Virus record (IMG/VR): IMGVR_UViG_3300042673_002653
Span: 1 to 50,295 of that record
Strand: one strand, 5' to 3'
Source: a virus
Length of the DNA stretch: 50,295 nucleotides
Below the pieces are notes generated by a model that saw only the letters and a list, made by a program, of their open reading frames with translations, ran no database searches and was not told the origin of the DNA. Made by a program: the position numbers and the translations under genes. Of the stretch, positions 1 to 50,295 are shown one piece after another (the stretch's first letter is position 1; each line of letters begins with the position of its first letter).

Positions 1-148
1 GGACGCCGTGGCCGCGCCCTGATCGCCGGACGCCGTGGCCGCGCCCTGATAGCCGGACGCCGTGGCCGCGCCCCGATCGCCGGACGCCGTGGCCGCGCCC
101 TGATAGCCGGACGCCGTGGCCGCGCCCCGATAGCCGGACGCCGTGGCC
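1..148 (-). repeat. 27-bp tandem repeat, five copies plus a 13-nt partial
   Basis: Five head-to-tail 27-bp units fill 1-135 and a truncated sixth runs to 148. Copies differ at only two positions (T/C and C/A), and the array continues off the window. Read leftward, each unit encodes nine residues of the pattern G-(Y/D)-(Q/R)-G-A-A-T-A-S, so the repeat is coding sequence of the DUF7666 gene. There are no spacers between units. Confidence 0.93.
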
Positions 149-543
149 AGACCGTTGGCATTCACAGCCACCGGCCCTTCCAGGGTCGCGCGATCCATGA
201 CCCACTTCACGGCCTCCAGCGTCAGGTCGCCGAGGCCGATTTCTTTTCCGACCTTCAGGATTTCACCCGCAACCTTGACCTGGTCGTCGGTGTCAGTGGC
301 GCCGGACAGTTCGACGCGGCAGTACCGGGAGCCAGCGGGCGGATAGTAGGTGAAGACCGAGAGCGGGTGGGCGCTGTCGATGATGGCATGGAAGCCGCCC
401 TGACAGGCTTTGACTTCGCCCTCGTGGGCGTAGGTCTCGCCGACGGCAAACTGGAAACCCCGGCATTTCAGGTTGGCGTCAAACCCCTTGATGGCGTGGG
501 TGACGGCGGGCGTACTGGTGTCAGGCTTCTTGGTGCGCGGCAT
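1..543 (-). CDS. DUF7666-type phage protein with C-terminal nonapeptide repeats (partial)
   Basis: The frame is open from ATG 543 to the window edge (181 codons), with a GGGGAGG ribosome site about 10 nt upstream. The N-terminal 110 residues carry features I associate with the DUF7666 family: IKGFDANLKCRGFQF near the start, then GGFHAI and TYYPPAGSRY. After residue about 135 the protein becomes nonapeptide repeats rich in Gly, Ala, Ser and Thr, with Tyr or Asp at the variable position. Such short repeats usually build an elongated beta-structure. The function of the family is not known to me. It is the last visible gene of the leftward early operon behind the operator pair at 1285-1333. The 3' end is missing, so total repeat number is unknown. 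Confidence 0.8.
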   Translation of the reverse strand, partial: MPRTKKPDTSTPAVTHAIKGFDANLKCRGFQFAVGETYAHEGEVKACQGGFHAIIDSAHPLSVFTYYPPAGSRYCRVELSGATDTDDQVKVAGEILKVGKEIGLGDLTLEAVKWVMDRATLEGPVAVNANGLATASGYRGAATASGYQGAATASGDRGAATASGYQGAATASGDQGAATAS

Positions 544-581
544 GGGCCGGGCCTCCCCTCTGATGATCCTGGTGATTGGGT

Positions 582-929
582 TCAGGCCGCGACGGCCATG
601 GGCTCGGTCGGCGGGCTCTTGTCCGTTCCCTCGGCCGCGCGGATGGCACGGACCAGATGCGCGACGTGGATCAGGTCGATGTCGACCAGGTCCGACTGCG
701 GCACGGTCAGCGCGTCTTCGAGGTAGTGGCTGAGGGCGCGGCGGGCCTGCTCCGTCGTCTGGCGCCGTCCGGTGGACAGGGTGACGATCATTCCGTCCTG
801 CACCCCATAGCGGGGCTCGAACGAGGTCAGCCGGGCGAAGACATCACCAACGACGGTCGGCAGGATCGACGACAGAGGCTTGAAACCCCCGGCCGTGATG
901 TCGGGGCGGATGGTGGTGATCGCGTTCAT
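582..929 (-). CDS. hypothetical early phage protein (115 aa)
   Basis: I do not recognise this 115-residue protein. It begins MNAITTIRPDITAGGFKP and has no clear membrane segment or catalytic motif. Its middle (GMIVTLSTGRRQTTEQARRAL) looks like a short strand followed by amphipathic helices. Its ATG shares one base with the stop codon of the upstream gene (TGATG overlap at 929-931), so the two are probably translationally coupled. It belongs to the leftward operon that starts at 1258 and continues into the DUF7666 gene. The operator-controlled promoter suggests early lytic expression, as an inference. Confidence 0.7.
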   Translation of the reverse strand: MNAITTIRPDITAGGFKPLSSILPTVVGDVFARLTSFEPRYGVQDGMIVTLSTGRRQTTEQARRALSHYLEDALTVPQSDLVDIDLIHVAHLVRAIRAAEGTDKSPPTEPMAVAA

Positions 930-1258
930 CAGGCAGCGGCCTTCATTTCAGGGGCGGCCAGCCGGGCCAGCGCCGCATCGCACCAGGCGATCCCGTCGCG
1001 GTGTTCGTCGGCACCCTCGCCCTGCCCTGCGGCTTCATACTCGGCCAGCATGCGGACGTGCCAAGCGCGGCGGGTCGTCATGGTCTCGGCGTCCCGCTCT
1101 TCAGCGGTGCGAAGGCGAGCCCATGCGGCCTTGGTCAGAACGTCGTGGTCGGCGTCGCGCGGATAGGTGCGGTCCAGGTGCGAGATGACTTCCCGGGCTG
1201 CAGCGATCTCGGCTTTCACCGGATCGGCGGTCGGGGTCTGGAGGTGGCGAAGCGACAT
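929..1258 (-). CDS. hypothetical early phage protein (109 aa), first gene of leftward operon
   Basis: Unknown 109-residue protein, mostly charged and probably helical, with a heptad-like central stretch rich in Ala, Arg and Glu. No domain is recognised. A GGAG ribosome site lies about 9 nt before ATG 1258 on the minus strand. It is the first gene after the promoter at 1283-1311, whose -10 box overlaps a phage operator. It should therefore be repressed in the lysogen and come on with the Cro-side operon, the position occupied by PL-controlled genes in lambdoid phages. The function stays open; host-takeover or anti-defence proteins often sit in such positions. Confidence 0.7.
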   Translation of the reverse strand: MSLRHLQTPTADPVKAEIAAAREVISHLDRTYPRDADHDVLTKAAWARLRTAEERDAETMTTRRAWHVRMLAEYEAAGQGEGADEHRDGIAWCDAALARLAAPEMKAAA

Positions 1259-1282
1259 GCGTTGGTCTCCGTGTGTGAGAAG

Positions 1283-1333
1283 ACCTTACGGCGGGTAAGA
1301 TTGGCACGCAAGTAAAATCTTACGCATCGTAAG
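1283..1333 (-). promoter_or_regulatory. Leftward early promoter with two repressor operators
   Basis: Two perfect CTTAC-N5-GTAAG palindromes lie at 1285-1299 and 1319-1333, 34 bp centre to centre. On the minus strand a TTGCGT (1311-1306) is followed after 17 bp by TAAGGT (1288-1283), a plausible -35/-10 pair whose -10 overlaps the proximal operator. The cro promoter at 4357-4407 has the same spacing, so one repressor should control both. Promoter function is inferred from sequence. Confidence 0.75.
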
Positions 1334-1425
1334 ACATCACACGTCAGTTTCGGACGTGGGGCGGCTCGGGCGGACTCGACTCGCAGCGCGCGAGCGGGAA
1401 TCAGTCGTTAACTTTTGGAGGCAGG

Positions 1426-1770
1426 ATGCCCGTCGTACTGTATTGCGTTGAAGCCACGTGGCGCTGCGGTGAGCAGACTGTGCGGACCCACGTGGTGCAG
1501 ACGGTCGACCGCGCCGAGGCGCTTCGCGCGGGCCGGGACATGGCACGCGGCAATCAGGTTACGCGGGTCCTCGAAGCAACCGGCGACAGCCTTACAGGTG
1601 TCTGGTCGGAACGCGTGATCGCGGAGTTCGAAGAGACCGGCCCGAGCGAAGGGGGGACGGCCTACTTCAAGATCGAGTGCCGGGAGGATGGAGACGTCTG
1701 GAGCCAGGTGCACCCTGAGGAGGGATACAGCGTCACTGCGGCCGAACCATGGGACGCAGACGCCGCCTAG
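1426..1770 (+). CDS. hypothetical protein (114 aa)
   Basis: Unknown 114-residue acidic protein. It begins MPVVLYCVEATWRCGEQ and ends in an acidic tail, without a signal peptide or membrane segment. TTGGAGG about 7 nt before ATG 1426 is a good ribosome site and fixes the start. It is divergent from the leftward early operon, and the shared 1259-1425 spacer holds the two operators. It is followed by a lipoprotein gene in the same direction. The location between early operon and immunity region is typical for accessory (moron) genes. No function is proposed. Confidence 0.65.
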   Translation: MPVVLYCVEATWRCGEQTVRTHVVQTVDRAEALRAGRDMARGNQVTRVLEATGDSLTGVWSERVIAEFEETGPSEGGTAYFKIECREDGDVWSQVHPEEGYSVTAAEPWDADAA

Positions 1771-1849
1771 ACTCCCGGCGGGATTGTCGGCTAGCGTCGC
1801 CTTTCCCCGCACAATGGCGGGGGATGCCAAAAGCCTAGGGGGGCTTCCT

Positions 1850-2260
1850 ATGACCATCCGCAACACCGTGGCGCTCTGCGCCGCGTCCGCCATGCTGTTC
1901 GCCACGACCGCCTGCACCACGACCGAGAAGGTCAACGTGATGCAGCCTGGCGACCAGGCCATGACCTGCACCCAGCTCCGCGCCGAGTTCGCCAAGCTGG
2001 ATGAGATCAAGGCCGATGGTCAGAGCGACCAAGGCGTCAACGGCGCCAACGTCGCGGCCGTCCTGTTCTTCTGGCCCGCCGCCGTCGGCAACTACATGTC
2101 GGCTCGCGACGCCCTAGCGGTCGCCGAGCGCCGTCACACCCACCTGATGACGATCTACAACGGCAAGAACTGCGACAACCCGGCAAACGCCGACCTGACG
2201 GTCATGGTGCCGTCGAGCCTGCTGGGTCCCATCGAGCGCAGCGCCGCTGGCATGCACTGA
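1850..2260 (+). CDS. small lipoprotein, accessory
   Basis: The 136-residue product starts MTIRNTVALCAASAMLFATTACTTTEK: a short basic start, a hydrophobic core and a lipobox ending at Cys22 (TTAC), so a lipid-anchored envelope protein is expected. A second hydrophobic stretch (NVAAVLFFWPAAVGNYM) near residues 65-80 may insert in a membrane; proteins of this outline often carry a helix before a cysteine-poor tail. A run of G residues (GGGGGG) serves as ribosome site before ATG 1850. It is followed by a strong inverted-repeat terminator. Envelope lipoproteins in this prophage position often alter the surface of the lysogen, but that role is inference. Confidence 0.75.
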   Translation: MTIRNTVALCAASAMLFATTACTTTEKVNVMQPGDQAMTCTQLRAEFAKLDEIKADGQSDQGVNGANVAAVLFFWPAAVGNYMSARDALAVAERRHTHLMTIYNGKNCDNPANADLTVMVPSSLLGPIERSAAGMH

Positions 2261-2276
2261 GCCTACGACGCCGCTG

Positions 2277-2328
2277 AAACGACAAACGCCGGCTCCTCAC
2301 GGGGCCGGCGTTCTGGCGTCTGTCGTTT
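2277..2328. terminator. Bidirectional terminator between lipoprotein gene and hicBA
   Basis: Nested inverted repeats: inner arms AACGCCGGC (2285-2293) and GCCGGCGTT (2304-2312), outer arms AAACGACA (2277-2284) and TGTCGTTT (2321-2328), with 8 unpaired bases on one side. It lies between convergent genes, 16 nt after one stop codon and 6 nt from the other, so it can serve both strands. Confidence 0.8.
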
Positions 2329-2333
2329 CGGGC

Positions 2334-2564
2334 CTAGCGGCGGAACAGTTTCTCATCCAAACCCGACTGCCGGATCATCGACTTGAGAGTTCCCGGTTTG
2401 CAGGTGTCCGAGGGCCGGTGACCGGCGACGATCACCACCCGCATGACCCCGCCGACGGACCCCCGGTAAATCTTGTGGCTCCCAGCACCTTGCCGGTCTT
2501 GGATGAAGCCGTGTGCCAGGATGATCGCGACGAACTGCTGGAACGTGCAGTTTAGGCGGGGCAA
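2334..2564 (-). CDS. hicA: HicA-family mRNA interferase toxin
   Basis: The reading frame shows the HicA pattern: an N-terminal helix (FQQFVAIILAHGF), the catalytic GSH within QGAGSHKIYRG, a beta strand, and the terminal KPGTLKSMIRQSGL. HicA toxins are small double-stranded RNA-binding-fold ribonucleases that cleave mRNA in the cytoplasm. No ATG fits; TTG at 2564 gives a 76-residue protein of normal HicA length starting with a typical PRL segment. It overlaps the hicB end by 13 nt, so toxin translation is probably coupled to antitoxin translation. The order is antitoxin first, the reverse of classical hicAB. Assignment is firm at family level; activity is inferred. Confidence 0.82.
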   Translation of the reverse strand: MPRLNCTFQQFVAIILAHGFIQDRQGAGSHKIYRGSVGGVMRVVIVAGHRPSDTCKPGTLKSMIRQSGLDEKLFRR

Positions 2565-2890
2565 GGAAGGTCGAAACCTGCCTGCAGGGAGACGGGACGC
2601 TCCTCCCGACCCTGAGAAACTCGCTGGTGAGTAGGCGGCAGCAGCAGGTGAACCGTGAGGCGCAGGGCCCACATGGCACGGACGTGGAACGGCGACCGAC
2701 GGCTAAGAAGCTGGCGGCACACCGCGGGCTCCTCTTGGAGCGCAGCCTCGATGTAGGCTTTTACCGCTTCCATCAGAACGGTACGAGCGTTCTCGAAGGT
2801 GTCCGCCTCGACGGCGATATCCAGATCAACGCAGATGGCTTCCCACCCACGTTCATCGCTGCGCGCAAAGCAGCGCAAGGTCTTAAACAT
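2552..2890 (-). CDS. hicB: HicB-like antitoxin
   Basis: The product begins MFKTLRCFARSDERGWEAI and has the HicB partial RNase-H-like fold, in which CVDLDIAVEADTFENARTVL gives the central strand and helix. HicB binds and inhibits HicA and usually represses its own promoter. The start at 2890 is chosen over an ATG eight codons upstream because AGGAGG lies 8 nt before it. The C-terminal part after residue 70 is basic and hydrophobic, not an obvious HTH or ribbon-helix-helix. It is followed directly by hicA, with a 13-nt overlap. A perfect palindrome at 2983-3007 upstream is a candidate operator. Confidence 0.8.
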   Translation of the reverse strand: MFKTLRCFARSDERGWEAICVDLDIAVEADTFENARTVLMEAVKAYIEAALQEEPAVCRQLLSRRSPFHVRAMWALRLTVHLLLPPTHQRVSQGREERPVSLQAGFDLPCPA

Positions 2891-2982
2891 CTGCGTCCTC
2901 CTGCCGGCGAGCAAATTTCGAGAGCCCTGCCGAACGCACTTTCACCCTGTGGGTGACACAAGAAGGTGTCAACGCTGGGGCG

Positions 2983-3007
2983 GTTGCAAATGGACACTGT
3001 TTGCAAC
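2983..3007. promoter_or_regulatory. Palindrome upstream of hicBA, candidate operator
   Basis: Perfect 8-bp arms GTTGCAAA (2983-2990) and TTTGCAAC (3000-3007) around a 9-bp spacer, 93 bp before the hicB start. Toxin-antitoxin operons are commonly autoregulated through such palindromes, so binding by the HicB-HicA complex is a reasonable guess. No other gene start is close enough to claim it. Confidence 0.5.
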
Positions 3008-3016
3008 GAAGCGTTT

Positions 3017-3044
3017 CAGTTCGTTGCGCACAAAGCGCGAACTG
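3017..3044 (-). terminator. Hairpin after the repressor-lipoprotein operon
   Basis: Arms CAGTTC/GAACTG and GCGC/GCGC fold around an ACAAA loop with a GTT bulge. It sits 25 nt past the stop of the leftward lipoprotein gene and could end the repressor operon. No clear U-run follows on the minus strand, so termination is uncertain. Confidence 0.4.
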
Positions 3045-3068
3045 GTGACCTCCCCAGTATGAGAGGGG

Positions 3069-3506
3069 TCACCGTCGCAGCGGCTCGCCGCGCATCAGGC
3101 CTTCCTTCTGCGCGAACATGAGCTGGCGCAGGTTGACGTCCGCGGGGCACTGGAAGAATGCCTCGAACTGAATGGCGCCGGTGCCGAGCTGCTGTGCGGG
3201 CTGCGCACTGCAGCCGACGGGCGCGAGGAACCGGGAGACGGCAGCGTCGACGTTCCGGACGTCAGGGCGGTTGTATTCCGCCATGCCAAACGTCGCTCCC
3301 TCGACTGCCCCCTGGCCGGCGGCCGAGCCTACCGTCTGCACAATCAGCAGAGACGGGTCAGTCGGGTGCGACCAGACGTTCATCTTGCGGCCGTTGCCGA
3401 TGTCGATCTGTGCTTGGGCGTTGTTGGTGCCGTAGCTAAGCAGGCGCCCTGTCGATGCGCAGCCGGTCAACGCTACGCACAAAAGGGCGAGCGAAAGTGC
3501 TTTCAT
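3069..3506 (-). CDS. lipoprotein co-transcribed with the prophage repressor
   Basis: The product starts MKALSLALLCVALTGCASTG: a classic lipoprotein signal with lipobox LTGC. The mature part has four further Cys-containing or beta-like segments and no domain I recognise. The start at 3506 is preferred because GAGGAG lies 8 nt upstream; an ATG at 3521 overlapping the previous stop is an alternative. It is the third gene of the leftward repressor operon, so it should be made in the lysogen. Prophage lipoproteins expressed with the repressor often block receptors or DNA entry of related phages (Cor, Llp). That role is inferred from position only. Confidence 0.72.
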   Translation of the reverse strand: MKALSLALLCVALTGCASTGRLLSYGTNNAQAQIDIGNGRKMNVWSHPTDPSLLIVQTVGSAAGQGAVEGATFGMAEYNRPDVRNVDAAVSRFLAPVGCSAQPAQQLGTGAIQFEAFFQCPADVNLRQLMFAQKEGLMRGEPLRR

Positions 3507-3517
3507 CGGATCGCTCC

Positions 3518-3964
3518 TCATTGGCTCAGCGGCCGGACCATGATCGCGAGCTGGGCGTCAGCGTTGCGGTCGCCCTCGTCGAGATGGCTGATCAGTCCCG
3601 AATGCTCCTGCGCCAAGCGGCGGCACCGGGCCTTCACTCTTTCGACGACGGCCGTAGCCTGGGCGACGAACTCGGCGTCGGTCGCGGCGTCCGGGATGTC
3701 CTGCAGAGCGGCCTCGGCAAGTTCTGACGCCGTGCCAGCCTGGATTGCCGACTGGACAACACTCGCCGACCATCCGCTGGCCTCGGCGTCCTCACCAAAG
3801 GTCTGGGCCCAGTGCGCCCCGGTCTGTTCGTAGACCCGGTAGCCGAAGGATTTACACATGCCCATCGCGGCGGCGGCCCGTCCGATCCGCTCGCCTTCCT
3901 CGATCACCTCGTCCTGCGTGTAGTCTTGGGCCAGTAAGGCGCCAGCGAGGATCAGGGCGATCAT
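3518..3964 (-). CDS. putative exported protein in the repressor operon
   Basis: 148 residues of unknown function. The N-terminus MIALILAGALLAQD is a short hydrophobic segment without a preceding positive charge, so either a minimal signal peptide or a membrane anchor. The remainder is helical and acidic with two cysteines (MGMCKSFGY and ARCRRLAQ). Its ATG overlaps the repressor stop codon (ATGA, 3961-3964), and its stop overlaps or closely precedes the lipoprotein start, so all three genes are probably translated together. Expression in the lysogen suggests a role at the cell envelope such as superinfection exclusion, but nothing in the sequence proves it. Confidence 0.68.
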   Translation of the reverse strand: MIALILAGALLAQDYTQDEVIEEGERIGRAAAAMGMCKSFGYRVYEQTGAHWAQTFGEDAEASGWSASVVQSAIQAGTASELAEAALQDIPDAATDAEFVAQATAVVERVKARCRRLAQEHSGLISHLDEGDRNADAQLAIMVRPLSQ

Positions 3965-4341
3965 GCTGCTACCGACTTGAGCAAAGCTTCGACGGCGTTG
4001 GCCAAATCGTCCTGGCGGTCTTCGGGAAACGCTGACATCGCGCGAATGACCCGCTCCTGAGGCGGATTGGCCGGCCTGTCGAAAGGCGTCCCCTCACCGG
4101 TCAGAAGCCATGACCAGCTGACCCTAAACTTACGCCCAAACTGGATCGCACGTTGCGGATCATTCAGCCGGGTGGTCTTCGACGCTGAGGGATCCCGCTC
4201 GTATGCCGAGTAGGTGTTCTCGCCCATTTTCAATGATTGGGCAGCGGCTCGCATAGTGTCAAAGCCGGCCGCCTCGCGGGCCCACTTCACCCTCTGCCAG
4301 TCTTCGGCAGCCTCTGACCATCTCGTGTCCATAGCGGCCAT
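3961..4341 (-). CDS. prophage repressor, XRE-family HTH (CI-like)
   Basis: The 126-residue protein has an XRE-type helix-turn-helix over about residues 18-80 (WAREAAGFDTMRAAAQSLKM, then GENTYSAYER), followed by WSWLLTGEGTPFD, common in short phage repressors, and a C-terminal helix. There is no S24/LexA peptidase domain, so induction cannot rely on RecA-stimulated self-cleavage. The start is ATG 4341 or ATG 4332; longer versions would run through the operators. It faces a Cro-like gene across three CTTAC-type operators. It presumably maintains lysogeny by repressing the cro promoter and the leftward promoter near 1285, while its own promoter (TAAGAT at 4360-4355) lies between operators. Confidence 0.82.
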   Translation of the reverse strand: MAAMDTRWSEAAEDWQRVKWAREAAGFDTMRAAAQSLKMGENTYSAYERDPSASKTTRLNDPQRAIQFGRKFRVSWSWLLTGEGTPFDRPANPPQERVIRAMSAFPEDRQDDLANAVEALLKSVAA

Positions 4342-4407
4342 CTTACCGGCCGTAATCTTACCAAGTGTGAGATTGACGTTGCAGCGCGATCTTACTTGCG
4401 GTAAGGC
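4342..4407. promoter_or_regulatory. Immunity operator array and divergent repressor/cro promoters
   Basis: Three CTTAC-N5-GTAAG-type sites: 4342-4356 (right half GTAAT), 4357-4371 (right half GTGAG) and 4391-4405 (perfect). The first two abut; the second and third are 34 bp apart centre to centre. Rightward: TTGCAG (4379-4384), 17 bp, TAAGGC (4402-4407), with the -10 inside the third site; TTGACG at 4373 is an alternative -35. Leftward: TAAGAT (4360-4355) as -10. Predicted starts leave almost no leader, so both mRNAs may be nearly leaderless. Confidence 0.8.
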
Positions 4408-4413
4408 TTCGCC

Positions 4414-4656
4414 ATGACTGAGACCGTTCGCACCTTCATCGACAAGCTGGATGGCAATGGAGCCGTGGCGAAGGCCACTGGGTATACCGAAGGGGCAGTC
4501 GCTCTGTGGGTTCACCGCAACCGGCTCCCCCGGAACGCTTGGCCCGAGCTGATGAAGGCGTTCTCGCACGTCACGCTGGACAGCTTGCTCGCGCTCGAAG
4601 CTTCGACCGCCGCCCCCGCCAACGACACCCTCCCCCAATCAGAGGCGGCGGCATGA
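4414..4656 (+). CDS. Cro-like HTH protein
   Basis: An 80-residue protein with a Cro/YdaS-like helix-turn-helix: VRTFIDKLDGNGAVAKATGY, then TEGAVALWVHRNRLPRNAW with the recognition helix around VALWVHR. The C-terminal 20 residues are low complexity. It is the first gene of the rightward early operon and begins 9 nt after the third operator. Proteins here bind the same operators with different preference and shut off the repressor, committing to lytic growth. The predicted transcription start falls within a few bases of the ATG; only AAGG at 4403-4406 could act as ribosome site. Family call is good, the Cro role is inferred from position. Confidence 0.8.
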   Translation: MTETVRTFIDKLDGNGAVAKATGYTEGAVALWVHRNRLPRNAWPELMKAFSHVTLDSLLALEASTAAPANDTLPQSEAAA

Positions 4657-5156
4657 CCCATCGCATCGACATTGGGCGTGGCATGGCCGCTCTCATCGAC
4701 GACGCCGACGTCGCCCTGATCGGGGAGCGCCGCTGGCACGCTCGACCCGCGAAATCGAAGACGGGCGTCCAGATCGGCTGGTACGTCCAGCGGCACGATG
4801 CCGGCGGCACGACCTATCTGCACCGAGTGATCATGGGCGCTGGCCCTGGCCAACTGGTCGATCACATCGATGGCGACGGACTGAACAACACCCGCGCGAA
4901 CCTCCGCATCTGCACCCGCGCCCAGAACAACGCCAATCGCGTCTGCGCCAAGGGCTCGTCTGGCTATCGCGGCGTTCATCCTGAGCCCCGCAATGGCCGC
5001 TGGTATGCGCGGATCGAGGTCAATGGTCGCCCTCGCTCGCTCGGATGCTTCGCCACTCCCGAAGAAGCAGCACGAGCCTATGACGCCGGCGCTCTGGCCG
5101 CTCATGGCGAATTCGCACGGCTGAATTTCCCTAACGAACATCAGAGGGCGGCCTGA
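4653..5156 (+). CDS. HNH endonuclease with AP2 DNA-binding domain
   Basis: 167 residues. The HNH part centres on LHRVIMGAGPGQLVDHIDGDGLNNTRANLRICT, giving the H, N and N/H metal-site residues of a beta-beta-alpha-Me nuclease. The C-terminal AP2 domain has SGYRGVHPEPRNGRWYARI and then FATPEEAARAYDAGALAAHG, which binds DNA. This fusion is common among phage homing-type nucleases. ATG 4653 overlaps the cro stop (ATGA), so it is an integrated member of the early operon and not an obvious recent insertion. It could act in homing, genome competition or replication intermediates. The other three HNH genes in the window are of a different type. Confidence 0.88.
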   Translation: MTHRIDIGRGMAALIDDADVALIGERRWHARPAKSKTGVQIGWYVQRHDAGGTTYLHRVIMGAGPGQLVDHIDGDGLNNTRANLRICTRAQNNANRVCAKGSSGYRGVHPEPRNGRWYARIEVNGRPRSLGCFATPEEAARAYDAGALAAHGEFARLNFPNEHQRAA

Positions 5157-5158
5157 CC

Positions 5159-5494
5159 ATGTGCGACTTCGCTCCTGGGGATGAGGTGGTGTGCGTCCGG
5201 GGCGGGCTCGGCTCGTTCCCCGGCATCGGCTGGGTCTGCCTTGCCGAAGGCGCGACCTACACAATCGCCGCCGTTTGGCAGAAAGGCGAGATCGGTGAAA
5301 CTGGCCTCCCGTGCGGGACCGCCATGGTGCAACTTGTCGAGTTCGGCTCGCTCCGCGCCGGTCCGAACGACAGTCGCTGCGGGTTCGCCGCCGACCGCTT
5401 CCACAAGGTTGAGCGGCCCGCGCTCGGCGCTTGGCTCTCCACCGAGAACACCATTGAGGAGCCCAAGCGCGCCCCGGTTCGGGAGCCCGTCTGA
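5159..5494 (+). CDS. conserved hypothetical early phage protein
   Basis: 111 residues starting MCDFAPGDEVVCVRGG. The layout (GDEVVCV, a central beta-rich segment, then GFAADRFHKVERPALGAWL) matches a family of small proteins that I have seen repeatedly in alphaproteobacterial phage early regions, probably with an SH3-like barrel. Function unknown. It starts 3 nt after the HNH-AP2 stop, so it is in the same transcript. The next gene is separated by two strong hairpins. Confidence 0.7.
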   Translation: MCDFAPGDEVVCVRGGLGSFPGIGWVCLAEGATYTIAAVWQKGEIGETGLPCGTAMVQLVEFGSLRAGPNDSRCGFAADRFHKVERPALGAWLSTENTIEEPKRAPVREPV

Positions 5495-5512
5495 GATGCC
5501 CCTCTCCCCTAG

Positions 5513-5581
5513 GCGACGCCCTCTCCCCCCCCTCCAGGGTGTCGCTCGCGCAGGCCGGGGAGCCGACGTCTCGGCCTGCGC
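5513..5581 (+). promoter_or_regulatory. Two consecutive intergenic hairpins
   Basis: Hairpin one pairs GCGACGCCCT (5513-5522) with AGGGTGTCGC (5536-5545), ten pairs with one G-U, around a pyrimidine-rich loop. Hairpin two pairs GCGCAGGCCG (5548-5557) with CGGCCTGCGC (5572-5581). They fill the 110-nt gap before the next start and end 12 nt before its ribosome site. No U-run follows, so a processing, pausing or translation-control role is as likely as termination. Confidence 0.55.
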
Positions 5582-5604
5582 ACCTTCGATCATGGGAGGC
5601 GCCT

Positions 5605-5916
5605 GTGCTTCCCGCTGAGCGCGCTGCGATCTTCAACGCTCGCGCCGCCTTCGCCTGCATTGGTCACATCGAGAAGGCGTTCGTTGACGGCAACGAGGCG
5701 GGGGCGCGGGAAGCGCTGAGCCAACTGGCCGTCGTGGTGACCCCGGCAATCCCGGTCCTCGACGCCATCTTGGCCGCCCATTTCGAGACCGCACAGGCTC
5801 GTGATCTCACGGAGCTCACCCTGTCCCGGTTCTTCCCCCGCGTGGCCGAGCCACAACCTGACGCCGCGAACGATCACGTCTCGCCTCCTGAACAACCCAC
5901 CCCGTCTGTCGCCTGA
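5605..5916 (+). CDS. hypothetical early phage protein (103 aa)
   Basis: Unknown protein, predicted mostly helical, beginning with the residues LPAERAAIFNARAAF after a GTG start at 5605. GGGAGG (5594-5599) supports this start over an upstream ATG at 5539, which lies inside the hairpin region. The C-terminus is a proline-rich low-complexity tail. It follows the paired hairpins and precedes the CII-like regulator. No motif suggests activity. Confidence 0.6.
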   Translation: MLPAERAAIFNARAAFACIGHIEKAFVDGNEAGAREALSQLAVVVTPAIPVLDAILAAHFETAQARDLTELTLSRFFPRVAEPQPDAANDHVSPPEQPTPSVA

Positions 5917-5954
5917 GCGCGGCTGCCGGTCACCCAAAGAAGGCCCGAGAACAA

Positions 5955-6416
5955 ATGGGACACGAGCACCGCACCACCATAAGCCCGCGTGAGCATGCGC
6001 GTCTGGCCGGGGATCTGATCGACGCTTGCGGAGGGCTTGCCGAAGCATCCCGAGCCTGCCGGGTCAGCGAGGGCGTCCTCTCGACCTACCAGAACCCCAA
6101 CCGGCCGGAGTGCAACATGCCGGCGGACGTGATGTCCGACCTAGAGAAGCACTGCGGGAAGCCGATCTATTCCGGTTTCATCCGTCGCAACCTCGGTCTG
6201 ACGGTCGAGCCGGGCAACCTGCGAGACCTGGGCTGCCTCCTTACCGAAGAGGGCGCCGACTTCCAGGCCTTCATCCGCCGAGCCCTCGCTGATGGCGTCC
6301 TATCAGCCAACGAGATCGACACCGCGCGCCAAGAGCTGGCCGCGGCCGAGAACGTGCTGGCTCGCTGCCGTGCGTCTCTGGACGCTGCTGAGCTGTCGCT
6401 GCCGCGCGCCGCCTGA
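5955..6416 (+). CDS. CII/CP76-like phage regulatory protein
   Basis: 153 residues. The N-terminal half (ARLAGDLIDACGGLAEASRA, CRVSEGVLSTYQNPNR, then MPADVMSDLEKHCGKPIYS) matches the phage regulatory CII/CP76-type helix-turn-helix widespread in alphaproteobacterial prophages. The C-terminal half is a helical, charged segment (residues 110-150) that may mediate oligomerisation. Such proteins are thought to regulate early transcription or the lysis-lysogeny choice. ATG 5955 follows a 38-nt spacer without a strong ribosome site. Family assignment is by remembered pattern, function by position. Confidence 0.68.
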   Translation: MGHEHRTTISPREHARLAGDLIDACGGLAEASRACRVSEGVLSTYQNPNRPECNMPADVMSDLEKHCGKPIYSGFIRRNLGLTVEPGNLRDLGCLLTEEGADFQAFIRRALADGVLSANEIDTARQELAAAENVLARCRASLDAAELSLPRAA

Positions 6417-6423
6417 CGACCAC

Positions 6424-6454
6424 CAACGGGACCGACCGGCCCGTTGACCGGTCG
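6424..6454 (+). promoter_or_regulatory. Mutually exclusive hairpins before a ribosome site
   Basis: Hairpin A: CAACGGG (6424-6430) with CCCGTTG (6440-6446). Hairpin B: CGACCGG (6433-6439) with CCGGTCG (6448-6454). B's left arm lies in A's loop and A's right arm lies in B's loop, so only one can form. The AGGAGGG ribosome site of the next gene begins five bases later (6459-6465). This looks like a small switch or attenuator. Confidence 0.5.
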
Positions 6455-6469
6455 AAACAGGAGGGCCAG

Positions 6470-7126
6470 ATGGCCAAGACACTGAAAGCCGTGAACGACG
6501 ACGAATACCCCGCCGAGCAGGGGACCATCGGCAGCATCCCGAACGAGCCGTCCAACGGCCTGCCCAGCCATGACGAAATCCGCATGGCGGCGCACGAACA
6601 GATCCAGTGGAACCTGAAGCGCAAGGCCCTGAACGATCAGATCAGCGCCTTCCGCAAGGGCCTGAAGGCCAAGGGCCACATCCTGGGCGCGCTCGACGAC
6701 GAGGTGAAAAAGCTCGACTGGACGCCGGAGGAATACAAGGCCGCCCGCGCCGCCACCGACCACTACGCCGAGGCGATGGCTCAGCCCGTCGGCACCCAGC
6801 TGGAGCTCTACGGCACCGAGGCCACGCCGGACCCGGTTCGCATTCAGTTGAAGTGGCGCCAGCTGGGCGTGAAGCACGGCATCGCCGGCGTCGGCTGGGC
6901 GAACGAACCGCCTAAGGACTGCCCCTTCGACTGCGCTCAGTCCTATGGCGAGGGCCACGAGGAAGGCCAGGCCACCGTCCGCCGGTCGTTCGAACTGCGG
7001 TTGGCCCAGAACGCTGCTGCGGCCGCGAATGACCCGGCCGCCGAGGAAGACGAGCAGGTCGACCTGGAGGAGGTCATCGCCAACGACGACAGCGACGACA
7101 GCGAACACCAGCAGAGCGCCGCCTGA
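6470..7126 (+). CDS. hypothetical early phage protein (218 aa)
   Basis: Not assigned. The first 120 residues are helical and charged (EIRMAAHEQIQWNLKRKALN, later DEVKKLDWTPEEYKAAR), the middle has GVKHGIAGVGWANEPPKDC with two cysteines, and AQSYGEGHEEGQATVRRS recalls the Tyr/Gly repeats of ribosome modulation factor-like segments. The end is very acidic. AGGAGGG 5-11 nt before ATG 6470 is an excellent ribosome site, just behind alternative hairpins. Its stop overlaps the RusA start. Abundant expression among replication genes suggests DNA or ribosome binding, which is only a guess. Confidence 0.65.
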   Translation: MAKTLKAVNDDEYPAEQGTIGSIPNEPSNGLPSHDEIRMAAHEQIQWNLKRKALNDQISAFRKGLKAKGHILGALDDEVKKLDWTPEEYKAARAATDHYAEAMAQPVGTQLELYGTEATPDPVRIQLKWRQLGVKHGIAGVGWANEPPKDCPFDCAQSYGEGHEEGQATVRRSFELRLAQNAAAAANDPAAEEDEQVDLEEVIANDDSDDSEHQQSAA

Positions 7127-7581
7127 TGTCGGGGCTGGCCTTCACCATCCCCGGCGAGCCTCGCGGTAAAGGCCGGCCCCGCGCCACCGTGTTCAAGGGC
7201 GGGGGCAACGTCCCCGCCCGGGCGCGGATGTATTCGGACTCGAAGACCGTCAGCTACGAGAACCTCGTGAAGCTGGCGGCTTCGCACGCTCTGGGTGACA
7301 GAGATCCGTTGGACGTTCCGCTGACGGTCATCGTCACCGCCCGCATGGTCCCGGCCGCGTCCAGTAGCGCCAAGAAGCGCGCCGCGATGCTTGCTGGAGA
7401 GATCGCCCCGACCAAGCTCCCCGACCTCGACAACGTCGTGAAGGCCGTCCTCGACGGCTGCAACAAGGTCGCCTTCCGAGACGACGCCCTCGTGGTCAGC
7501 CTGATCGCTCGCAAGCGCTACGCCGAGGTCGCGGGCGTCGACGTCGAAATCTCCCCCACCATTCTCCCGAGGGCAGCATGA
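7126..7581 (+). CDS. rusA: RusA-family Holliday junction resolvase
   Basis: 151 residues with the RusA pattern: FTIPGEPRGKGRPRAT at the start, then KLPDLDNVVKAVLDGCNKVAF and RDDALVVSLIARKRYAE. The aspartates in PDLDN and in RDDA are the metal-binding catalytic residues of the family. RusA homodimers cut four-way DNA junctions symmetrically; phages use them to resolve recombination intermediates before packaging. ATG 7126 overlaps the preceding stop, and the following gcrA-like gene starts inside its end (ATGA). High confidence in family. Confidence 0.93.
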   Translation: MSGLAFTIPGEPRGKGRPRATVFKGGGNVPARARMYSDSKTVSYENLVKLAASHALGDRDPLDVPLTVIVTARMVPAASSSAKKRAAMLAGEIAPTKLPDLDNVVKAVLDGCNKVAFRDDALVVSLIARKRYAEVAGVDVEISPTILPRAA

Positions 7582-8339
7582 CCCACCCCCAATCCGCCGA
7601 AATGGATGCCGAGTTCACCCGCCTCTGGAAGAAGGGGACCCCGCTCGCCACGATCCAAGCCCTCCTCGCCATTGGCCAGGATCGGGCCAAGGCTATCCGA
7701 GTCCGGCTCGACCTCCCGGCTCGGGTGCAGGGCTGGACGCCGGAACAGGACGCGCTGGCGCTGAAGCTCCGTGCCCAAGGCATGGGCGGGACGGAGATCG
7801 GTCAGGCGGTCGGCAAGTCTCGGTATTCTGTGGTCGGCCGTCTCTGGCGTCTCAGCGGTGGCAAGGAAGCGCCGCCGAAGCCGAAGGCTCCGAAGGCTCC
7901 GAAGGTGGCGCGCTCGCATGTTCGCCCCCCAAAGCCCGGCCCACAGAACAAGCCCGGCGCGGTCTTTGGCGTCCTGTCGCAGTCCAAGTCCGATGCTACG
8001 CCTGAGAGACGGGCGGAGAAAGCGGCCGAGGGTCAGAAGATCATCGCCCGCGCTGAGCAGACGGCGGTCGAGAGCCCCAACGCTCGCTCCTTCCTCAAGA
8101 CGGGTCTGCACGACTGCCGCTGGCCCATCGGGGAAGGCCTGTCGATGCTGTCCTGCTGCAATCGGGTCCAGCGCGGCTCCTACTGCGCCGGACACGCTCG
8201 CCTCGCCTACGCGACCCAGGAACCGCCGGAGCCGCGCCGCATCTTGCGCGCCGCGTCCAGCCTGACCCGGCACGACCGGGTGTCCACGCCCAAACCCAAG
8301 GCCGCCAACGATGACAGGCTCTGGGATCAGGTCGCATGA
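7578..8339 (+). CDS. GcrA-family cell-cycle transcription regulator, phage-encoded
   Basis: 253 residues. The part WTPEQDALALKLRAQGMGGTEIGQAVGKSRYSVVGRLWRL (about residues 53-92) is the GcrA N-terminal helix-turn-helix. The C-terminal FLKTGLHDCRWPIGEG and SYCAGHARLAY are the GcrA sigma70-interaction part. A Lys/Pro/Ala-rich linker joins them. An extra N-terminal HTH-like segment (residues 1-45) is unusual. Host GcrA binds sigma70 and activates promoters methylated at GANTC by CcrM. A phage copy next to a methyltransferase could redirect host polymerase or cell-cycle genes; this is inference. It is tightly coupled to rusA and the next gene by 4-nt overlaps. Confidence 0.88.
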   Translation: MTHPQSAEMDAEFTRLWKKGTPLATIQALLAIGQDRAKAIRVRLDLPARVQGWTPEQDALALKLRAQGMGGTEIGQAVGKSRYSVVGRLWRLSGGKEAPPKPKAPKAPKVARSHVRPPKPGPQNKPGAVFGVLSQSKSDATPERRAEKAAEGQKIIARAEQTAVESPNARSFLKTGLHDCRWPIGEGLSMLSCCNRVQRGSYCAGHARLAYATQEPPEPRRILRAASSLTRHDRVSTPKPKAANDDRLWDQVA

Positions 8340-8671
8340 CGCCGCAACAGAACGCCTGCCTGATCGCAATCCGCACACTGACCGTCGACGGCGTCGCTCC
8401 GACGGTCCGCGAGCTGATGGCTCATCTGGGTGTCAGATCGTCCAGCCGGGTTCAGGAGATGATCGAAGCCTTGGAAGAGCAGGGCTTCATCCGCCGCCGC
8501 CCTGGTCGCTACCGCTGCATTGAGATCGTGGAGCGGTACGGTTCTGGCCTGTCTGACGCCCGCATCGCGTCCATGTCTGACGAAGCCTTGGAGAGCGCGC
8601 ACGCTCGCATCGGGGCCGCCCTGACCCATCGTCGCGCTCTGTCTCAAAGCATGGGGGAGATGGCCGCATGA
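8336..8671 (+). CDS. LexA-type winged-helix DNA-binding protein without protease domain
   Basis: 111 residues. The first 65 match the LexA DNA-binding domain: MTPQQNACLIAIRTL, GVAPTVRELMAHLGVRSSSRV, then EMIEALEEQGFIRRRPGRY. The S24 peptidase half is absent; instead there is a short helical tail. Stand-alone LexA-like winged helices are common in phages and act as regulators. It might bind LexA-like operators or another early promoter. ATGA overlaps link it to gcrA and to the next gene. Confidence 0.82.
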   Translation: MTPQQNACLIAIRTLTVDGVAPTVRELMAHLGVRSSSRVQEMIEALEEQGFIRRRPGRYRCIEIVERYGSGLSDARIASMSDEALESAHARIGAALTHRRALSQSMGEMAA

Positions 8672-9015
8672 GCCGAGCCGAGAACCGCATCATCGACCGG
8701 ATCGACCGCCAGCGGGAACGGAAGGCGTCGACCAAGGTCCGAGAAGTCCGCCGCCTCCAGATCGGCGAACATGCCCGCGCGTCCATCAACTGCACGGCGC
8801 TGGGCTACGACGACCCCGCCGAACGGCTGGAATGGCTGAAGGCGTCGGCATGGAAGATCCGCGAGTTGTTCGTCTCCGTTCAGGACGACGCCGGCGCCGT
8901 GGCCTTCTTCGGCTCCCTCGCTTCTGCCCCCGATAGCGTCTTGCCGAGAGCCATTGCGCGGGCTGAGGCCGAACGGGTCTTCACCCAGGCTGCGAATGAT
9001 CGGGAGGCGGGATGA
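8668..9015 (+). CDS. hypothetical early phage protein (115 aa)
   Basis: Unknown, helical, with a basic N-terminus (RAENRIIDRIDRQRERKAST) and a central WLKASAWKIRELFVSVQDDA. No motif recognised. Overlapping start and stop codons with both neighbours show it is part of the translationally coupled rusA-gcrA-methyltransferase block. Confidence 0.65.
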   Translation: MSRAENRIIDRIDRQRERKASTKVREVRRLQIGEHARASINCTALGYDDPAERLEWLKASAWKIRELFVSVQDDAGAVAFFGSLASAPDSVLPRAIARAEAERVFTQAANDREAG

Positions 9016-9617
9016 CGCCCGAGCTTCCGACTGTCGATGGCGGCTTCCGCATGATCCTCGCCGACCCGCCGTGGCATCACGCCAGCCGGTCGCCGAAGGG
9101 GCAGACGCGACGCTCGCCTTCGCACCACTACCTCACTATGCCTCTCGCCAACATCAAGGCGCTGCCAGTCGCTGAGATCGCAGCAAAGGATTGCCATCTG
9201 TTCCTCTGGACCACGGGGCCGCACCTCCAGCAGGCCTTTCAGGTCATGACCGCATGGGGCTTCCGCTATTCCAGCCTCGCCTTCGTCTGGGTGAAGCGCC
9301 GGAAGCAGCCGGACGGTGACCATGACGGCGTCTTGTTCATGGACCGCCGCGATCTCTTCACCGGCATGGGCTACACCACGCGCCAGAACGCCGAGCTGGT
9401 CCTGCTGGGCCGCCGAGGAAATCCCGCCCGTCTGGCCAAGGACGTCCATCAGGTCATCGCTGCGCCGCGTCAGGAACACAGTCGGAAGCCCCGCGAAGTC
9501 CATAGCCGGATCGAACGCTACTGCGCTGGCCCCCGCCTTGAGATGTTCGCCCGCGCCCCCCGCGAAGGCTGGACCGTCTGGGGCAACGAGACCGACAAGT
9601 TCAGGGAGGCCGCGTAG
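9012..9617 (+). CDS. MT-A70-family adenine methyltransferase
   Basis: 201 residues with the MT-A70 signature: FRMILADPPWHHA (the DPPW catalytic motif near residue 17), then KDCHLFLWTTGPHLQQAF, FRYSSLAFVWVK, GMGYTTRQNAELVLLGRRG and the terminal HSRKPREVHSRIERY and GWTVWGNE. MT-A70 enzymes transfer a methyl group from SAM to N6 of adenine; in phages they modify DNA, often to resist restriction or change protein binding. It is immediately upstream of dnaB and four nt overlaps tie it to the gcrA-like block. Target sequence cannot be read from the protein. Confidence 0.92.
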   Translation: MTPELPTVDGGFRMILADPPWHHASRSPKGQTRRSPSHHYLTMPLANIKALPVAEIAAKDCHLFLWTTGPHLQQAFQVMTAWGFRYSSLAFVWVKRRKQPDGDHDGVLFMDRRDLFTGMGYTTRQNAELVLLGRRGNPARLAKDVHQVIAAPRQEHSRKPREVHSRIERYCAGPRLEMFARAPREGWTVWGNETDKFREAA

Positions 9618-11093
9618 ATGGACCCCCGCGACCAAGAGACCGCCCTGCCCTCAAACCTGGAGGCGGAGCAGGCCCTGCTGGGCTGCCTGATGTTCGACAA
9701 CGCCGTGATGGAGCGACTGCCCGACCGGCTGCGCGGCTCGCACTTCTTCGAGCCCTTCCACCAGCGCCTCTACGACGCGATCCAACTGACCATCGGCCAA
9801 GGCATTACAGCCGAGCCGACGATACTCATGGACCGGTTCACCGCCGATCCGGCCTTTGTCGAGTTCGGGGGGCTTCGCTACCTCGCCGATTTGATGGACC
9901 GCGCGCCCCCGGCGGCGAACGCGCCCGGCTACGCCCGATCGATCTACGACCTGGCCATGCGCCGCGACCTCATCCGGATCGGCGGCGAGATCGCGTTCCA
10001 CGCCGTGAACCCCGACCTCCCTGCGACCGATCACCTCGCCAACGCCGAGGGAGCCCTTTTCACACTCGCTGAGACCGGAGAGCAGTCCAAGGGTGTCGTC
10101 ACCTTCCGAGAGGCCATGAGCGGCGCTCTGGCGATGGCTGAGCAGGCCTTCCGCCGGGACGGCGCGCTAGCGGGGCTGGCGACGCACCTGAACGACCTGG
10201 ACCAGAAGCTGGGCGGCCTTCACCCTTCGGACCTGCTGATCCTCGCCGGGCGCCCGTCGATGGGCAAGACCGCGCTAGCGACCAACATCGGCTTCAACAT
10301 CGCCAAGCGGTATCGCTTCGAGATCGACGCCACGGCGCCCGGCGGCATCCGTCGGCTGGACGGCGGCCGGGTCCTGTTCTTCTCGCTGGAGATGAGCCCC
10401 GAACAGCTGGCCATGCGGATCATCGCCGACGCCTCGGGCGTCTCAGGTGACCGCATCCGCAAGGGCAGGATCAGCCGCGACGAGTTCGCCAAGATGAAGG
10501 AGGTCGAGGCCCTTCTCGCCGAAATCCCGCTCCTGACCGAAGCGACCGGCGGCATCCCCATCGGGAAGCTCTGCGCCATCGCCCGGCGCCAGCACCGGAA
10601 GGCCCCGCTGAACCTCATCATCGTGGACTATCTGCAGCTCGCCACGACGAACCAGAGCGCCGGCAAGGGCCGGGTGCAGGAGGTGTCCGAGATCACCGGC
10701 GGCCTGAAGGCCCTGGCCAAGGAGCTCAACGTCCCGATCATCGCCCTGTCCCAGCTCTCGCGACAGGTCGAGCAGCGGGACGATAAGCGGCCCCAGCTAT
10801 CCGACCTCAGGGACTCGGGCTCCATCGAGCAGGACGCCGACGCAGTCCTCTTCGTCTACCGCGAGAGCTACTACCTGGGCCGGGCCGAACCAAAGGAGGG
10901 ATCGTCCGAACACCTGCTCTGGCAGGCCGAGATGGCGATCAAGGAGCATGAGGCCGAGGTCATCATCGGGAAGCAGCGCCACGGCCCCATCGGCACGGTG
11001 AAACTGGCCTTCGACGCCGACACGACCCGGTTCGGTAACCTCGCGCGCGGGTCCGACTATGAGACCGCTCGCATGCCCTACGGTGACAACTGA
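9618..11093 (+). CDS. dnaB: replicative DNA helicase (DnaB family)
   Basis: 491 residues, full-length DnaB. The N-terminal domain begins LPSNLEAEQALLGCLMFDN; the RecA-like core has Walker A GRPSMGKTALATN (about residues 211-223), FFSLEMSPEQLAMR, Walker B LIIVDYLQLA, and SQLSRQVEQRDDKRPQLSDL with the arginine finger region near GSIEQDADAVLFVYR. It is the hexameric 5'-3' helicase of the phage fork. ATG 9618 directly follows the methyltransferase stop; its own stop overlaps the DUF1376 gene, the probable loader or initiator. Confidence 0.96.
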   Translation: MDPRDQETALPSNLEAEQALLGCLMFDNAVMERLPDRLRGSHFFEPFHQRLYDAIQLTIGQGITAEPTILMDRFTADPAFVEFGGLRYLADLMDRAPPAANAPGYARSIYDLAMRRDLIRIGGEIAFHAVNPDLPATDHLANAEGALFTLAETGEQSKGVVTFREAMSGALAMAEQAFRRDGALAGLATHLNDLDQKLGGLHPSDLLILAGRPSMGKTALATNIGFNIAKRYRFEIDATAPGGIRRLDGGRVLFFSLEMSPEQLAMRIIADASGVSGDRIRKGRISRDEFAKMKEVEALLAEIPLLTEATGGIPIGKLCAIARRQHRKAPLNLIIVDYLQLATTNQSAGKGRVQEVSEITGGLKALAKELNVPIIALSQLSRQVEQRDDKRPQLSDLRDSGSIEQDADAVLFVYRESYYLGRAEPKEGSSEHLLWQAEMAIKEHEAEVIIGKQRHGPIGTVKLAFDADTTRFGNLARGSDYETARMPYGDN

Positions 11094-12115
11094 TGGCGGC
11101 TCCCCCATACCAGAAGCTCTTCTGGGGCTCCTATCACAAGCATACCGCCCACCTGGGCCACGCCCGCGAGCATGGGGCCTATCTCCTCCTGATCGGAGCC
11201 CTCTGGAACAACGAGGGCAAGCTTCCGGCCGATGACGACGTTCTGGCTGGATACGCCAAGCTGACGACCAAGGAGTGGCTGGCGATCAAGCCCAAGCTCA
11301 TGCCGCTGTTCAAGGTCGTCAGAGGCAAGCTGATGCAACCGCGCGTGACCGAGGATCTGGCAAAGTACCGAGACACTTCCGGTAAGCGGAAATCGGCCGG
11401 AAAAACGGGTGGCGAGGCAAGTGCCGGAAATCGTGCATTAAATCGGCAAGCAAATGCTTCCGATTTGCCGACAAAACCAGAACCAGAACCAAAAGAAGAA
11501 AGTACCCCCAGCCCCCAAGGGGGCGAGATCGACCTCAGGCGCTTCGCGAAAGGCCTGCTGATCGCGGCTGACGCTGGGTGCAGCTTCGCACTGATGGTCG
11601 AGCGCATCCACCAGGCCCAGCCGGTCGTCGACGGCAAGCGTCGCTCGACGGCGCCGGATGTGCAGCGGGCTCTCGGCGGCGCACTAAAGCGCGGCGGAAT
11701 GCCGTCGGCGATCTGGTCGGCGGTCCGGGCCTTCTACGCCCTGCCCGCTTCGACCAAGGACGGGGGCCAGTTCGCCAACGGCGCGGCCGTGGTGCTGAAC
11801 AAGGACCGATGGAAGGAATACCTCCCGGACGGGGCGAGCGCCGCGCCGATTGCAGATGTCACCCCGGTCTACGACGGCCCCCCCGACATCCGAGCCTGGG
11901 TCGCCACCCACCACGGTGAGCCCTACGCCCGATCCTACGTCGATCCGGCCCGATGGGACGCCACGAACCGCGCCCTGCTGGCCGCCAACCCGTTCGCCGT
12001 CAGCAAGCTGGCCCGAGACCTCGCCGATATCACAGCCCGATGGAAGTTCTCCGTCACCCTGGCCACCGCCAACGACCCGAAGCCTGACCTGTTCGCCCAA
12101 GGAGCCGCAGCATGA
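11093..12115 (+). CDS. DUF1376-containing replication protein (initiator or helicase loader-like)
   Basis: 340 residues. Residues 5-90 (PYQKLFWGSYHKHTA, EHGAYLLLIGALWNNEGKLP, DDDVLAGYAKLTTKEW) form a DUF1376 winged-helix-like domain found in phage replication initiators. A Lys/Pro/Glu linker (residues 115-145) leads to a C-terminal part of about 190 residues, helical, possibly involved in loading DnaB. The linker-coding DNA is AT-rich and holds AAATCGG repeats, as expected if the origin lies inside the gene, like lambda O. Stop/start overlaps link it to dnaB and the HAD gene. Confidence 0.82.
   Translation: MAAPPYQKLFWGSYHKHTAHLGHAREHGAYLLLIGALWNNEGKLPADDDVLAGYAKLTTKEWLAIKPKLMPLFKVVRGKLMQPRVTEDLAKYRDTSGKRKSAGKTGGEASAGNRALNRQANASDLPTKPEPEPKEESTPSPQGGEIDLRRFAKGLLIAADAGCSFALMVERIHQAQPVVDGKRRSTAPDVQRALGGALKRGGMPSAIWSAVRAFYALPASTKDGGQFANGAAVVLNKDRWKEYLPDGASAAPIADVTPVYDGPPDIRAWVATHHGEPYARSYVDPARWDATNRALLAANPFAVSKLARDLADITARWKFSVTLATANDPKPDLFAQGAAA
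11390..11466. other. Candidate phage replication origin: AAATCGG repeats in AT-rich tract
   Basis: AAATCGG occurs at 11390-11396, 11440-11446 and inverted at 11460-11466, with AAATCGT at 11428-11433. The last two form an inverted repeat, followed by an A-rich tract to about 11510, much lower in GC than its surroundings. Its place inside the presumed initiator gene mirrors lambdoid origins. Spacing is irregular, so this is a candidate only. Confidence 0.4.
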
Positions 12116-12825
12116 GCACCCGATCCCTAGTCGAGATCAACCACGACTTCACCTGGCGGATGGACGAGGGCTTTTTGCCAGCGCTCCAGCGCTACTTGGC
12201 GTCGGGCAGCCAGCACGAAGCCGATGGACTGAGGCTCCTCTACGGCCTCAACGTCCTGACCACGCGGCATCACTCCAGCGAATACCGGATCGCCGAGGGG
12301 ACCGACGGCTTTCCCGCCCCGGCGCCGCAGCCTCACGTCTTCCTCGACTGCGACGGAGTGCTGGCGGATTTCGACACCTACGCTGAGGCCTATTTCGGGA
12401 TGGAGCCCCGTCTTTACGAAGAGCTGATGGGCTCCGAACACTTCTGGGCCGAGCTGGAAGCGAAGGGCGACTTCTACCGCAACCTGCCACTGATGGCGGA
12501 TGCTCGCGAACTGGTCGATGGCGTTCGGCACCTGAACCCCACAATCCTGACCGGATGCCCGCGCGGCAACTGGGCGCAGGCACAGAAGGTGGCTTGGGCC
12601 GAAGAGCACTTCCCAGGCATCCCGATCATCACCTGCCGGTCGTCGGAAAAGCGCCTGCACGCCAAGCCGGGTGATGTCCTGATCGACGACTGGAACCAGC
12701 ACCGCGCCCGCTGGATCGAACACGGCGGAGTCTGGATCACCCACACCGACGCGAAGACGTCCCTCGCCGCCCTCTGGGCCCACTATCCCGACTTGGCTCC
12801 GAAGAAGCGAAAGGCCGCCGCATGA
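12112..12825 (+). CDS. HAD-superfamily 5'(3')-deoxyribonucleotidase-like protein
   Basis: 237 residues. After a 70-residue N-terminal extension of unknown role, VFLDCDGVLADFDTYAEAYF contains the DxDGV nucleophile motif of the NT5C-type HAD phosphatases. NPTILTGCPRGNW supplies the Thr motif, HAKPGDVLIDDW the acidic motif. Such enzymes dephosphorylate nucleoside monophosphates and would adjust dNMP pools during phage replication. The extra N-terminal domain (MDEGFLPALQRYLASGS, NVLTTRHHSSEYRIAEG) is found in phage proteins but I cannot name it. Overlapping start and stop codons place it in the replication operon. Confidence 0.82.
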   Translation: MSTRSLVEINHDFTWRMDEGFLPALQRYLASGSQHEADGLRLLYGLNVLTTRHHSSEYRIAEGTDGFPAPAPQPHVFLDCDGVLADFDTYAEAYFGMEPRLYEELMGSEHFWAELEAKGDFYRNLPLMADARELVDGVRHLNPTILTGCPRGNWAQAQKVAWAEEHFPGIPIITCRSSEKRLHAKPGDVLIDDWNQHRARWIEHGGVWITHTDAKTSLAALWAHYPDLAPKKRKAAA

Positions 12826-13643
12826 GCAAGCTGTCCAAATCCAAGGCTCGCGCCAACCGTCGGCGGTATGCCAAGCCCTCCCTTCCCCGCGCCATCGGGG
12901 CGAACGACAATCACCCGTCGGCGTCGAACGACAACGCGGCGCCGGTGTCGATCGGTGGGGTGACCCTGACCGAGAACCAGGCCCGCCGGTTCGCCATCGC
13001 GACGGAACAGCTCGCCTCGGAAAGCATGGACCTCCGCCGCGCCGGCCAGCGGACGATGGAGGCCCTGGAGGCTGAGACGACGGCCAAGCGCATCGCCGGG
13101 GAGGTTGAGGCCGGTCTGACCGAGCGCCGCGGACTCGAAGCCCTGCGCGGGCTGGAGATCGGAGCGTCCAAGGTCGAGGGCGCCGTCGGGGCTCCGAAGA
13201 TCACGCGGGACGGGCTTGAGACCCTGCTGACGGCCGGGTCGATCACCCGGATCCAGCACGCCGCCGGGATGCTCTACCGCCAGGAATACGAGCGCATCGA
13301 TCCGGAGAAGCTGCTGACCCCGCCCCAGTTCGATCCCGAAAAGGTCCGCTCAGTCCACGGAGGCGAAGGCTGGGACCAGAAGCGACGGGAGATCGAGGAA
13401 CGGGTCTTCGGCATCCACTGCATGATCTGCGGGGTGGAGCCGCCGAAGGGGAAGCAGCGGGCGGCCATGCCGAACCTGCCGAAGGGGCACCCGGCCATGC
13501 GGGCCATCGACGCTCTTGAGCGGATTGCGGGGCGTGGGGACAATGTTCAAGAAATCTCGGCTTCGGGTTCAGTTCGCGCTCGGTTGCGAGAGGACTTGAT
13601 CTTCGCGCTCGACGCGTGCGCTATCGTCTACGGACTGGACTGA
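12822..13643 (+). CDS. hypothetical phage protein, possible late regulator (273 aa)
   Basis: Basic N-terminus (SKLSKSKARANRRRYAKPSL), a central helical region with many Arg/Glu, DGLETLLTAGSITRIQHAAGMLYRQEYERID near residues 130-165, and a C-terminal helix ending in DACAIVYGLD. The IHCMICGVEPP segment has a CxxC pair that could bind zinc. The combination and position at the end of the early operon, just before the terminator and late genes, recall Q-like or other late activators and antiterminators. This is inference from position; no domain is certain. Confidence 0.6.
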   Translation: MSKLSKSKARANRRRYAKPSLPRAIGANDNHPSASNDNAAPVSIGGVTLTENQARRFAIATEQLASESMDLRRAGQRTMEALEAETTAKRIAGEVEAGLTERRGLEALRGLEIGASKVEGAVGAPKITRDGLETLLTAGSITRIQHAAGMLYRQEYERIDPEKLLTPPQFDPEKVRSVHGGEGWDQKRREIEERVFGIHCMICGVEPPKGKQRAAMPNLPKGHPAMRAIDALERIAGRGDNVQEISASGSVRARLREDLIFALDACAIVYGLD

Positions 13644-13652
13644 GGGGTTCCA

Positions 13653-13922
13653 ATGAAGACGACAGCTATCGCAGCGATCCTGTTCGCACTCTCGTTGGGG
13701 GCAGCCGCGCCGGCTGTCTCCAAGCCTCCAAGCCAGTGTGACGATGCAATTGACGACTACAACCGCTCGGTTGGTGATCTTTCCTCGTACCTGTCGCGGT
13801 ACTCGAGCTGCGTGCAGAACAGCCAAGGCTATGACGACTGTTCGACCGAGTTTCGGCGCGTTCGAAACACTCAGAGCGATTTTGAGGCCGCAGTCAGCAA
13901 CTTCCAGTCTGAGTGCGACTGA
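13653..13922 (+). CDS. small secreted four-cysteine protein
   Basis: 89 residues starting MKTTAIAAILFALSLGAAAP: a clear Sec signal peptide, with cleavage expected near AVSKP. The mature part is about 65 residues, helical, with four cysteines placed so that two disulfides could clamp a helical hairpin (Cys29, Cys54, Cys64, Cys88 approximately). A ribosome site is weak (GAGGGG about 8 nt upstream). A periplasmic protein at the end of the early operon is unusual; it could affect infection or the lysogen envelope. No homologue recognised. Confidence 0.65.
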   Translation: MKTTAIAAILFALSLGAAAPAVSKPPSQCDDAIDDYNRSVGDLSSYLSRYSSCVQNSQGYDDCSTEFRRVRNTQSDFEAAVSNFQSECD

Positions 13923-13990
13923 CGAGCCCCGCGCTTGACAGCGGACAGGTAATCGGTGACATCCAGCAAATCGGGCTTTCCGCCCAGACC

Positions 13991-14020
13991 AAGGCTCCTC
14001 CCTCGCGGCGGGGCCTTTTT
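13991..14020 (+). terminator. Rho-independent terminator ending the early operon
   Basis: AAGGCTCC (13991-13998) pairs with GGGGCCTT (14010-14017) with one G-U, and the stem runs into TTTTT (14016-14020). It stands 68 nt after the last early gene and before the tRNA and the packaging genes, so it separates early from late transcription. A TTGACA at 13935-13940 is the best -35 box nearby, without a good -10. Confidence 0.8.
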
Positions 14021-14099
14021 CGTTTCCGGCGCCGACCATGTTCTGACCTGCGGGGATGGCTGGATCGGCTGAGAGAGACGAAAGCACACCCTCTTTCTT

Positions 14100-14174
14100 A
14101 TCCGACTAGCTCAGCAGGTAGAGCGCCGGTCTCCAAAACCGGTTGGCGAGGTTCGAGTCCTCGGTCGGGTGCCA
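14100..14174 (+). tRNA. tRNA-Trp (anticodon CCA), CCA end encoded
   Basis: The cloverleaf folds fully: acceptor ATCCGAC (14100-14106) with GTCGGGT, D arm GCTC/GAGC, anticodon stem CCGGT/ACCGG with loop CTCCAAA and anticodon CCA at 14133-14135, T arm CGAGG/CCTCG with TTCGAGT loop, discriminator G at 14171 and encoded CCA at 14172-14174. It lies alone between the early terminator and terS, 15 nt before the terS start, inside the prophage. It would supplement host tRNA-Trp during late expression. Confidence 0.93.
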
Positions 14175-14188
14175 GTCGCGGAGGCCTG

Positions 14189-14686
14189 ATGGCCCGCCCC
14201 TCCTTGTTCAACGAGGCGATTGCCGGTGAAATCTGCGAGCGCATCGCCGACGGCGACAGCCTCCGATCCATCTGCGAGGGTGCCGACTATCCCGAGCGTC
14301 GGACGGTTTTCAGGTGGCTCGCCGATCCTCAGCATGCCGAGTTCCGTCGCCAGTACGCGCTCGCGCGCGAGGCCTCGGCGGACGCAGACGACGACGACAT
14401 TCGCGACATGGCCAAGCGGGTCGAAGCTGGAAAGCTGGAACACCAGGCCGCTCGGGTCGCGATCGACGCCAAGAAGTGGTCCGCCGGCAAGCGGAAGCCG
14501 AAGGTCTACGGGGACAAGATGGCCTTGGTCGGCGGCGGCAAGGACGATGCGCCGATCAGCCATTCCCATGCCTTCGACCTGAAGGACGCCAGCGACGAGG
14601 AGCTTGAAGTCATTGAGCGCTTCGTTCGCCGTCGAGCTGCCGACGCTGGAAGAGATCAGGGCGGAGCGGGAGAGGCGGAGGGCTGA
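14189..14686 (+). CDS. terS: terminase small subunit
   Basis: 165 residues. MARPSLFNEAIAGEICERIADGDSLRSICEGADYPERRTVFRWLA is the HTH of the terS family that reads phage DNA, here with the typical 'ARPS.' opening; a helical oligomerisation segment follows (residues 70-110), and the end is acidic then low complexity. TerS selects the packaging site and presents DNA to TerL. GGAGG at 14180-14184 fixes the start; longer forms would run through the tRNA. Its last 83 nt overlap the terL reading frame, an unusually long overlap. Confidence 0.9.
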   Translation: MARPSLFNEAIAGEICERIADGDSLRSICEGADYPERRTVFRWLADPQHAEFRRQYALAREASADADDDDIRDMAKRVEAGKLEHQAARVAIDAKKWSAGKRKPKVYGDKMALVGGGKDDAPISHSHAFDLKDASDEELEVIERFVRRRAADAGRDQGGAGEAEG

Positions 14687-16175
14687 AGCCGAACGCGCTC
14701 GACTGGTCAAGGATCAGGGCGCGATCCGTGCACGCTGCGACGGCCTGCACGGGTTCATCGAAGAGCACTGGTCTATTCTGGAGCCCAAGCGACCGTTCGT
14801 GACGGGCTGGGCGCTTCAGGCCATGTGCCGGCATCTCGAAGCGGTCACCGACGGCAAGATCCAGTTCCTGCTGATGACCGTGCCGCCGGGGATGATGAAG
14901 TCCCTGCTGCTGGTGTTCTGGACCGCATGGGAATGGGGACCGCGCGCCCGGCCCGACCTTCAGACGCTGGCCACCTCCTACAGCCAGGCCAACGTCCTCC
15001 GCGACAACCTCAAGCTCCGGCGCCTAATCGAGAGCGATCAGTACCGGGCCCTCTGGCCTCTGAACCTGCGGGCCGATCAGAACGCCAAGGGCAAGTTCGA
15101 GAACACCGACAACGGGTTTAGCGAGGCCCGTCCATTCAGTTCCATGACCGGCGGCCGGGGTGACCGGGTCAAGGTCGATGACCCCCACTCGACCGAGAGC
15201 GCCGAGTCCGACGCCGAGCGCGAGACCGCCGTCCGCATCTTCCGCGAAGGCATCTCCGACCGGATGAACGACGTGCAGACGTCCGCCATCGTCATCATCA
15301 TGCAGCGGCTGCACGCCAAGGACGTCGCGGCGGTCGCCTTGGAACTGGACATCGGCTTCGTCCACCTGAACCTCCCGATGGAGTTCGAGGCCGAGCGCGT
15401 CGGCGACGACGGCAAGGTGAGCGGCGGACCGTGCCGGACCTACGTCGACGGCGAACTGTTCTTCGAGGATCCGCGCATTCGCGAAGGCGAACTGCTCTTC
15501 CCCGAGCGCTTCCCCCTCGCCCAGGTCGCCAAGCTCAAGAAGGCCAAGGGCTCATACGCATGGGCTGGGCAATATCAGCAGCGCCCCTCCCCTCGTGATG
15601 GCGGCATATTCCTCCGGGAGTGGTTCAAGACGGCGTCGGTCCTGCCCGCAGGGATGAAGACTACCGTCCGGGCGTGGGATATCGGCGCAACAGAGGGCGG
15701 CGGAGATCCAAGTGCTGGCGTCCGCTGCACGATGGTCGGGACCGGCGACGAGGCCTCATACTACTTCACAAACTGCCGGACAGATCAGTGGAGCCCCGCA
15801 CAGTTCGAGGCCGAGCTTAAGCTGACCGCCGCCGCTGACACTATGGCCGTGACGGTCAGATTGCCTCAAGACCCCGGCGCGGCCGGCAAGGGCTACGTCC
15901 AGACCCTGGTCAAGAAACTGCAGGGCTATTCCGTGAAGGTCGCCCAGCCGACCGGATCCAAGCTCACGCGCGCAACCGCGCTGGCCACCCAGGCTGAGGC
16001 CGGGAACGTATTCATCCTGACAACGGGGGACGCCATGCGAGACGCCTGGATTGAACCGTTCGTGGACGAGCTGTGCGTCTTCCCGTCCGGGGCCCATGAC
16101 GACCAAGTCGACGCCGCCGCCGACGCCTTCAACGAACTGGCCCTCGGCTCCGTCTACAGCCTGGACAACGTCTGA
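14604..16175 (+). CDS. terL: terminase large subunit
   Basis: About 520 residues. The ATPase part contains LLMTVPPGMMKSLLLVFW (P-loop) and VKVDDPHSTESAESD (Walker B region), the nuclease part VRAWDIGATEGGGDPSAG and FPSGAHDDQVDAAADAF with the acidic metal ligands. TerL drives DNA into the prohead and cuts it. No ATG is near the beginning; TTG 14604 or TTG 14613 are possible, the latter better spaced from GAGGAG at 14597-14602. It overlaps terS by about 80 nt, and its stop overlaps the portal start. Confidence 0.94.
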   Translation: MKSLSASFAVELPTLEEIRAERERRRAEAERARLVKDQGAIRARCDGLHGFIEEHWSILEPKRPFVTGWALQAMCRHLEAVTDGKIQFLLMTVPPGMMKSLLLVFWTAWEWGPRARPDLQTLATSYSQANVLRDNLKLRRLIESDQYRALWPLNLRADQNAKGKFENTDNGFSEARPFSSMTGGRGDRVKVDDPHSTESAESDAERETAVRIFREGISDRMNDVQTSAIVIIMQRLHAKDVAAVALELDIGFVHLNLPMEFEAERVGDDGKVSGGPCRTYVDGELFFEDPRIREGELLFPERFPLAQVAKLKKAKGSYAWAGQYQQRPSPRDGGIFLREWFKTASVLPAGMKTTVRAWDIGATEGGGDPSAGVRCTMVGTGDEASYYFTNCRTDQWSPAQFEAELKLTAAADTMAVTVRLPQDPGAAGKGYVQTLVKKLQGYSVKVAQPTGSKLTRATALATQAEAGNVFILTTGDAMRDAWIEPFVDELCVFPSGAHDDQVDAAADAFNELALGSVYSLDNV

Positions 16176-17539
16176 TGTGGTTCGGCGACCGCCTGGCCAA
16201 CCTCATCACGGCGATGGGCACGCAGAAGGACAAGGCCACCCGCACCCGGCACTACATGCGGGAGCTGGATCAGGGTTCGGCCCTGACCATGTATCGGTCG
16301 GACTGGATCGCCCGAAAGGTGGTGGACATACCGGCCTTCGACATGATCCGCGAGGGGCGGAACTGGCAGGCTGACGACGCTCACATCGAGGCGCTGGAGA
16401 AGGAAGAGGCCCGGCTGCAGATCTGGCCGAAGCTGGCCAAGGCGCTTGCTCTGGCCCGGCTCTACGGCGGCTCAGCCCTGGTCATGGGTGTCGGCACGGA
16501 CAACCCGGCAACCGAGCTCCGCCCCGAAAGTGTCCAGCAGGGCGGTCTGGCCTATGTCCACGTCGTCAGCCGATACGAGATCTCGGTTGGAGAAATCGAG
16601 AAGGACCCGGCCTCTCCCGGCTGGGGCGAGCCGACCTACTATTCGATGTCCGGTGCCCGGAGCGGATCGCTACGCATCCACCCCAGCCGGGTCATCCCGT
16701 TCATCGGGGCTGAACTACCCGACCTGACGTTCTCGCAGGGCTGGGGAGACTCGGTCCTGCAGGCCGTCGACGAGGCCATCGAGAACGCCGGGCTGGCTGG
16801 AACCGCTATCGCCCAGCTCCTCCAGGAAGCTAAGGTCGACGTCTTCAAGCTGAAGAACTTCATGGCCAACGTCGGTGACGAGGCCTACCGCGCCAAGGTC
16901 CTGACCCGCCTGAGCCTAGCTAACCAGGGCAAGTCTATCTCCAGCGCCCTCGTCATGGATGCCGAGGAAGAGTGGGACCAGAAGCAGATCAGTTTCGCTC
17001 AACTGCCCGAGGTGCTGCAGCTCTATCTCCAGATCGCCGCCGGCGCCGCCGACATCCCGGTAACCCGCCTGCTGGGCCAATCCCCGGCCGGCCTAAATAG
17101 CACCGGCGAGAGCGACGTCCGCAACTACTACGACCGCCTCGCCGCCGAGCAGAAGGTGAAGATCCGCCCCCGACTGGAGAAGCTGGACGCGGTTCTGATC
17201 CCCTCGGCCCTCGGCAGCCGCCCGGCCGAAATCCACTTCACCTTCGCCCCGCTGTGGCAGATCAGCGAGAAGGAGAAAGCGGACATCTTCAAGACCAAGG
17301 CGGACGGAGCGCGACAGTTGGCCGGCACCGGCGGTGCATCCCCGCCCCTCCTGCCCATCGAGGCGCTGTCGGATGCGCTCTGCAATACGTTCATTGAGGA
17401 CGGAAGTTTACCGGGCCTCGAGGCGGCGCTCGAAGAATATGGCCGGTTGTCGGAACAGGAAGACGACCCCGACGCCGACGCCGCTGCGTTGGGCGCGCGA
17501 GACCCGGAAACGCTGGAAGAGGAACCGGCCAAGGTGTAG
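16175..17539 (+). CDS. portal protein, DUF1073 family
   Basis: 454 residues of the DUF1073 portal family: YMRELDQGSALTMYRSDWIARKVVDIPAFDMIREGR, then ALALARLYGGSALVMGV, and VTRLLGQSPAGLNSTGESDVRNYYD. The portal dodecamer sits at one capsid vertex, anchors the terminase and then the tail. The same Pfam family is sometimes named after the anti-CBASS protein Acb1, but nothing here points to that enzyme; the gene follows terL directly. The C-terminus is acidic and low complexity. Confidence 0.92.
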   Translation: MWFGDRLANLITAMGTQKDKATRTRHYMRELDQGSALTMYRSDWIARKVVDIPAFDMIREGRNWQADDAHIEALEKEEARLQIWPKLAKALALARLYGGSALVMGVGTDNPATELRPESVQQGGLAYVHVVSRYEISVGEIEKDPASPGWGEPTYYSMSGARSGSLRIHPSRVIPFIGAELPDLTFSQGWGDSVLQAVDEAIENAGLAGTAIAQLLQEAKVDVFKLKNFMANVGDEAYRAKVLTRLSLANQGKSISSALVMDAEEEWDQKQISFAQLPEVLQLYLQIAAGAADIPVTRLLGQSPAGLNSTGESDVRNYYDRLAAEQKVKIRPRLEKLDAVLIPSALGSRPAEIHFTFAPLWQISEKEKADIFKTKADGARQLAGTGGASPPLLPIEALSDALCNTFIEDGSLPGLEAALEEYGRLSEQEDDPDADAAALGARDPETLEEEPAKV

Positions 17540-17546
17540 GATTAAC

Positions 17547-17606
17547 GGCCCCCCGGATGCGTCAACATCACGGGAGGCCTAGCCACCAACGATCGTGGAA
17601 GGATCG
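17547..17606 (+). promoter_or_regulatory. Structured 5' leader of HNH gene 1
   Basis: First hairpin: GGCC, C/A mismatch, CCCG/CGGG, then GATG/CATC closing loop CGTCAA (17560-17565), total 17547-17579. Second hairpin: CGATC (17590-17594) and GATCG (17602-17606) with the ribosome site GGAAG in the loop, just before ATG 17610. The same two hairpins recur before HNH genes 2 and 3 with compensating base changes. Confidence 0.75.
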
Positions 17607-17609
17607 ATA

Positions 17610-18203
17610 ATGGATACCGGCATCAATATGCCTGTGGACCGCCGCTGTGAAGCGTGTGGCGTCCAACTCGAACGCAAGACGGGCGAGAAGCCCGTTCACT
17701 GGAAGCGGCGTCGTTACTGCGGCCTGACATGTGGTCGGACCCACGGACGCAACCGCCAGCCCTTATCAGAACGGTTCTTCTCAAAGGTCGAGGTCACACC
17801 TGACTGCCACGAATGGCAGGGAGCCAAGGGTCGCGACGGATACGGCAGCATCGCCCTCGGAGACGGAACCACAGGTTTAGCCCACCGGGTGGCTTATGCG
17901 CTGGCCTTCGGCGAGATCGGTAACGGAGCCCAAGTACTTCACCGGTGCGACAATCCCGGTTGCGTGAACCCAGCCCACCTCTTTCTGGGCGACCACGCCG
18001 ACAACATGGCCGACATGGCCAGCAAGCAGCGCGGACGGTCAGCGATCGGAGCCGCTCACCATGCCGCGAAACTCAACGCGCCGAAGGTGAGGGCGATCCG
18101 AGCGGACACCCGAGAGCAGCGTGAGATCGCCGCCGACTACGGAGTCTCCCATGCGACAGTCGGCGCGATCCAGCGACGAGAAACTTGGAAGCACGTCGCT
18201 TAG
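17610..18203 (+). CDS. free-standing HNH homing endonuclease 1
   Basis: 197 residues. An N-terminal zinc-ribbon (CEACGVQLERK ... RRYCGLTCGRTHG) is followed by the HNH_3-type core: CHEWQGAKGRDGYGSI, HRVAYALAFGEI, VLHRCDNPGCVNPAHLFLG. The C-terminal HTH (AKLNAPKVRAIRADTREQRE, IAADYGVSHATVGAIQRRETW) binds DNA. The gene lies between portal and protease genes, an insertion typical for homing nucleases, and carries the conserved two-hairpin leader. ATG 17610 follows GGAAGG. Its 3' end overlaps the next short gene. Confidence 0.9.
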   Translation: MDTGINMPVDRRCEACGVQLERKTGEKPVHWKRRRYCGLTCGRTHGRNRQPLSERFFSKVEVTPDCHEWQGAKGRDGYGSIALGDGTTGLAHRVAYALAFGEIGNGAQVLHRCDNPGCVNPAHLFLGDHADNMADMASKQRGRSAIGAAHHAAKLNAPKVRAIRADTREQREIAADYGVSHATVGAIQRRETWKHVA

Positions 18204-18372
18204 CGTCGATCAGGTCGCTCAGCTTCTCTACCGGCTGGCGCGAGACCACCTGACCCGCGAGCAGATCGAAGCCGCCATCGCGGAGACCCGCCCCGAGGTC
18301 GCCGCCTTTACTGACGCTAAGCGCGGACGCTGGGCCGTCGAGCAGTCCCGCCGCCTCTCCCGCGAGACCTGA
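18151..18372 (+). CDS. hypothetical protein (73 aa)
   Basis: Unknown helical protein: SVDQVAQLLYRLARDHLTRE and EAAIAETRPEVAAFTDAKR. The likely start, ATG 18151, lies inside the end of HNH gene 1; ATG 18121 is also possible. If the HNH gene inserted here, the original start may have been replaced. The position between portal and protease suggests a small head-related protein, without direct evidence. Confidence 0.5.
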   Translation: MRQSARSSDEKLGSTSLSVDQVAQLLYRLARDHLTREQIEAAIAETRPEVAAFTDAKRGRWAVEQSRRLSRET

Positions 18373-18382
18373 GGACATCGCC

Positions 18383-19648
18383 ATGCAGTTCACGGACGCC
18401 GCGCCGATCGCAGGCGTGCGCCTGACCCGTGACGGTTACGCCGTCGCCGAGGTCCGCGCCGCCCGCACTGGCATTCAGCAATACGCAGGGCGTGAAGTCG
18501 GGCGGCCCGACCTAGCTGTGGTCAACGTCTACCGCCCGCCGGAAAGCGTGTTCGCGGCCGACAGCATGGCCAGCTACGGCTTCAAGCCGGTCACGATCAA
18601 TCATCCTGCCGAGGGCGTCACCGCGGACAGCTGGAAGGATCTGGCTGTCGGTGTCGTCGGTGGCGACGTGGTGCGGGATGGCGGCTTCGTGAAGGTCCCG
18701 CTGGCTCTGATGGACGCGGCGGCGATCAAGGCGGTGCAGGACGGCACCCGCGAGATCAGTATGGGCTACGTCTGCGACCTCGCCTTTGAGGACGGCGTGA
18801 CGCCCGAGGGCGAGCCGTATCAGGCCGTGCAGCGCGACATCCGCATCAATCACCTCGCGCTCGTGCCGTCAGGTCGCGCGGGGCCGCAGTGTCGTGTCGG
18901 GGACGCAAAGCCCGATCTGGCGAAGGCCAAAGGCAAGCTGAGAGCCGCTATAGCGCTCCACGAAAAGCACATGAACGGCAGCGCCCCCACGACGGGCAAG
19001 GCCGGAGAGAAGTCGCAACAAGCGATGATGGATTTGATGGAGGAGGCCCTCGCGGCCCTTTCTGGAGAGTCCGCTCGCAGCGGCATGGGGTCAATGGACG
19101 CGCACCCCTCCCAAGCGCTCTGTTCCACAGGAGACCGTCACATGACGCTCAAGACCATCGCCGTGGACGGCCTCCCGGTCGAAACCACGGACGCCGGCAT
19201 CGCAGCCATCGACAAGCTGCGCGGCCTTCTCTCCACCGCGGACGCCGCTTTGGCCACCGCCAACACCACTCACGCCCAAGCGCTCGCTGCCAAGGACGCC
19301 GATCTGGCGAAGAAGGACGCCGAGATCGCCGACCTGAAGACCAAGGTCATCGACGGCGCCGCTCTGGATGCTCTGGTCGCTGATCGCGCCGCAGTCGTCG
19401 CCAAGGCCAAGGCCCTGGACCCCAAGGTCGTGATCGACGGCAAGTCGAACGCCGAGATCAAACGGGCCGTCCTGGGTGACGCCGCCAAGGACAAGTCGGA
19501 CGCCTACGTGGACGCCGCCTTCGACCTGAAGACGGCCGATGCCCAAAGCGCCGACCCGCTGCGCAAGGTCATCTCCGACGGCGCTCCCAACGGCGGCGTC
19601 CACGTCGCTTCCATCCGCGACGCCGCGCGCGTCGCTGGCCTGAACTAA
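18383..19648 (+). CDS. DUF2213 prohead protease fused to scaffold
   Basis: 421 residues. Residues 1-190 are a DUF2213 domain (VRLTRDGYAVAEVRAARTG, VNVYRPPESVF, TINHPAEGVT, EISMGYVCDLAFEDG, INHLALVPSGRAG), a phage maturation protease fold. Residues 190-253 are a linker. From 254 on lies a scaffold-like helical region with a coiled-coil core (AALATANTTHAQALAAKDADLAKKDAEIADLK). An internal ATG at 19142 with its own ribosome site would give the scaffold alone. It precedes the cement and capsid genes in the usual order. Confidence 0.85.
   Translation: MQFTDAAPIAGVRLTRDGYAVAEVRAARTGIQQYAGREVGRPDLAVVNVYRPPESVFAADSMASYGFKPVTINHPAEGVTADSWKDLAVGVVGGDVVRDGGFVKVPLALMDAAAIKAVQDGTREISMGYVCDLAFEDGVTPEGEPYQAVQRDIRINHLALVPSGRAGPQCRVGDAKPDLAKAKGKLRAAIALHEKHMNGSAPTTGKAGEKSQQAMMDLMEEALAALSGESARSGMGSMDAHPSQALCSTGDRHMTLKTIAVDGLPVETTDAGIAAIDKLRGLLSTADAALATANTTHAQALAAKDADLAKKDAEIADLKTKVIDGAALDALVADRAAVVAKAKALDPKVVIDGKSNAEIKRAVLGDAAKDKSDAYVDAAFDLKTADAQSADPLRKVISDGAPNGGVHVASIRDAARVAGLN
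19142..19648 (+). CDS. nested scaffold protein from internal start
   Basis: In-frame ATG at 19142 (codon 254 of the protease gene) is preceded by AGGAG at 19129-19133 with 8-nt spacing. The product, 168 residues, begins MTLKTIAVDGLPVETTDAG and is the coiled-coil scaffold region alone. Lambda C/Nu3 uses the same arrangement, giving more free scaffold than protease. The sequence supports the start; production of the short form is inferred. Confidence 0.65.
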   Translation: MTLKTIAVDGLPVETTDAGIAAIDKLRGLLSTADAALATANTTHAQALAAKDADLAKKDAEIADLKTKVIDGAALDALVADRAAVVAKAKALDPKVVIDGKSNAEIKRAVLGDAAKDKSDAYVDAAFDLKTADAQSADPLRKVISDGAPNGGVHVASIRDAARVAGLN

Positions 19649-19660
19649 GGAGCCACGACA

Positions 19661-20134
19661 ATGGCAGTCAATCAGGACACCTACACTTCGGTCATGGCCG
19701 CGGGCTATCCCGGCATGATCGCCAACGGCGAGACCTCCAACCGCATTACGCGGACCTGTGAGGACTCGGCCGGCATTCAGTTCGGCGCTCCGGTCTATCG
19801 TGGCTCGGGCGACCACGGCTGCACGGCCACGGTCGGCACTGCGGCGACCTTCCTCGGCTTCGCCATCGCCCACGAGGCCCTCGGCCTTCTGAGCGGTCAG
19901 ACCGCCGACCGCTACCAGCAGTACGACAACGTCGCGATCCTGACCCAGGGCGTGATGTGGGTCACCGCAACCGGCGCCAACGTCGACGGCGCTGCCGTGA
20001 CGATCGGCACGGGCGGCGGCGCTGCTGACGCCATCGGAGACACCGCCGCCGACGCCACCCACATCGCCACCGGCGGCTGGGTGTTCGACGACACCACCTC
20101 TGCGACGGGCCTGGCCCGCATCGCCAAGCGCTAA
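19661..20134 (+). CDS. capsid cement / decoration protein
   Basis: 157 residues, beta-rich and Gly/Ala/Thr-rich. It begins MAVNQDTYTSVMAAGYPGMIANGETSNRIT and continues with DSAGIQFGAPVYRGSGDHG, a pattern of phage structural cement proteins (DUF2190-like). They bind the outer capsid lattice and stabilise expanded heads. It sits between scaffold and major capsid genes, 12 nt after one and 12 nt before the other, consistent with that job. Confidence 0.82.
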   Translation: MAVNQDTYTSVMAAGYPGMIANGETSNRITRTCEDSAGIQFGAPVYRGSGDHGCTATVGTAATFLGFAIAHEALGLLSGQTADRYQQYDNVAILTQGVMWVTATGANVDGAAVTIGTGGGAADAIGDTAADATHIATGGWVFDDTTSATGLARIAKR

Positions 20135-20146
20135 GGGGATCAGACC

Positions 20147-21238
20147 ATGATCATCAATTTCGCCGATGCGACCGGTGGCCTGTTCACCGACGCCGCATCC
20201 TTCCTCGCCGCCAGCGACAGCCAACGCGAGTTGGCCTTCCAACGCTGGGCCGCCTACGACGCCGCCCTCGCCGCCACCTTCGGCGACAAGGCCTCCGAGT
20301 TCTTCGTGGACGCCCAGGTCGGCCGCGCATTCCTGACCCCGCAGCTGTATCGGATCGAAACGCAGGTCTACCTGCGCCGCTATCCGAACGCCGACCTGAC
20401 CGGCCTTCTGCCGATCAACACGGACGGCGACATGTGGGACGTCGGCACGGTGTTCTACAGCATGGACGAAGCCGGCAAGGCCGAGTTCCTGAGCGGCAAG
20501 GGCTTCGACATGCCCTACGCCTCGACGCTGATGGACCAGAAGAGCCGCGGCTTCCACCTGGCCGGCATCGGCTACGAGTGGTCGACGCAGGAGCTTCAGC
20601 GCGCCGCCAAGCTGGGTCGTTCGCTGTCCGCTGACAAGGCCGCCGCCGCCCGCAAGGCCGCGCAGTTCTTCAAGCGCTCTATCGCCATGACCGGCCGCGC
20701 GCCGGGCACTGCGGCGAGCGAGAAGGGCTGGACCGGCTTCGTGAACGATCCGAACGTCCCGACCGCCAACGTCGCGGCCGACGGCACCGGCTCGACCACG
20801 CCCTGGGCCGGCAAGACCCCGGACCAGATCAGCCGGGACATTTGGGGCGCCGTCAACGCGGTCGAGCAGCAGACCGGCGAGACCCACACCGCAACCACGG
20901 TGGCCCTGCCGACTGAGAAGCTGCGCTACATCGAGCAGACCCGCATGTCGGACACCGGCTCGACCATCCTGGCCTACATCCGCGGCAACCGGGACGGTGG
21001 CGACAACATCGTCTTCAAGCCGATCCGCGAACTGAAGGGCGCCGGCGCTTCGGGCACCGACCGCCTGGCGGCCTACGACTCCTCGGAAGAGGTCGTCCAG
21101 TTCCACCTGCCGGGCGACCACGAGTTCCTGCCCGCGTTCCAGAAGTCGTCCATGACCTACGACGTCGGCGGCATCATGAACGTCGGCGGGACCGAGGTTC
21201 GCCTGCCCAAGGCCATCACCTATCGCGACGGGATCTGA
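20147..21238 (+). CDS. major capsid protein, DUF2184-like
   Basis: 363 residues, HK97-type by context. Recognisable features of the DUF2184-type major capsid proteins are LMDQKSRGFHLAGIGYEWS, RKAAQFFKRSIAMTGRAPG, and the C-terminal SSMTYDVGGIMNVGGTEVRLP. Several hundred copies form the icosahedral shell. The gene has the strong codon preference of a highly expressed protein. It follows the cement gene and precedes a small acidic protein. Confidence 0.88.
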   Translation: MIINFADATGGLFTDAASFLAASDSQRELAFQRWAAYDAALAATFGDKASEFFVDAQVGRAFLTPQLYRIETQVYLRRYPNADLTGLLPINTDGDMWDVGTVFYSMDEAGKAEFLSGKGFDMPYASTLMDQKSRGFHLAGIGYEWSTQELQRAAKLGRSLSADKAAAARKAAQFFKRSIAMTGRAPGTAASEKGWTGFVNDPNVPTANVAADGTGSTTPWAGKTPDQISRDIWGAVNAVEQQTGETHTATTVALPTEKLRYIEQTRMSDTGSTILAYIRGNRDGGDNIVFKPIRELKGAGASGTDRLAAYDSSEEVVQFHLPGDHEFLPAFQKSSMTYDVGGIMNVGGTEVRLPKAITYRDGI

Positions 21239-21241
21239 GCC

Positions 21242-21487
21242 ATGACCAAGCTGACCAACTACACCCCCGGCCCCAAGGGCGTGCACACCGAGGACCAGGG
21301 TCTGATCTACATCGGCGGCGGCCAGACCAGCGAGGACCTGAACATCAGCGACGGCGAACTGAAGGCGGCCAAGGCCACCGGCTGGTTCTCCAAGCAGAAG
21401 GACCCGCTGGACCACGACGACGACGGCAAGAAGGGCGGGGCCGCTCCGGCGCCCGACGCCCCGAAGCCTGAACCGACGAAGGCCTGA
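21242..21487 (+). CDS. small hypothetical structural-region protein (81 aa)
   Basis: 81 residues: a compact N-terminal part (TPGPKGVHTEDQGLIYIGGG) and a long acidic-then-proline/alanine tail. It starts 3 nt after the capsid stop. Such small proteins next to capsid genes may be head-completion or capsid accessory proteins; I cannot name the family. It is followed by a terminator-like hairpin and the antisense HNH gene. Confidence 0.7.
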   Translation: MTKLTNYTPGPKGVHTEDQGLIYIGGGQTSEDLNISDGELKAAKATGWFSKQKDPLDHDDDGKKGGAAPAPDAPKPEPTKA

Positions 21488-21504
21488 CCGATGGCCGGGC
21501 ATGG

Positions 21505-21527
21505 AGGCGGGGGTTAAGCCCCCGTCT
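21505..21527. terminator. Hairpin between convergent capsid-region and HNH genes
   Basis: AGGCGGGGG (21505-21513) pairs with CCCCCGTCT (21519-21527), nine pairs with one G-U, loop TTAAG. It ends at the stop codon of the antisense HNH gene. It could stop HNH transcription leftward. On the plus strand it stands in the middle of the late operon, so late polymerase must read through it. Confidence 0.6.
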
Positions 21528-22091
21528 CTAGTCCGACCAGCTCTCACCGCGCTGTATGCGTCCAACCTGAGACTGACCAACGCCGAACTCAGCGCCAACG
21601 TCCACTTGCCGGGCCTTGCCCTTCATCGACCGGATGTATTCGACTGCCTCTGGTGACAGCTTGGCGGTTGGAGACGTCGATCCGGAATACTGAGTACCGT
21701 GAAGAATTCGGTCCGCCGCGTTCTCCTTGGCCGACGCCCATCGCAGATGTCTTGGATGGACGCAGCCGTCAGGCCCTCTGCCGCAAGAATGGGCGGCGTG
21801 ATCAGTTGCCGACGGTGCCGGGCCGTTCACCATCTCGCACATCACTCGGTGGCCGCTGGTATTCTGATACTTCGCGTAGCCAGAGGGCAGCCGGGCGAAA
21901 GGCCAGATTAGGCAGTCATCTCCTTGGTGGGATGAGTGCTCAGCGAGCCACGCGGCTGGTCCGCCGTTACCGACCTTGCCGCCTAACGGATCACCGTGGT
22001 CGCGCCACCGACGGCTGTGTATGCGGCAGAAGTTGTTGCTGTGGTGCGGCTTGCCGCAGTCCGGCACAGAACATAGACGAGCGATAGCCAT
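21528..22091 (-). CDS. free-standing HNH homing endonuclease 2 (antisense to late genes)
   Basis: 187 residues. One N-terminal zinc-finger-like unit (CSVPDCGKPHHSNNFCRIHSRRW) is followed by the HNH core: DCLIWPFARLPSGYAKY, GHRVMCEMVNGPAP, HSCGRGPDGCVHPRHLRWA, and the C-terminal HTH (PTAKLSPEAVEYIRS, VGAEFGVGQSQVGRIQRGE). It lies on the minus strand between a capsid-region gene and the connector gene. Its leader shares the two-hairpin fold and the sequence around the ribosome site with HNH genes 1 and 3. Expression must come from its own leftward promoter, not seen clearly. Confidence 0.9.
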   Translation of the reverse strand: MAIARLCSVPDCGKPHHSNNFCRIHSRRWRDHGDPLGGKVGNGGPAAWLAEHSSHQGDDCLIWPFARLPSGYAKYQNTSGHRVMCEMVNGPAPSATDHAAHSCGRGPDGCVHPRHLRWASAKENAADRILHGTQYSGSTSPTAKLSPEAVEYIRSMKGKARQVDVGAEFGVGQSQVGRIQRGESWSD

Positions 22092-22093
22092 TT

Positions 22094-22154
22094 CGACCTC
22101 TCAACAGGTTGGCTTGGTTAGGACCCGTCGAGAGGTAGGATGCTCGGCGGGTCC
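22094..22154 (-). promoter_or_regulatory. Structured 5' leader of HNH gene 2
   Basis: On the minus strand, GGACCCG (22154-22148) pairs with CGGGTCC (22127-22121), then a C/A mismatch, then CGAG/CTCG, with a 10-nt loop. Then CCTAACC and a second hairpin CAACC (22111-22107) with GGTCG (22098-22094) holding GAGA in the loop, three bases before ATG. The loop of the first hairpin differs from leaders 1 and 3. Confidence 0.65.
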
Positions 22155-22185
22155 GGCATTTTACCCCAATGGACAGGGGTATCCA

Positions 22186-22599
22186 ATGGCTCAACACGGA
22201 ACAGAGCAAGGCTTCACGGACTGGCTCGCAGCTCGCGGCCATGACCTGCCCGATGGCGCCCCCAGCCCGGCCATTCTTCTCCAGCGAGCGACCGACTACC
22301 TCGATGCAGTCTACGGTGCCCGGCTGGCCAATGCCGAGGCATCGGACGCTCTGGACCTCGCCCTGGAGCGCGCGACCTACGCCGCCGCCTGGCATGAGGC
22401 GCAGAACCCCGGCTCGCTGTCTGTGTCGGTCGTTGCATCGCAACAGGTGAAGCGCGAGAAGATCGACGTCATCGAGACCGAGTATTTCCAAGGGACTGGC
22501 GGGGCTCTGGCCACGGCAACGCCGCAGCTGTCGCTCGTGGATGGTATCCTCGCCCCGTTCCTCGACAAGCCCGCCCTGCCCGCCGTCTTCGTGGTCTGA
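22186..22599 (+). CDS. DnaT-like / head-tail connector-type protein
   Basis: 137 residues. The N-terminal GTEQGFTDWLAARGHDLPDG and RATDYLDAVYGARL match the phage family named 'DnaT-like ssDNA-binding protein', which occurs regularly between capsid and tail genes and probably works as a head-tail connector. A hydrophobic helix-turn core (ALERATYAAAWHEAQNPG) follows. ATG 22186 is chosen; longer forms would run back through the antisense HNH gene. Its stop overlaps the next ATG. Confidence 0.75.
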   Translation: MAQHGTEQGFTDWLAARGHDLPDGAPSPAILLQRATDYLDAVYGARLANAEASDALDLALERATYAAAWHEAQNPGSLSVSVVASQQVKREKIDVIETEYFQGTGGALATATPQLSLVDGILAPFLDKPALPAVFVV

Positions 22600-22964
22600 T
22601 GACCGCCTTCGACTATTCCCGCCCCCTCGCCACGGCGAACCAGCTGATCGAGCGCTACGGCCAGCTCGGGGCGGTTGAGACGCCGGGCGAGCGCATGGGC
22701 CCTGCCTATGACCCCGGCGAGCCGGTCCCGACGTCCACCCCTGCCCGCTTCGTCATCGTCGGCTTCGAGGCCAAGGAGATCGACGGTTCGCGGGTCCTTG
22801 CTACCGACAAGAAGGCCCTGGTCGCGCCCGGCGTGCTGACCGCCGATCCGACCCCCGCAGACCGCCTGGTTGAAGCGAACGGCGTCTCGTGGTCCATTGT
22901 CGGCGTCGATACCCTTCGGCCGGCGGAGACGACTCTGCTGTTTACTTTGCAGGTGCGCCGATGA
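22599..22964 (+). CDS. head-tail joining / head completion protein
   Basis: 121 residues, beta-rich: VPTSTPARFVIVGFEAKEID, LATDKKALVAPGV, WSIVGVDTLRPAETTLLFTLQVRR. The pattern is that of small head completion or adaptor proteins between connector and tail genes in siphoviruses. Assignment is by position and general shape; its start overlaps the previous stop and its own stop overlaps the next ATG. Confidence 0.65.
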   Translation: MTAFDYSRPLATANQLIERYGQLGAVETPGERMGPAYDPGEPVPTSTPARFVIVGFEAKEIDGSRVLATDKKALVAPGVLTADPTPADRLVEANGVSWSIVGVDTLRPAETTLLFTLQVRR

Positions 22965-23119
22965 CCCCAGAAGATCTGGATGCCCTAAAGAGGGATGCTG
23001 CCCGGTATCGCTGGCTACGTGACGACAACGCATACGCACCGGAAGAAGGTCATGTGCGGGGCGGCGAAGAATTGGATGCCCTCTGCGATGAAGGCCTAGC
23101 CGAGGAAGCTGACCGATGA
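22961..23119 (+). CDS. small hypothetical protein (52 aa)
   Basis: 52 acidic residues, MTPEDLDALKRDAARYRWLRDD in the N-terminal half. The RDAARYRWLRD pattern is common in short phage proteins of unknown function. ATGA overlap with the preceding gene, and 4-nt overlap with the next. No function suggested. Confidence 0.65.
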   Translation: MTPEDLDALKRDAARYRWLRDDNAYAPEEGHVRGGEELDALCDEGLAEEADR

Positions 23120-23298
23120 TCGCGACCATCGTAGCTCGTCACTCCCCGCAAGACGTCGCCCTCACCCGAGCGATGACGAAGAACCATGTCGTCCGCACCG
23201 ATAGCGACAACACCCGCGTCCACTACAGGGCGACGGAGCGCCGTTGGAACCCGCAGTCGCGCGAAGCCCGCTTCGTTCTGGAACCCATCTCGGCGTGA
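23116..23298 (+). CDS. small hypothetical protein (60 aa)
   Basis: 60 basic residues with no known motif (MIATIVARHSPQDVALTRAM). It is joined to its neighbours by 4-nt overlaps: ATGA with the gene before, GTGA with the gene after. Part of the short-gene cluster between the connector and the minor head protein. Confidence 0.55.
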   Translation: MIATIVARHSPQDVALTRAMTKNHVVRTDSDNTRVHYRATERRWNPQSREARFVLEPISA

Positions 23299-23501
23299 CC
23301 GCCCATCGGGGCAAGGCCATCCTCGCCGCTGCGGCGTGGAAAGACCTGAACGCCAAGTCGGCGAACTATCAGGCTGCGATCCTCCGGGGCGATGACGAGA
23401 CGGCCAAGGCCATCCGTCAGGAAGCCCACGACATCCTCGACACCCACCTCGACCTGTCAGGCGAAGTCGCCCAGGCCGCGCTGGACATCCTCAAGGACTG
23501 A
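23295..23501 (+). CDS. small hypothetical protein (68 aa)
   Basis: 68 residues, helical: KAILAAAAWKDLNAKSANYQ and LDTHLDLSGEVAQAALDIL. GTG 23295, overlapping the previous stop, gives the compact form; an ATG 51 nt upstream is less likely. Function unknown. Confidence 0.55.
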   Translation: MTAHRGKAILAAAAWKDLNAKSANYQAAILRGDDETAKAIRQEAHDILDTHLDLSGEVAQAALDILKD

Positions 23502-23504
23502 CCC

Positions 23505-24539
23505 TTGGCCAGAACCCGAGTGCAACGGCAGCTCTATGCCGAGCTGCTGGAGCGCTATGGGCGCGCGGTCGCAGACGCGTTTTTCAAGGCGATCGACGAC
23601 ATCAGGAAAGCCGCATCGCTCCAGGCTGTGACCGCAGCGATCGAAGCCGGGGACATCGAAGGCGCGCTCGATGCTCTGGACATCGATCCAGCCGCCTTCA
23701 ACGACATGCTGGACCGGATCAAGGACGCCCAGACGGCCGGGGGCAACTATAGCACCGAGACGATGCCGAAGCGGCGCCCGGACGGGACAGCCTTCACGGT
23801 GCGCTGGGATGGTCGGGCGGTTGAGGCCGAAAGCTGGATGCGCCAGCACGCCGCCGATCTCGTCACCCACACGACGCAGGACATGCGCGAGGCGGCTCGG
23901 CAATCGCTCGTCGCCAGCCTCGAACGTGGCGACAACCCCAAACGCGCCGGCCTCGAACTTGTCGGACGCATCAACCGGGTGACCGGGAAAAGGACCGGTG
24001 GAACCCTGGGGCTGTCGGTGCCTCAAGAGGAATATGTGCGGAGAGCCAGAGAAGAACTGGCCTCTACGTCGCCGGACTTCATGTCCAACTACCTCGGCCG
24101 TAAACGGCGGGACAGAAGGTTCGATAGATCTGTCGCGAAGGCCATCAGGGAGGGCAAGCCGGTCCCACCGGAGATCGCCGCGAAAGCGATTACAGCCTAT
24201 TCGAACCGACTACTCCAGTTGCGGGGCGAGACGATAGGCAGGCACGAGGCCTTCGCAGCGCTCTCAGCGGGCAGGCAGCAGGCCTACGAGCAGGCGGTCG
24301 CCTCGGGAAAGATTACTGCGGCAGCAGTAACGAAGAGCTGGCGTCACTTGTCGAGTCTGGACTACCGACCCGATCATCGCCTGATGAACGGTAAGGGCGT
24401 GGGCCTGATGGAGAGCTTCGTTCTGCCGGACGGTACGACGATGCTTTACCCGCACGACTCATCGGCCCCGATCAAACACACCGTCGGATGCCGGTGCCAA
24501 GCTGATTACAAAGTCGATTTTCTGGCCGGGATCAGGTAG
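23505..24539 (+). CDS. minor head / head morphogenesis protein (Mu F-like)
   Basis: 344 residues. The C-terminal third, GRHEAFAALSAGRQQAYEQA, TKSWRHLSSLDYRPDHRLMNGKG, and APIKHTVGCRCQADYKVDF, is the phage head morphogenesis signature (Mu gpF/SPP1 gp7-like), with cysteine pair CRC near the end. The N-terminal half is helical and binds the portal in relatives. TTG 23505 with AAGGA upstream is the likely start. It lies just before HNH gene 3. Confidence 0.85.
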   Translation: MARTRVQRQLYAELLERYGRAVADAFFKAIDDIRKAASLQAVTAAIEAGDIEGALDALDIDPAAFNDMLDRIKDAQTAGGNYSTETMPKRRPDGTAFTVRWDGRAVEAESWMRQHAADLVTHTTQDMREAARQSLVASLERGDNPKRAGLELVGRINRVTGKRTGGTLGLSVPQEEYVRRAREELASTSPDFMSNYLGRKRRDRRFDRSVAKAIREGKPVPPEIAAKAITAYSNRLLQLRGETIGRHEAFAALSAGRQQAYEQAVASGKITAAAVTKSWRHLSSLDYRPDHRLMNGKGVGLMESFVLPDGTTMLYPHDSSAPIKHTVGCRCQADYKVDFLAGIR

Positions 24540-24547
24540 TCTGAAAC

Positions 24548-24608
24548 GGGCCGAAGCGGTGCGTCAACACCGGCTCCGGCCCTAACCGAAACGACCATTG
24601 GAGGGTCG
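24548..24608 (+). promoter_or_regulatory. Structured 5' leader of HNH gene 3
   Basis: First hairpin: GGGCCG/CGGCCC (24548-24553, 24577-24582), internal loop AA/TC, GC/GC, then GGTG/CACC closing loop CGTCAA (24562-24567). Second hairpin: CGACC (24592-24596) with GGTCG (24604-24608), loop ATTGGAG holding the ribosome site. Loop CGTCAA is identical to leader 1 while the pairs around it differ but still match. Confidence 0.75.
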
Positions 24609-24610
24609 AT

Positions 24611-25435
24611 ATGGCTGATCGAGCGATATGCTCCGTCGAGGGTTGCGGCAAGCCCTCAGAGCGCCGTGAATGGTGCAGCAAACACTATCAGCGCTGGAAG
24701 CGTCACGGCAGCGCGACCCAGACCCATAGGTATGAGGGGCAGCGATGCTCCATTGTCGACTGCGAGCGCCCGGCGCGGGCTTACGGCCTCTGCGGCACGC
24801 ACAACATGCGAATCCGCCGACATGGCGACCCACACGCCCATCCAGCGGTCCGCCGTTTCGGGTGTCTGGTGAAGGACTGTGATCGGGAGCACGCGTCGCG
24901 GGGCTACTGCAAACTCCATTACGACCGCGTCCTCACGACCGGCGATCCTCAAGCTGACGTGCCGCCAAGGATTGCGCCGGGTACTCGCGTCCAGTGGCTT
25001 CTCGACCACATTGATCATCGCGGCGAGGCCTGCCTGATCTGGCCGTTCAGCCGCGACCACAATGGGTATGGCAGGATCACGGATGAAGGAGTCCAGAGAT
25101 CGGCTTCCAGAACCATGTGCGCGCTGGTCAACGGCCCGCCCGAGGTCAGCCGCCTGCAGTCAGCGCACAACTGTGGTCAGGGCCACACCGGCTGCGTACA
25201 TCCTCAGCATCTGCGCTGGGATACTTGCGGCGGCAACCACGCCGACAAAGCCCTGCACGGCACAGAGATCAAGGGCGAGGATCAGTGGCAGGCACGGCTC
25301 ACCGAGGCCGATGTCCACTACATTCGCAGCCAGCGCGGGATCGCGAAGCAGAGCGATCTGGCGGCTCGGTTCGGAATCAATCAGACGTCCATAAGCAAGG
25401 TTCAACGCCGCGTCGCGTGGGCTTGGCTCGAGTGA
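24611..25435 (+). CDS. free-standing HNH homing endonuclease 3 with triplicated zinc-finger unit
   Basis: 274 residues. Three consecutive Cys/His units open the protein: CSVEGCGKPSERREWCSKHY (residues 7-26), CSIVDCERPARAYGLCGTHN (46-65), CLVKDCDREHASRGYCKLHY (85-104). Each has C-x4-C-x9-C-x2-H. The HNH core follows (ACLIWPFSRDHNGYGRI, HNCGQGHTGCVHPQHLRWD) and a C-terminal HTH (LAARFGINQTSISKVQRR). It lies between the head morphogenesis and tail completion genes. Closest relative in the window is HNH gene 2, which has one finger unit only. Confidence 0.9.
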   Translation: MADRAICSVEGCGKPSERREWCSKHYQRWKRHGSATQTHRYEGQRCSIVDCERPARAYGLCGTHNMRIRRHGDPHAHPAVRRFGCLVKDCDREHASRGYCKLHYDRVLTTGDPQADVPPRIAPGTRVQWLLDHIDHRGEACLIWPFSRDHNGYGRITDEGVQRSASRTMCALVNGPPEVSRLQSAHNCGQGHTGCVHPQHLRWDTCGGNHADKALHGTEIKGEDQWQARLTEADVHYIRSQRGIAKQSDLAARFGINQTSISKVQRRVAWAWLE

Positions 25436-25441
25436 GGTCCA

Positions 25442-26029
25442 ATGGCCCAAGGCTCATTTTCCAGTCAGGTGAGCGCTTGGGTCGCTGAGACGAAAGAGCG
25501 AGCGGCGGCGGTCAAGAACGAGAGTACCCAGCGCGTGATTGAGATCATGCAGGAGCCAGGCCCATCCCGCGCGACCGTATCGAAAGCCATCGCTACTGGC
25601 GCTGGGCTGGGCAAGGTGAAGGCGGACGGAACCAGAGGGCGCAAGAAGCGAGCTTTCGGACCCGTCGCCAGAAGCGTTGGCGGCGTCGGAAATCTACCGG
25701 TCGATACAGGATTTCTCCGAGCCTCCTTGGTGGTGACGATTGGTGAGACGCTGCCGCCGCTGGTCGATAATCCGTCCGCTGATAGCTCGCACGCTTGGGA
25801 CGCGAGTGAGGTCAAGCTGACGCTATCAGGCGCGGACTTCGGTGACACGGTCATCGCCGCGTACACCGCCAAATACGCGCGGCGCATCGAATATGGCTTC
25901 ACCGGCACCGACTCCGCCGGACGCTCATACAGCCAGCGTGGAACCCGGTTTGTCGCCCTCGCGGCGCAGCAGTGGCAGCGCATCGTCAACGAAGTATGCG
26001 CGGAGGCTAAGAGCCGCGCGGGAGGATAG
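25442..26029 (+). CDS. HK97 gp10-like tail component
   Basis: 195 residues. PVDTGFLRASLVVTIGE and YTAKYARRIEYGFTGTDSAGRSYSQRGTRFVALAAQQW show the HK97 gp10 family pattern (ptd.TG.LR..., aYA..vEfG). These proteins act at the head-tail junction or tail completion. It starts 6 nt after HNH gene 3. The extended N-terminal helix (residues 1-40) is basic. Confidence 0.82.
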   Translation: MAQGSFSSQVSAWVAETKERAAAVKNESTQRVIEIMQEPGPSRATVSKAIATGAGLGKVKADGTRGRKKRAFGPVARSVGGVGNLPVDTGFLRASLVVTIGETLPPLVDNPSADSSHAWDASEVKLTLSGADFGDTVIAAYTAKYARRIEYGFTGTDSAGRSYSQRGTRFVALAAQQWQRIVNEVCAEAKSRAGG

Positions 26030-26032
26030 CCC

Positions 26033-26440
26033 ATGGCCGATCCCGCCGTCGTCGCCGCGCTGCTGTTCCAGCGGTGCGAGAGCATGGTCATCTCAGCGCC
26101 GACCATGCCCATAGCGTTCCCCGATGTGGCCTTCACGGCTCCGACTGACGGCAAGTATCTCAGGGTCGACTTCTTCGCCAACGCCCCGGCGTGGGAGAGC
26201 CTGTCAGGCGACGCTCTGAGCATGGGGCTTCTGCAAATCTCCGTCGTCTGGCCCAAGGGCGTCGGCGTCGTGAAGCCTCGGGAAGTCGCCCACCTCGTCG
26301 AAGCCCACTTCTCCAAGGGCCTCCAGATGTCCGGCCAAGGCGTCCGCGTGAAGGTCAGCCGCAAGCCTTGGACCGCGTCCCCGATCATCGAGGACACCCA
26401 GACCCTGACCCCGGTCACCATCCCCTGGACGGCGTCGTAG
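26033..26440 (+). CDS. tail terminator-like protein (DUF4128 type)
   Basis: 135 residues. FPDVAFTAPTDGKYLRVDFFANAP and GLLQISVVWPKGVGVVKPREVAHLVEAHF match the DUF4128 family, small tail terminator proteins that cap the tail tube and join it to the head. It lies between the gp10-like and tail tube genes, as in many siphoviruses. Confidence 0.8.
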   Translation: MADPAVVAALLFQRCESMVISAPTMPIAFPDVAFTAPTDGKYLRVDFFANAPAWESLSGDALSMGLLQISVVWPKGVGVVKPREVAHLVEAHFSKGLQMSGQGVRVKVSRKPWTASPIIEDTQTLTPVTIPWTAS

Positions 26441-26492
26441 CCGACCGGTCGCCCTCTCGCCGCATGGGCAACGGCACCCCCAACAGGAGGCC

Positions 26493-26969
26493 ATGATGGC
26501 TCTTTCCGACGGCATCGGCTCGAAGGTCTTCATCGGCCCAGCCACCGCTTCTCTCGACGCCAGCACCATCACTGCGTTGACGCCCTGTGTCGAAGTGAAG
26601 GAGTGCGAATCCATTCCCGAATTCGGCGACTCCTCGGCGACGATCACCTTCACCTCCCTGAGCGCCGGCCGCGTCCGCAAGCGCAAGGGTGCGCGCGACG
26701 CCGGAGACATCACCGTCACCTTCGCCAACATCCCCGATGATCCGGGCCAACTCGCCATGATCGCCGCCGAGAAGTCGAAGTCCAACTTCGCCATCAAGGT
26801 CGTCGCGGCCGATGAGCCTGACGAGGACGGCACCCCCAGCGAATTCTACCTGATCGCCCTGGTCAACTCGGCGAAGGTCAACGTCGGCGCGTCGAACGCC
26901 GTGAACAAGCGCGCCTTCTCGCTGCTGATCCAGGACGTCCACGAAGTTCCGGCCGAAGCCGGCGCCTGA
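26493..26969 (+). CDS. major tail tube protein
   Basis: 158 residues. ALSDGIGSKVFIGPATASLD, GDITVTFANIPDDPGQLAMI and NAVNKRAFSLLIQDVHEVPA show the lambda-V/phage tail tube fold. Many copies stack into the non-contractile tube. AGGAGG about 5 nt before ATG 26493 or 26496 gives a strong start. Two hairpins follow its stop and probably lower expression of the next gene. Confidence 0.87.
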   Translation: MMALSDGIGSKVFIGPATASLDASTITALTPCVEVKECESIPEFGDSSATITFTSLSAGRVRKRKGARDAGDITVTFANIPDDPGQLAMIAAEKSKSNFAIKVVAADEPDEDGTPSEFYLIALVNSAKVNVGASNAVNKRAFSLLIQDVHEVPAEAGA

Positions 26970-26983
26970 CCCTCCCAACTTAA

Positions 26984-27019
26984 CGTCGGGGTCGCGCCCC
27001 GGCGTCCTTTTCAAAGGAC
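26984..27019 (+). promoter_or_regulatory. Attenuator hairpin and ribosome-site hairpin before tail chaperone
   Basis: CGTCGGGG (26984-26991) pairs with CCCCGGCG (26997-27004) and is followed by TCCTTTT, like a weak terminator. Then GTCCTTT (27004-27010) pairs with AAAGGAC (27013-27019), burying the AAGGA ribosome site of the chaperone gene. Both could reduce chaperone output relative to tail tube. Confidence 0.6.
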
Positions 27020-27024
27020 ACACC

Positions 27025-27444
27025 ATGGACCTTTCCACCTTCGACACCGCCGCCGCGGCCAATGACGGCGCCGTGCTTGAACTGCGATCGCCGAACGACG
27101 GCAGCGTCATCCTCCAAGACGACGGCGAGACCCCGGTCTCGATCACTCTGCTCGGCGAGGACTCTGACCGCGTCACAAAGCACAACAACGTCATCGCCAA
27201 CCGCGCCCTTCGCTCCGGCCCCGGCGGCCCGGCCATGAGCGCCGAAGTCGCCCGCGAGAACGAGATCGCCAAGTTCGCCAAGGCGACCGTCTCGTGGTCC
27301 GGGGTTGAGGTAGACAAGCAGACCCTCGACTGCACTGAGGACAACGCGAAGGCGCTCTACCGTCGCTTCCCCTGGATCCGCGATCAGGTCCGCGTCTTCA
27401 TGGCTGACCGCGCCCATTTTACGAAGGGATCGGCCGCGCGCTGA
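27025..27444 (+). CDS. tail assembly chaperone (gpG-like)
   Basis: 139 residues. FDTAAAANDGAVLELRSPND, DDGETPVSITLLGEDSDRV and AEVARENEIAKFAKATVSWSG follow the tail chaperone pattern. It lies between tail tube and tape measure, the place of lambda G. A -1 frameshift near CATTTTACG (27415-27423) would join it to the overlapping downstream frame and produce the gpGT-like extended form. Chaperones of this type hold the tape measure protein until the tube polymerises. Ribosome site is partly hidden in a hairpin. Confidence 0.85.
   Translation: MDLSTFDTAAAANDGAVLELRSPNDGSVILQDDGETPVSITLLGEDSDRVTKHNNVIANRALRSGPGGPAMSAEVARENEIAKFAKATVSWSGVEVDKQTLDCTEDNAKALYRRFPWIRDQVRVFMADRAHFTKGSAAR
27417..27420 (+). 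other. Candidate -1 frameshift site (TTTT)
   Basis: The chaperone frame reads GCC CAT TTT ACG; sliding one base back on TTTT gives TTT TAC GAA, and the -1 frame stays open to 27785. The joined product reads DRAHF-YEGIGRALIDYAG, which resembles a chaperone C-terminal start better than the unshifted KGSAAR end. The slippery sequence is not a canonical heptamer. Confidence 0.5.
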
Positions 27445-27461
27445 TCGACTACGCCGGGGCG

Positions 27462-27785
27462 GTGGAGGGGAAGTTGAACCCCCTCCCGCTATTCCCCGAG
27501 GGTGGCGAACACCTCTGGGGCTGCTTTGCCGATCTCTGCGCCACCCGGCAGATCGGCTTGTCGGCCAACCCGATCACCTACACCGAGATCGACGCCTACA
27601 GCCGGTCTACCCATGCCGATCTTCGGGCCGCTGACGTCCGGCTGATCCGCCAGATGGACGACCGCGTCGCCGCCGTCCGCGCGGGCGAGTTCAACCCGGC
27701 CAGCCCAACCGGCCGCAAGCCCGGCATTGGGTCATTCCTCAAACAGCAAGCGGCCGCGAGCCGGAGAAGGAAGGCGGAGCAATGA
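27462..27785 (+). CDS. tail assembly chaperone extension (gpT-like, by -1 frameshift)
   Basis: In the -1 frame relative to the chaperone gene, open from 27420 or earlier. Alone it could start at GTG 27462 (107 residues). LPLFPEGGEHLWGCFADLCATRQIGLSANPITYTEIDAYSRS is typical of the C-terminal extension of tail chaperones, as is the short helical LIRQMDDR segment. Made most likely only as fusion with the upstream part, which would bind tape measure protein. It overlaps the tape measure start by 4 nt. No good ribosome site precedes GTG 27462. Confidence 0.75.
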   Translation: MEGKLNPLPLFPEGGEHLWGCFADLCATRQIGLSANPITYTEIDAYSRSTHADLRAADVRLIRQMDDRVAAVRAGEFNPASPTGRKPGIGSFLKQQAAASRRRKAEQ

Positions 27786-29860
27786 CCGATCTCGCCAACC
27801 TCGGCATCCGCGTCGAGAGCCAGGAAGCCGATGTCGCCGACAAGCGCCTCGACAATCTGGCTGCCTCTGCTGACCGGGCCGAGAAGAGCGTCGACGCCCT
27901 CGCCGTAGCCGCGCGCCGGGCGGACGGGGCGACCTCGACCATGAACGTCGCGGTGCAAGAGCAGAACCGCGTCCTCGGCGTCGCTCGGAACAGCCTCGGC
28001 CTGACCACGCAGGAGGGACTGAACCTCGGCCGCCAGATGTCCGACGTGGGCGTCCAACTGGCCATGGGGATGTCGCCCTTCATGATCGCGGTCCAGCAGG
28101 GCCCGCAAATCCTCGATGTCTTCCAAATGGCGGCGATCCGAACCGGCACCACGGTTCGAGCGGCCATGGCGGCGACCGGCGCGGCGATCTGGGCGGCCCT
28201 CGCCCCGCTGATGCCCTTCATCCTCGCGGTGGGCGCTGCTGTCGGCGTCATGGCTGCGGGCTGGGGGCTGGCCACCCGGTCGATGAACCAGGACATCGGC
28301 GACCTGACGAACGGCATGGGGCTGAACGAGGAGCAACTCGAGCGCCTGAAAGAGAAGAACATCTCCACCACGGCCACGGCCGGCGACGCATGGCGCGGTC
28401 TCGGAACCACGATCAAGGAGATGTTCGCGGGCGTCTTCGGCGACGAGCTCGCCTGGGTCGATAAGCAGTGGAACAGCTTCCTCGACGACCTGACTAAGAA
28501 CACGGGGGCCGAGGTCGATGCCATCGCAGGGTTCTTCGTCGGCGCCTACAACGTGGTGCGCGACACTTGGCGCCTACTGCCGGCCGCCATCGGCGACGCC
28601 GCTATATCGTCCGCAAATGCCGCGATCACCGCTGTAAACTGGTTGGTCGCCAAGTCCGTCGAGGGCGTGAACAACCTCCGGGCCCAGTACAACTCCCTTC
28701 CCGCCTGGATGCGCGGTGGGCAGGCCGCTCCGATGATGGGCACGCCGCAGTTTGGCGCTCTGGGCAATCCATACGCAGGCGGCATGTCGGCGGCGTTCGG
28801 GGTGGGCGCGGCATCGTACGGTGCCGGGTATGAGAGCCAACAAGGCATGTCCGGTCGCTTCATGGACCGCTGGCGTCAGAACACGCTGGCCTCAGCACGC
28901 AACCGCATTGGCGAGGGCGCCGGCGACGCTGGCTCTGATGCCGCAGTCCGCCGTGCGCGCGAAGCCCGAGAGGTTCTGGAGCAGCTGCCAAACATCAATC
29001 TGCAGCCGCTGAATATCCAGCTTATCGAGCTACGAAACCCCCTCCGCGATATCGCTGACGAGGCGCGGCTGGTGCACAGCCTTGCCCTCGACGCCGCTCA
29101 GGGTCTCGCTTCCGCGTTCGGCGAGAGCGGCCGTGCGCTGGGCGATCTCCTGACGACCATGTCGGGCTATCAGTCGCGGATGGCTGAGATCACCCTCGCC
29201 GAGCAGCAGAAGCAAATCACCATTGCCCAAGCTGAGCGCGACCGTGCGCATGCTCAGGTCCAGCACTACGGCGACATGCTGGGCGCGGCCAAGGGCTTCT
29301 TCGACCAGAATAGCGAGGGCTACCGCGTCCTTCAGGCAGCCGAAGCGGCGTGGCGCGTCTTCCAGTTCGCGATGTCGGTTCAGGCGATGGCCCAGAACGC
29401 GGCCGAGACCGGCACGAGCGTGGCCGGGAGCATGGCTAAAGGCGCAGCATCCACGGCGGCCGGCGCGGCGAAGATGTTCGAAGTCCTCGGCCCCTTCGCC
29501 TTCCCGGCTATCGCGGCAATGCTGGCCCTGCTGACCTCGGTCGGGCTTCGCGGCGGCGGAGGCGGTGGCTCGGGACGCAACTTCGCGGCCAACGACAACA
29601 CCGCCGAGGCCACCGCCTCCATCAGCCGGTCGTCACAGCGGGAACAGCAGGCCCGCGAGGGTCTGAGCGCCGCCATCGCCAGCAGCGTGGAAGTGCGGGT
29701 CACCGCCGACCGCGACGGTCTTGATGCCTATGTGGTTGGTCGTGCCGAAGACGTCGCCCGCCCGCTGGTGATCCAGGGCATGGCCGCCACCGCCGGCGCC
29801 ACCCGGCAGCAGGTGATGTCTGACCTCGACAAGGGCCGGACCTACGGGCGCGTGGCCTGA
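27782..29860 (+). CDS. tail tape measure protein
   Basis: 692 residues. Starts DLANLGIRVESQEADVADKR and has the lambda-H-type region GLNLGRQMSDVGVQLAMGMSPFMIAVQQGPQIL, a hydrophobic stretch LAPLMPFILAVGAAVGVMAAG, long helices (EITLAEQQKQITIAQAERDR) and a second hydrophobic Ala-rich segment near residue 580. The protein sets tail length and fills the tube lumen. Length of 692 residues predicts a fairly short tail of about 100 nm if 1.5 angstrom per residue holds. Confidence 0.92.
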   Translation: MTDLANLGIRVESQEADVADKRLDNLAASADRAEKSVDALAVAARRADGATSTMNVAVQEQNRVLGVARNSLGLTTQEGLNLGRQMSDVGVQLAMGMSPFMIAVQQGPQILDVFQMAAIRTGTTVRAAMAATGAAIWAALAPLMPFILAVGAAVGVMAAGWGLATRSMNQDIGDLTNGMGLNEEQLERLKEKNISTTATAGDAWRGLGTTIKEMFAGVFGDELAWVDKQWNSFLDDLTKNTGAEVDAIAGFFVGAYNVVRDTWRLLPAAIGDAAISSANAAITAVNWLVAKSVEGVNNLRAQYNSLPAWMRGGQAAPMMGTPQFGALGNPYAGGMSAAFGVGAASYGAGYESQQGMSGRFMDRWRQNTLASARNRIGEGAGDAGSDAAVRRAREAREVLEQLPNINLQPLNIQLIELRNPLRDIADEARLVHSLALDAAQGLASAFGESGRALGDLLTTMSGYQSRMAEITLAEQQKQITIAQAERDRAHAQVQHYGDMLGAAKGFFDQNSEGYRVLQAAEAAWRVFQFAMSVQAMAQNAAETGTSVAGSMAKGAASTAAGAAKMFEVLGPFAFPAIAAMLALLTSVGLRGGGGGGSGRNFAANDNTAEATASISRSSQREQQAREGLSAAIASSVEVRVTADRDGLDAYVVGRAEDVARPLVIQGMAATAGATRQQVMSDLDKGRTYGRVA

Positions 29861-30447
29861 TGGCGAAGATCCTCCCGACCCCGCGCTTCGTCAGCGCCGA
29901 GCCGACCATCGTTTCGTCCAGCATCGACCAGCGCAGCGCCACCGGCTCAAACCGGCAGAAGGGCCTGCGGAAGGGCAGCCACTACAGCTACGAGATGGCG
30001 CTGGAGCCGATGGACCATGCCGAGGCCCTGTCCTGGCTGGACCTCCGCAACGAGGCGGACACCGTCGTCGTTGCGGTCCCTCAGATGGGGCTGGAAATCG
30101 GCACGCCGGGCACGACGCTCGTCAACGGCTCGGGACAGGCCGGGACCAACCTGTCGATCAAGGGCTTTGTGCCCGGCTATCAGGTGCGCAAGGGGCAGGC
30201 CTTCAACCACATCGGGTCCGACGGCGTCCGGCGTATCTATGTGGCCGATGCAGCGGTCACCGCGAACGGCTCCGGCATCGCGACTGTGCCGCTGGAGACG
30301 ATGCTGAACTGGCCGCCCGGCAACAACGACGTCATCAGCTTCTCCGACGTCCGCATCGAGGGCTTCGCGGCCGTTGAGCGCGGTTCCTTCCTCCAAGACG
30401 GCAACGGCCACCACCACATCCGCTTCACGGTCGAAGAACCGGGCTGA
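29860..30447 (+). CDS. distal tail / minor tail protein
   Basis: 195 residues, beta-rich. LPTPRFVSAEPTIVSSSIDQ, GSHYSYEMALEPMDHAEAL, and GFAAVERGSFLQDGNGHHHI. The position between tape measure and the DUF2163-like gene is that of the distal tail protein in alphaproteobacterial siphoviruses and gene transfer agents. Start and stop codons overlap the neighbours by one base each. Confidence 0.7.
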   Translation: MAKILPTPRFVSAEPTIVSSSIDQRSATGSNRQKGLRKGSHYSYEMALEPMDHAEALSWLDLRNEADTVVVAVPQMGLEIGTPGTTLVNGSGQAGTNLSIKGFVPGYQVRKGQAFNHIGSDGVRRIYVADAAVTANGSGIATVPLETMLNWPPGNNDVISFSDVRIEGFAAVERGSFLQDGNGHHHIRFTVEEPG

Positions 30448-31013
30448 TGGATCCCGCCCTCTCTGCCGCCTACAGCCAGCGGGTATGGACGCGGGCCCTG
30501 TTGGTGCGTCTGGATCTGCCCGGCGGGACCTACTGCCTGACCGACGGCGGCTTCGCGGTCTTCGATGGCAACCTCTATCTCGGCAAGGAGCCGTCGCTGG
30601 GCCTGTTCGTCGGCGTCTCCGGCCTCTCCAGCGGGACCGGCAACCAGACGACCCGCGTCGATCTCCGCATCGCCCCCAAGGACAACGCCGCAGCATCCAT
30701 CCTCGGCTCACCCTCGACGCAGGGCAGCCGGGTCAGGGTCTGGCGCGGGGCTATCGATCGCGCGACCGGCCTTCTAATCGGCGAACCCGTTCTCCGCTTT
30801 GACGGTGAGGTGGATCAGCCGCGGTTCTCTGTCGGCGCCGACCGCCAGCTCGTCGTTGCCTGCGGCACCCAATCGGCCCGGCAGCTGGAAGAGAACGCCG
30901 ACTGGCGGGCCAACCACAGCTTCCACAGCACGCGCTGGCCGGGTGAGACCGGCATGGTCCGCGTCGCCGGCATTTCAAAGATCATGCAGGACCTGGGGCA
31001 GTGGCGCACATGA
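30447..31013 (+). CDS. tail-tip protein, DUF2163-like
   Basis: 188 residues. TRALLVRLDLPGGTYCLTDGG, GLSSGTGNQTTRVDLRIAPK, GSRVRVWRGAIDRATGLLIGEP and ARQLEENADWRANHSFHSTRWPGE are consistent with tail-tip baseplate-type proteins of the DUF2163 group that join distal tail to hub. The family name is from memory, so moderate confidence. Its stop overlaps the peptidase gene (ATGA). Confidence 0.75.
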   Translation: MDPALSAAYSQRVWTRALLVRLDLPGGTYCLTDGGFAVFDGNLYLGKEPSLGLFVGVSGLSSGTGNQTTRVDLRIAPKDNAAASILGSPSTQGSRVRVWRGAIDRATGLLIGEPVLRFDGEVDQPRFSVGADRQLVVACGTQSARQLEENADWRANHSFHSTRWPGETGMVRVAGISKIMQDLGQWRT

Positions 31014-31432
31014 TGGATGATCGTATCCGCCGCGCCCAAGCGGCCGAGGCCTGCCGACAGCGCTTCTATGGGAAGGCCTATGACCCCGGCGTCCGCGACT
31101 GCGTGAAGCTGGCGACCCACGCCCTGATGAAGATGGGCCACGGCGCCGGGCCCGTGAAAGGCCTGCGCTACTCGACCGAGGCGGCAGGCTACCGGCTTCT
31201 GCTCAAGGCTGGGTTCAAGTCCCTGCCTGAAGCGCTCGACGCCATGGGCCTACCCCGCATCGCCCCTGCCGCCGCTCTGCAAGGCGATCTGATCGCGATG
31301 GACGCGGGCGAGGACAGTCCGTTCGGTGCCTCGATGATGGTCGCCATGTCCGACGGCCTGGTCCTCGGCTTCAGCGGGGGCATCTGCTCGACATGGCGTC
31401 CCCTCGCCTATCAGGCTGCCTGGCGTCTCTGA
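31010..31432 (+). CDS. tail-associated NlpC/P60-like peptidase (DUF6950 type)
   Basis: 140 residues. RDCVKLATHALMKMGHG has the Asp-Cys of the NlpC/P60-like catalytic site; a His is not obvious, so activity is uncertain. Phages place such proteins at the tail tip to cut peptidoglycan during DNA entry. ATG 31010 overlaps the preceding stop, and its own stop overlaps the hub ATG. The order distal tail, DUF2163, peptidase, hub is the same as in gene transfer agents. Confidence 0.78.
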   Translation: MMDDRIRRAQAAEACRQRFYGKAYDPGVRDCVKLATHALMKMGHGAGPVKGLRYSTEAAGYRLLLKAGFKSLPEALDAMGLPRIAPAAALQGDLIAMDAGEDSPFGASMMVAMSDGLVLGFSGGICSTWRPLAYQAAWRL

Positions 31433-34400
31433 TGCCCCAAGCGATCCCGGCCGTCATCGCGGCCATCTCCTACGTCGGCTCGGCCGCGACTGCGGTTGTC
31501 GCGGGCACGGCCACCCTTGCCCAGATCGCGACCGTCGCCGCCGTAGGCATCGGCGCCGGCGCTGGCAGCATGACGCTCGCCAAGTCTCTGACGCCCCAGA
31601 TCGCCAGCCAGGGCGCGGCGGTCCAGTGGCACGCCGACCCTGACGAACCCCTGCGGTTCGCCTTCGGCCGCGTCGGCGTGAAGGGCAGCATCAAGGACGC
31701 GGCCATCTACGGCCCCGACCGGATGTATGTCTCGTTCGCCTGCACGGTCTCAGCGGCGGGTCCGATCCGGTCCTTCGTCAGTTTCCGGGCGGGCGACTAC
31801 TACATGGCGTTCAACGGCGCCGGGATGGCGACGACCGAGCCCTACGCCGGGGAGATGTGGCTCTCGACGCGGCTCGGAACCCAGCCGGACACCGCCCTGT
31901 CGCTGCCCTCAGGACTGAAGAACGGCGCGGCCTTCCCCGGCTGGGGCGCGGACCGAAAGATGTCCGGCTCGGCGGGCTATCTGGTGACGCTCGGCGAGAA
32001 CTCGAAACGCTCGGCTTACGACGGCAAGATCCCGGCGTTCGTCGCGACCATTGAAGGTCTCTACTGCTACGACCCTCGCCTCGACAGCACCTATCCGGGC
32101 GGTGCCGGCTCCTGCCGTCTGAACGATCCGACGACCTGGGTCTGGACGCAGAACCCGATCCTCTTCGCCCTGAAGTGGACGCTGGGCCTCTGGGAAGGCC
32201 CGACCGGCAAGGGGGCGCCTCAGGTTGACTATCAGGTCGGCGGCATCGGCGCGAAGGTCGATGGCGTCCACCTCGCGTCATTCGTCGCGGCGGCCAATAT
32301 CTCCGACGCAAACGGCTGGACCAGCGCGGGCTACCCCTCCACGGACGACGACAAGGCCCAGGTTCTCGACGGCTTCATGAAGGCGGGCGGAGCGCGATAC
32401 GCCGAGATCGCCGGCCAGATCGCCTGCATCCATCGCGCCGCCCCTCGCGCCACAGTGTTTACGGTCACCGCCCGCGACACCGCCGGGCCCGTCGAGATCG
32501 ACACCGCCTCGTCGAAGCTGAACCGGATCAACACCATTCGTCCCCGGTTCTTCTCGGAGAGCCACGAATGGGAGATGACCGCCCTTCCCGAAGTGACGGC
32601 CACGGAATGGCAGATCGAGGACGGCCAAGGCGTCGCAGTCAAGCGGACCCGGGGCGCGGACTACACCTTCGTTGATCAGGCCAAGCAGGGTCGAGAGCTC
32701 GGCAGCCTGGAGATCAGCCACAGCCGCGAGGGCATCCGGGGAAGGGTCCCGTTGCGGCCCTACATTGACCCGGAGCCGGGGAACTGCTTCGAGTTCGACG
32801 AGCCTGACTTCGCCCTCGCCAACGTCAAATGCTTCGTCCTCAACGTCGAAGACGACACCGAGAACGACACCGTCATAGTCACCTTCGAGGCCGAGACCGA
32901 CGGAAAGTACCCGTTTGCCTACGGCCAGACCGCGAGCCCGCCACCGGCCCAAGAACTCGACCCGTTCGACCCTCGATACGTCACCCCTCCAGACGCTCTG
33001 GATTGGGAAGTGGTCATCCGGCCCCCTGCCCCAGATGGAGGGGGCCAGATCCCCGGCTTCGACCTGACGGGTGTGGTGAGCAACGCTACGGCCGCGCGAG
33101 TGTTGGTCGAGACGGGCCCAACCGATGATGGCCCTTGGACGCAGGCCTATGATGGTCCGCCTACGGCCGAGCGCATTCAAATCCTGGTCGATGCCAACAC
33201 GACCTATTTCATCGCCGTCAGCTACTTCAACCGTGCGGGCAATCAGTCGGCTCGCACGGTCTATGGGCCATTCACCACGGGCGAGGTGATCGGCGGACAA
33301 CTGACGCCGACGGCCCGTGACCAGCTGATCACCGATCTGCGCGACCAGTTGTCGGACACGGCGGCGGCGGAGCGGCTGGCGGAGACGCTGATCCAGACCA
33401 TCCTGGACGAACAGGAATCGTACGAGCTGGAGGCGGAGCGCCGGCTGGACGCCGACACGGGGGTCCTGAACGAGGCGACGGTGAGGAGCGAGGCCGGGAT
33501 CGCCGAGGCGATGAACCTGGTCTACACGCGAGCGGAGACGGACGAAGGGCTGGCGTCCACGCTTCAGGTCGCCCGGGCCTATACGGACACCTACAAGTCC
33601 GAGGCCGAGCTGCTTTTCTCGACGAAGGTCGAGCGGGCGAACGGCGACGCCATCGCCGTGCTTCAGGCCAAGGCCTATACCGACGATCTGGAGAGCCGGG
33701 CCAGCCTGACCTATGTCACCCAGGCGTCGTTCGGGTCGGGCCTGGCGTCTACCCTGTCGGCGGCCCAGTCCTATACGAACGGCCAGATCTCGACGGCCCT
33801 GGCGACGACCTACACCCGCGCCCAGATCGACGGCGCGTTGGCGACGACGGTGCAGCAGGCGCAGGCCTACACCGACGCGCTGAGGTCGGACGCCAGCCTG
33901 ATCTATGCGACGACATCCGCGGTCGGCGGAGTGTCGGCGACGGCGTCGCTGGCCCTATCCACGGCGGTCACGGCGAACGGGGCGGCCAACTCGATCGTCG
34001 GCATCGCCCAAGACGTGAACGGCTATGCTTCCGGTTTTCGCTCGATCAACAACGGGACGACCTCGTCCTTCGATATTCTGACCGACGCCTTCCGCCTTCT
34101 CGCGCCGGCGGGTGGCGCGAGGTCGGAGCTTATCGGCGGGGTCACGTACGCGTATCCACCCGACAACGCTGTCCGATATATGAGCGGCAAGCCGTTCGCC
34201 GGCGACTTCGGCCTGGTCATGTGGACCGGTCCGAACAGCGTCCCCATCGGCTCCGAGACCAAGTCAAACGCCTGGGTCTATGTGTCGATGAATACGGTTG
34301 CCGGCGGTCGTTTCGGCGGGTCCGACGTACCCGGCGGAACGACGCCGCTGATGGCCATGGTCGATGACCCCGATGCCTATGGCTCGGACTACAGCGGTAC

Positions 34401-34644
34401 GATCACCACGGAGACGATCAACGTCTCGGTCGCCGGAACGGGTGCGGGGTCCGCGACCATCCGCTGGGTCCGGACGGGGGGCGACGAGATCGCCCCGACC
34501 GCGCCCAGCGCCTTCAGCACTCAGTTCACCGGCGAGATCGCCCCCGGCCAGACCAAGCGGGCCGTCTTCCTGGGCGTCGTCGTCTCCGGAACGCAAGCCG
34601 CCCCGCCCGTCGTCATCACCGCCACCCTGGCCAGCACGGCCTGA
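31432..34644 (+). CDS. central tail hub / tip attachment protein (J-like)
   Basis: 1070 residues. It starts with hydrophobic AIPAVIAAISYVGSAATAVV, then a hub part (AAVQWHADPDEPLRFAFGRV, YCYDPRLDSTYPGGAGSC, TIRPRFFSESHEWEMTALPE). A fibronectin-like domain lies near 545-635 (SNATAARVLVETGPTDDGPW). From 650 to 870 comes a coiled-coil region with repeated units around QARAYTD and LASTL, then a C-terminal beta domain. Such proteins bind the receptor and lead the tail tip. The start is ATG 31432, overlapping the peptidase stop; an earlier ATG would overlap more. Confidence 0.88.
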   Translation: MPQAIPAVIAAISYVGSAATAVVAGTATLAQIATVAAVGIGAGAGSMTLAKSLTPQIASQGAAVQWHADPDEPLRFAFGRVGVKGSIKDAAIYGPDRMYVSFACTVSAAGPIRSFVSFRAGDYYMAFNGAGMATTEPYAGEMWLSTRLGTQPDTALSLPSGLKNGAAFPGWGADRKMSGSAGYLVTLGENSKRSAYDGKIPAFVATIEGLYCYDPRLDSTYPGGAGSCRLNDPTTWVWTQNPILFALKWTLGLWEGPTGKGAPQVDYQVGGIGAKVDGVHLASFVAAANISDANGWTSAGYPSTDDDKAQVLDGFMKAGGARYAEIAGQIACIHRAAPRATVFTVTARDTAGPVEIDTASSKLNRINTIRPRFFSESHEWEMTALPEVTATEWQIEDGQGVAVKRTRGADYTFVDQAKQGRELGSLEISHSREGIRGRVPLRPYIDPEPGNCFEFDEPDFALANVKCFVLNVEDDTENDTVIVTFEAETDGKYPFAYGQTASPPPAQELDPFDPRYVTPPDALDWEVVIRPPAPDGGGQIPGFDLTGVVSNATAARVLVETGPTDDGPWTQAYDGPPTAERIQILVDANTTYFIAVSYFNRAGNQSARTVYGPFTTGEVIGGQLTPTARDQLITDLRDQLSDTAAAERLAETLIQTILDEQESYELEAERRLDADTGVLNEATVRSEAGIAEAMNLVYTRAETDEGLASTLQVARAYTDTYKSEAELLFSTKVERANGDAIAVLQAKAYTDDLESRASLTYVTQASFGSGLASTLSAAQSYTNGQISTALATTYTRAQIDGALATTVQQAQAYTDALRSDASLIYATTSAVGGVSATASLALSTAVTANGAANSIVGIAQDVNGYASGFRSINNGTTSSFDILTDAFRLLAPAGGARSELIGGVTYAYPPDNAVRYMSGKPFAGDFGLVMWTGPNSVPIGSETKSNAWVYVSMNTVAGGRFGGSDVPGGTTPLMAMVDDPDAYGSDYSGTITTETINVSVAGTGAGSATIRWVRTGGDEIAPTAPSAFSTQFTGEIAPGQTKRAVFLGVVVSGTQAAPPVVITATLASTA

Positions 34645-34658
34645 TCTGGAGCCTCAGC

Positions 34659-34973
34659 ATGTCCGACACCCCTGCCGAAACCGCCGCAGCCTGGCGCGCC
34701 GAAGAGGCGGCCATAGTGCGACGCCGCGAGGAAATCGAGCGGCCCTTGTTCGCGCGCGCGGAAGAACTTCTGGCGCAGATCAAGCCGCTGACCGACGAGC
34801 TGACGAATCTCGGTCCCGGCTTCGTCACCGAATATTACGCCGCGATCCTGGCCATGCCTGGAGAAAGCATCGGGCGGGCCATCCATGCCGTCGCGGCGGC
34901 TCGCCCCAAACCTGCGATCGACTTCTCCACGCCGTCGGACAGCCCGATCACGGCCCAGAAGGTCAAGGGCTGA
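34659..34973 (+). CDS. hypothetical fibre-region protein (104 aa)
   Basis: 104 residues, helical: TAAAWRAEEAAIVRRREEIE and LARAEELLAQIKPLTDEL. No known domain. It lies between hub and fibre genes in the same transcript, so may be a fibre attachment or chaperone protein. Confidence is in the gene, not the role. Confidence 0.68.
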   Translation: MSDTPAETAAAWRAEEAAIVRRREEIERPLFARAEELLAQIKPLTDELTNLGPGFVTEYYAAILAMPGESIGRAIHAVAAARPKPAIDFSTPSDSPITAQKVKG

Positions 34974-34976
34974 GCC

Positions 34977-36473
34977 ATGCCCCTGACCGACAGCCAATGG
35001 GCCGACGAAGTCGCGGATATCTTCGCCCGGCTGGCGGCGGGGACGATCACGGAGGCCGAGGCCGCGAGCGAGCTGGGGGCCGCGACCGCCGACTGGCCCA
35101 CGCGGTCTCTGTCGAACGCGGGGCTGGCCGAACAGCTGTCCCGGTTCAAGGCGCGGGTGAACGGGTTGATCCTGACGGACGGACCGCCGGCGAACGATCT
35201 GGGCGGGGTCAACGCCATCGCCATCGACCTGGGCGCGCGTGTCCTCTACGGCCCCAAGGTGGTTTCGACGGAATGGCCGGACGGCGTCCCGTTCGCAGAG
35301 GGTCCGCCCGGTCAATCGATCGAGCTGGGCGTCAGCGCCACGCACATCCAGTGGCGCGTCGAGGGCGAGGACGACTGGATCGACCTCTATCCCCTTGCCG
35401 ATCTGGCGGGGGCGGACGGTCAGGAGGTCTCGCTGCGGACGTCGGGCGGGTACGTCCAGTGGCGGCTCGGCGCGGGGGGCTGGGCCAATCTGGTCGCCCT
35501 GTCCGCGCTCACGGGCGACGACGGCCGGGAGATCGAGCTAGGGGCGTCAGAGACGCATATCCAGTGGCGCTATGTCAGGGCGTCCGACTGGACCGATCTC
35601 ATCTCGCTGTCGGCGATCACTCCCGACGCCATCCCCGGTCCGGCGGCGTGGATCCCGGTCTACGCCAATGTGGCCGACGGCGCTCGGCGTGTGCAGCAGG
35701 TGGCGGACTGGTTCGGCGGCGACGGGGTCAAGCCTGCCACCGGGCAGTATCTGGGGCCGTCGGGCTTCGTCGCCACTGCGGCCGAGGCCACGGACATCCG
35801 GGGCGCGGGCGGGTCCGGTTCGGGCGACATGCTGGCGGCGAACAACCTGTCGGACCTGACCGACAAGGCCTCCGCTCGAATGACCCTGTCGGTCTACTCC
35901 AAGGCCGAGACAGACGCGGCCCTCAGCGGCAAGGCGACGCCCGCCCAGATCACGGCGGCTATCGACGCCCTGCTGGACTCCGCACCCGGCGCGCTGGACA
36001 CGCTGAACGAACTGGCCGCCGCCCTGGGCGACGATCCGAACTTCGCGGCGACCGTGACGTCTGCCTTGGCCGCGCGGTTGCAGGCCGCGACGACGGCGCA
36101 GGTTCGCACCGGGACGGCGACCGACGTGGGTGTGACGCCGGCGGCGCTGGCGGCGGCGGAGGGCTGGGTGGACCTGGGCAATGTGTCGGGGACCGTGACC
36201 CTGGACTGCAAGGCCGGGAACAAGTTCCGCATGGTGGCGACCGGGGCGATCACCTTCGCCGACCCGACCAACAAGTATGACGGCTGGTCCGGCCTGATCA
36301 GCGTGCGGCAGGACGCGACCGGAAGCCGGGTCATGGCCATGAACGCGGCGATCAGGAAGTCCGGATCGGTCCCGGTCCTGTCCACGGCGGCCAATGCCGA
36401 GGATCAGTTCACGGCGGCCGTGCAGGGGGCCACGGCCTATTTCTATCCGCTGCTGAAGGACTTCAAGCCGTGA
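34977..36473 (+). CDS. tail fibre protein with three sequence repeats
   Basis: 498 residues. N-terminal 100 residues attach to the tail (helical, then GVNAIAIDLGARVLYGPKVV). Three repeats of about 35 residues (111-216) contain the pattern E-L-G-x-S-x-T-H-I-Q-W-R, then W-x-D-L, each ending in S-A-L/I-T. A coiled-coil trimerisation section (MTLSVYSKAETDAALSGKAT, APGALDTLNELAAALGDDPN) and a C-terminal beta domain follow. Those modules are usual for phage fibres. The stop overlaps the next GTG. Confidence 0.85.
   Translation: MPLTDSQWADEVADIFARLAAGTITEAEAASELGAATADWPTRSLSNAGLAEQLSRFKARVNGLILTDGPPANDLGGVNAIAIDLGARVLYGPKVVSTEWPDGVPFAEGPPGQSIELGVSATHIQWRVEGEDDWIDLYPLADLAGADGQEVSLRTSGGYVQWRLGAGGWANLVALSALTGDDGREIELGASETHIQWRYVRASDWTDLISLSAITPDAIPGPAAWIPVYANVADGARRVQQVADWFGGDGVKPATGQYLGPSGFVATAAEATDIRGAGGSGSGDMLAANNLSDLTDKASARMTLSVYSKAETDAALSGKATPAQITAAIDALLDSAPGALDTLNELAAALGDDPNFAATVTSALAARLQAATTAQVRTGTATDVGVTPAALAAAEGWVDLGNVSGTVTLDCKAGNKFRMVATGAITFADPTNKYDGWSGLISVRQDATGSRVMAMNAAIRKSGSVPVLSTAANAEDQFTAAVQGATAYFYPLLKDFKP
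35307..35624 (+). repeat. three in-frame repeats of a tail-fibre module
   Basis: Three units of about 105 nt encode a similar 35-residue module inside the tail fibre. The repeats share I-Q-W-R or V-Q-W-R and W-x-(D/N)-L at constant positions, but the DNA has diverged, so they are older than the 27-bp array at 1-148. Confidence 0.7.
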
Positions 36474-37303
36474 GGCCGTTCGCCGCGCCCCAGCTGGGGC
36501 GAACAGGGGGCGATGCGTTGGACGCAGCAGCCGAAGCCTATATCGCCGCCGCCGGCATCACGAATGACACCCGCAAGGGTCTGGTGCGAGACTTCTTCAC
36601 GGCGACGGCCTCCATTCGGCCGAAGCTGGATCGCCTCTATCTTCTGGCCAACTCCACGAGCGTGGCGTCTCGCACCGACCTGATCCTGCCGTCTCGCGCC
36701 GTCCTGACTGTCGGCGGAGACACCGAATATTACGATGAAGACGGCGATGGGAACGACGAGGCGCACTACATCCCGGCGGAGTTCGAGGCCGACAGGGGGT
36801 GGCGGGGCAAGCGAGATACGCTGCGGTCTCTCTATGGGGATATCGACTTCGCCACCGCGAAGGCTGGAACCAACGGCATCTTCATCGGCGCGTATCTGAA
36901 CACGGCGGACCCCCAGATGGGGTCTGGTCAGTTCTTCACGTCTGTGCCCAACGCAAGGCAGATCATTCTCTACAACACCGGCGGTCAGGGCTTCTACGCC
37001 GGGCAAGCCGCCTCCAGCGGCTCGACGACCGGCGAGGTCAATCTGGGCGGTAGAACAGGCTTCATCGCGCTTCAGAACGACAAGTCGACCACGGTCCGCC
37101 TTTCCCGCAACGCGTCGACGGCAATCACGTCTACGCAGTCCGGGACGGTCACCGCCCTGACCGCGACGGCGGCGGCCTACTATTGCCGATCCTACCAGCG
37201 CCAAGCCTTCGCCGCCTTCGGGGACGCACTCACCGACACCGAGGTCGCGACTCTCTATTCGGCCGTCCAGGCCTACCTGACTGCGATAGGAGCCCAAGCC
37301 TGA
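36470..37303 (+). CDS. tail-fibre-associated / receptor-binding region protein (277 aa)
   Basis: 277 residues. AAAEAYIAAAGITNDTRKGLV, YLLANSTSVASRTDLI, NGIFIGAYLNTADPQMGSGQF and GGRTGFIALQNDKSTTVRLSR resemble proteins found after the fibre gene in alphaproteobacterial phages and may be a lectin-like head of a fibre. GTG 36470 overlaps the previous stop (GTGA). Its C-terminus ALTDTEVATLYSAVQAYLTA is shared in style with the LamG-like protein at 39096. Role inferred. Confidence 0.75.
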   Translation: MRPFAAPQLGRTGGDALDAAAEAYIAAAGITNDTRKGLVRDFFTATASIRPKLDRLYLLANSTSVASRTDLILPSRAVLTVGGDTEYYDEDGDGNDEAHYIPAEFEADRGWRGKRDTLRSLYGDIDFATAKAGTNGIFIGAYLNTADPQMGSGQFFTSVPNARQIILYNTGGQGFYAGQAASSGSTTGEVNLGGRTGFIALQNDKSTTVRLSRNASTAITSTQSGTVTALTATAAAYYCRSYQRQAFAAFGDALTDTEVATLYSAVQAYLTAIGAQA

Positions 37304-37683
37304 TGCCCCTGCACGACGCCAACGGCCCGATCCCCCATGGCGCGGATCACGCGCACGACGGCAACGTCATCGCCTATGCCTCGCTGCTGACCCTGTCGCC
37401 CGAGGATCGGGCGGCGTGGGGGGTGACCTGGGTGGACGAACCGGAGCCCGAACCCGTACCCGAGCCGCGTCGGCTGCTCGCCAAGTCGGCCGTTCACGAA
37501 CGGATGAACGCGCTCGGCAAGCTGGGCGCCGCCTTCGCCGCGCTACAGAGCAACCCGATCTACTTCGGCCGATGGTTCGCCCCGGACTGGCCCAACGTCT
37601 ATTTCGACGACGAAGGCCTGCTGGACGTGCTGGGAGCCATCGGCTGCACCGAGGCCGATATCGCGACCGTCACCGCGCCCTGA
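37303..37683 (+). CDS. hypothetical tail-region protein (126 aa)
   Basis: 126 residues with a histidine-rich N-terminus (HDANGPIPHGADHAHDG), a Glu-Pro repeat (EPEPEPVPEPRR) and a C-terminal part ending FAPDWPNVYFDDEGLLDVLG. Such small proteins follow fibre genes and often act as fibre chaperones. Start ATG 37303 overlaps the previous stop. Confidence 0.65.
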   Translation: MPLHDANGPIPHGADHAHDGNVIAYASLLTLSPEDRAAWGVTWVDEPEPEPVPEPRRLLAKSAVHERMNALGKLGAAFAALQSNPIYFGRWFAPDWPNVYFDDEGLLDVLGAIGCTEADIATVTAP

Positions 37684-37882
37684 TCAAAGACCGCCGCCTG
37701 ATTGGGTCGCCGACGTCTCGCCCGAAGCCGCCGACGACCCGACCCACGGTTTGGCCGTGGCCCGGGTGGTGTAGCGCCCCCGACCCGAACCGGAGCTGAC
37801 CTTTGCCGTCGGTTCCCGATCGTTCTGACACTGGCCGCGTCCGCGTCGGCTGCCTTGTAACGGCTGACATTTGGAGGGGCGG
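37684..37882 (+). other. 199-nt gap with coding-like remnant
   Basis: No complete gene. Frame 37682-37774 reads DWVADVSPEAADDPTHGLAV and then ARVV before a stop, with codon use like real genes but no start codon. The rest shows nothing except TTGGAGGGG, the ribosome site of the next gene. It may be a truncated end of a deleted gene. Confidence 0.4.
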
Positions 37883-38209
37883 ATGTTCGACCCGCGTGAC
37901 TTTGCGGCCTTTTGGGGTCTGTGCGGCGGCCTGATGTGCGGGGCGACGGAGCTTCTAACGGCCTATTCGGCGCGTGTCGGCAATCCGGAGGCCAAGCGCA
38001 AGGCCTGGCTGCGGGTCGTGTTCGGCGTGACCATGGGGCCGCTGATCGCCGAGGCGCTGACCGTGCACCTGGTGCTGAAGATCATCCCCACGCTGGCCCT
38101 GCCGGCGCCCGCCCTGATCCTGGGGTGGATGATGGCCAACGATCCCCGCGACCTTTTCAACCGCCTGCAGAAGATCGTCCAGGCGGCGATCTCGAAGGAG
38201 CCGAGCTGA
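37883..38209 (+). CDS. putative holin, small membrane protein
   Basis: 108 residues. FAAFWGLCGGLMCGATELL and AEALTVHLVLKIIPTLALPAPALILGWMM look like two or three membrane helices; the C-terminus is charged (LFNRLQKIVQAAISKEPS). Size, position before the lysis genes and charged end match phage holins, which permeabilise the inner membrane. GGAGGGG sits before ATG 37883. Another membrane protein follows immediately (ATG overlap). Confidence 0.68.
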   Translation: MFDPRDFAAFWGLCGGLMCGATELLTAYSARVGNPEAKRKAWLRVVFGVTMGPLIAEALTVHLVLKIIPTLALPAPALILGWMMANDPRDLFNRLQKIVQAAISKEPS

Positions 38210-38742
38210 TGCCTTCCGCTCAAAGCCTGCTGATCATCACGACCGCCCTGGTCTTCTTCGCCTCGGCCGCCGTCGTGGCCCAGATCGGGCGATTGCTGAG
38301 CCCCGCCTATGGGACGCGGCTGTCCGCGCACTGGGTCTGGCGCGGCCTGATCTGGCTGGGGGCCGTGGCCCTGTTCGCGCGGGGGGTCACCTTGTTGTGG
38401 CCGGGCGGCCTGTTCTCGGTCGGGCGGATGACGCCCCTGGTACTGATGGGCGGGCTGGTCACCCTGGGCTTCGCCCTGTGGAAGCTGGACGACGTGATGC
38501 GCGAGAACGACCCGCCGCCCTGGAGCGTCCAGCTGATGCGGCTGGTCGCCCTGACGGGGATCAACGGCCTGGTGACGCGAACGGCGCTGACGCTGCCGCC
38601 CGCCGCCTATGGCGACCTGCCCCCGCCGGACGAGCGCGCGCCCGGTGACCTTTGGCGGCTGCTGATGATGGCCGGCGCGGCGCTGGTGATCGTCGCAGTC
38701 GTCGCGGCCATCGTCCTGAACAGCCCTGCGGCGGACATCTGA
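38209..38742 (+). CDS. membrane protein with about four helices, possible holin partner
   Basis: 177 residues. Hydrophobic segments at residues 5-25 (SLLIITTALVFFASAAVVAQ), 43-65 (VWRGLIWLGAVALFARGVTLL), 71-90 (MTPLVLMGGLVTLGFALWKL) and 147-172 (LLMMAGAALVIVAVVAAIVL). A loop at 95-146 is soluble. It is coupled to the holin-like gene by start-stop overlap and may work with it, for example as an antiholin. No family is recognised with certainty. Confidence 0.65.
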   Translation: MPSAQSLLIITTALVFFASAAVVAQIGRLLSPAYGTRLSAHWVWRGLIWLGAVALFARGVTLLWPGGLFSVGRMTPLVLMGGLVTLGFALWKLDDVMRENDPPPWSVQLMRLVALTGINGLVTRTALTLPPAAYGDLPPPDERAPGDLWRLLMMAGAALVIVAVVAAIVLNSPAADI

Positions 38743-38784
38743 CGCGAACCCGGTTCGCCCCTTCCTTCATCACGGAGACATCCC

Positions 38785-39096
38785 ATGGCCACCCTGCACG
38801 TCGCAATCGCGGCGGTGAACGACCGCGCCCTGACCGGGGTCACCCTGCCCGTCGCCCCTTCGGTGGAGCGCACGGCCAAGACCCTGGCCACGACGGCGAC
38901 GTCGGCGGCGGACGCCGAGCTGGTCGCCCAGGAGAACGAGGTCTGGATCGTCACCGCGCGTGACGCCGACCACTGGGTCAAGTTCGGTTCTGGCACGCCC
39001 GTCGCCGGGCCGAACGCAGGATATCTGATCATGGCGGGCACGACGCGAGAGTTCGGCGCCGACGCCAACCAGAAGATCGCGGCGCGGACCGTCTGA
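38785..39096 (+). CDS. hypothetical structural-type protein (103 aa)
   Basis: 103 residues, Ala/Thr/Val-rich beta protein (MATLHVAIAAVNDRALTGVT, DAELVAQENEVWIVTARD, YLIMAGTTREFGADANQ). It could be a decoration or fibre accessory protein. The stop overlaps the next ATG, so it belongs with the LamG-like gene. Confidence 0.62.
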   Translation: MATLHVAIAAVNDRALTGVTLPVAPSVERTAKTLATTATSAADAELVAQENEVWIVTARDADHWVKFGSGTPVAGPNAGYLIMAGTTREFGADANQKIAARTV

Positions 39097-39866
39097 TGTC
39101 GGGCCTGTCTCTGGGGCTGGGTCTGGGCTTTGCCTCCCGAACCAAGGGAGTGGGGTGGTCGCCCCTGTCGCTGGGCGCATCCCTGCTGGACATGTGGGAT
39201 GCCGAGCGGTCGGGCGATCTTGTCCTTGCAGGATCCAGCGTCACCTCATGGGCCTCGGCGAAGAACGCCTATTCGGCGGTCCAGGCGTCGTCCAATGCGC
39301 GGCCCACCTATGGAGCGTCGAGTTTCAACGGGCGGCCGGGGCTCGGCTTCGACGGGGTGGATGATGAGTTGACCTTCGCTGGGGTCGGCGTGTTTTCGGT
39401 CGGGGCGACGGCGGGCGAGATCTGGGTCCTGGCCGATCAGACCGCACCGGCGTCTGACGGCCTCAGCCGGATCGGCTTCAGCTACGGAACGAACAGCGTC
39501 AGCACCCAGCGCTCCGTTCGCCGCGTCGTGGCGTCTGGAGCCAATCGGTTTCAGGCCTCAATCGGCGATGGATCGACGGCCCGTCCGGTGGGCGGATCGA
39601 CGGTGGAGGCCGGCGGCCGCCACGTCGTGCGGCTCTCGGTCGGTCCGACTGTGAGTTCCCAGGAGGTCGATGGGGTCTCGGAGGGCTCCACGTCCGTCGT
39701 GCCCGCCACGGGCAATGTCCGCGTCCGGATCGGCGCGGGCGCCAACACCATCGTCACGAACTATTTCCAGGGCGTCGTGTCGCTCATCGCTTTGACCACG
39801 CCCCTGACCAACGAAGAGGCCGCGCAGATGCTGGCCTATCTCAAAGCCCGAGGAGGTATCGCATGA
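39096..39866 (+). CDS. LamG/concanavalin-like protein, putative receptor-binding
   Basis: 256 residues. ASLLDMWDAERSGDLVLAGSSVTSWA and NARPTYGASSFNGRPGLGFDGVDDELTF are typical of the LamG-like jelly-roll proteins in phages, with the closing TNEEAAQMLAYLKARGG. They probably bind sugars on the cell surface. It lies between membrane and lysis genes, so may be a second adhesin, or an exchangeable host-range gene. Start ATG 39096 overlaps the preceding stop. Confidence 0.78.
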   Translation: MSGLSLGLGLGFASRTKGVGWSPLSLGASLLDMWDAERSGDLVLAGSSVTSWASAKNAYSAVQASSNARPTYGASSFNGRPGLGFDGVDDELTFAGVGVFSVGATAGEIWVLADQTAPASDGLSRIGFSYGTNSVSTQRSVRRVVASGANRFQASIGDGSTARPVGGSTVEAGGRHVVRLSVGPTVSSQEVDGVSEGSTSVVPATGNVRVRIGAGANTIVTNYFQGVVSLIALTTPLTNEEAAQMLAYLKARGGIA

Positions 39867-40213
39867 CCACGCTCGCCGTCGCCCTGATCGTCACGGACGC
39901 CCAAAAGGCCGCCGTCGAGGCCGCCATCGCGGTCCTGACGCCCGACTACACCATCGGCTTCGCGCGCCCTTGCTGCGCGCTCTCTGAGCCCGACCCGACC
40001 TGGGAAACCCCGCCGACCTACTGGTACGCCAACGCCAGCGCCGTCGATGCGAATGTCGCCGCCGCCTGGCAGGAGGCCGTTGCCCAGGCCGGGCCGCTCG
40101 ATCCGCTGTCAGGGCTTATCCTGTTCACCGCCCAGAACGCCGAAAACGCTTCGGGCTGGGCTGTGACCAACCTGGCCAGCCAAGGCCTCCGGTTCGTGCC
40201 GGACGAGGAATAG
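39863..40213 (+). CDS. hypothetical protein (116 aa), partner of LamG-like protein
   Basis: 116 residues. TTLAVALIVTDAQKAAVEAA and a central CC pair (GFARPCCALSEPDP). It overlaps the LamG-like gene (ATGA), which suggests the two are made in equal amounts and may work together, for example as chaperone. No family recognised. Confidence 0.62.
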   Translation: MTTLAVALIVTDAQKAAVEAAIAVLTPDYTIGFARPCCALSEPDPTWETPPTYWYANASAVDANVAAAWQEAVAQAGPLDPLSGLILFTAQNAENASGWAVTNLASQGLRFVPDEE

Positions 40214-40250
40214 GCCACACGCCCGTCGATGCACCATCAAGGATCGAACC

Positions 40251-40466
40251 ATGACCGAAGAACAGATCAAACACATGACCGACCGCTTCCTCTCTTGGAA
40301 GCTGCCGAAAGGCTTTGCGCCGGATGGCGGCGTCAGCTTCGACCGGCTGCGGAATGTCGGCACGCCCTACGAAGCCGTCAATGAACCGTACGGAACGAAC
40401 CTTTTGGACGCCGGTCAGGCGGAGGCCATGGTGCGGCACATGCTCGAAGGCCTTCCCGAGGCCTGA
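40251..40466 (+). CDS. conserved small phage protein (71 aa)
   Basis: 71 residues: MTEEQIKHMTDRFLSWKLPK, DGGVSFDRLRNVGTPYEA, and a C-terminal EAMVRHMLEGLPEA. I recall this as a recurring short protein of alphaproteobacterial phages, function unknown. It ends the fibre-region transcript and converges on the small ribbon-helix-helix gene. Confidence 0.68.
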   Translation: MTEEQIKHMTDRFLSWKLPKGFAPDGGVSFDRLRNVGTPYEAVNEPYGTNLLDAGQAEAMVRHMLEGLPEA

Positions 40467-40499
40467 CCCCCACTCCCGTCCATCGAAGGATTGGGCCGT

Positions 40500-40688
40500 T
40501 TATTCCGGCTTCGGCCGGGCCTTGGCGGCGATAGCTTGGGCCGTTTCGACCTGGTCGAGCATCTGATCCACGGCCTTTCTGACGAACTCGGCGCGACCCT
40601 TGGGTCCGACCAGGGCGTCCAGCCGGGCCAGCGCAGACCGCTCCAGCCCGACGTGGAAGCGGTGATGGTCGAGACGGTTGCGGCCCAT
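40500..40688 (-). CDS. ribbon-helix-helix (CopG-like) small regulator
   Basis: 62 residues. MGRNRLDHHRFHVGLERSAL and DALVGPKGRAEFVRKAVDQML match the strand-helix-helix pattern of CopG/Arc-type DNA-binding proteins. Start ATG 40688, with GGGGGA upstream; a longer form would have an improbable N-terminus. It lies on the minus strand and divergent from the gene at 40786, so it could repress from the 97-nt space between them. It may be an orphan antitoxin-like regulator. Confidence 0.68.
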   Translation of the reverse strand: MGRNRLDHHRFHVGLERSALARLDALVGPKGRAEFVRKAVDQMLDQVETAQAIAAKARPKPE

Positions 40689-40785
40689 GCGATCCCCCGG
40701 CGTGGACCGACAGAGTAGCGGGCAGGGGTAAATAGACGGCGCCGCGTTCTCGGCGTATAGATTGGGCCGGAAACGAGGTGTCGGA

Positions 40786-41106
40786 ATGTTCGAGATGGAC
40801 AAGGCTGATGGCGTCAGAACGGCCGCGCCGGGCTGGCTGAAGCGTAGTCTTGACGCCGCACCGGCGACGCGCCCGACCGCGGAAGCGGCGACCAGCACCG
40901 ACCGCTTGCACGCCGTCATCCAGAAGTTGCGAGACCATGTCGCGGCCATCCAAGCGGCGAAGGCGCGGGTAGACGCTGGCCGGTCGGCTCCCGAGAACAA
41001 CCCCATCCTTCAGTGCGTCAACGACCTGCCGGGCATCGTGCGCGAACTCGACATGGCGGAACTGGAAATCGAAGCCGATTTCGAAGCGCTAGGAGACGCC
41101 GCCTAA
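40786..41106 (+). CDS. hypothetical protein (106 aa)
   Basis: 106 residues, helical: LHAVIQKLRDHVAAIQAAKA and NDLPGIVRELDMAELEIEAD. ATG 40786 with GAGG about 9 nt upstream. Divergent from the ribbon-helix-helix gene, with which it may form a regulated pair. Coding potential is supported by codon use; function is unknown. A short convergent membrane gene follows. Confidence 0.6.
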   Translation: MFEMDKADGVRTAAPGWLKRSLDAAPATRPTAEAATSTDRLHAVIQKLRDHVAAIQAAKARVDAGRSAPENNPILQCVNDLPGIVRELDMAELEIEADFEALGDAA

Positions 41107-41140
41107 ACGGCCCAATCCTCCATCCGATGATCTGAGGGGG

Positions 41141-41245
41141 TCAGCGGCTAATCCACGGCCAGATCGTCAATCCGGCCGAGACGACCGTGGCCGCGATCAG
41201 CAGGGCGATCCAGACCCACTCCTCCCGGTCGCGGCGTGGCGTCAT
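41141..41245 (-). CDS. 34-residue membrane peptide
   Basis: MTPRRDREEWVWIALLIAAT begins the 34-residue product: a charged start and one helix of about 22 hydrophobic residues (WVWIALLIAATVVSAGLTIW). ATG 41245 overlaps the stop of the membrane/coiled-coil gene at 41242 (ATGA), strongly suggesting it is real and coupled to it. Its small size fits a membrane partner peptide. Function unknown. Confidence 0.6.
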   Translation of the reverse strand: MTPRRDREEWVWIALLIAATVVSAGLTIWPWISR

Positions 41246-41964
41246 CCCTCAAGTGGCGGTTTGGGGCCGACGAAAAGTTCGAAGTGGAAGGGCGAGAGCG
41301 CCTCGTTCCAAACTGGCGCGACCGGCAAGGTCCACTGCTCAGCGGCTGCAAGGGCCGTGATCAGGGCTTCTGCTCGCCGCCCATCAGCTGCGGGGTTCCT
41401 GGATATCGTCAAGCCTACCGGCAGCCCAGCGGAGTACATCCCGCCCTGAAAGTCAGCAAGGCAGCCCGCTTCAGAAAGGGCCGCCATAAGATCATGAGCG
41501 AATAGAGTGGCCTCAGCATCGTGAGATTGGGCGAAGACGGTCAGTTCGATGCCCCGACCTCGGGCAAGGCCGTCGAACAGCCTTTGCCGCTGATCCGCCG
41601 ATAGCCGTCTTGCAGCGAGTTTTCCTTCCATTTCGAGCCTCGCGGATCGCTCGCGTTCGAGCGTCTGAGCAAGGGCGAGGTTCTGCGCTTCGATGGCGGC
41701 GGCGCGTTCTGTTGCTTGAGCGGCCTGTTCCTGTGCCCGCGCGCCTTCTGCTTTCGCCTCAGCCGTTAGCCTCTCATTCGTTTGAGATCGGATGTCAGCG
41801 TGATGTTCGCGGATCGATCCCATCCAAACCGTCCCGCAGGTGCCGACAACGGCGAGAACCGCCCCGCTAATCAGGGCGATGTTTGAGATCATGAACCAGA
41901 GGTTCGCGGTCCCTAAGCCTATCTCGCCCATCGCTCGGTCCCCTAAGCCCCGCAGCCACCGCAT
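41242..41964 (-). CDS. membrane-anchored coiled-coil protein of unknown function
   Basis: 240 residues. One or two helices at 22-50 (WFMISNIALISGAVLAVVGT), a coiled coil at 55-120 (LTAEAKAEGARAQEQAAQAT, ALAQTLERERSARLEMEGKL), then a C-terminal alpha-beta domain (IELTVFAQSHDAEATLFAHD) ending FELFVGPKPPLEG. The last domain occurs in many alphaproteobacterial membrane proteins without known function. AGGGA lies before ATG 41964. It is on the minus strand inside the lysis region, with a downstream 34-aa membrane peptide. A lysogen-expressed exclusion module is one possibility. Confidence 0.72.
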   Translation of the reverse strand: MRWLRGLGDRAMGEIGLGTANLWFMISNIALISGAVLAVVGTCGTVWMGSIREHHADIRSQTNERLTAEAKAEGARAQEQAAQATERAAAIEAQNLALAQTLERERSARLEMEGKLAARRLSADQRQRLFDGLARGRGIELTVFAQSHDAEATLFAHDLMAALSEAGCLADFQGGMYSAGLPVGLTISRNPAADGRRAEALITALAAAEQWTLPVAPVWNEALSPFHFELFVGPKPPLEG

Positions 41965-42040
41965 CGGATCGCGTCCCTGTTTTGATGACGATGCCTGAAG
42001 CGCACGCCGTGCGCATCCCCCTGAAAATCGGAGAGAGACC

Positions 42041-42727
42041 ATGAGCCGTAAGGCCCTATTCGACTTCGCGCGCCTGCTCGCTCCGGGTCAGACTTTCACG
42101 ACCGCCCAGATCGCGGCCGGTGACGCCTTTGCCGATGCCCTGGGGCTCCCGAGGGCCGAGGACGCTGCGTTCGATGGACGGATCACCGAGCGGATCGCGC
42201 TGGAGCTCTTGGCTCACGAGGCCATCGTCCTGGAAGCGTACAAGGACAGCGTCGGGGTCTGGACCTGGGGCGTCGGCGTGACATCGGCGTCGGGCCATCT
42301 GGTCGAGCGCTACAAGGACTCTCCTCAGACCGTCCAGCGGTGTCTGGAAGTCTATATCTGGCTGCTCAGAGAGCGCTACGGCCCGGCCGTCCGCGCGGCC
42401 TTCGCTGGCCATCCGCTGACGGAAGCGCAGTTCGGAGCGGCGCTTTCCTTCCACTACAACACCGGCGCCATCGGCCGGGCGACCTGGGTCCAGTCCTTCA
42501 AGGCGGCACGCCTGGACGAGGCGAAGGCGAAGTTCATGGAGTGGCGCAAGCCCGCCGCGATCATCGAGCGCCGAACGAAGGAGCGAGACCTGTTCTTCGA
42601 CGGCAAGTGGTCGTCGGACGGTACGGCCATCATCTATCCGGTCAGGAAGCCCAGCTACGCCCCGAACTTTGGCCAGGGCCGTCGGGTCATGGTCCGTGCA
42701 GATTTGGCCAAGGCGCTGGCCGCATGA
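42041..42727 (+). CDS. endolysin, T4-type lysozyme (GH24)
   Basis: 228 residues. HEAIVLEAYKDSVGVWTWGVG has the T4 lysozyme triad with exact spacing: Glu, eight residues, Asp, five residues, Thr. FGAALSFHYNTGAIGRATWV and the RRTKERDLFFDGKW end match GH24 muramidases. It cuts the glycan strand of peptidoglycan at the end of the lytic cycle. No signal peptide is apparent, so the holin releases it. An N-terminal 55-residue extension precedes the catalytic domain. Confidence 0.92.
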   Translation: MSRKALFDFARLLAPGQTFTTAQIAAGDAFADALGLPRAEDAAFDGRITERIALELLAHEAIVLEAYKDSVGVWTWGVGVTSASGHLVERYKDSPQTVQRCLEVYIWLLRERYGPAVRAAFAGHPLTEAQFGAALSFHYNTGAIGRATWVQSFKAARLDEAKAKFMEWRKPAAIIERRTKERDLFFDGKWSSDGTAIIYPVRKPSYAPNFGQGRRVMVRADLAKALAA

Positions 42728-43044
42728 CCGCTCTCATCACCCTGTGGCGGCTGTTCCCGCCCCGCATCTGGGCCGCGCTGGGCGTGGTGGCCGTCATCAT
42801 CTCGCTGTGGGCCGCCCTCGCCTTCCAGACCTCCCGCGCCGACCGCGCTGTCGAAGACGCCCGAACCCAGCGCGCCACGACCGATGCGCTGGACCATGTC
42901 GCCACCGAAACCCCGAAGATCCGAAACGACCAAGAGGAGAAGCAACGTGAAGTCGACCAAATCCCCGGTGCTGACCAGCGCCTGCCTGACGGTTTTGGCG
43001 CTGAGCTTGAACGGGTGCGCCAGCGGGGGCGTCATCCCCGATAG
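42724..43044 (+). CDS. i-spanin (Rz-like)
   Basis: 106 residues. One N-terminal membrane helix (IWAALGVVAVIISLWAALAF) followed by a periplasmic helical part (ADRAVEDARTQRATTDALDH, NDQEEKQREVDQIPGADQR). ATG 42724 overlaps the lysozyme stop (ATGA). The end overlaps the start of a lipoprotein in another frame, the hallmark of Rz/Rz1. It spans the periplasm from the inner membrane and fuses inner and outer membrane with the o-spanin. Confidence 0.85.
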   Translation: MTALITLWRLFPPRIWAALGVVAVIISLWAALAFQTSRADRAVEDARTQRATTDALDHVATETPKIRNDQEEKQREVDQIPGADQRLPDGFGAELERVRQRGRHPR

Positions 43045-43225
43045 CCTGCGCGCGCCATGCGAAAGCACGGTGAACGTCTCGGGCGCCCAGACGGTCGGCG
43101 ACCTCGGCAAGGCGATCATCCAGGGCGACGCCGACCTGAGGGTTTGCGACGTTCGGCGAGAGGCCGTCGTGGCCATTGCGGACGGGCGGCGGGCGTCGTG
43201 GTTCAGTCGGCTCTGGCCGGGCTAG
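42947..43225 (+). CDS. o-spanin lipoprotein (Rz1-like)
   Basis: 92 residues from GTG 42947 with AGGAG upstream. The signal sequence KSTKSPVLTSACLTVLALSL ends at lipobox LNGC. The mature part has two further cysteines (APCESTVNVSG, LRVCDVRREAV). It starts inside the Rz-like gene in the +2 frame, overlapping by 98 nt. It would sit in the outer membrane and bind the i-spanin. Mature length of about 67 residues is normal for this role. Confidence 0.82.
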   Translation: MKSTKSPVLTSACLTVLALSLNGCASGGVIPDSLRAPCESTVNVSGAQTVGDLGKAIIQGDADLRVCDVRREAVVAIADGRRASWFSRLWPG

Positions 43226-43279
43226 GGCTGGACCTGCAGATTCCACATATCCAGCGTCGAGCCTTCAGGTTCCGCTATC

Positions 43280-43311
43280 GAAGCCCGCTCCGGTTCGCCG
43301 GGGCGGGCTTC
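43280..43311. terminator. Strong terminator-like hairpin after lysis cassette
   Basis: GAAGCCCGCTCCGG (43280-43293) pairs with CCGGGGCGGGCTTC (43298-43311), 14 pairs with one G-U, closing a TTCG tetraloop. It lies 55 nt after the spanin stop and 8 nt before the end of the convergent gene, so it can end both transcripts. Confidence 0.85.
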
Positions 43312-43318
43312 TGTCTGT

Positions 43319-43645
43319 TCAAGCCCCTTTTTTCAGGGCGTAGCGTCGGGCCGCATTGCCGTCCGCGAACATCCAGCGATGCCGCATCCGCTGGCGGACG
43401 CGGGCGCCTTCCGGCGTCTCCAGGGGGCGCATCGCCATCCCCTCCTGAACATAGAAGCCGAGCCAGTAGCCGCACCCGTCAACGGCGCATGGCGGGTGGC
43501 GGTCGGTCAGGTCGAAGTCGAGCCCCTTGGCCTCGGCGATCCTGTGAAGGCTGGCGTCCTTGATGAACCCGCATTCCTGACAGACCACGATTAACCGTGC
43601 CCCCCGGTCGATCAGAGCGCCAACGGTATCGAGCGGCTTCGGCAC
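43319..43645 (-). CDS. hypothetical protein with Cys pairs (108 aa)
   Basis: 108 residues from GTG 43645 (GAGG upstream). CQECGFIKD and PPCAVDGCGYWLG give four cysteines that may bind one zinc. The remainder is basic (EGARVRQRMRHRWM). It follows the integrase and a short gene in the same leftward direction. It might be a DNA-binding partner of integration or excision; no family recognised. Confidence 0.62.
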   Translation of the reverse strand: MPKPLDTVGALIDRGARLIVVCQECGFIKDASLHRIAEAKGLDFDLTDRHPPCAVDGCGYWLGFYVQEGMAMRPLETPEGARVRQRMRHRWMFADGNAARRYALKKGA

Positions 43646-43647
43646 GG

Positions 43648-43917
43648 TCAGGCCTCGGCGTAGTCCAGGGCGGACAGGTCCGGCAGCGGGCCGCCTCTGA
43701 GGCCCAGTGGCGGAATGCCCAAGGCCTTGGCCACCTGACGGGCGTGCATGTGGTCGATGATGCCGGGCTCGATGGCGTCCAGCTGACGGATCAGCTCGCG
43801 CCGTCCGGCATACCCGTCAGCGCCGGGTTCGAGGCTGGCCGCCATCGCCATGAGCCAAGCCTTGCGGTCTTCGAAGGCAGGGCCTTCGCGGTTGTCGTTC
43901 GCTTCCATGTCCATCAT
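43648..43917 (-). CDS. hypothetical protein downstream of integrase (89 aa)
   Basis: 89 residues: NDNREGPAFEDRKAWLMAMA and RRELIRQLDAIEPGIIDHMH. The start overlaps the integrase stop codon (ATGATG at 43912-43917). Co-transcription with integrase suggests a role in recombination, such as an excisionase, though no helix-turn-helix is obvious. Function unknown. Confidence 0.62.
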   Translation of the reverse strand: MMDMEANDNREGPAFEDRKAWLMAMAASLEPGADGYAGRRELIRQLDAIEPGIIDHMHARQVAKALGIPPLGLRGGPLPDLSALDYAEA

Positions 43918-45110
43918 CCATTTTCCCGAGCGTTGAAGGGCACGACCTGGCCAGCGCGTCCCATGCAGAAGTCCGCCCACGCCGTCATCAGGAGGCGGCG
44001 CTTCTCGAACGACCGGCTGCGGCGGTAGGCCTGCTCGGTCGCATCGCCGACGCGGTGCGCAAGGGCTTCCTCGATGGTCTCGCGAGCGAAGTTCGTGCAG
44101 TCGCCGGCCCAATCGCGGAAGGTCGAGCGGAAGCCGTGAACGGTCGCGTCGGAGATGCCTGCAAGGCGAATGACCTTCGTTACCGATACGTCGCTCAGCA
44201 CGGCGCCAGTCGGGCCCGGAAAGATCAGGCCGGTTCGAAGATCGCGCGGGGTCTGGTTGAGGATGTCCTCCATGTCCGGCGTGAGCGGGACGCGGTGCTC
44301 CTCCTTCGCCTTCATCCTCTGCGCTGGGATGACCCAGACGGTTCCGTTGATCTCCGACCATGCGGCCCCCCTGCCCTCGCCGGATCGCCCAGCCGCCAAG
44401 ATCGTGAACAGCAGCGCCTTGGCGGATGCGCTGGACTTGGTCTTCAATAGAGACACGAAGGCCGGAAGATCCTTGTACGGCATCGCCGCGAAGTGGCCCT
44501 TGGTCTGCTTCTCCCGTGAGAGCAGTTCGGAGAGATGATCGTCCCAGCGCGCGGGGTTTTCGCCTGACCGATGGCCCTGAACCTTCGCCGCGCTCAGCAC
44601 CCGCTCTATCCGACCCCGCAGTCGTTGCGCTGTCTCGCGCTTGGTCGACCAGATCGGCCTGAGCGCTTCGAGGACCATTTCCGTGTCGACCGCAGACACG
44701 TCAGCCTTCCATATCTTCGCCGCGTGCTGGGTGAGCGAGGCCTCCCACTGAGGGCGCTGCTTCGGCGACTTCCAGCCCTTCTCCAGCTCATCCAGCAAGC
44801 CACTGGCGACCTTCTCGAAGGTCGTTGACGTGACGGGCCTGCGGACTTCCCGACGGGCCGCTATGGGGTCGATGCCGTCCGCCACCATGGACCGCGCCTC
44901 GCCTGCTGCCCTTCGCGCGTCGGCAAGGGGCCGGCTGATGCTGCCCAGCCCCATCTCTCGACGGCGGCCATGCAGGAAGAAAATCAGCACCCAGCTCCGG
45001 CCCCCAGCCTGATCAACGCGCAGATACAGCCCGTCCCCGTCGGCGTGCATGCCGGGGGTGGTGATGGCCTGGGCCTTCAGGTGCGTGAGACGTTTGGTGA
45101 TCTTGGGCAT
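43914..45110 (-). CDS. int: tyrosine integrase, P4 type
   Basis: 398 residues. DUF4102-like N-terminal arm-binding part (LKAQAITTPGMHADGDGLYLRV, MGLGSISRPLADARRAAGEA), core-binding part at 100-190, and the catalytic domain with AAGRSGEGRGAAWSEI (Arg), HGFRSTFRDW (His-x-x-Arg), LAHRVGDATEQAYRRS (His and nucleophile Tyr). It inserts and excises the prophage, usually at tRNA 3' ends. It is next to the repeats at 45157-45659, probably its attachment region. Confidence 0.93.
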   Translation of the reverse strand: MPKITKRLTHLKAQAITTPGMHADGDGLYLRVDQAGGRSWVLIFFLHGRRREMGLGSISRPLADARRAAGEARSMVADGIDPIAARREVRRPVTSTTFEKVASGLLDELEKGWKSPKQRPQWEASLTQHAAKIWKADVSAVDTEMVLEALRPIWSTKRETAQRLRGRIERVLSAAKVQGHRSGENPARWDDHLSELLSREKQTKGHFAAMPYKDLPAFVSLLKTKSSASAKALLFTILAAGRSGEGRGAAWSEINGTVWVIPAQRMKAKEEHRVPLTPDMEDILNQTPRDLRTGLIFPGPTGAVLSDVSVTKVIRLAGISDATVHGFRSTFRDWAGDCTNFARETIEEALAHRVGDATEQAYRRSRSFEKRRLLMTAWADFCMGRAGQVVPFNARENG

Positions 45111-45156
45111 GACGTGAACAGATGCAGAACATACACCTACGTCATCGGCGGTCGCC

Positions 45157-45176
45157 TCCCTAAGTCATTCCCTAAG
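45157..45176 (-). repeat. int-proximal 12-bp-period repeats (arm-site candidates)
   Basis: TCCCTAAG occurs at 45157-45164 and 45169-45176, exactly 12 bp apart, 47-66 bp before the integrase start. On the minus strand they read CTTAGGG(A/G)(A/G)-type, the same consensus (CTNAGGGAA) as the plus-strand cluster at 45626. Tyrosine integrases of the P4 class bind such short direct repeats with their N-terminal domain. Confidence 0.55.
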
Positions 45177-45194
45177 GACGCGATGCGGCTGGCG

Positions 45195-45283
45195 GCGAAG
45201 GCCAGCGAAGTTCAGCGCAGACAAGCCCCGCCACACAAGGCTTTGGCCGGGTTTCCTGTGGATGCCCGCGAAGGCCAGCGAAG
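45195..45283. repeat. 16-bp direct repeat, two copies
   Basis: GCGAAGGCCAGCGAAG is present at 45195-45210 and 45268-45283, perfectly conserved, 73 bp apart. It lies between integrase and the candidate core site. It could bind an accessory factor, or be a leftover of a duplication. Confidence 0.5.
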
Positions 45284-45296
45284 GCGTGTTTGGCGG

Positions 45297-45311
45297 TCTC
45301 CGTCTCCGCCA
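45297..45311 (+). other. Candidate attachment core resembling tRNA-Ser 3' end
   Basis: TCTCCGTCTCCGCCA: the last 11 bases (CGTCTCC, G, CCA) look like the acceptor strand, discriminator and CCA of a tRNA-Ser. No tRNA body lies upstream, as expected for a right attachment site left after insertion into the 3' end of a tRNA gene. The complete tRNA would be left of the window. Short match, so tentative. Confidence 0.35.
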
Positions 45312-45625
45312 CCGCCTTTGCAGGTACGGCTCCTGCTCCCAAATCGCTGATTATTATCGCGACTTTCCCGCGTCTTCGCGACTCCAACCGTCCTAAACGA
45401 GCGCCTAAGTCCCGCTGAACTCGCCCGTTTCGGGCGCATTCTGATCGCCTGTCTCCAAGGCCACCGGGAACAGTACGGTTTGCCTGTTTTCCCTGATATC
45501 GCCGCAAATCCCGTGCGCGATTCTTTCGGCTCTCAGCCGCCGGCCAAGCTCAGCCCGTGTTTCAGATGGCAAACCAGCCACTTAGGCCGCCGCGACTCCT
45601 ACGGCTCTTCGGCAGATCGTGTTTT

Positions 45626-45659
45626 GCTCAGGGAACTGCTGAGGGAATAGCTCAGGGAA
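45626..45659 (+). repeat. int-distal 12-bp-period repeats (arm-site candidates)
   Basis: GCTCAGGGAA (45626-45635), GCTGAGGGAA (45638-45647) and GCTCAGGGAA (45650-45659) repeat with an exact 12-bp period, in the orientation opposite to the cluster at 45157. They end 24 bp before the stop of the serine recombinase gene. Apart from these repeats, 45312-45625 shows no gene. Confidence 0.55.
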
Positions 45660-45683
45660 TTGCCATCGCCAGAACAGGGATGA

Positions 45684-47303
45684 TCAGCGCGAAAACAGCG
45701 AACGCTGCGCATCCCAGCTCAGCGGCAAGTCGGTGGCGCGAAGGGTGCTCAGCGTCATGCGCGGGCCCTGTCGACCGTCGAGGATCGCGCGCTGCAGATC
45801 GGGCGCCAGGAACGCCAGGGCGAGCAGCCGGCGATCGTATTGAGTATCGTGTTTGATGCCGACGGAGGGATCGGCGCGCCAGGCTCTGAGCCGGGCATGG
45901 GCGGTCTGAAGCGCCCGGATCAGACGGGTATCGTGGCGGGCGGTCAGTTGGCCGGGTTGGCCTTCGGCGGTCAGGAACTCTGTGCGGCCTCCCGACAGCT
46001 TGGGGCTGACGGCGATGGCCAGTTTGATGCGATCGTCGCCATCCTTCCATACCCGCTCGTCGTTCGCCGCGCGCCGCAGCAGTCGTTCCACCGCGCTTTC
46101 CGGATCGAGCGTCCATCCCGGGATCTGATCCGCCGCCAGGGAGATCACCAGGTGGGTCGGGCTGGTATCGACCCTGGCGACCACACCCTGAGGGAAGGCC
46201 GGCACGCCGGGGCAGAGGCGTTCCACCCGGTCGCGGATCAGCGTCTCGAGCGGAACCGCGCTGATCCGGCGAACAGAGTTATCGTCCCGGGCTCCGACCG
46301 ACTGCCCACGCTGGACGGTGCTGCTCACATAGTAGCGATAGCTTCGACCGTGACGGTTGCTGTTGGCCACCGGGCTCATCACGTCGCCATCGGCGTCGAA
46401 CAGGATGCCCTTCAGCGGCGCCGTGGCGGTCTGGGGCTGGCGCTTCGCCCGGGCCTTGGTCCGCGACCGGGCCAGCATCGCCTGGACCGCCTCAAAGGTC
46501 TCGCGGTCGATCAGGGCGGTATGGGCGCCCGGATAGTAGGTCTCGTTGTGCGGGACCTCGCCGAGGTAGAGCCGGTTCTTCAGGAGATGGAACAGAGCGC
46601 CGCGCGTGAAGGCCACCCCGCCGCGCTCACGACCGCTCTGGAAGACCATGTGCTTGGTCACGACGCCGTCGGCCGTCAGGGCCTTCGCCAGGAGATGAAC
46701 CGAGCCGATCTCGAGATAGCGCTGGAAGATGAGACGCACCGTCTCGGCCTCCACCGCGTTGACCACCAAAGCCCGGGTCGTGGGATCGGTCGGCGGGTCG
46801 TATCCGAGCGGCAGGGTTCCCCCCATCCACATCCCCTTCTTCTTGGACGCCGCGATCTTGTCGCGGATCCGCTCGCCGGTGACCTCGCGTTCGAACTGGG
46901 CGAAGGACAGGAGCACGTTCAGCGTCAGCCGGCCCATGGACGAGGTGGTGTTGAACGCCTGGGTCACCGAGACGAAGCTGACGCCCTGGGCATCGAACTG
47001 CTCGACGATACGAGCGAAGTCGCCGAGCGATCGGGTCAGACGGTCCACCTTATAGACGACCACCACATCGATCCTCTTGGCCTTGATCGCCGCCAGCAAA
47101 CGCACCAGCGCCGGCCGCTCCATGGAGCCGCCGGAGAAGCCGCCGTCGTCATAGATCTCCGGCGAGGCGACCCAACCCTCCCCGGCCTGAGAGAGCACAT
47201 AGGCCTCGCAGGCCTCACGTTGAGCATGCAGGCTGTTGAAGGCCTGATCCAGCCCCTCTTCCGAGCTCTTTCTGGTGTAGATGGCGCAGCGGATCGCCTT
47301 CAT
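45684..47303 (-). CDS. large serine recombinase
   Basis: 539 residues. Resolvase domain: RCAIYTRKSSEEGLDQAFNS with catalytic Ser13, then VVVVYKVDRLTRSLGDFARI. Recombinase domain: GTLPLGYDPPTDPTTRALVV, FTRGALFHLLKNRLYLGEV. The place of the usual zinc ribbon has LKGILFDADGDVMSPVANSN and RSYRYYVSSTVQRG without cysteines, a variant that goes with DUF2924 neighbours. It integrates or excises DNA through a Ser-linked double-strand cut. ATG 47303 overlaps the DUF2924 stop. Confidence 0.92.
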   Translation of the reverse strand: MKAIRCAIYTRKSSEEGLDQAFNSLHAQREACEAYVLSQAGEGWVASPEIYDDGGFSGGSMERPALVRLLAAIKAKRIDVVVVYKVDRLTRSLGDFARIVEQFDAQGVSFVSVTQAFNTTSSMGRLTLNVLLSFAQFEREVTGERIRDKIAASKKKGMWMGGTLPLGYDPPTDPTTRALVVNAVEAETVRLIFQRYLEIGSVHLLAKALTADGVVTKHMVFQSGRERGGVAFTRGALFHLLKNRLYLGEVPHNETYYPGAHTALIDRETFEAVQAMLARSRTKARAKRQPQTATAPLKGILFDADGDVMSPVANSNRHGRSYRYYVSSTVQRGQSVGARDDNSVRRISAVPLETLIRDRVERLCPGVPAFPQGVVARVDTSPTHLVISLAADQIPGWTLDPESAVERLLRRAANDERVWKDGDDRIKLAIAVSPKLSGGRTEFLTAEGQPGQLTARHDTRLIRALQTAHARLRAWRADPSVGIKHDTQYDRRLLALAFLAPDLQRAILDGRQGPRMTLSTLRATDLPLSWDAQRSLFSR

Positions 47304-47704
47304 CGAGTGGGCGCCTCGCCGAGGCCGAAGAAGCGCCAGCCGTTCCATCTGGCGCCAGTGATCCGAGACGCCACCGTCGAGAGCGACCGGTAGGTCTGTC
47401 CCTCATGCCGATAGCCCTCGGCGACCACCTCCACCTCGTGGCGCACGCCCTTCCACTCGCGGCTCAATCGCGAGCCGATCGGCGGCTTGGCCCGGCTTCC
47501 GACCGGCTGGGATCGTCGAAGGGCGTCTCGGGTCGCCCGGTCCAGACCGCCGAAGGCGGCGGCCTGAAGTTCCCAGGCGATCAGTCGTCGCATCAACCCG
47601 ACCGAGCGTGTGCCCGGTCGGGTTCCAAAAGCGGGTCTCCAGACCTTGGCCAGGTCCTCGAGGTCCATGGCGTCCAGGGCCGAAAGCTCGGCGTCCAGGC
47701 TCAT
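47300..47704 (-). CDS. DUF2924 protein
   Basis: 134 residues. SALDAMDLEDLAKVWRPAFG, RRLIAWELQAAAFGGLDRAT and GWRFFGLGEAPTR are the DUF2924 pattern. The family almost always stands directly upstream of a serine recombinase and downstream of DUF3489, as here, with 4-nt overlaps on both sides. Probably a recombination directionality or target factor. Function is not established. Confidence 0.88.
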   Translation of the reverse strand: MSLDAELSALDAMDLEDLAKVWRPAFGTRPGTRSVGLMRRLIAWELQAAAFGGLDRATRDALRRSQPVGSRAKPPIGSRLSREWKGVRHEVEVVAEGYRHEGQTYRSLSTVASRITGARWNGWRFFGLGEAPTR

Positions 47705-48075
47705 GCGGCGGCCTCGATGATGCGGTAGACCCGCCCGCCCTCTTCCACTGTCGATGTAATGGACAGGCCATAGGTCTTCTTCAGCGCGCCGGCCAAAGCG
47801 CCGCGAACGGAGTGCCGTTGCCAGCCGGTGGCCTGAACCATGGCGTCGATGCTGGCGCCTTCGGGCCGGCGCAGGAGGCCGACGATGGCCGCCAGGTGCG
47901 AGCCCTCACGCGGCGCTTTTACGGTACTCGCCTCGGACTTCGGGGCGGCGGCCTCTGTCGCGTCCGCAACGACGGCCTCTTGGCCCTTCGGCGTCCGCGA
48001 CCGTCGGGACGTACGGGCGACGCGCGCCGAGCGGGCGCGGGCGGGGGGCTTGGTGAGTTCAGCGGCCTTGGTCAT
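47701..48075 (-). CDS. DUF3489 protein (winged-helix-like)
   Basis: 124 residues. The first 55 are basic and Ala/Pro/Arg-rich, disordered and probably DNA-binding; then GSHLAAIVGLLRRPEGASID, TGWQRHSVRGALAGALKKTYGL and RVYRIIEAAA are the DUF3489 domain, winged-helix-like. First gene of the DUF3489-DUF2924-recombinase operon, so perhaps its regulator. The ribosome site GGAGA pairs with an upstream arm in the leader hairpin. Confidence 0.88.
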   Translation of the reverse strand: MTKAAELTKPPARARSARVARTSRRSRTPKGQEAVVADATEAAAPKSEASTVKAPREGSHLAAIVGLLRRPEGASIDAMVQATGWQRHSVRGALAGALKKTYGLSITSTVEEGGRVYRIIEAAA

Positions 48076-48077
48076 GA

Positions 48078-48123
48078 TCGTCTCCGATGGTTAGCCGCCG
48101 GAATGGCGGCTGTACCGAGACGA
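48078..48123 (-). promoter_or_regulatory. Leader hairpin sequestering the DUF3489 ribosome site
   Basis: Outer arms TCGTCTC (48078-48084) and GAGACGA (48117-48123), inner arms AGCCGCC (48093-48099) and GGCGGCT (48105-48111). On the minus strand the outer 3' arm contains GGAGA, 3-9 nt before the ATG. It may control translation, or serve as operator for the DUF3489 protein. Confidence 0.6.
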
Positions 48124-48139
48124 CCCGGCGACGGCCGGG
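48124..48139 (-). terminator. Hairpin after the small protein gene
   Basis: CCCGGC (48124-48129) pairs with GCCGGG (48134-48139) around GACG, 9 nt past the stop of the gene at 48148. It could end that gene's transcript. No U-run. Confidence 0.4.
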
Positions 48140-48147
48140 CGGGATCA

Positions 48148-48387
48148 CTACCGCTCTGGTCGCGCGGGATGTCCAGTCGAATGTCGAGTGAAGGCCTCGG
48201 TGTCGCGCGCGGCGGCGATGGCGGCGCGGACAGCGGCCCTCGCGTCGTCGATCAGTATCAGGACTTCGTCCAAGCGATCGTGTGGCCCGGCTTCGGCGCT
48301 GAGCTCCAACGCGGTCCCCAAGGCCTCGCCGGTCACCTGGTAGAGGCGGATCTGCAGATTGGCGGCGGCGCGTGCGGAAAGGGTCAT
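48148..48387 (-). CDS. hypothetical protein (79 aa)
   Basis: 79 residues, helical: LSARAAANLQIRLYQVTGEA and RLDEVLILIDDARAAVRAAI. Start MTLSAR at 48387; longer forms lack a good start. It stands between the DUF5681/methyltransferase pair and the DUF3489 operon. Function unknown. Confidence 0.6.
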   Translation of the reverse strand: MTLSARAAANLQIRLYQVTGEALGTALELSAEAGPHDRLDEVLILIDDARAAVRAAIAAARDTEAFTRHSTGHPARPER

Positions 48388-48431
48388 GACGCCCACACAG
48401 GCCTGAGCCGCCGGTGCAGTCCAGACGGAAC

Positions 48432-48457
48432 AAGGGCGGCCTCGTGAGGCCGCCCTT
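48432..48457. terminator. Terminator after DUF5681 gene
   Basis: AAGGGCGGCCTC (48432-48443) and GAGGCCGCCCTT (48446-48457) are a perfect 12-bp inverted repeat with a 2-nt centre. It lies 19 nt past the DUF5681 stop and should end the methyltransferase-DUF5681 transcript. Confidence 0.8.
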
Positions 48458-48475
48458 TCCTCGTGCATCAAGCGG

Positions 48476-48961
48476 CTACGGCTCCTCCATATCGTTGTCC
48501 TTGAACAGCTGCGCTCGAAGCGCGTCCATCAAGGGCCAGGGCTGTTGGGGCTGCGGACCGCCATAGAGCCTTTCCCATTGCGCCTCGGTCAGGGGCGGAC
48601 GCGCCACCAGGACGCCCGTGCCTTCCAGCTTCGGCGCCGGTTCACGCAGGTGACCGAACTTCGCCTCAAGTGCGAAGAACAGCTTGAGCGCGGTCGGGTC
48701 CCGCCGGGCGACCGCATCGGCGAACCCTTCATAGCCGAGCTCCCTACGCGTGCGGCTGACCCGCTTGCCGTTGAGGCTCACACCCACCTTTTTGGAAAAG
48801 GCCCTTTCATAGTCTGTCACGTCCTTCCCGGGCTTGGCTGCGGATGGTCTGCCGCCGGGGTTGCCCGACTTGCCCTTCTGGAACTGGCTCTTCTTTGGCG
48901 GGTGTTTGTAGCCGACGTAGTCGAGGTCTCCGGGCCTCGGCTTCTTAGCCTCATCGGTCAT
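48476..48961 (-). CDS. DUF5681 protein
   Basis: 161 residues. YVGYKHPPKKSQFQKGKSGN and PGGRPSAAKP are the DUF5681 hallmark (hpP.ksqFkkGqSGNPkGRP). The remainder is helical (DVTDYERAFSKKV, AVARRDPTALKLFF). The family sits beside terminase or methyltransferase genes in alphaproteobacterial mobile elements. Its ATG overlaps the methyltransferase stop (ATGA), so the two are coupled. Role unknown, perhaps DNA binding. Confidence 0.85.
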   Translation of the reverse strand: MTDEAKKPRPGDLDYVGYKHPPKKSQFQKGKSGNPGGRPSAAKPGKDVTDYERAFSKKVGVSLNGKRVSRTRRELGYEGFADAVARRDPTALKLFFALEAKFGHLREPAPKLEGTGVLVARPPLTEAQWERLYGGPQPQQPWPLMDALRAQLFKDNDMEEP

Positions 48962-50295
48962 GCCGCCACCTCCGTCGGCTGGGTCTCGGCGACCATGGCT
49001 TCGGCTTCCGCCGCCTCGAATGTCAGGCCGTCCTGGCGAATGGGCTGACGCCCGGTGAGGGCAATCCAACGACGACAGATCGTGTCGCAATAGAGCGGGT
49101 CGATCTCGACCAGCCGGCTGCGCCGCCCCGCCTTGTGAGCCGCGATCAGGGTCGTGCCCGAGCCGCCGAAGGCGTCCAGCACGATCTCGCCACGCCGGCT
49201 GACGTCCAGGATGGCCTCCTTCACCAGGCTGACCGGCTTGACGGTCGGGTGCATGGCGATGGCTTCCATCCGGTCCTTGCCGAAGCCGCTGACGCCCCGG
49301 CAAGCCCAGACGTTGGTACGGCTGCGACCGGTGTCGCCCAGACCGAAGGTGTTGGTGTGGCCGGCCTCGCCCCACTTCAGCGCCAGGATCAGCTCATGCT
49401 GGGAGCGATAGAAGGTCCCCATCGCCCCCACCCCCTTGTCCCACACGATCAGGTTCTTGACCTCGAACCCCGCGGCCTTCGCCGCCGCCTCCAGCGTCGA
49501 GAGGCCTCGCCAGTCCATGCAGGAGAAGGCGATCGCGCCGTCCTTGAACTTGGCGGCCAGGTTGACGTGGACCTGGGTCAGGAAGTCGAGGAACGCCTGC
49601 GGGCTCATCTCGCCAGAGGCCATGGCGAACTCGCGCTGCTTGATCCGACCCGAGCCGCCGACGAACCCCTGGATGGGGACGTTATAGGGCGCGTCTGTGA
49701 AGACCATGTCGGCGACCTCGCCGTCGGGCATCAGGGCATAGAACGTCTCCGGCTGCAGGGCGTCGCCGCAGATCAGGCGGTGGCGGCCGTCCTCCATCGA
49801 CCAGACGTCTCCCGGTCGGCTCACCGCCGTCGCCCGCAGGTCCGGCGTCTCGTCGAGGGCGTCATCCGCGCCTTGGGTCTTCGCCTCGTCGGCCTCCAGG
49901 ACGATGCGGTCGATCTCGGCGAGCTCGAACCCGGTCGTGACCAGTTCGATCGGCTGCTCGCTCAGCACCAAGAGTTCCTCGGCCAAAACGATCGTGTCCC
50001 AGCGACCGTCCTCGGCCAGACGGTTGTCCGCCAGGCGGTAGGCGCGCAGCTGGACGTCGGACAGGTGGGTGACCCGCACCGCCGGCGCCTCGGTCAGCCC
50101 CAGCATCTTCGCCGCCTCGACGCGGGCGACGCCGACGACGATGCGGTTCTCGGCATCGATGACGATGGGGCTGATGAAGCCGTAAACCTTCAGGCTTTCG
50201 GCGATCTTGTTCAGCTGGGTCTTGGTGTGGACCCGCGCATTGCGCGCGGGCGGTATGAGCGCCGCGAGGGGCGTATAGAAGAGTTCGGGTCGCAT
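48958..50295 (-). CDS. ParB-domain/DNA methyltransferase fusion (start at window edge)
   Basis: 445 residues from an ATG at the last base; the true start may lie beyond. ParB-like N-terminal domain: LIPPARNARVHTKTQLNKIA, GFISPIVIDAENRIVVGVAR. Then a beta-class DNA methylase: MVFTDAPYNVPIQGFVGGSG (motif IV, DAPY instead of DPPY), REFAMASGEM, and LDAFGGSGTTLIAAHKAGRR (SAM motif I). It methylates adenine-N6 or cytosine-N4 in DNA. Such fusions are frequent in mobile elements. It is leftward and coupled to DUF5681. Confidence 0.9.
   Translation of the reverse strand: MRPELFYTPLAALIPPARNARVHTKTQLNKIAESLKVYGFISPIVIDAENRIVVGVARVEAAKMLGLTEAPAVRVTHLSDVQLRAYRLADNRLAEDGRWDTIVLAEELLVLSEQPIELVTTGFELAEIDRIVLEADEAKTQGADDALDETPDLRATAVSRPGDVWSMEDGRHRLICGDALQPETFYALMPDGEVADMVFTDAPYNVPIQGFVGGSGRIKQREFAMASGEMSPQAFLDFLTQVHVNLAAKFKDGAIAFSCMDWRGLSTLEAAAKAAGFEVKNLIVWDKGVGAMGTFYRSQHELILALKWGEAGHTNTFGLGDTGRSRTNVWACRGVSGFGKDRMEAIAMHPTVKPVSLVKEAILDVSRRGEIVLDAFGGSGTTLIAAHKAGRRSRLVEIDPLYCDTICRRWIALTGRQPIRQDGLTFEAAEAEAMVAETQPTEVAA

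Follow-up and report, generated by a model that had tools for sequence, protein, structure and literature searches.

Free-standing HNH genes of a phage probably carry a SymR-type antisense RNA cassette at their 5' ends

SymR of E. coli (Rfam family RF01809) is the antisense partner of symE in an SOS-linked type I toxin-antitoxin pair and covers the 5' end of its target mRNA with about 77 nt. The promoter of SymR lies inside symE, and the RNA is a proven repressor of symE translation (PMC1891008). Post-transcriptional restraint of homing endonucleases, which we also propose here, is described for I-TevI and segB of T4 and mobE of Aeh1, where hairpins exert the control (PMC2988022). Unlike the leaders reported below, the T4 hairpins are formed by self-folding of a single strand, with neither an antisense RNA nor a shared cassette.

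We analyzed a stretch of 50,295 nt of viral DNA (IMG/VR record IMGVR_UViG_3300042673_002653, referred to as the window) which contains three free-standing HNH genes. The leaders of these genes resemble the symE/SymR locus: a predicted antisense RNA lies over the mRNA 5' end, its predicted promoter is located within the ORF, and both loci have two hairpins, a loop of the GUGCGCCAACAC type and an equal position relative to the start codon. The sequences show the family, the folding strand, the promoter position and an architecture in common with symE/SymR; the target of SymR, however, is SymE with its AbrB fold and not a homing endonuclease. We consider it very likely that a cis-antisense RNA cassette of the SymR type accompanies each HNH gene and represses its translation. 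The RNA class is known. Its use on homing endonucleases of phages seems to be new, as a search of the open-access literature found no paper linking SymR-type RNAs to such enzymes.

Table 1. Positions of leaders, predicted RNA hairpins, promoter elements and HNH genes in the window
Feature	Position	Strand	Remarks
Leader 1, whole model match, sense	17543..17615	+	43.3 bits, E=2.2e-8; complement is the predicted antisense RNA
Leader 2, whole model match, sense	22086..22158	-	31.9 bits, E=9.1e-6; loop unlike the CGTCAA type
Leader 3, whole model match, sense	24544..24616	+	73.4 bits, E=2.7e-15
Hairpin 1 of predicted antisense RNA 1	17547..17579	-	antisense loop UUGACG, U-turn type; sense loop CGTCAA, closed by GATG/CATC
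Hairpin 2 of predicted antisense RNA 1 (CGATC/GATCG)	17590..17606	-	covers Shine-Dalgarno; HNH-1 ATG at 17610
Leader 2 hairpin and second stem	22154-22121; 22112-22093	- (sense)	HNH-2 ATG at 22091
Hairpin 1 of predicted antisense RNA 3	24548..24582	-	antisense loop UUGACG; sense loop CGTCAA, closed by GGTG/CACC
Hairpin 2 of predicted antisense RNA 3 (CGACC/GGTCG)	24592..24608	-	covers Shine-Dalgarno; HNH-3 ATG at 24611
Predicted antisense promoter 1, inside HNH-1	17625..17651	-	-35 TTCACA (17651-17646), 15-bp spacer, -10 CATATT (17630-17625); top 0.02% of window sites; at the family-wide peak
Predicted antisense promoter 2, inside HNH-2	22051..22079	+	-35 TTGCCG (22051-22056), 17-bp spacer, -10 TAGACG (22074-22079); top 0.19% of window sites
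Predicted antisense promoter 3, inside HNH-3	24623..24651	-	-35 TTGCCG (24651-24646), 17-bp spacer, -10 TATCGC (24628-24623); top 0.35% of window sites
Sense -10-like TAGGAT, leader 1	17537..17542	+	overlaps portal stop codon; consensus score in top 0.04% of window
Sense -10 TAAAAT, leader 2	22158..22163	-	highest-scoring sense site of the three leaders
Weak sense -10-like TAGTCT, leader 3	24537..24542	+	top 0.13% of window
HNH-1, 197 aa, HNH_3 family	17610..18203	+	Pfam HNH_3 3.8e-11; PHROG endonuclease
HNH-2, 187 aa	21528..22091	-	PHROG HNH endonuclease 7.9e-12; weak Pfam HNH_3
HNH-3, 274 aa	24611..25435	+	PHROG HNH endonuclease 1.8e-23

A covariance model built from 60 leaders outside the window, with none from the window itself, found exactly three sites in the 50-kb window (Table 1), and the runner-up reached 8.3 bits (E=2.4). 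The kinship of the three leaders is thus genuine and not a product of chance. The hairpins described in the initial annotation are present at the positions it gave, and the loop common to leaders 1 and 3, the compensating stem changes, the C/A mismatches and the CCTAACC segment were all found as described there. Nearly all dinucleotide shuffles were less stable than the sense folds of the three leaders (z -3.1, -4.1 and -3.0). Leader 2 retains the second stem and the CCTAACC segment, but as a sense RNA it prefers a fold outside the family, which pairs CCUCUCGAC with GUUGAGAGG instead of forming the two family hairpins. The antisense RNA of leader 2 (plus strand) forms stem 2 and a hairpin of 12 bp, and clean two-hairpin folds were obtained for the antisense strands of all three leaders. 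For leader 1 the antisense hairpin fold amounts to -37.5 kcal/mol, compared with -28.2 kcal/mol for a similar sense stretch.

Pfam and PHROG comparisons identified the HNH catalytic motif in the HNH genes of the window; HNH-3 is homologous to HNH-2 and has additional Cys/His repeats at the N-terminus. The junction between the portal and DUF2213 genes contains a leader plus HNH unit in the window and in contigs L192, L193 and L204, where the HNH gene of L204 belongs to a different family, and is empty in L191, L196, L198, L201, L203 and L207. This absence of a free-standing insertion from related genomes was found for the HNH-1 site only. The portal relatives in L189, L190, L194 and L195 have a C-terminal extension which the portal protein of the window lacks, and in L190 (4848-5315) the portal is fused to the anti-CBASS protein Acb1 (Pfam 1.2e-44). 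Elsewhere in the window a tRNA-Trp (CCA) gene is located directly upstream of the terminase gene (14100-14174), and a serine recombinase/integrase-type gene (45684-47348, minus strand; PHROG integrase 3.3e-96) suggests that the phage is temperate.

The strand on which the structure is maintained was deduced from the base pairs. Folding of the sense strand would permit G.U pairs in the stems, and A.C on one strand is G.U on the complement. As a MAFFT alignment mis-registers both stems, sequence-anchored arms and model-fitted alignments were used for the pair tests instead; any lean of the model-fitted alignments favours G.U over A.C. Relative to shuffled partners, the outer stem contained Watson-Crick pairs at 1.49 times the expected frequency, A.C at 0.90, G.U at 0.18 and other mismatches at 0.08; the corresponding ratios for stem 2 were 2.31, 0.64, 0.24 and 0.24. 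The endonuclease leaders alone showed 132 Watson-Crick, 18 A.C, no G.U and 6 other pairs. Sequence-anchored pairs of hairpin 1 covary strongly in leaders beyond the three of the window, and this covariation almost never takes the G.U form. Since the stems tolerate A.C and not G.U, the C/A mismatches noticed earlier, such as the one in leader 1, are G.U pairs of the antisense strand. The antisense fold was the more stable one in 136 of 137 leaders, with a mean difference of -10.3 kcal/mol (coding controls +0.08, shuffled leaders -4.2 kcal/mol), and base composition explains about 4 kcal/mol of it. Both the tolerated pairs and the energies point to structural selection on the antisense strand, and together with the promoters described below they identify it as the predicted folding RNA. 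The conserved, covarying regulatory RNA postulated for the HNH genes recurs widely (see below), but the strand that folds is the opposite one.

A predicted promoter inside the ORF, directed backwards, is a property shared with SymR. In dissimilar genes, a -10 and a -35 element in reverse orientation are conserved at ORF bases +14 to +19 and +36 to +41, respectively. The mean antisense sigma70-like score over 69 such genes peaks at a single offset (z 6.2), where 25 of the best antisense sites are located (1.7 expected); with endonucleases alone, 7 of 29 best sites coincide with this offset (0.7 expected, P=4.5e-6). Leaders 2 and 3 have predicted antisense promoters that fit E. coli sigma70 poorly, and the -35 element TTGCCG overlaps the codons for a conserved Cys-Gly-Lys motif of that HNH family. 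On the sense strand, a family-wide -10 peak lies immediately before the hairpin. The A-tract 5' of the hairpin, which corresponds to the U-tract ending the predicted antisense RNA, overlaps a sense -10 element.

Comparison with Rfam at gathering thresholds detected only the tRNA in the window. The minus strand of leader 3 matched symR with 27 bits (E=0.07; cut-off 61), and leaders 1 and 2 gave no match to this family. A higher score, still under the cut-off, was obtained for the antisense strand of L124 (44.5 bits, E=3.8e-5). In the reverse direction, the phage-built model recovered symR of E. coli K-12 at its annotated position with 33.9 bits. The model match reaches ATGGCT, and the predicted antisense RNA overlaps the Shine-Dalgarno sequence and the start codon. 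Both TAACC and ATGGCT are nearly invariant, with two double changes, one of which is the combination found in E. coli symE; a helix between them in the antisense RNA would account for this near-invariance, although they show almost no covariation. ptaRNA1 (RF01811), a plasmid-transferred antisense RNA described with other targets, gave no match at E<=1 in the window record. In one Burkholderiales genome, two ptaRNA1 matches, one of them above the Rfam cut-off, coincide with model hits on the opposite strand. The antisense RNA of R1162/RSF1010 (RF00043), which controls a plasmid replication gene, had no match in the window and resembles the leaders of some relatives only below threshold, including CCUAACC..GAGG..AUGGCU. 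The C4 antisense family was considered as well, as Rha/Bro antirepressors lie downstream of some leaders, and was rejected; an insignificant c4-a1b1 match elsewhere was the only one in Rfam.

Leaders of this type are widespread and occur upstream of further HNH genes, as the search with the covariance model confirmed. The pattern GGTGCGYYAACACC-N6-20-CCTAACC had 61 matches in viral contigs, where a rough estimate predicts a few by chance, and nearly all of them possess the outer GGCC stem, a second hairpin bearing the Shine-Dalgarno sequence, and ATGGCT. The same search of a genome collection yielded 37 more in Proteobacteria, Acidobacteria, Streptomyces and others, and the 60 leaders used for the covariance model were drawn from these matches. 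With seeds excluded, model hits occurred in 7 of 149 genomes of Caulobacterales and in 16 of 298 of Pseudomonadota; a single genome had as many as six. Among isolates, Rhizobium phage RHph_Y1_10 and Pseudanabaena phage Pam1 have it upstream of annotated HNH genes, and the model added Synechococcus phage Yong-M3-232; megablast of the leader region against phage records gave zero matches. A relative of HNH-2 in L003 (46% identical) has a leader with the loop CGCTAA. Leaders found by the model only are located in L003 (335-407, minus strand), L005 (1834-1908, plus strand), L133 (8589-8661) and L141 (14276-14352), and several phage contigs contain more than one cassette.

Of 46 distinct viral proteins encoded downstream, each scanned singly, 35 are endonucleases according to PHROG or Pfam (HNH of several families, endonuclease VII-like, GIY-YIG and T5orf172); the remainder comprises TnpB, RadC, Rha, Bro-N and seven proteins with no match. 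Chromosomal leaders precede Rha/KilAC antirepressor, integrase, Cas1 and SymE toxin genes, the latter with Pfam SymE_toxin values of 7.8e-19 and 2.4e-7 behind model-found leaders. In contrast, of 82 HNH-1-like loci nearly all are without the leader. The assumption that it travels with one HNH family is not supported: as unrelated genes follow it and most HNH-1-like loci do without it, the leader is a module and not a trait of one family. TnpB/OrfB genes with an antisense-type leader at the 5' end occur in L110 (1718-2858) and L163 (Methylorubrum rhodesianum), and in L167 (4627-5393, an Acidobacteria bin) a stand-alone Cas1-like gene lies behind a leader (Pfam Cas1 6.4e-21).

A terminal AA is present in 43 of the 59 loops of leaders found by the model, a further 10 have TT at the start, i.e. 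the reverse polarity, and the middle is free. The loop of leader 2 is atypical and has no clear U-turn motif. At the HNH-1 insertion site of L192 the loop GATGTTGACGCATC is the exact reverse complement of GATGCGTCAACATC in leader 1; the hairpin tip (L192 4861-4931) is inverted relative to the window, and template switching inside the inverted repeat is the probable cause. Partners such as hok/Sok and other pairs are known to recognize each other by kissing loops with a U-turn (YUNR; PMC6562991), and the loop pattern fits such a recognition with the U-turn on either partner.

In the mechanism we propose, the mRNA would start from the sense promoter directly upstream of hairpin 1, and the backward promoter in HNH codons 5 to 14 would yield an antisense transcript about 75 nt long, which passes the start codon and the Shine-Dalgarno sequence with hairpin 2, continues through hairpin 1 and ends at the short U-tract. 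Folded as two stable hairpins, this RNA would contact the mRNA through the complementary loop of hairpin 1, with a U-turn on one partner of the kissing loops, and spreading of the duplex over the ribosome site would block translation. Because silencer and target share one DNA, the nuclease would be held low, and the antisense RNA probably keeps potentially harmful homing genes off. The nuclease would appear only if sense transcription outruns the antisense RNA, possibly where transcription of the head-gene operon reads through, or if the gene enters a cell devoid of the antisense RNA. Production of this RNA in the phage, repression of translation and the timing of relief are parts of the model that we infer.

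Three other explanations have to be weighed against an antisense RNA. The initial annotation drew a parallel to T4-type control, in which a hairpin of the mRNA itself masks the Shine-Dalgarno sequence, so that translation occurs from certain transcripts only and a second RNA is not needed. The location of this sequence inside hairpin 2 and the stability of the sense folds relative to shuffles agree with it, but stems which avoid G.U and accept A.C are the opposite of what folding of the mRNA strand would leave behind, and the family hairpins are missing from the sense fold of leader 2. It also leaves the conserved backward promoter unexplained, and T4 hairpins are gene-specific, whereas the leader cassette is common to unrelated genes. 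Control of the T4 type is improbable and comes second to the antisense reading.

Even less probable is an element that acts as DNA and has no role as RNA, the inverted repeats of a mobile HNH unit serving as its recognition or homing site or forming part of its insertion boundary. The joint presence or absence of leader and HNH gene at the portal/DUF2213 junction speaks for this reading; however, inverted repeats for such a purpose require no register with Shine-Dalgarno sequence, start codon or promoter, the strand-asymmetric pair tolerance and the symR match would be unexplained, and the leader is also found before SymE, integrase, Rha and Cas1 genes. A guide-type RNA aiming the nuclease, as with OMEGA/HEARO nucleases, is hardly credible: the RNA does adjoin nuclease genes, one of them TnpB (L110), but it has no variable guide segment, overlaps the start codon, lies beside non-nucleases too and is homologous to symR, and Rfam gave zero matches to any OMEGA/HEARO family. 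No evidence was found for the suggested assistance in targeting.

An antisense silencer matched to its target would be a direct and testable answer, beyond the case of T4, to how temperate phages bear DNA-cutting selfish genes unharmed. It recurs across many phages and joins separately described antisense RNAs into one family. As each leader falls below the Rfam thresholds, the commonest phage use of this family had escaped notice. A broader reading, which we put forward tentatively and regard as rather doubtful, is that SymR, ptaRNA1 and probably the R1162 RNA represent one mobile antisense cassette, adopted by many unrelated homing-endonuclease genes which then act like type I toxin-antitoxin modules, and that a diversifying loop with the U-turn on either strand sets specificity. 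A resident prophage could then silence only those incoming nuclease genes that have a matching loop.

Genome G282 (L252, L265, L271, L272 and L273) contains five near-identical leaders, each in front of a 7-codon ORF, MALWIIR. The stem of these paralogues is kept and the loops differ (CGCCAA, CAGCAA, CACGAA and CCGGAAA). The short ORFs might encode a leader peptide serving some downstream gene, or might be part of a reading-frame trick.
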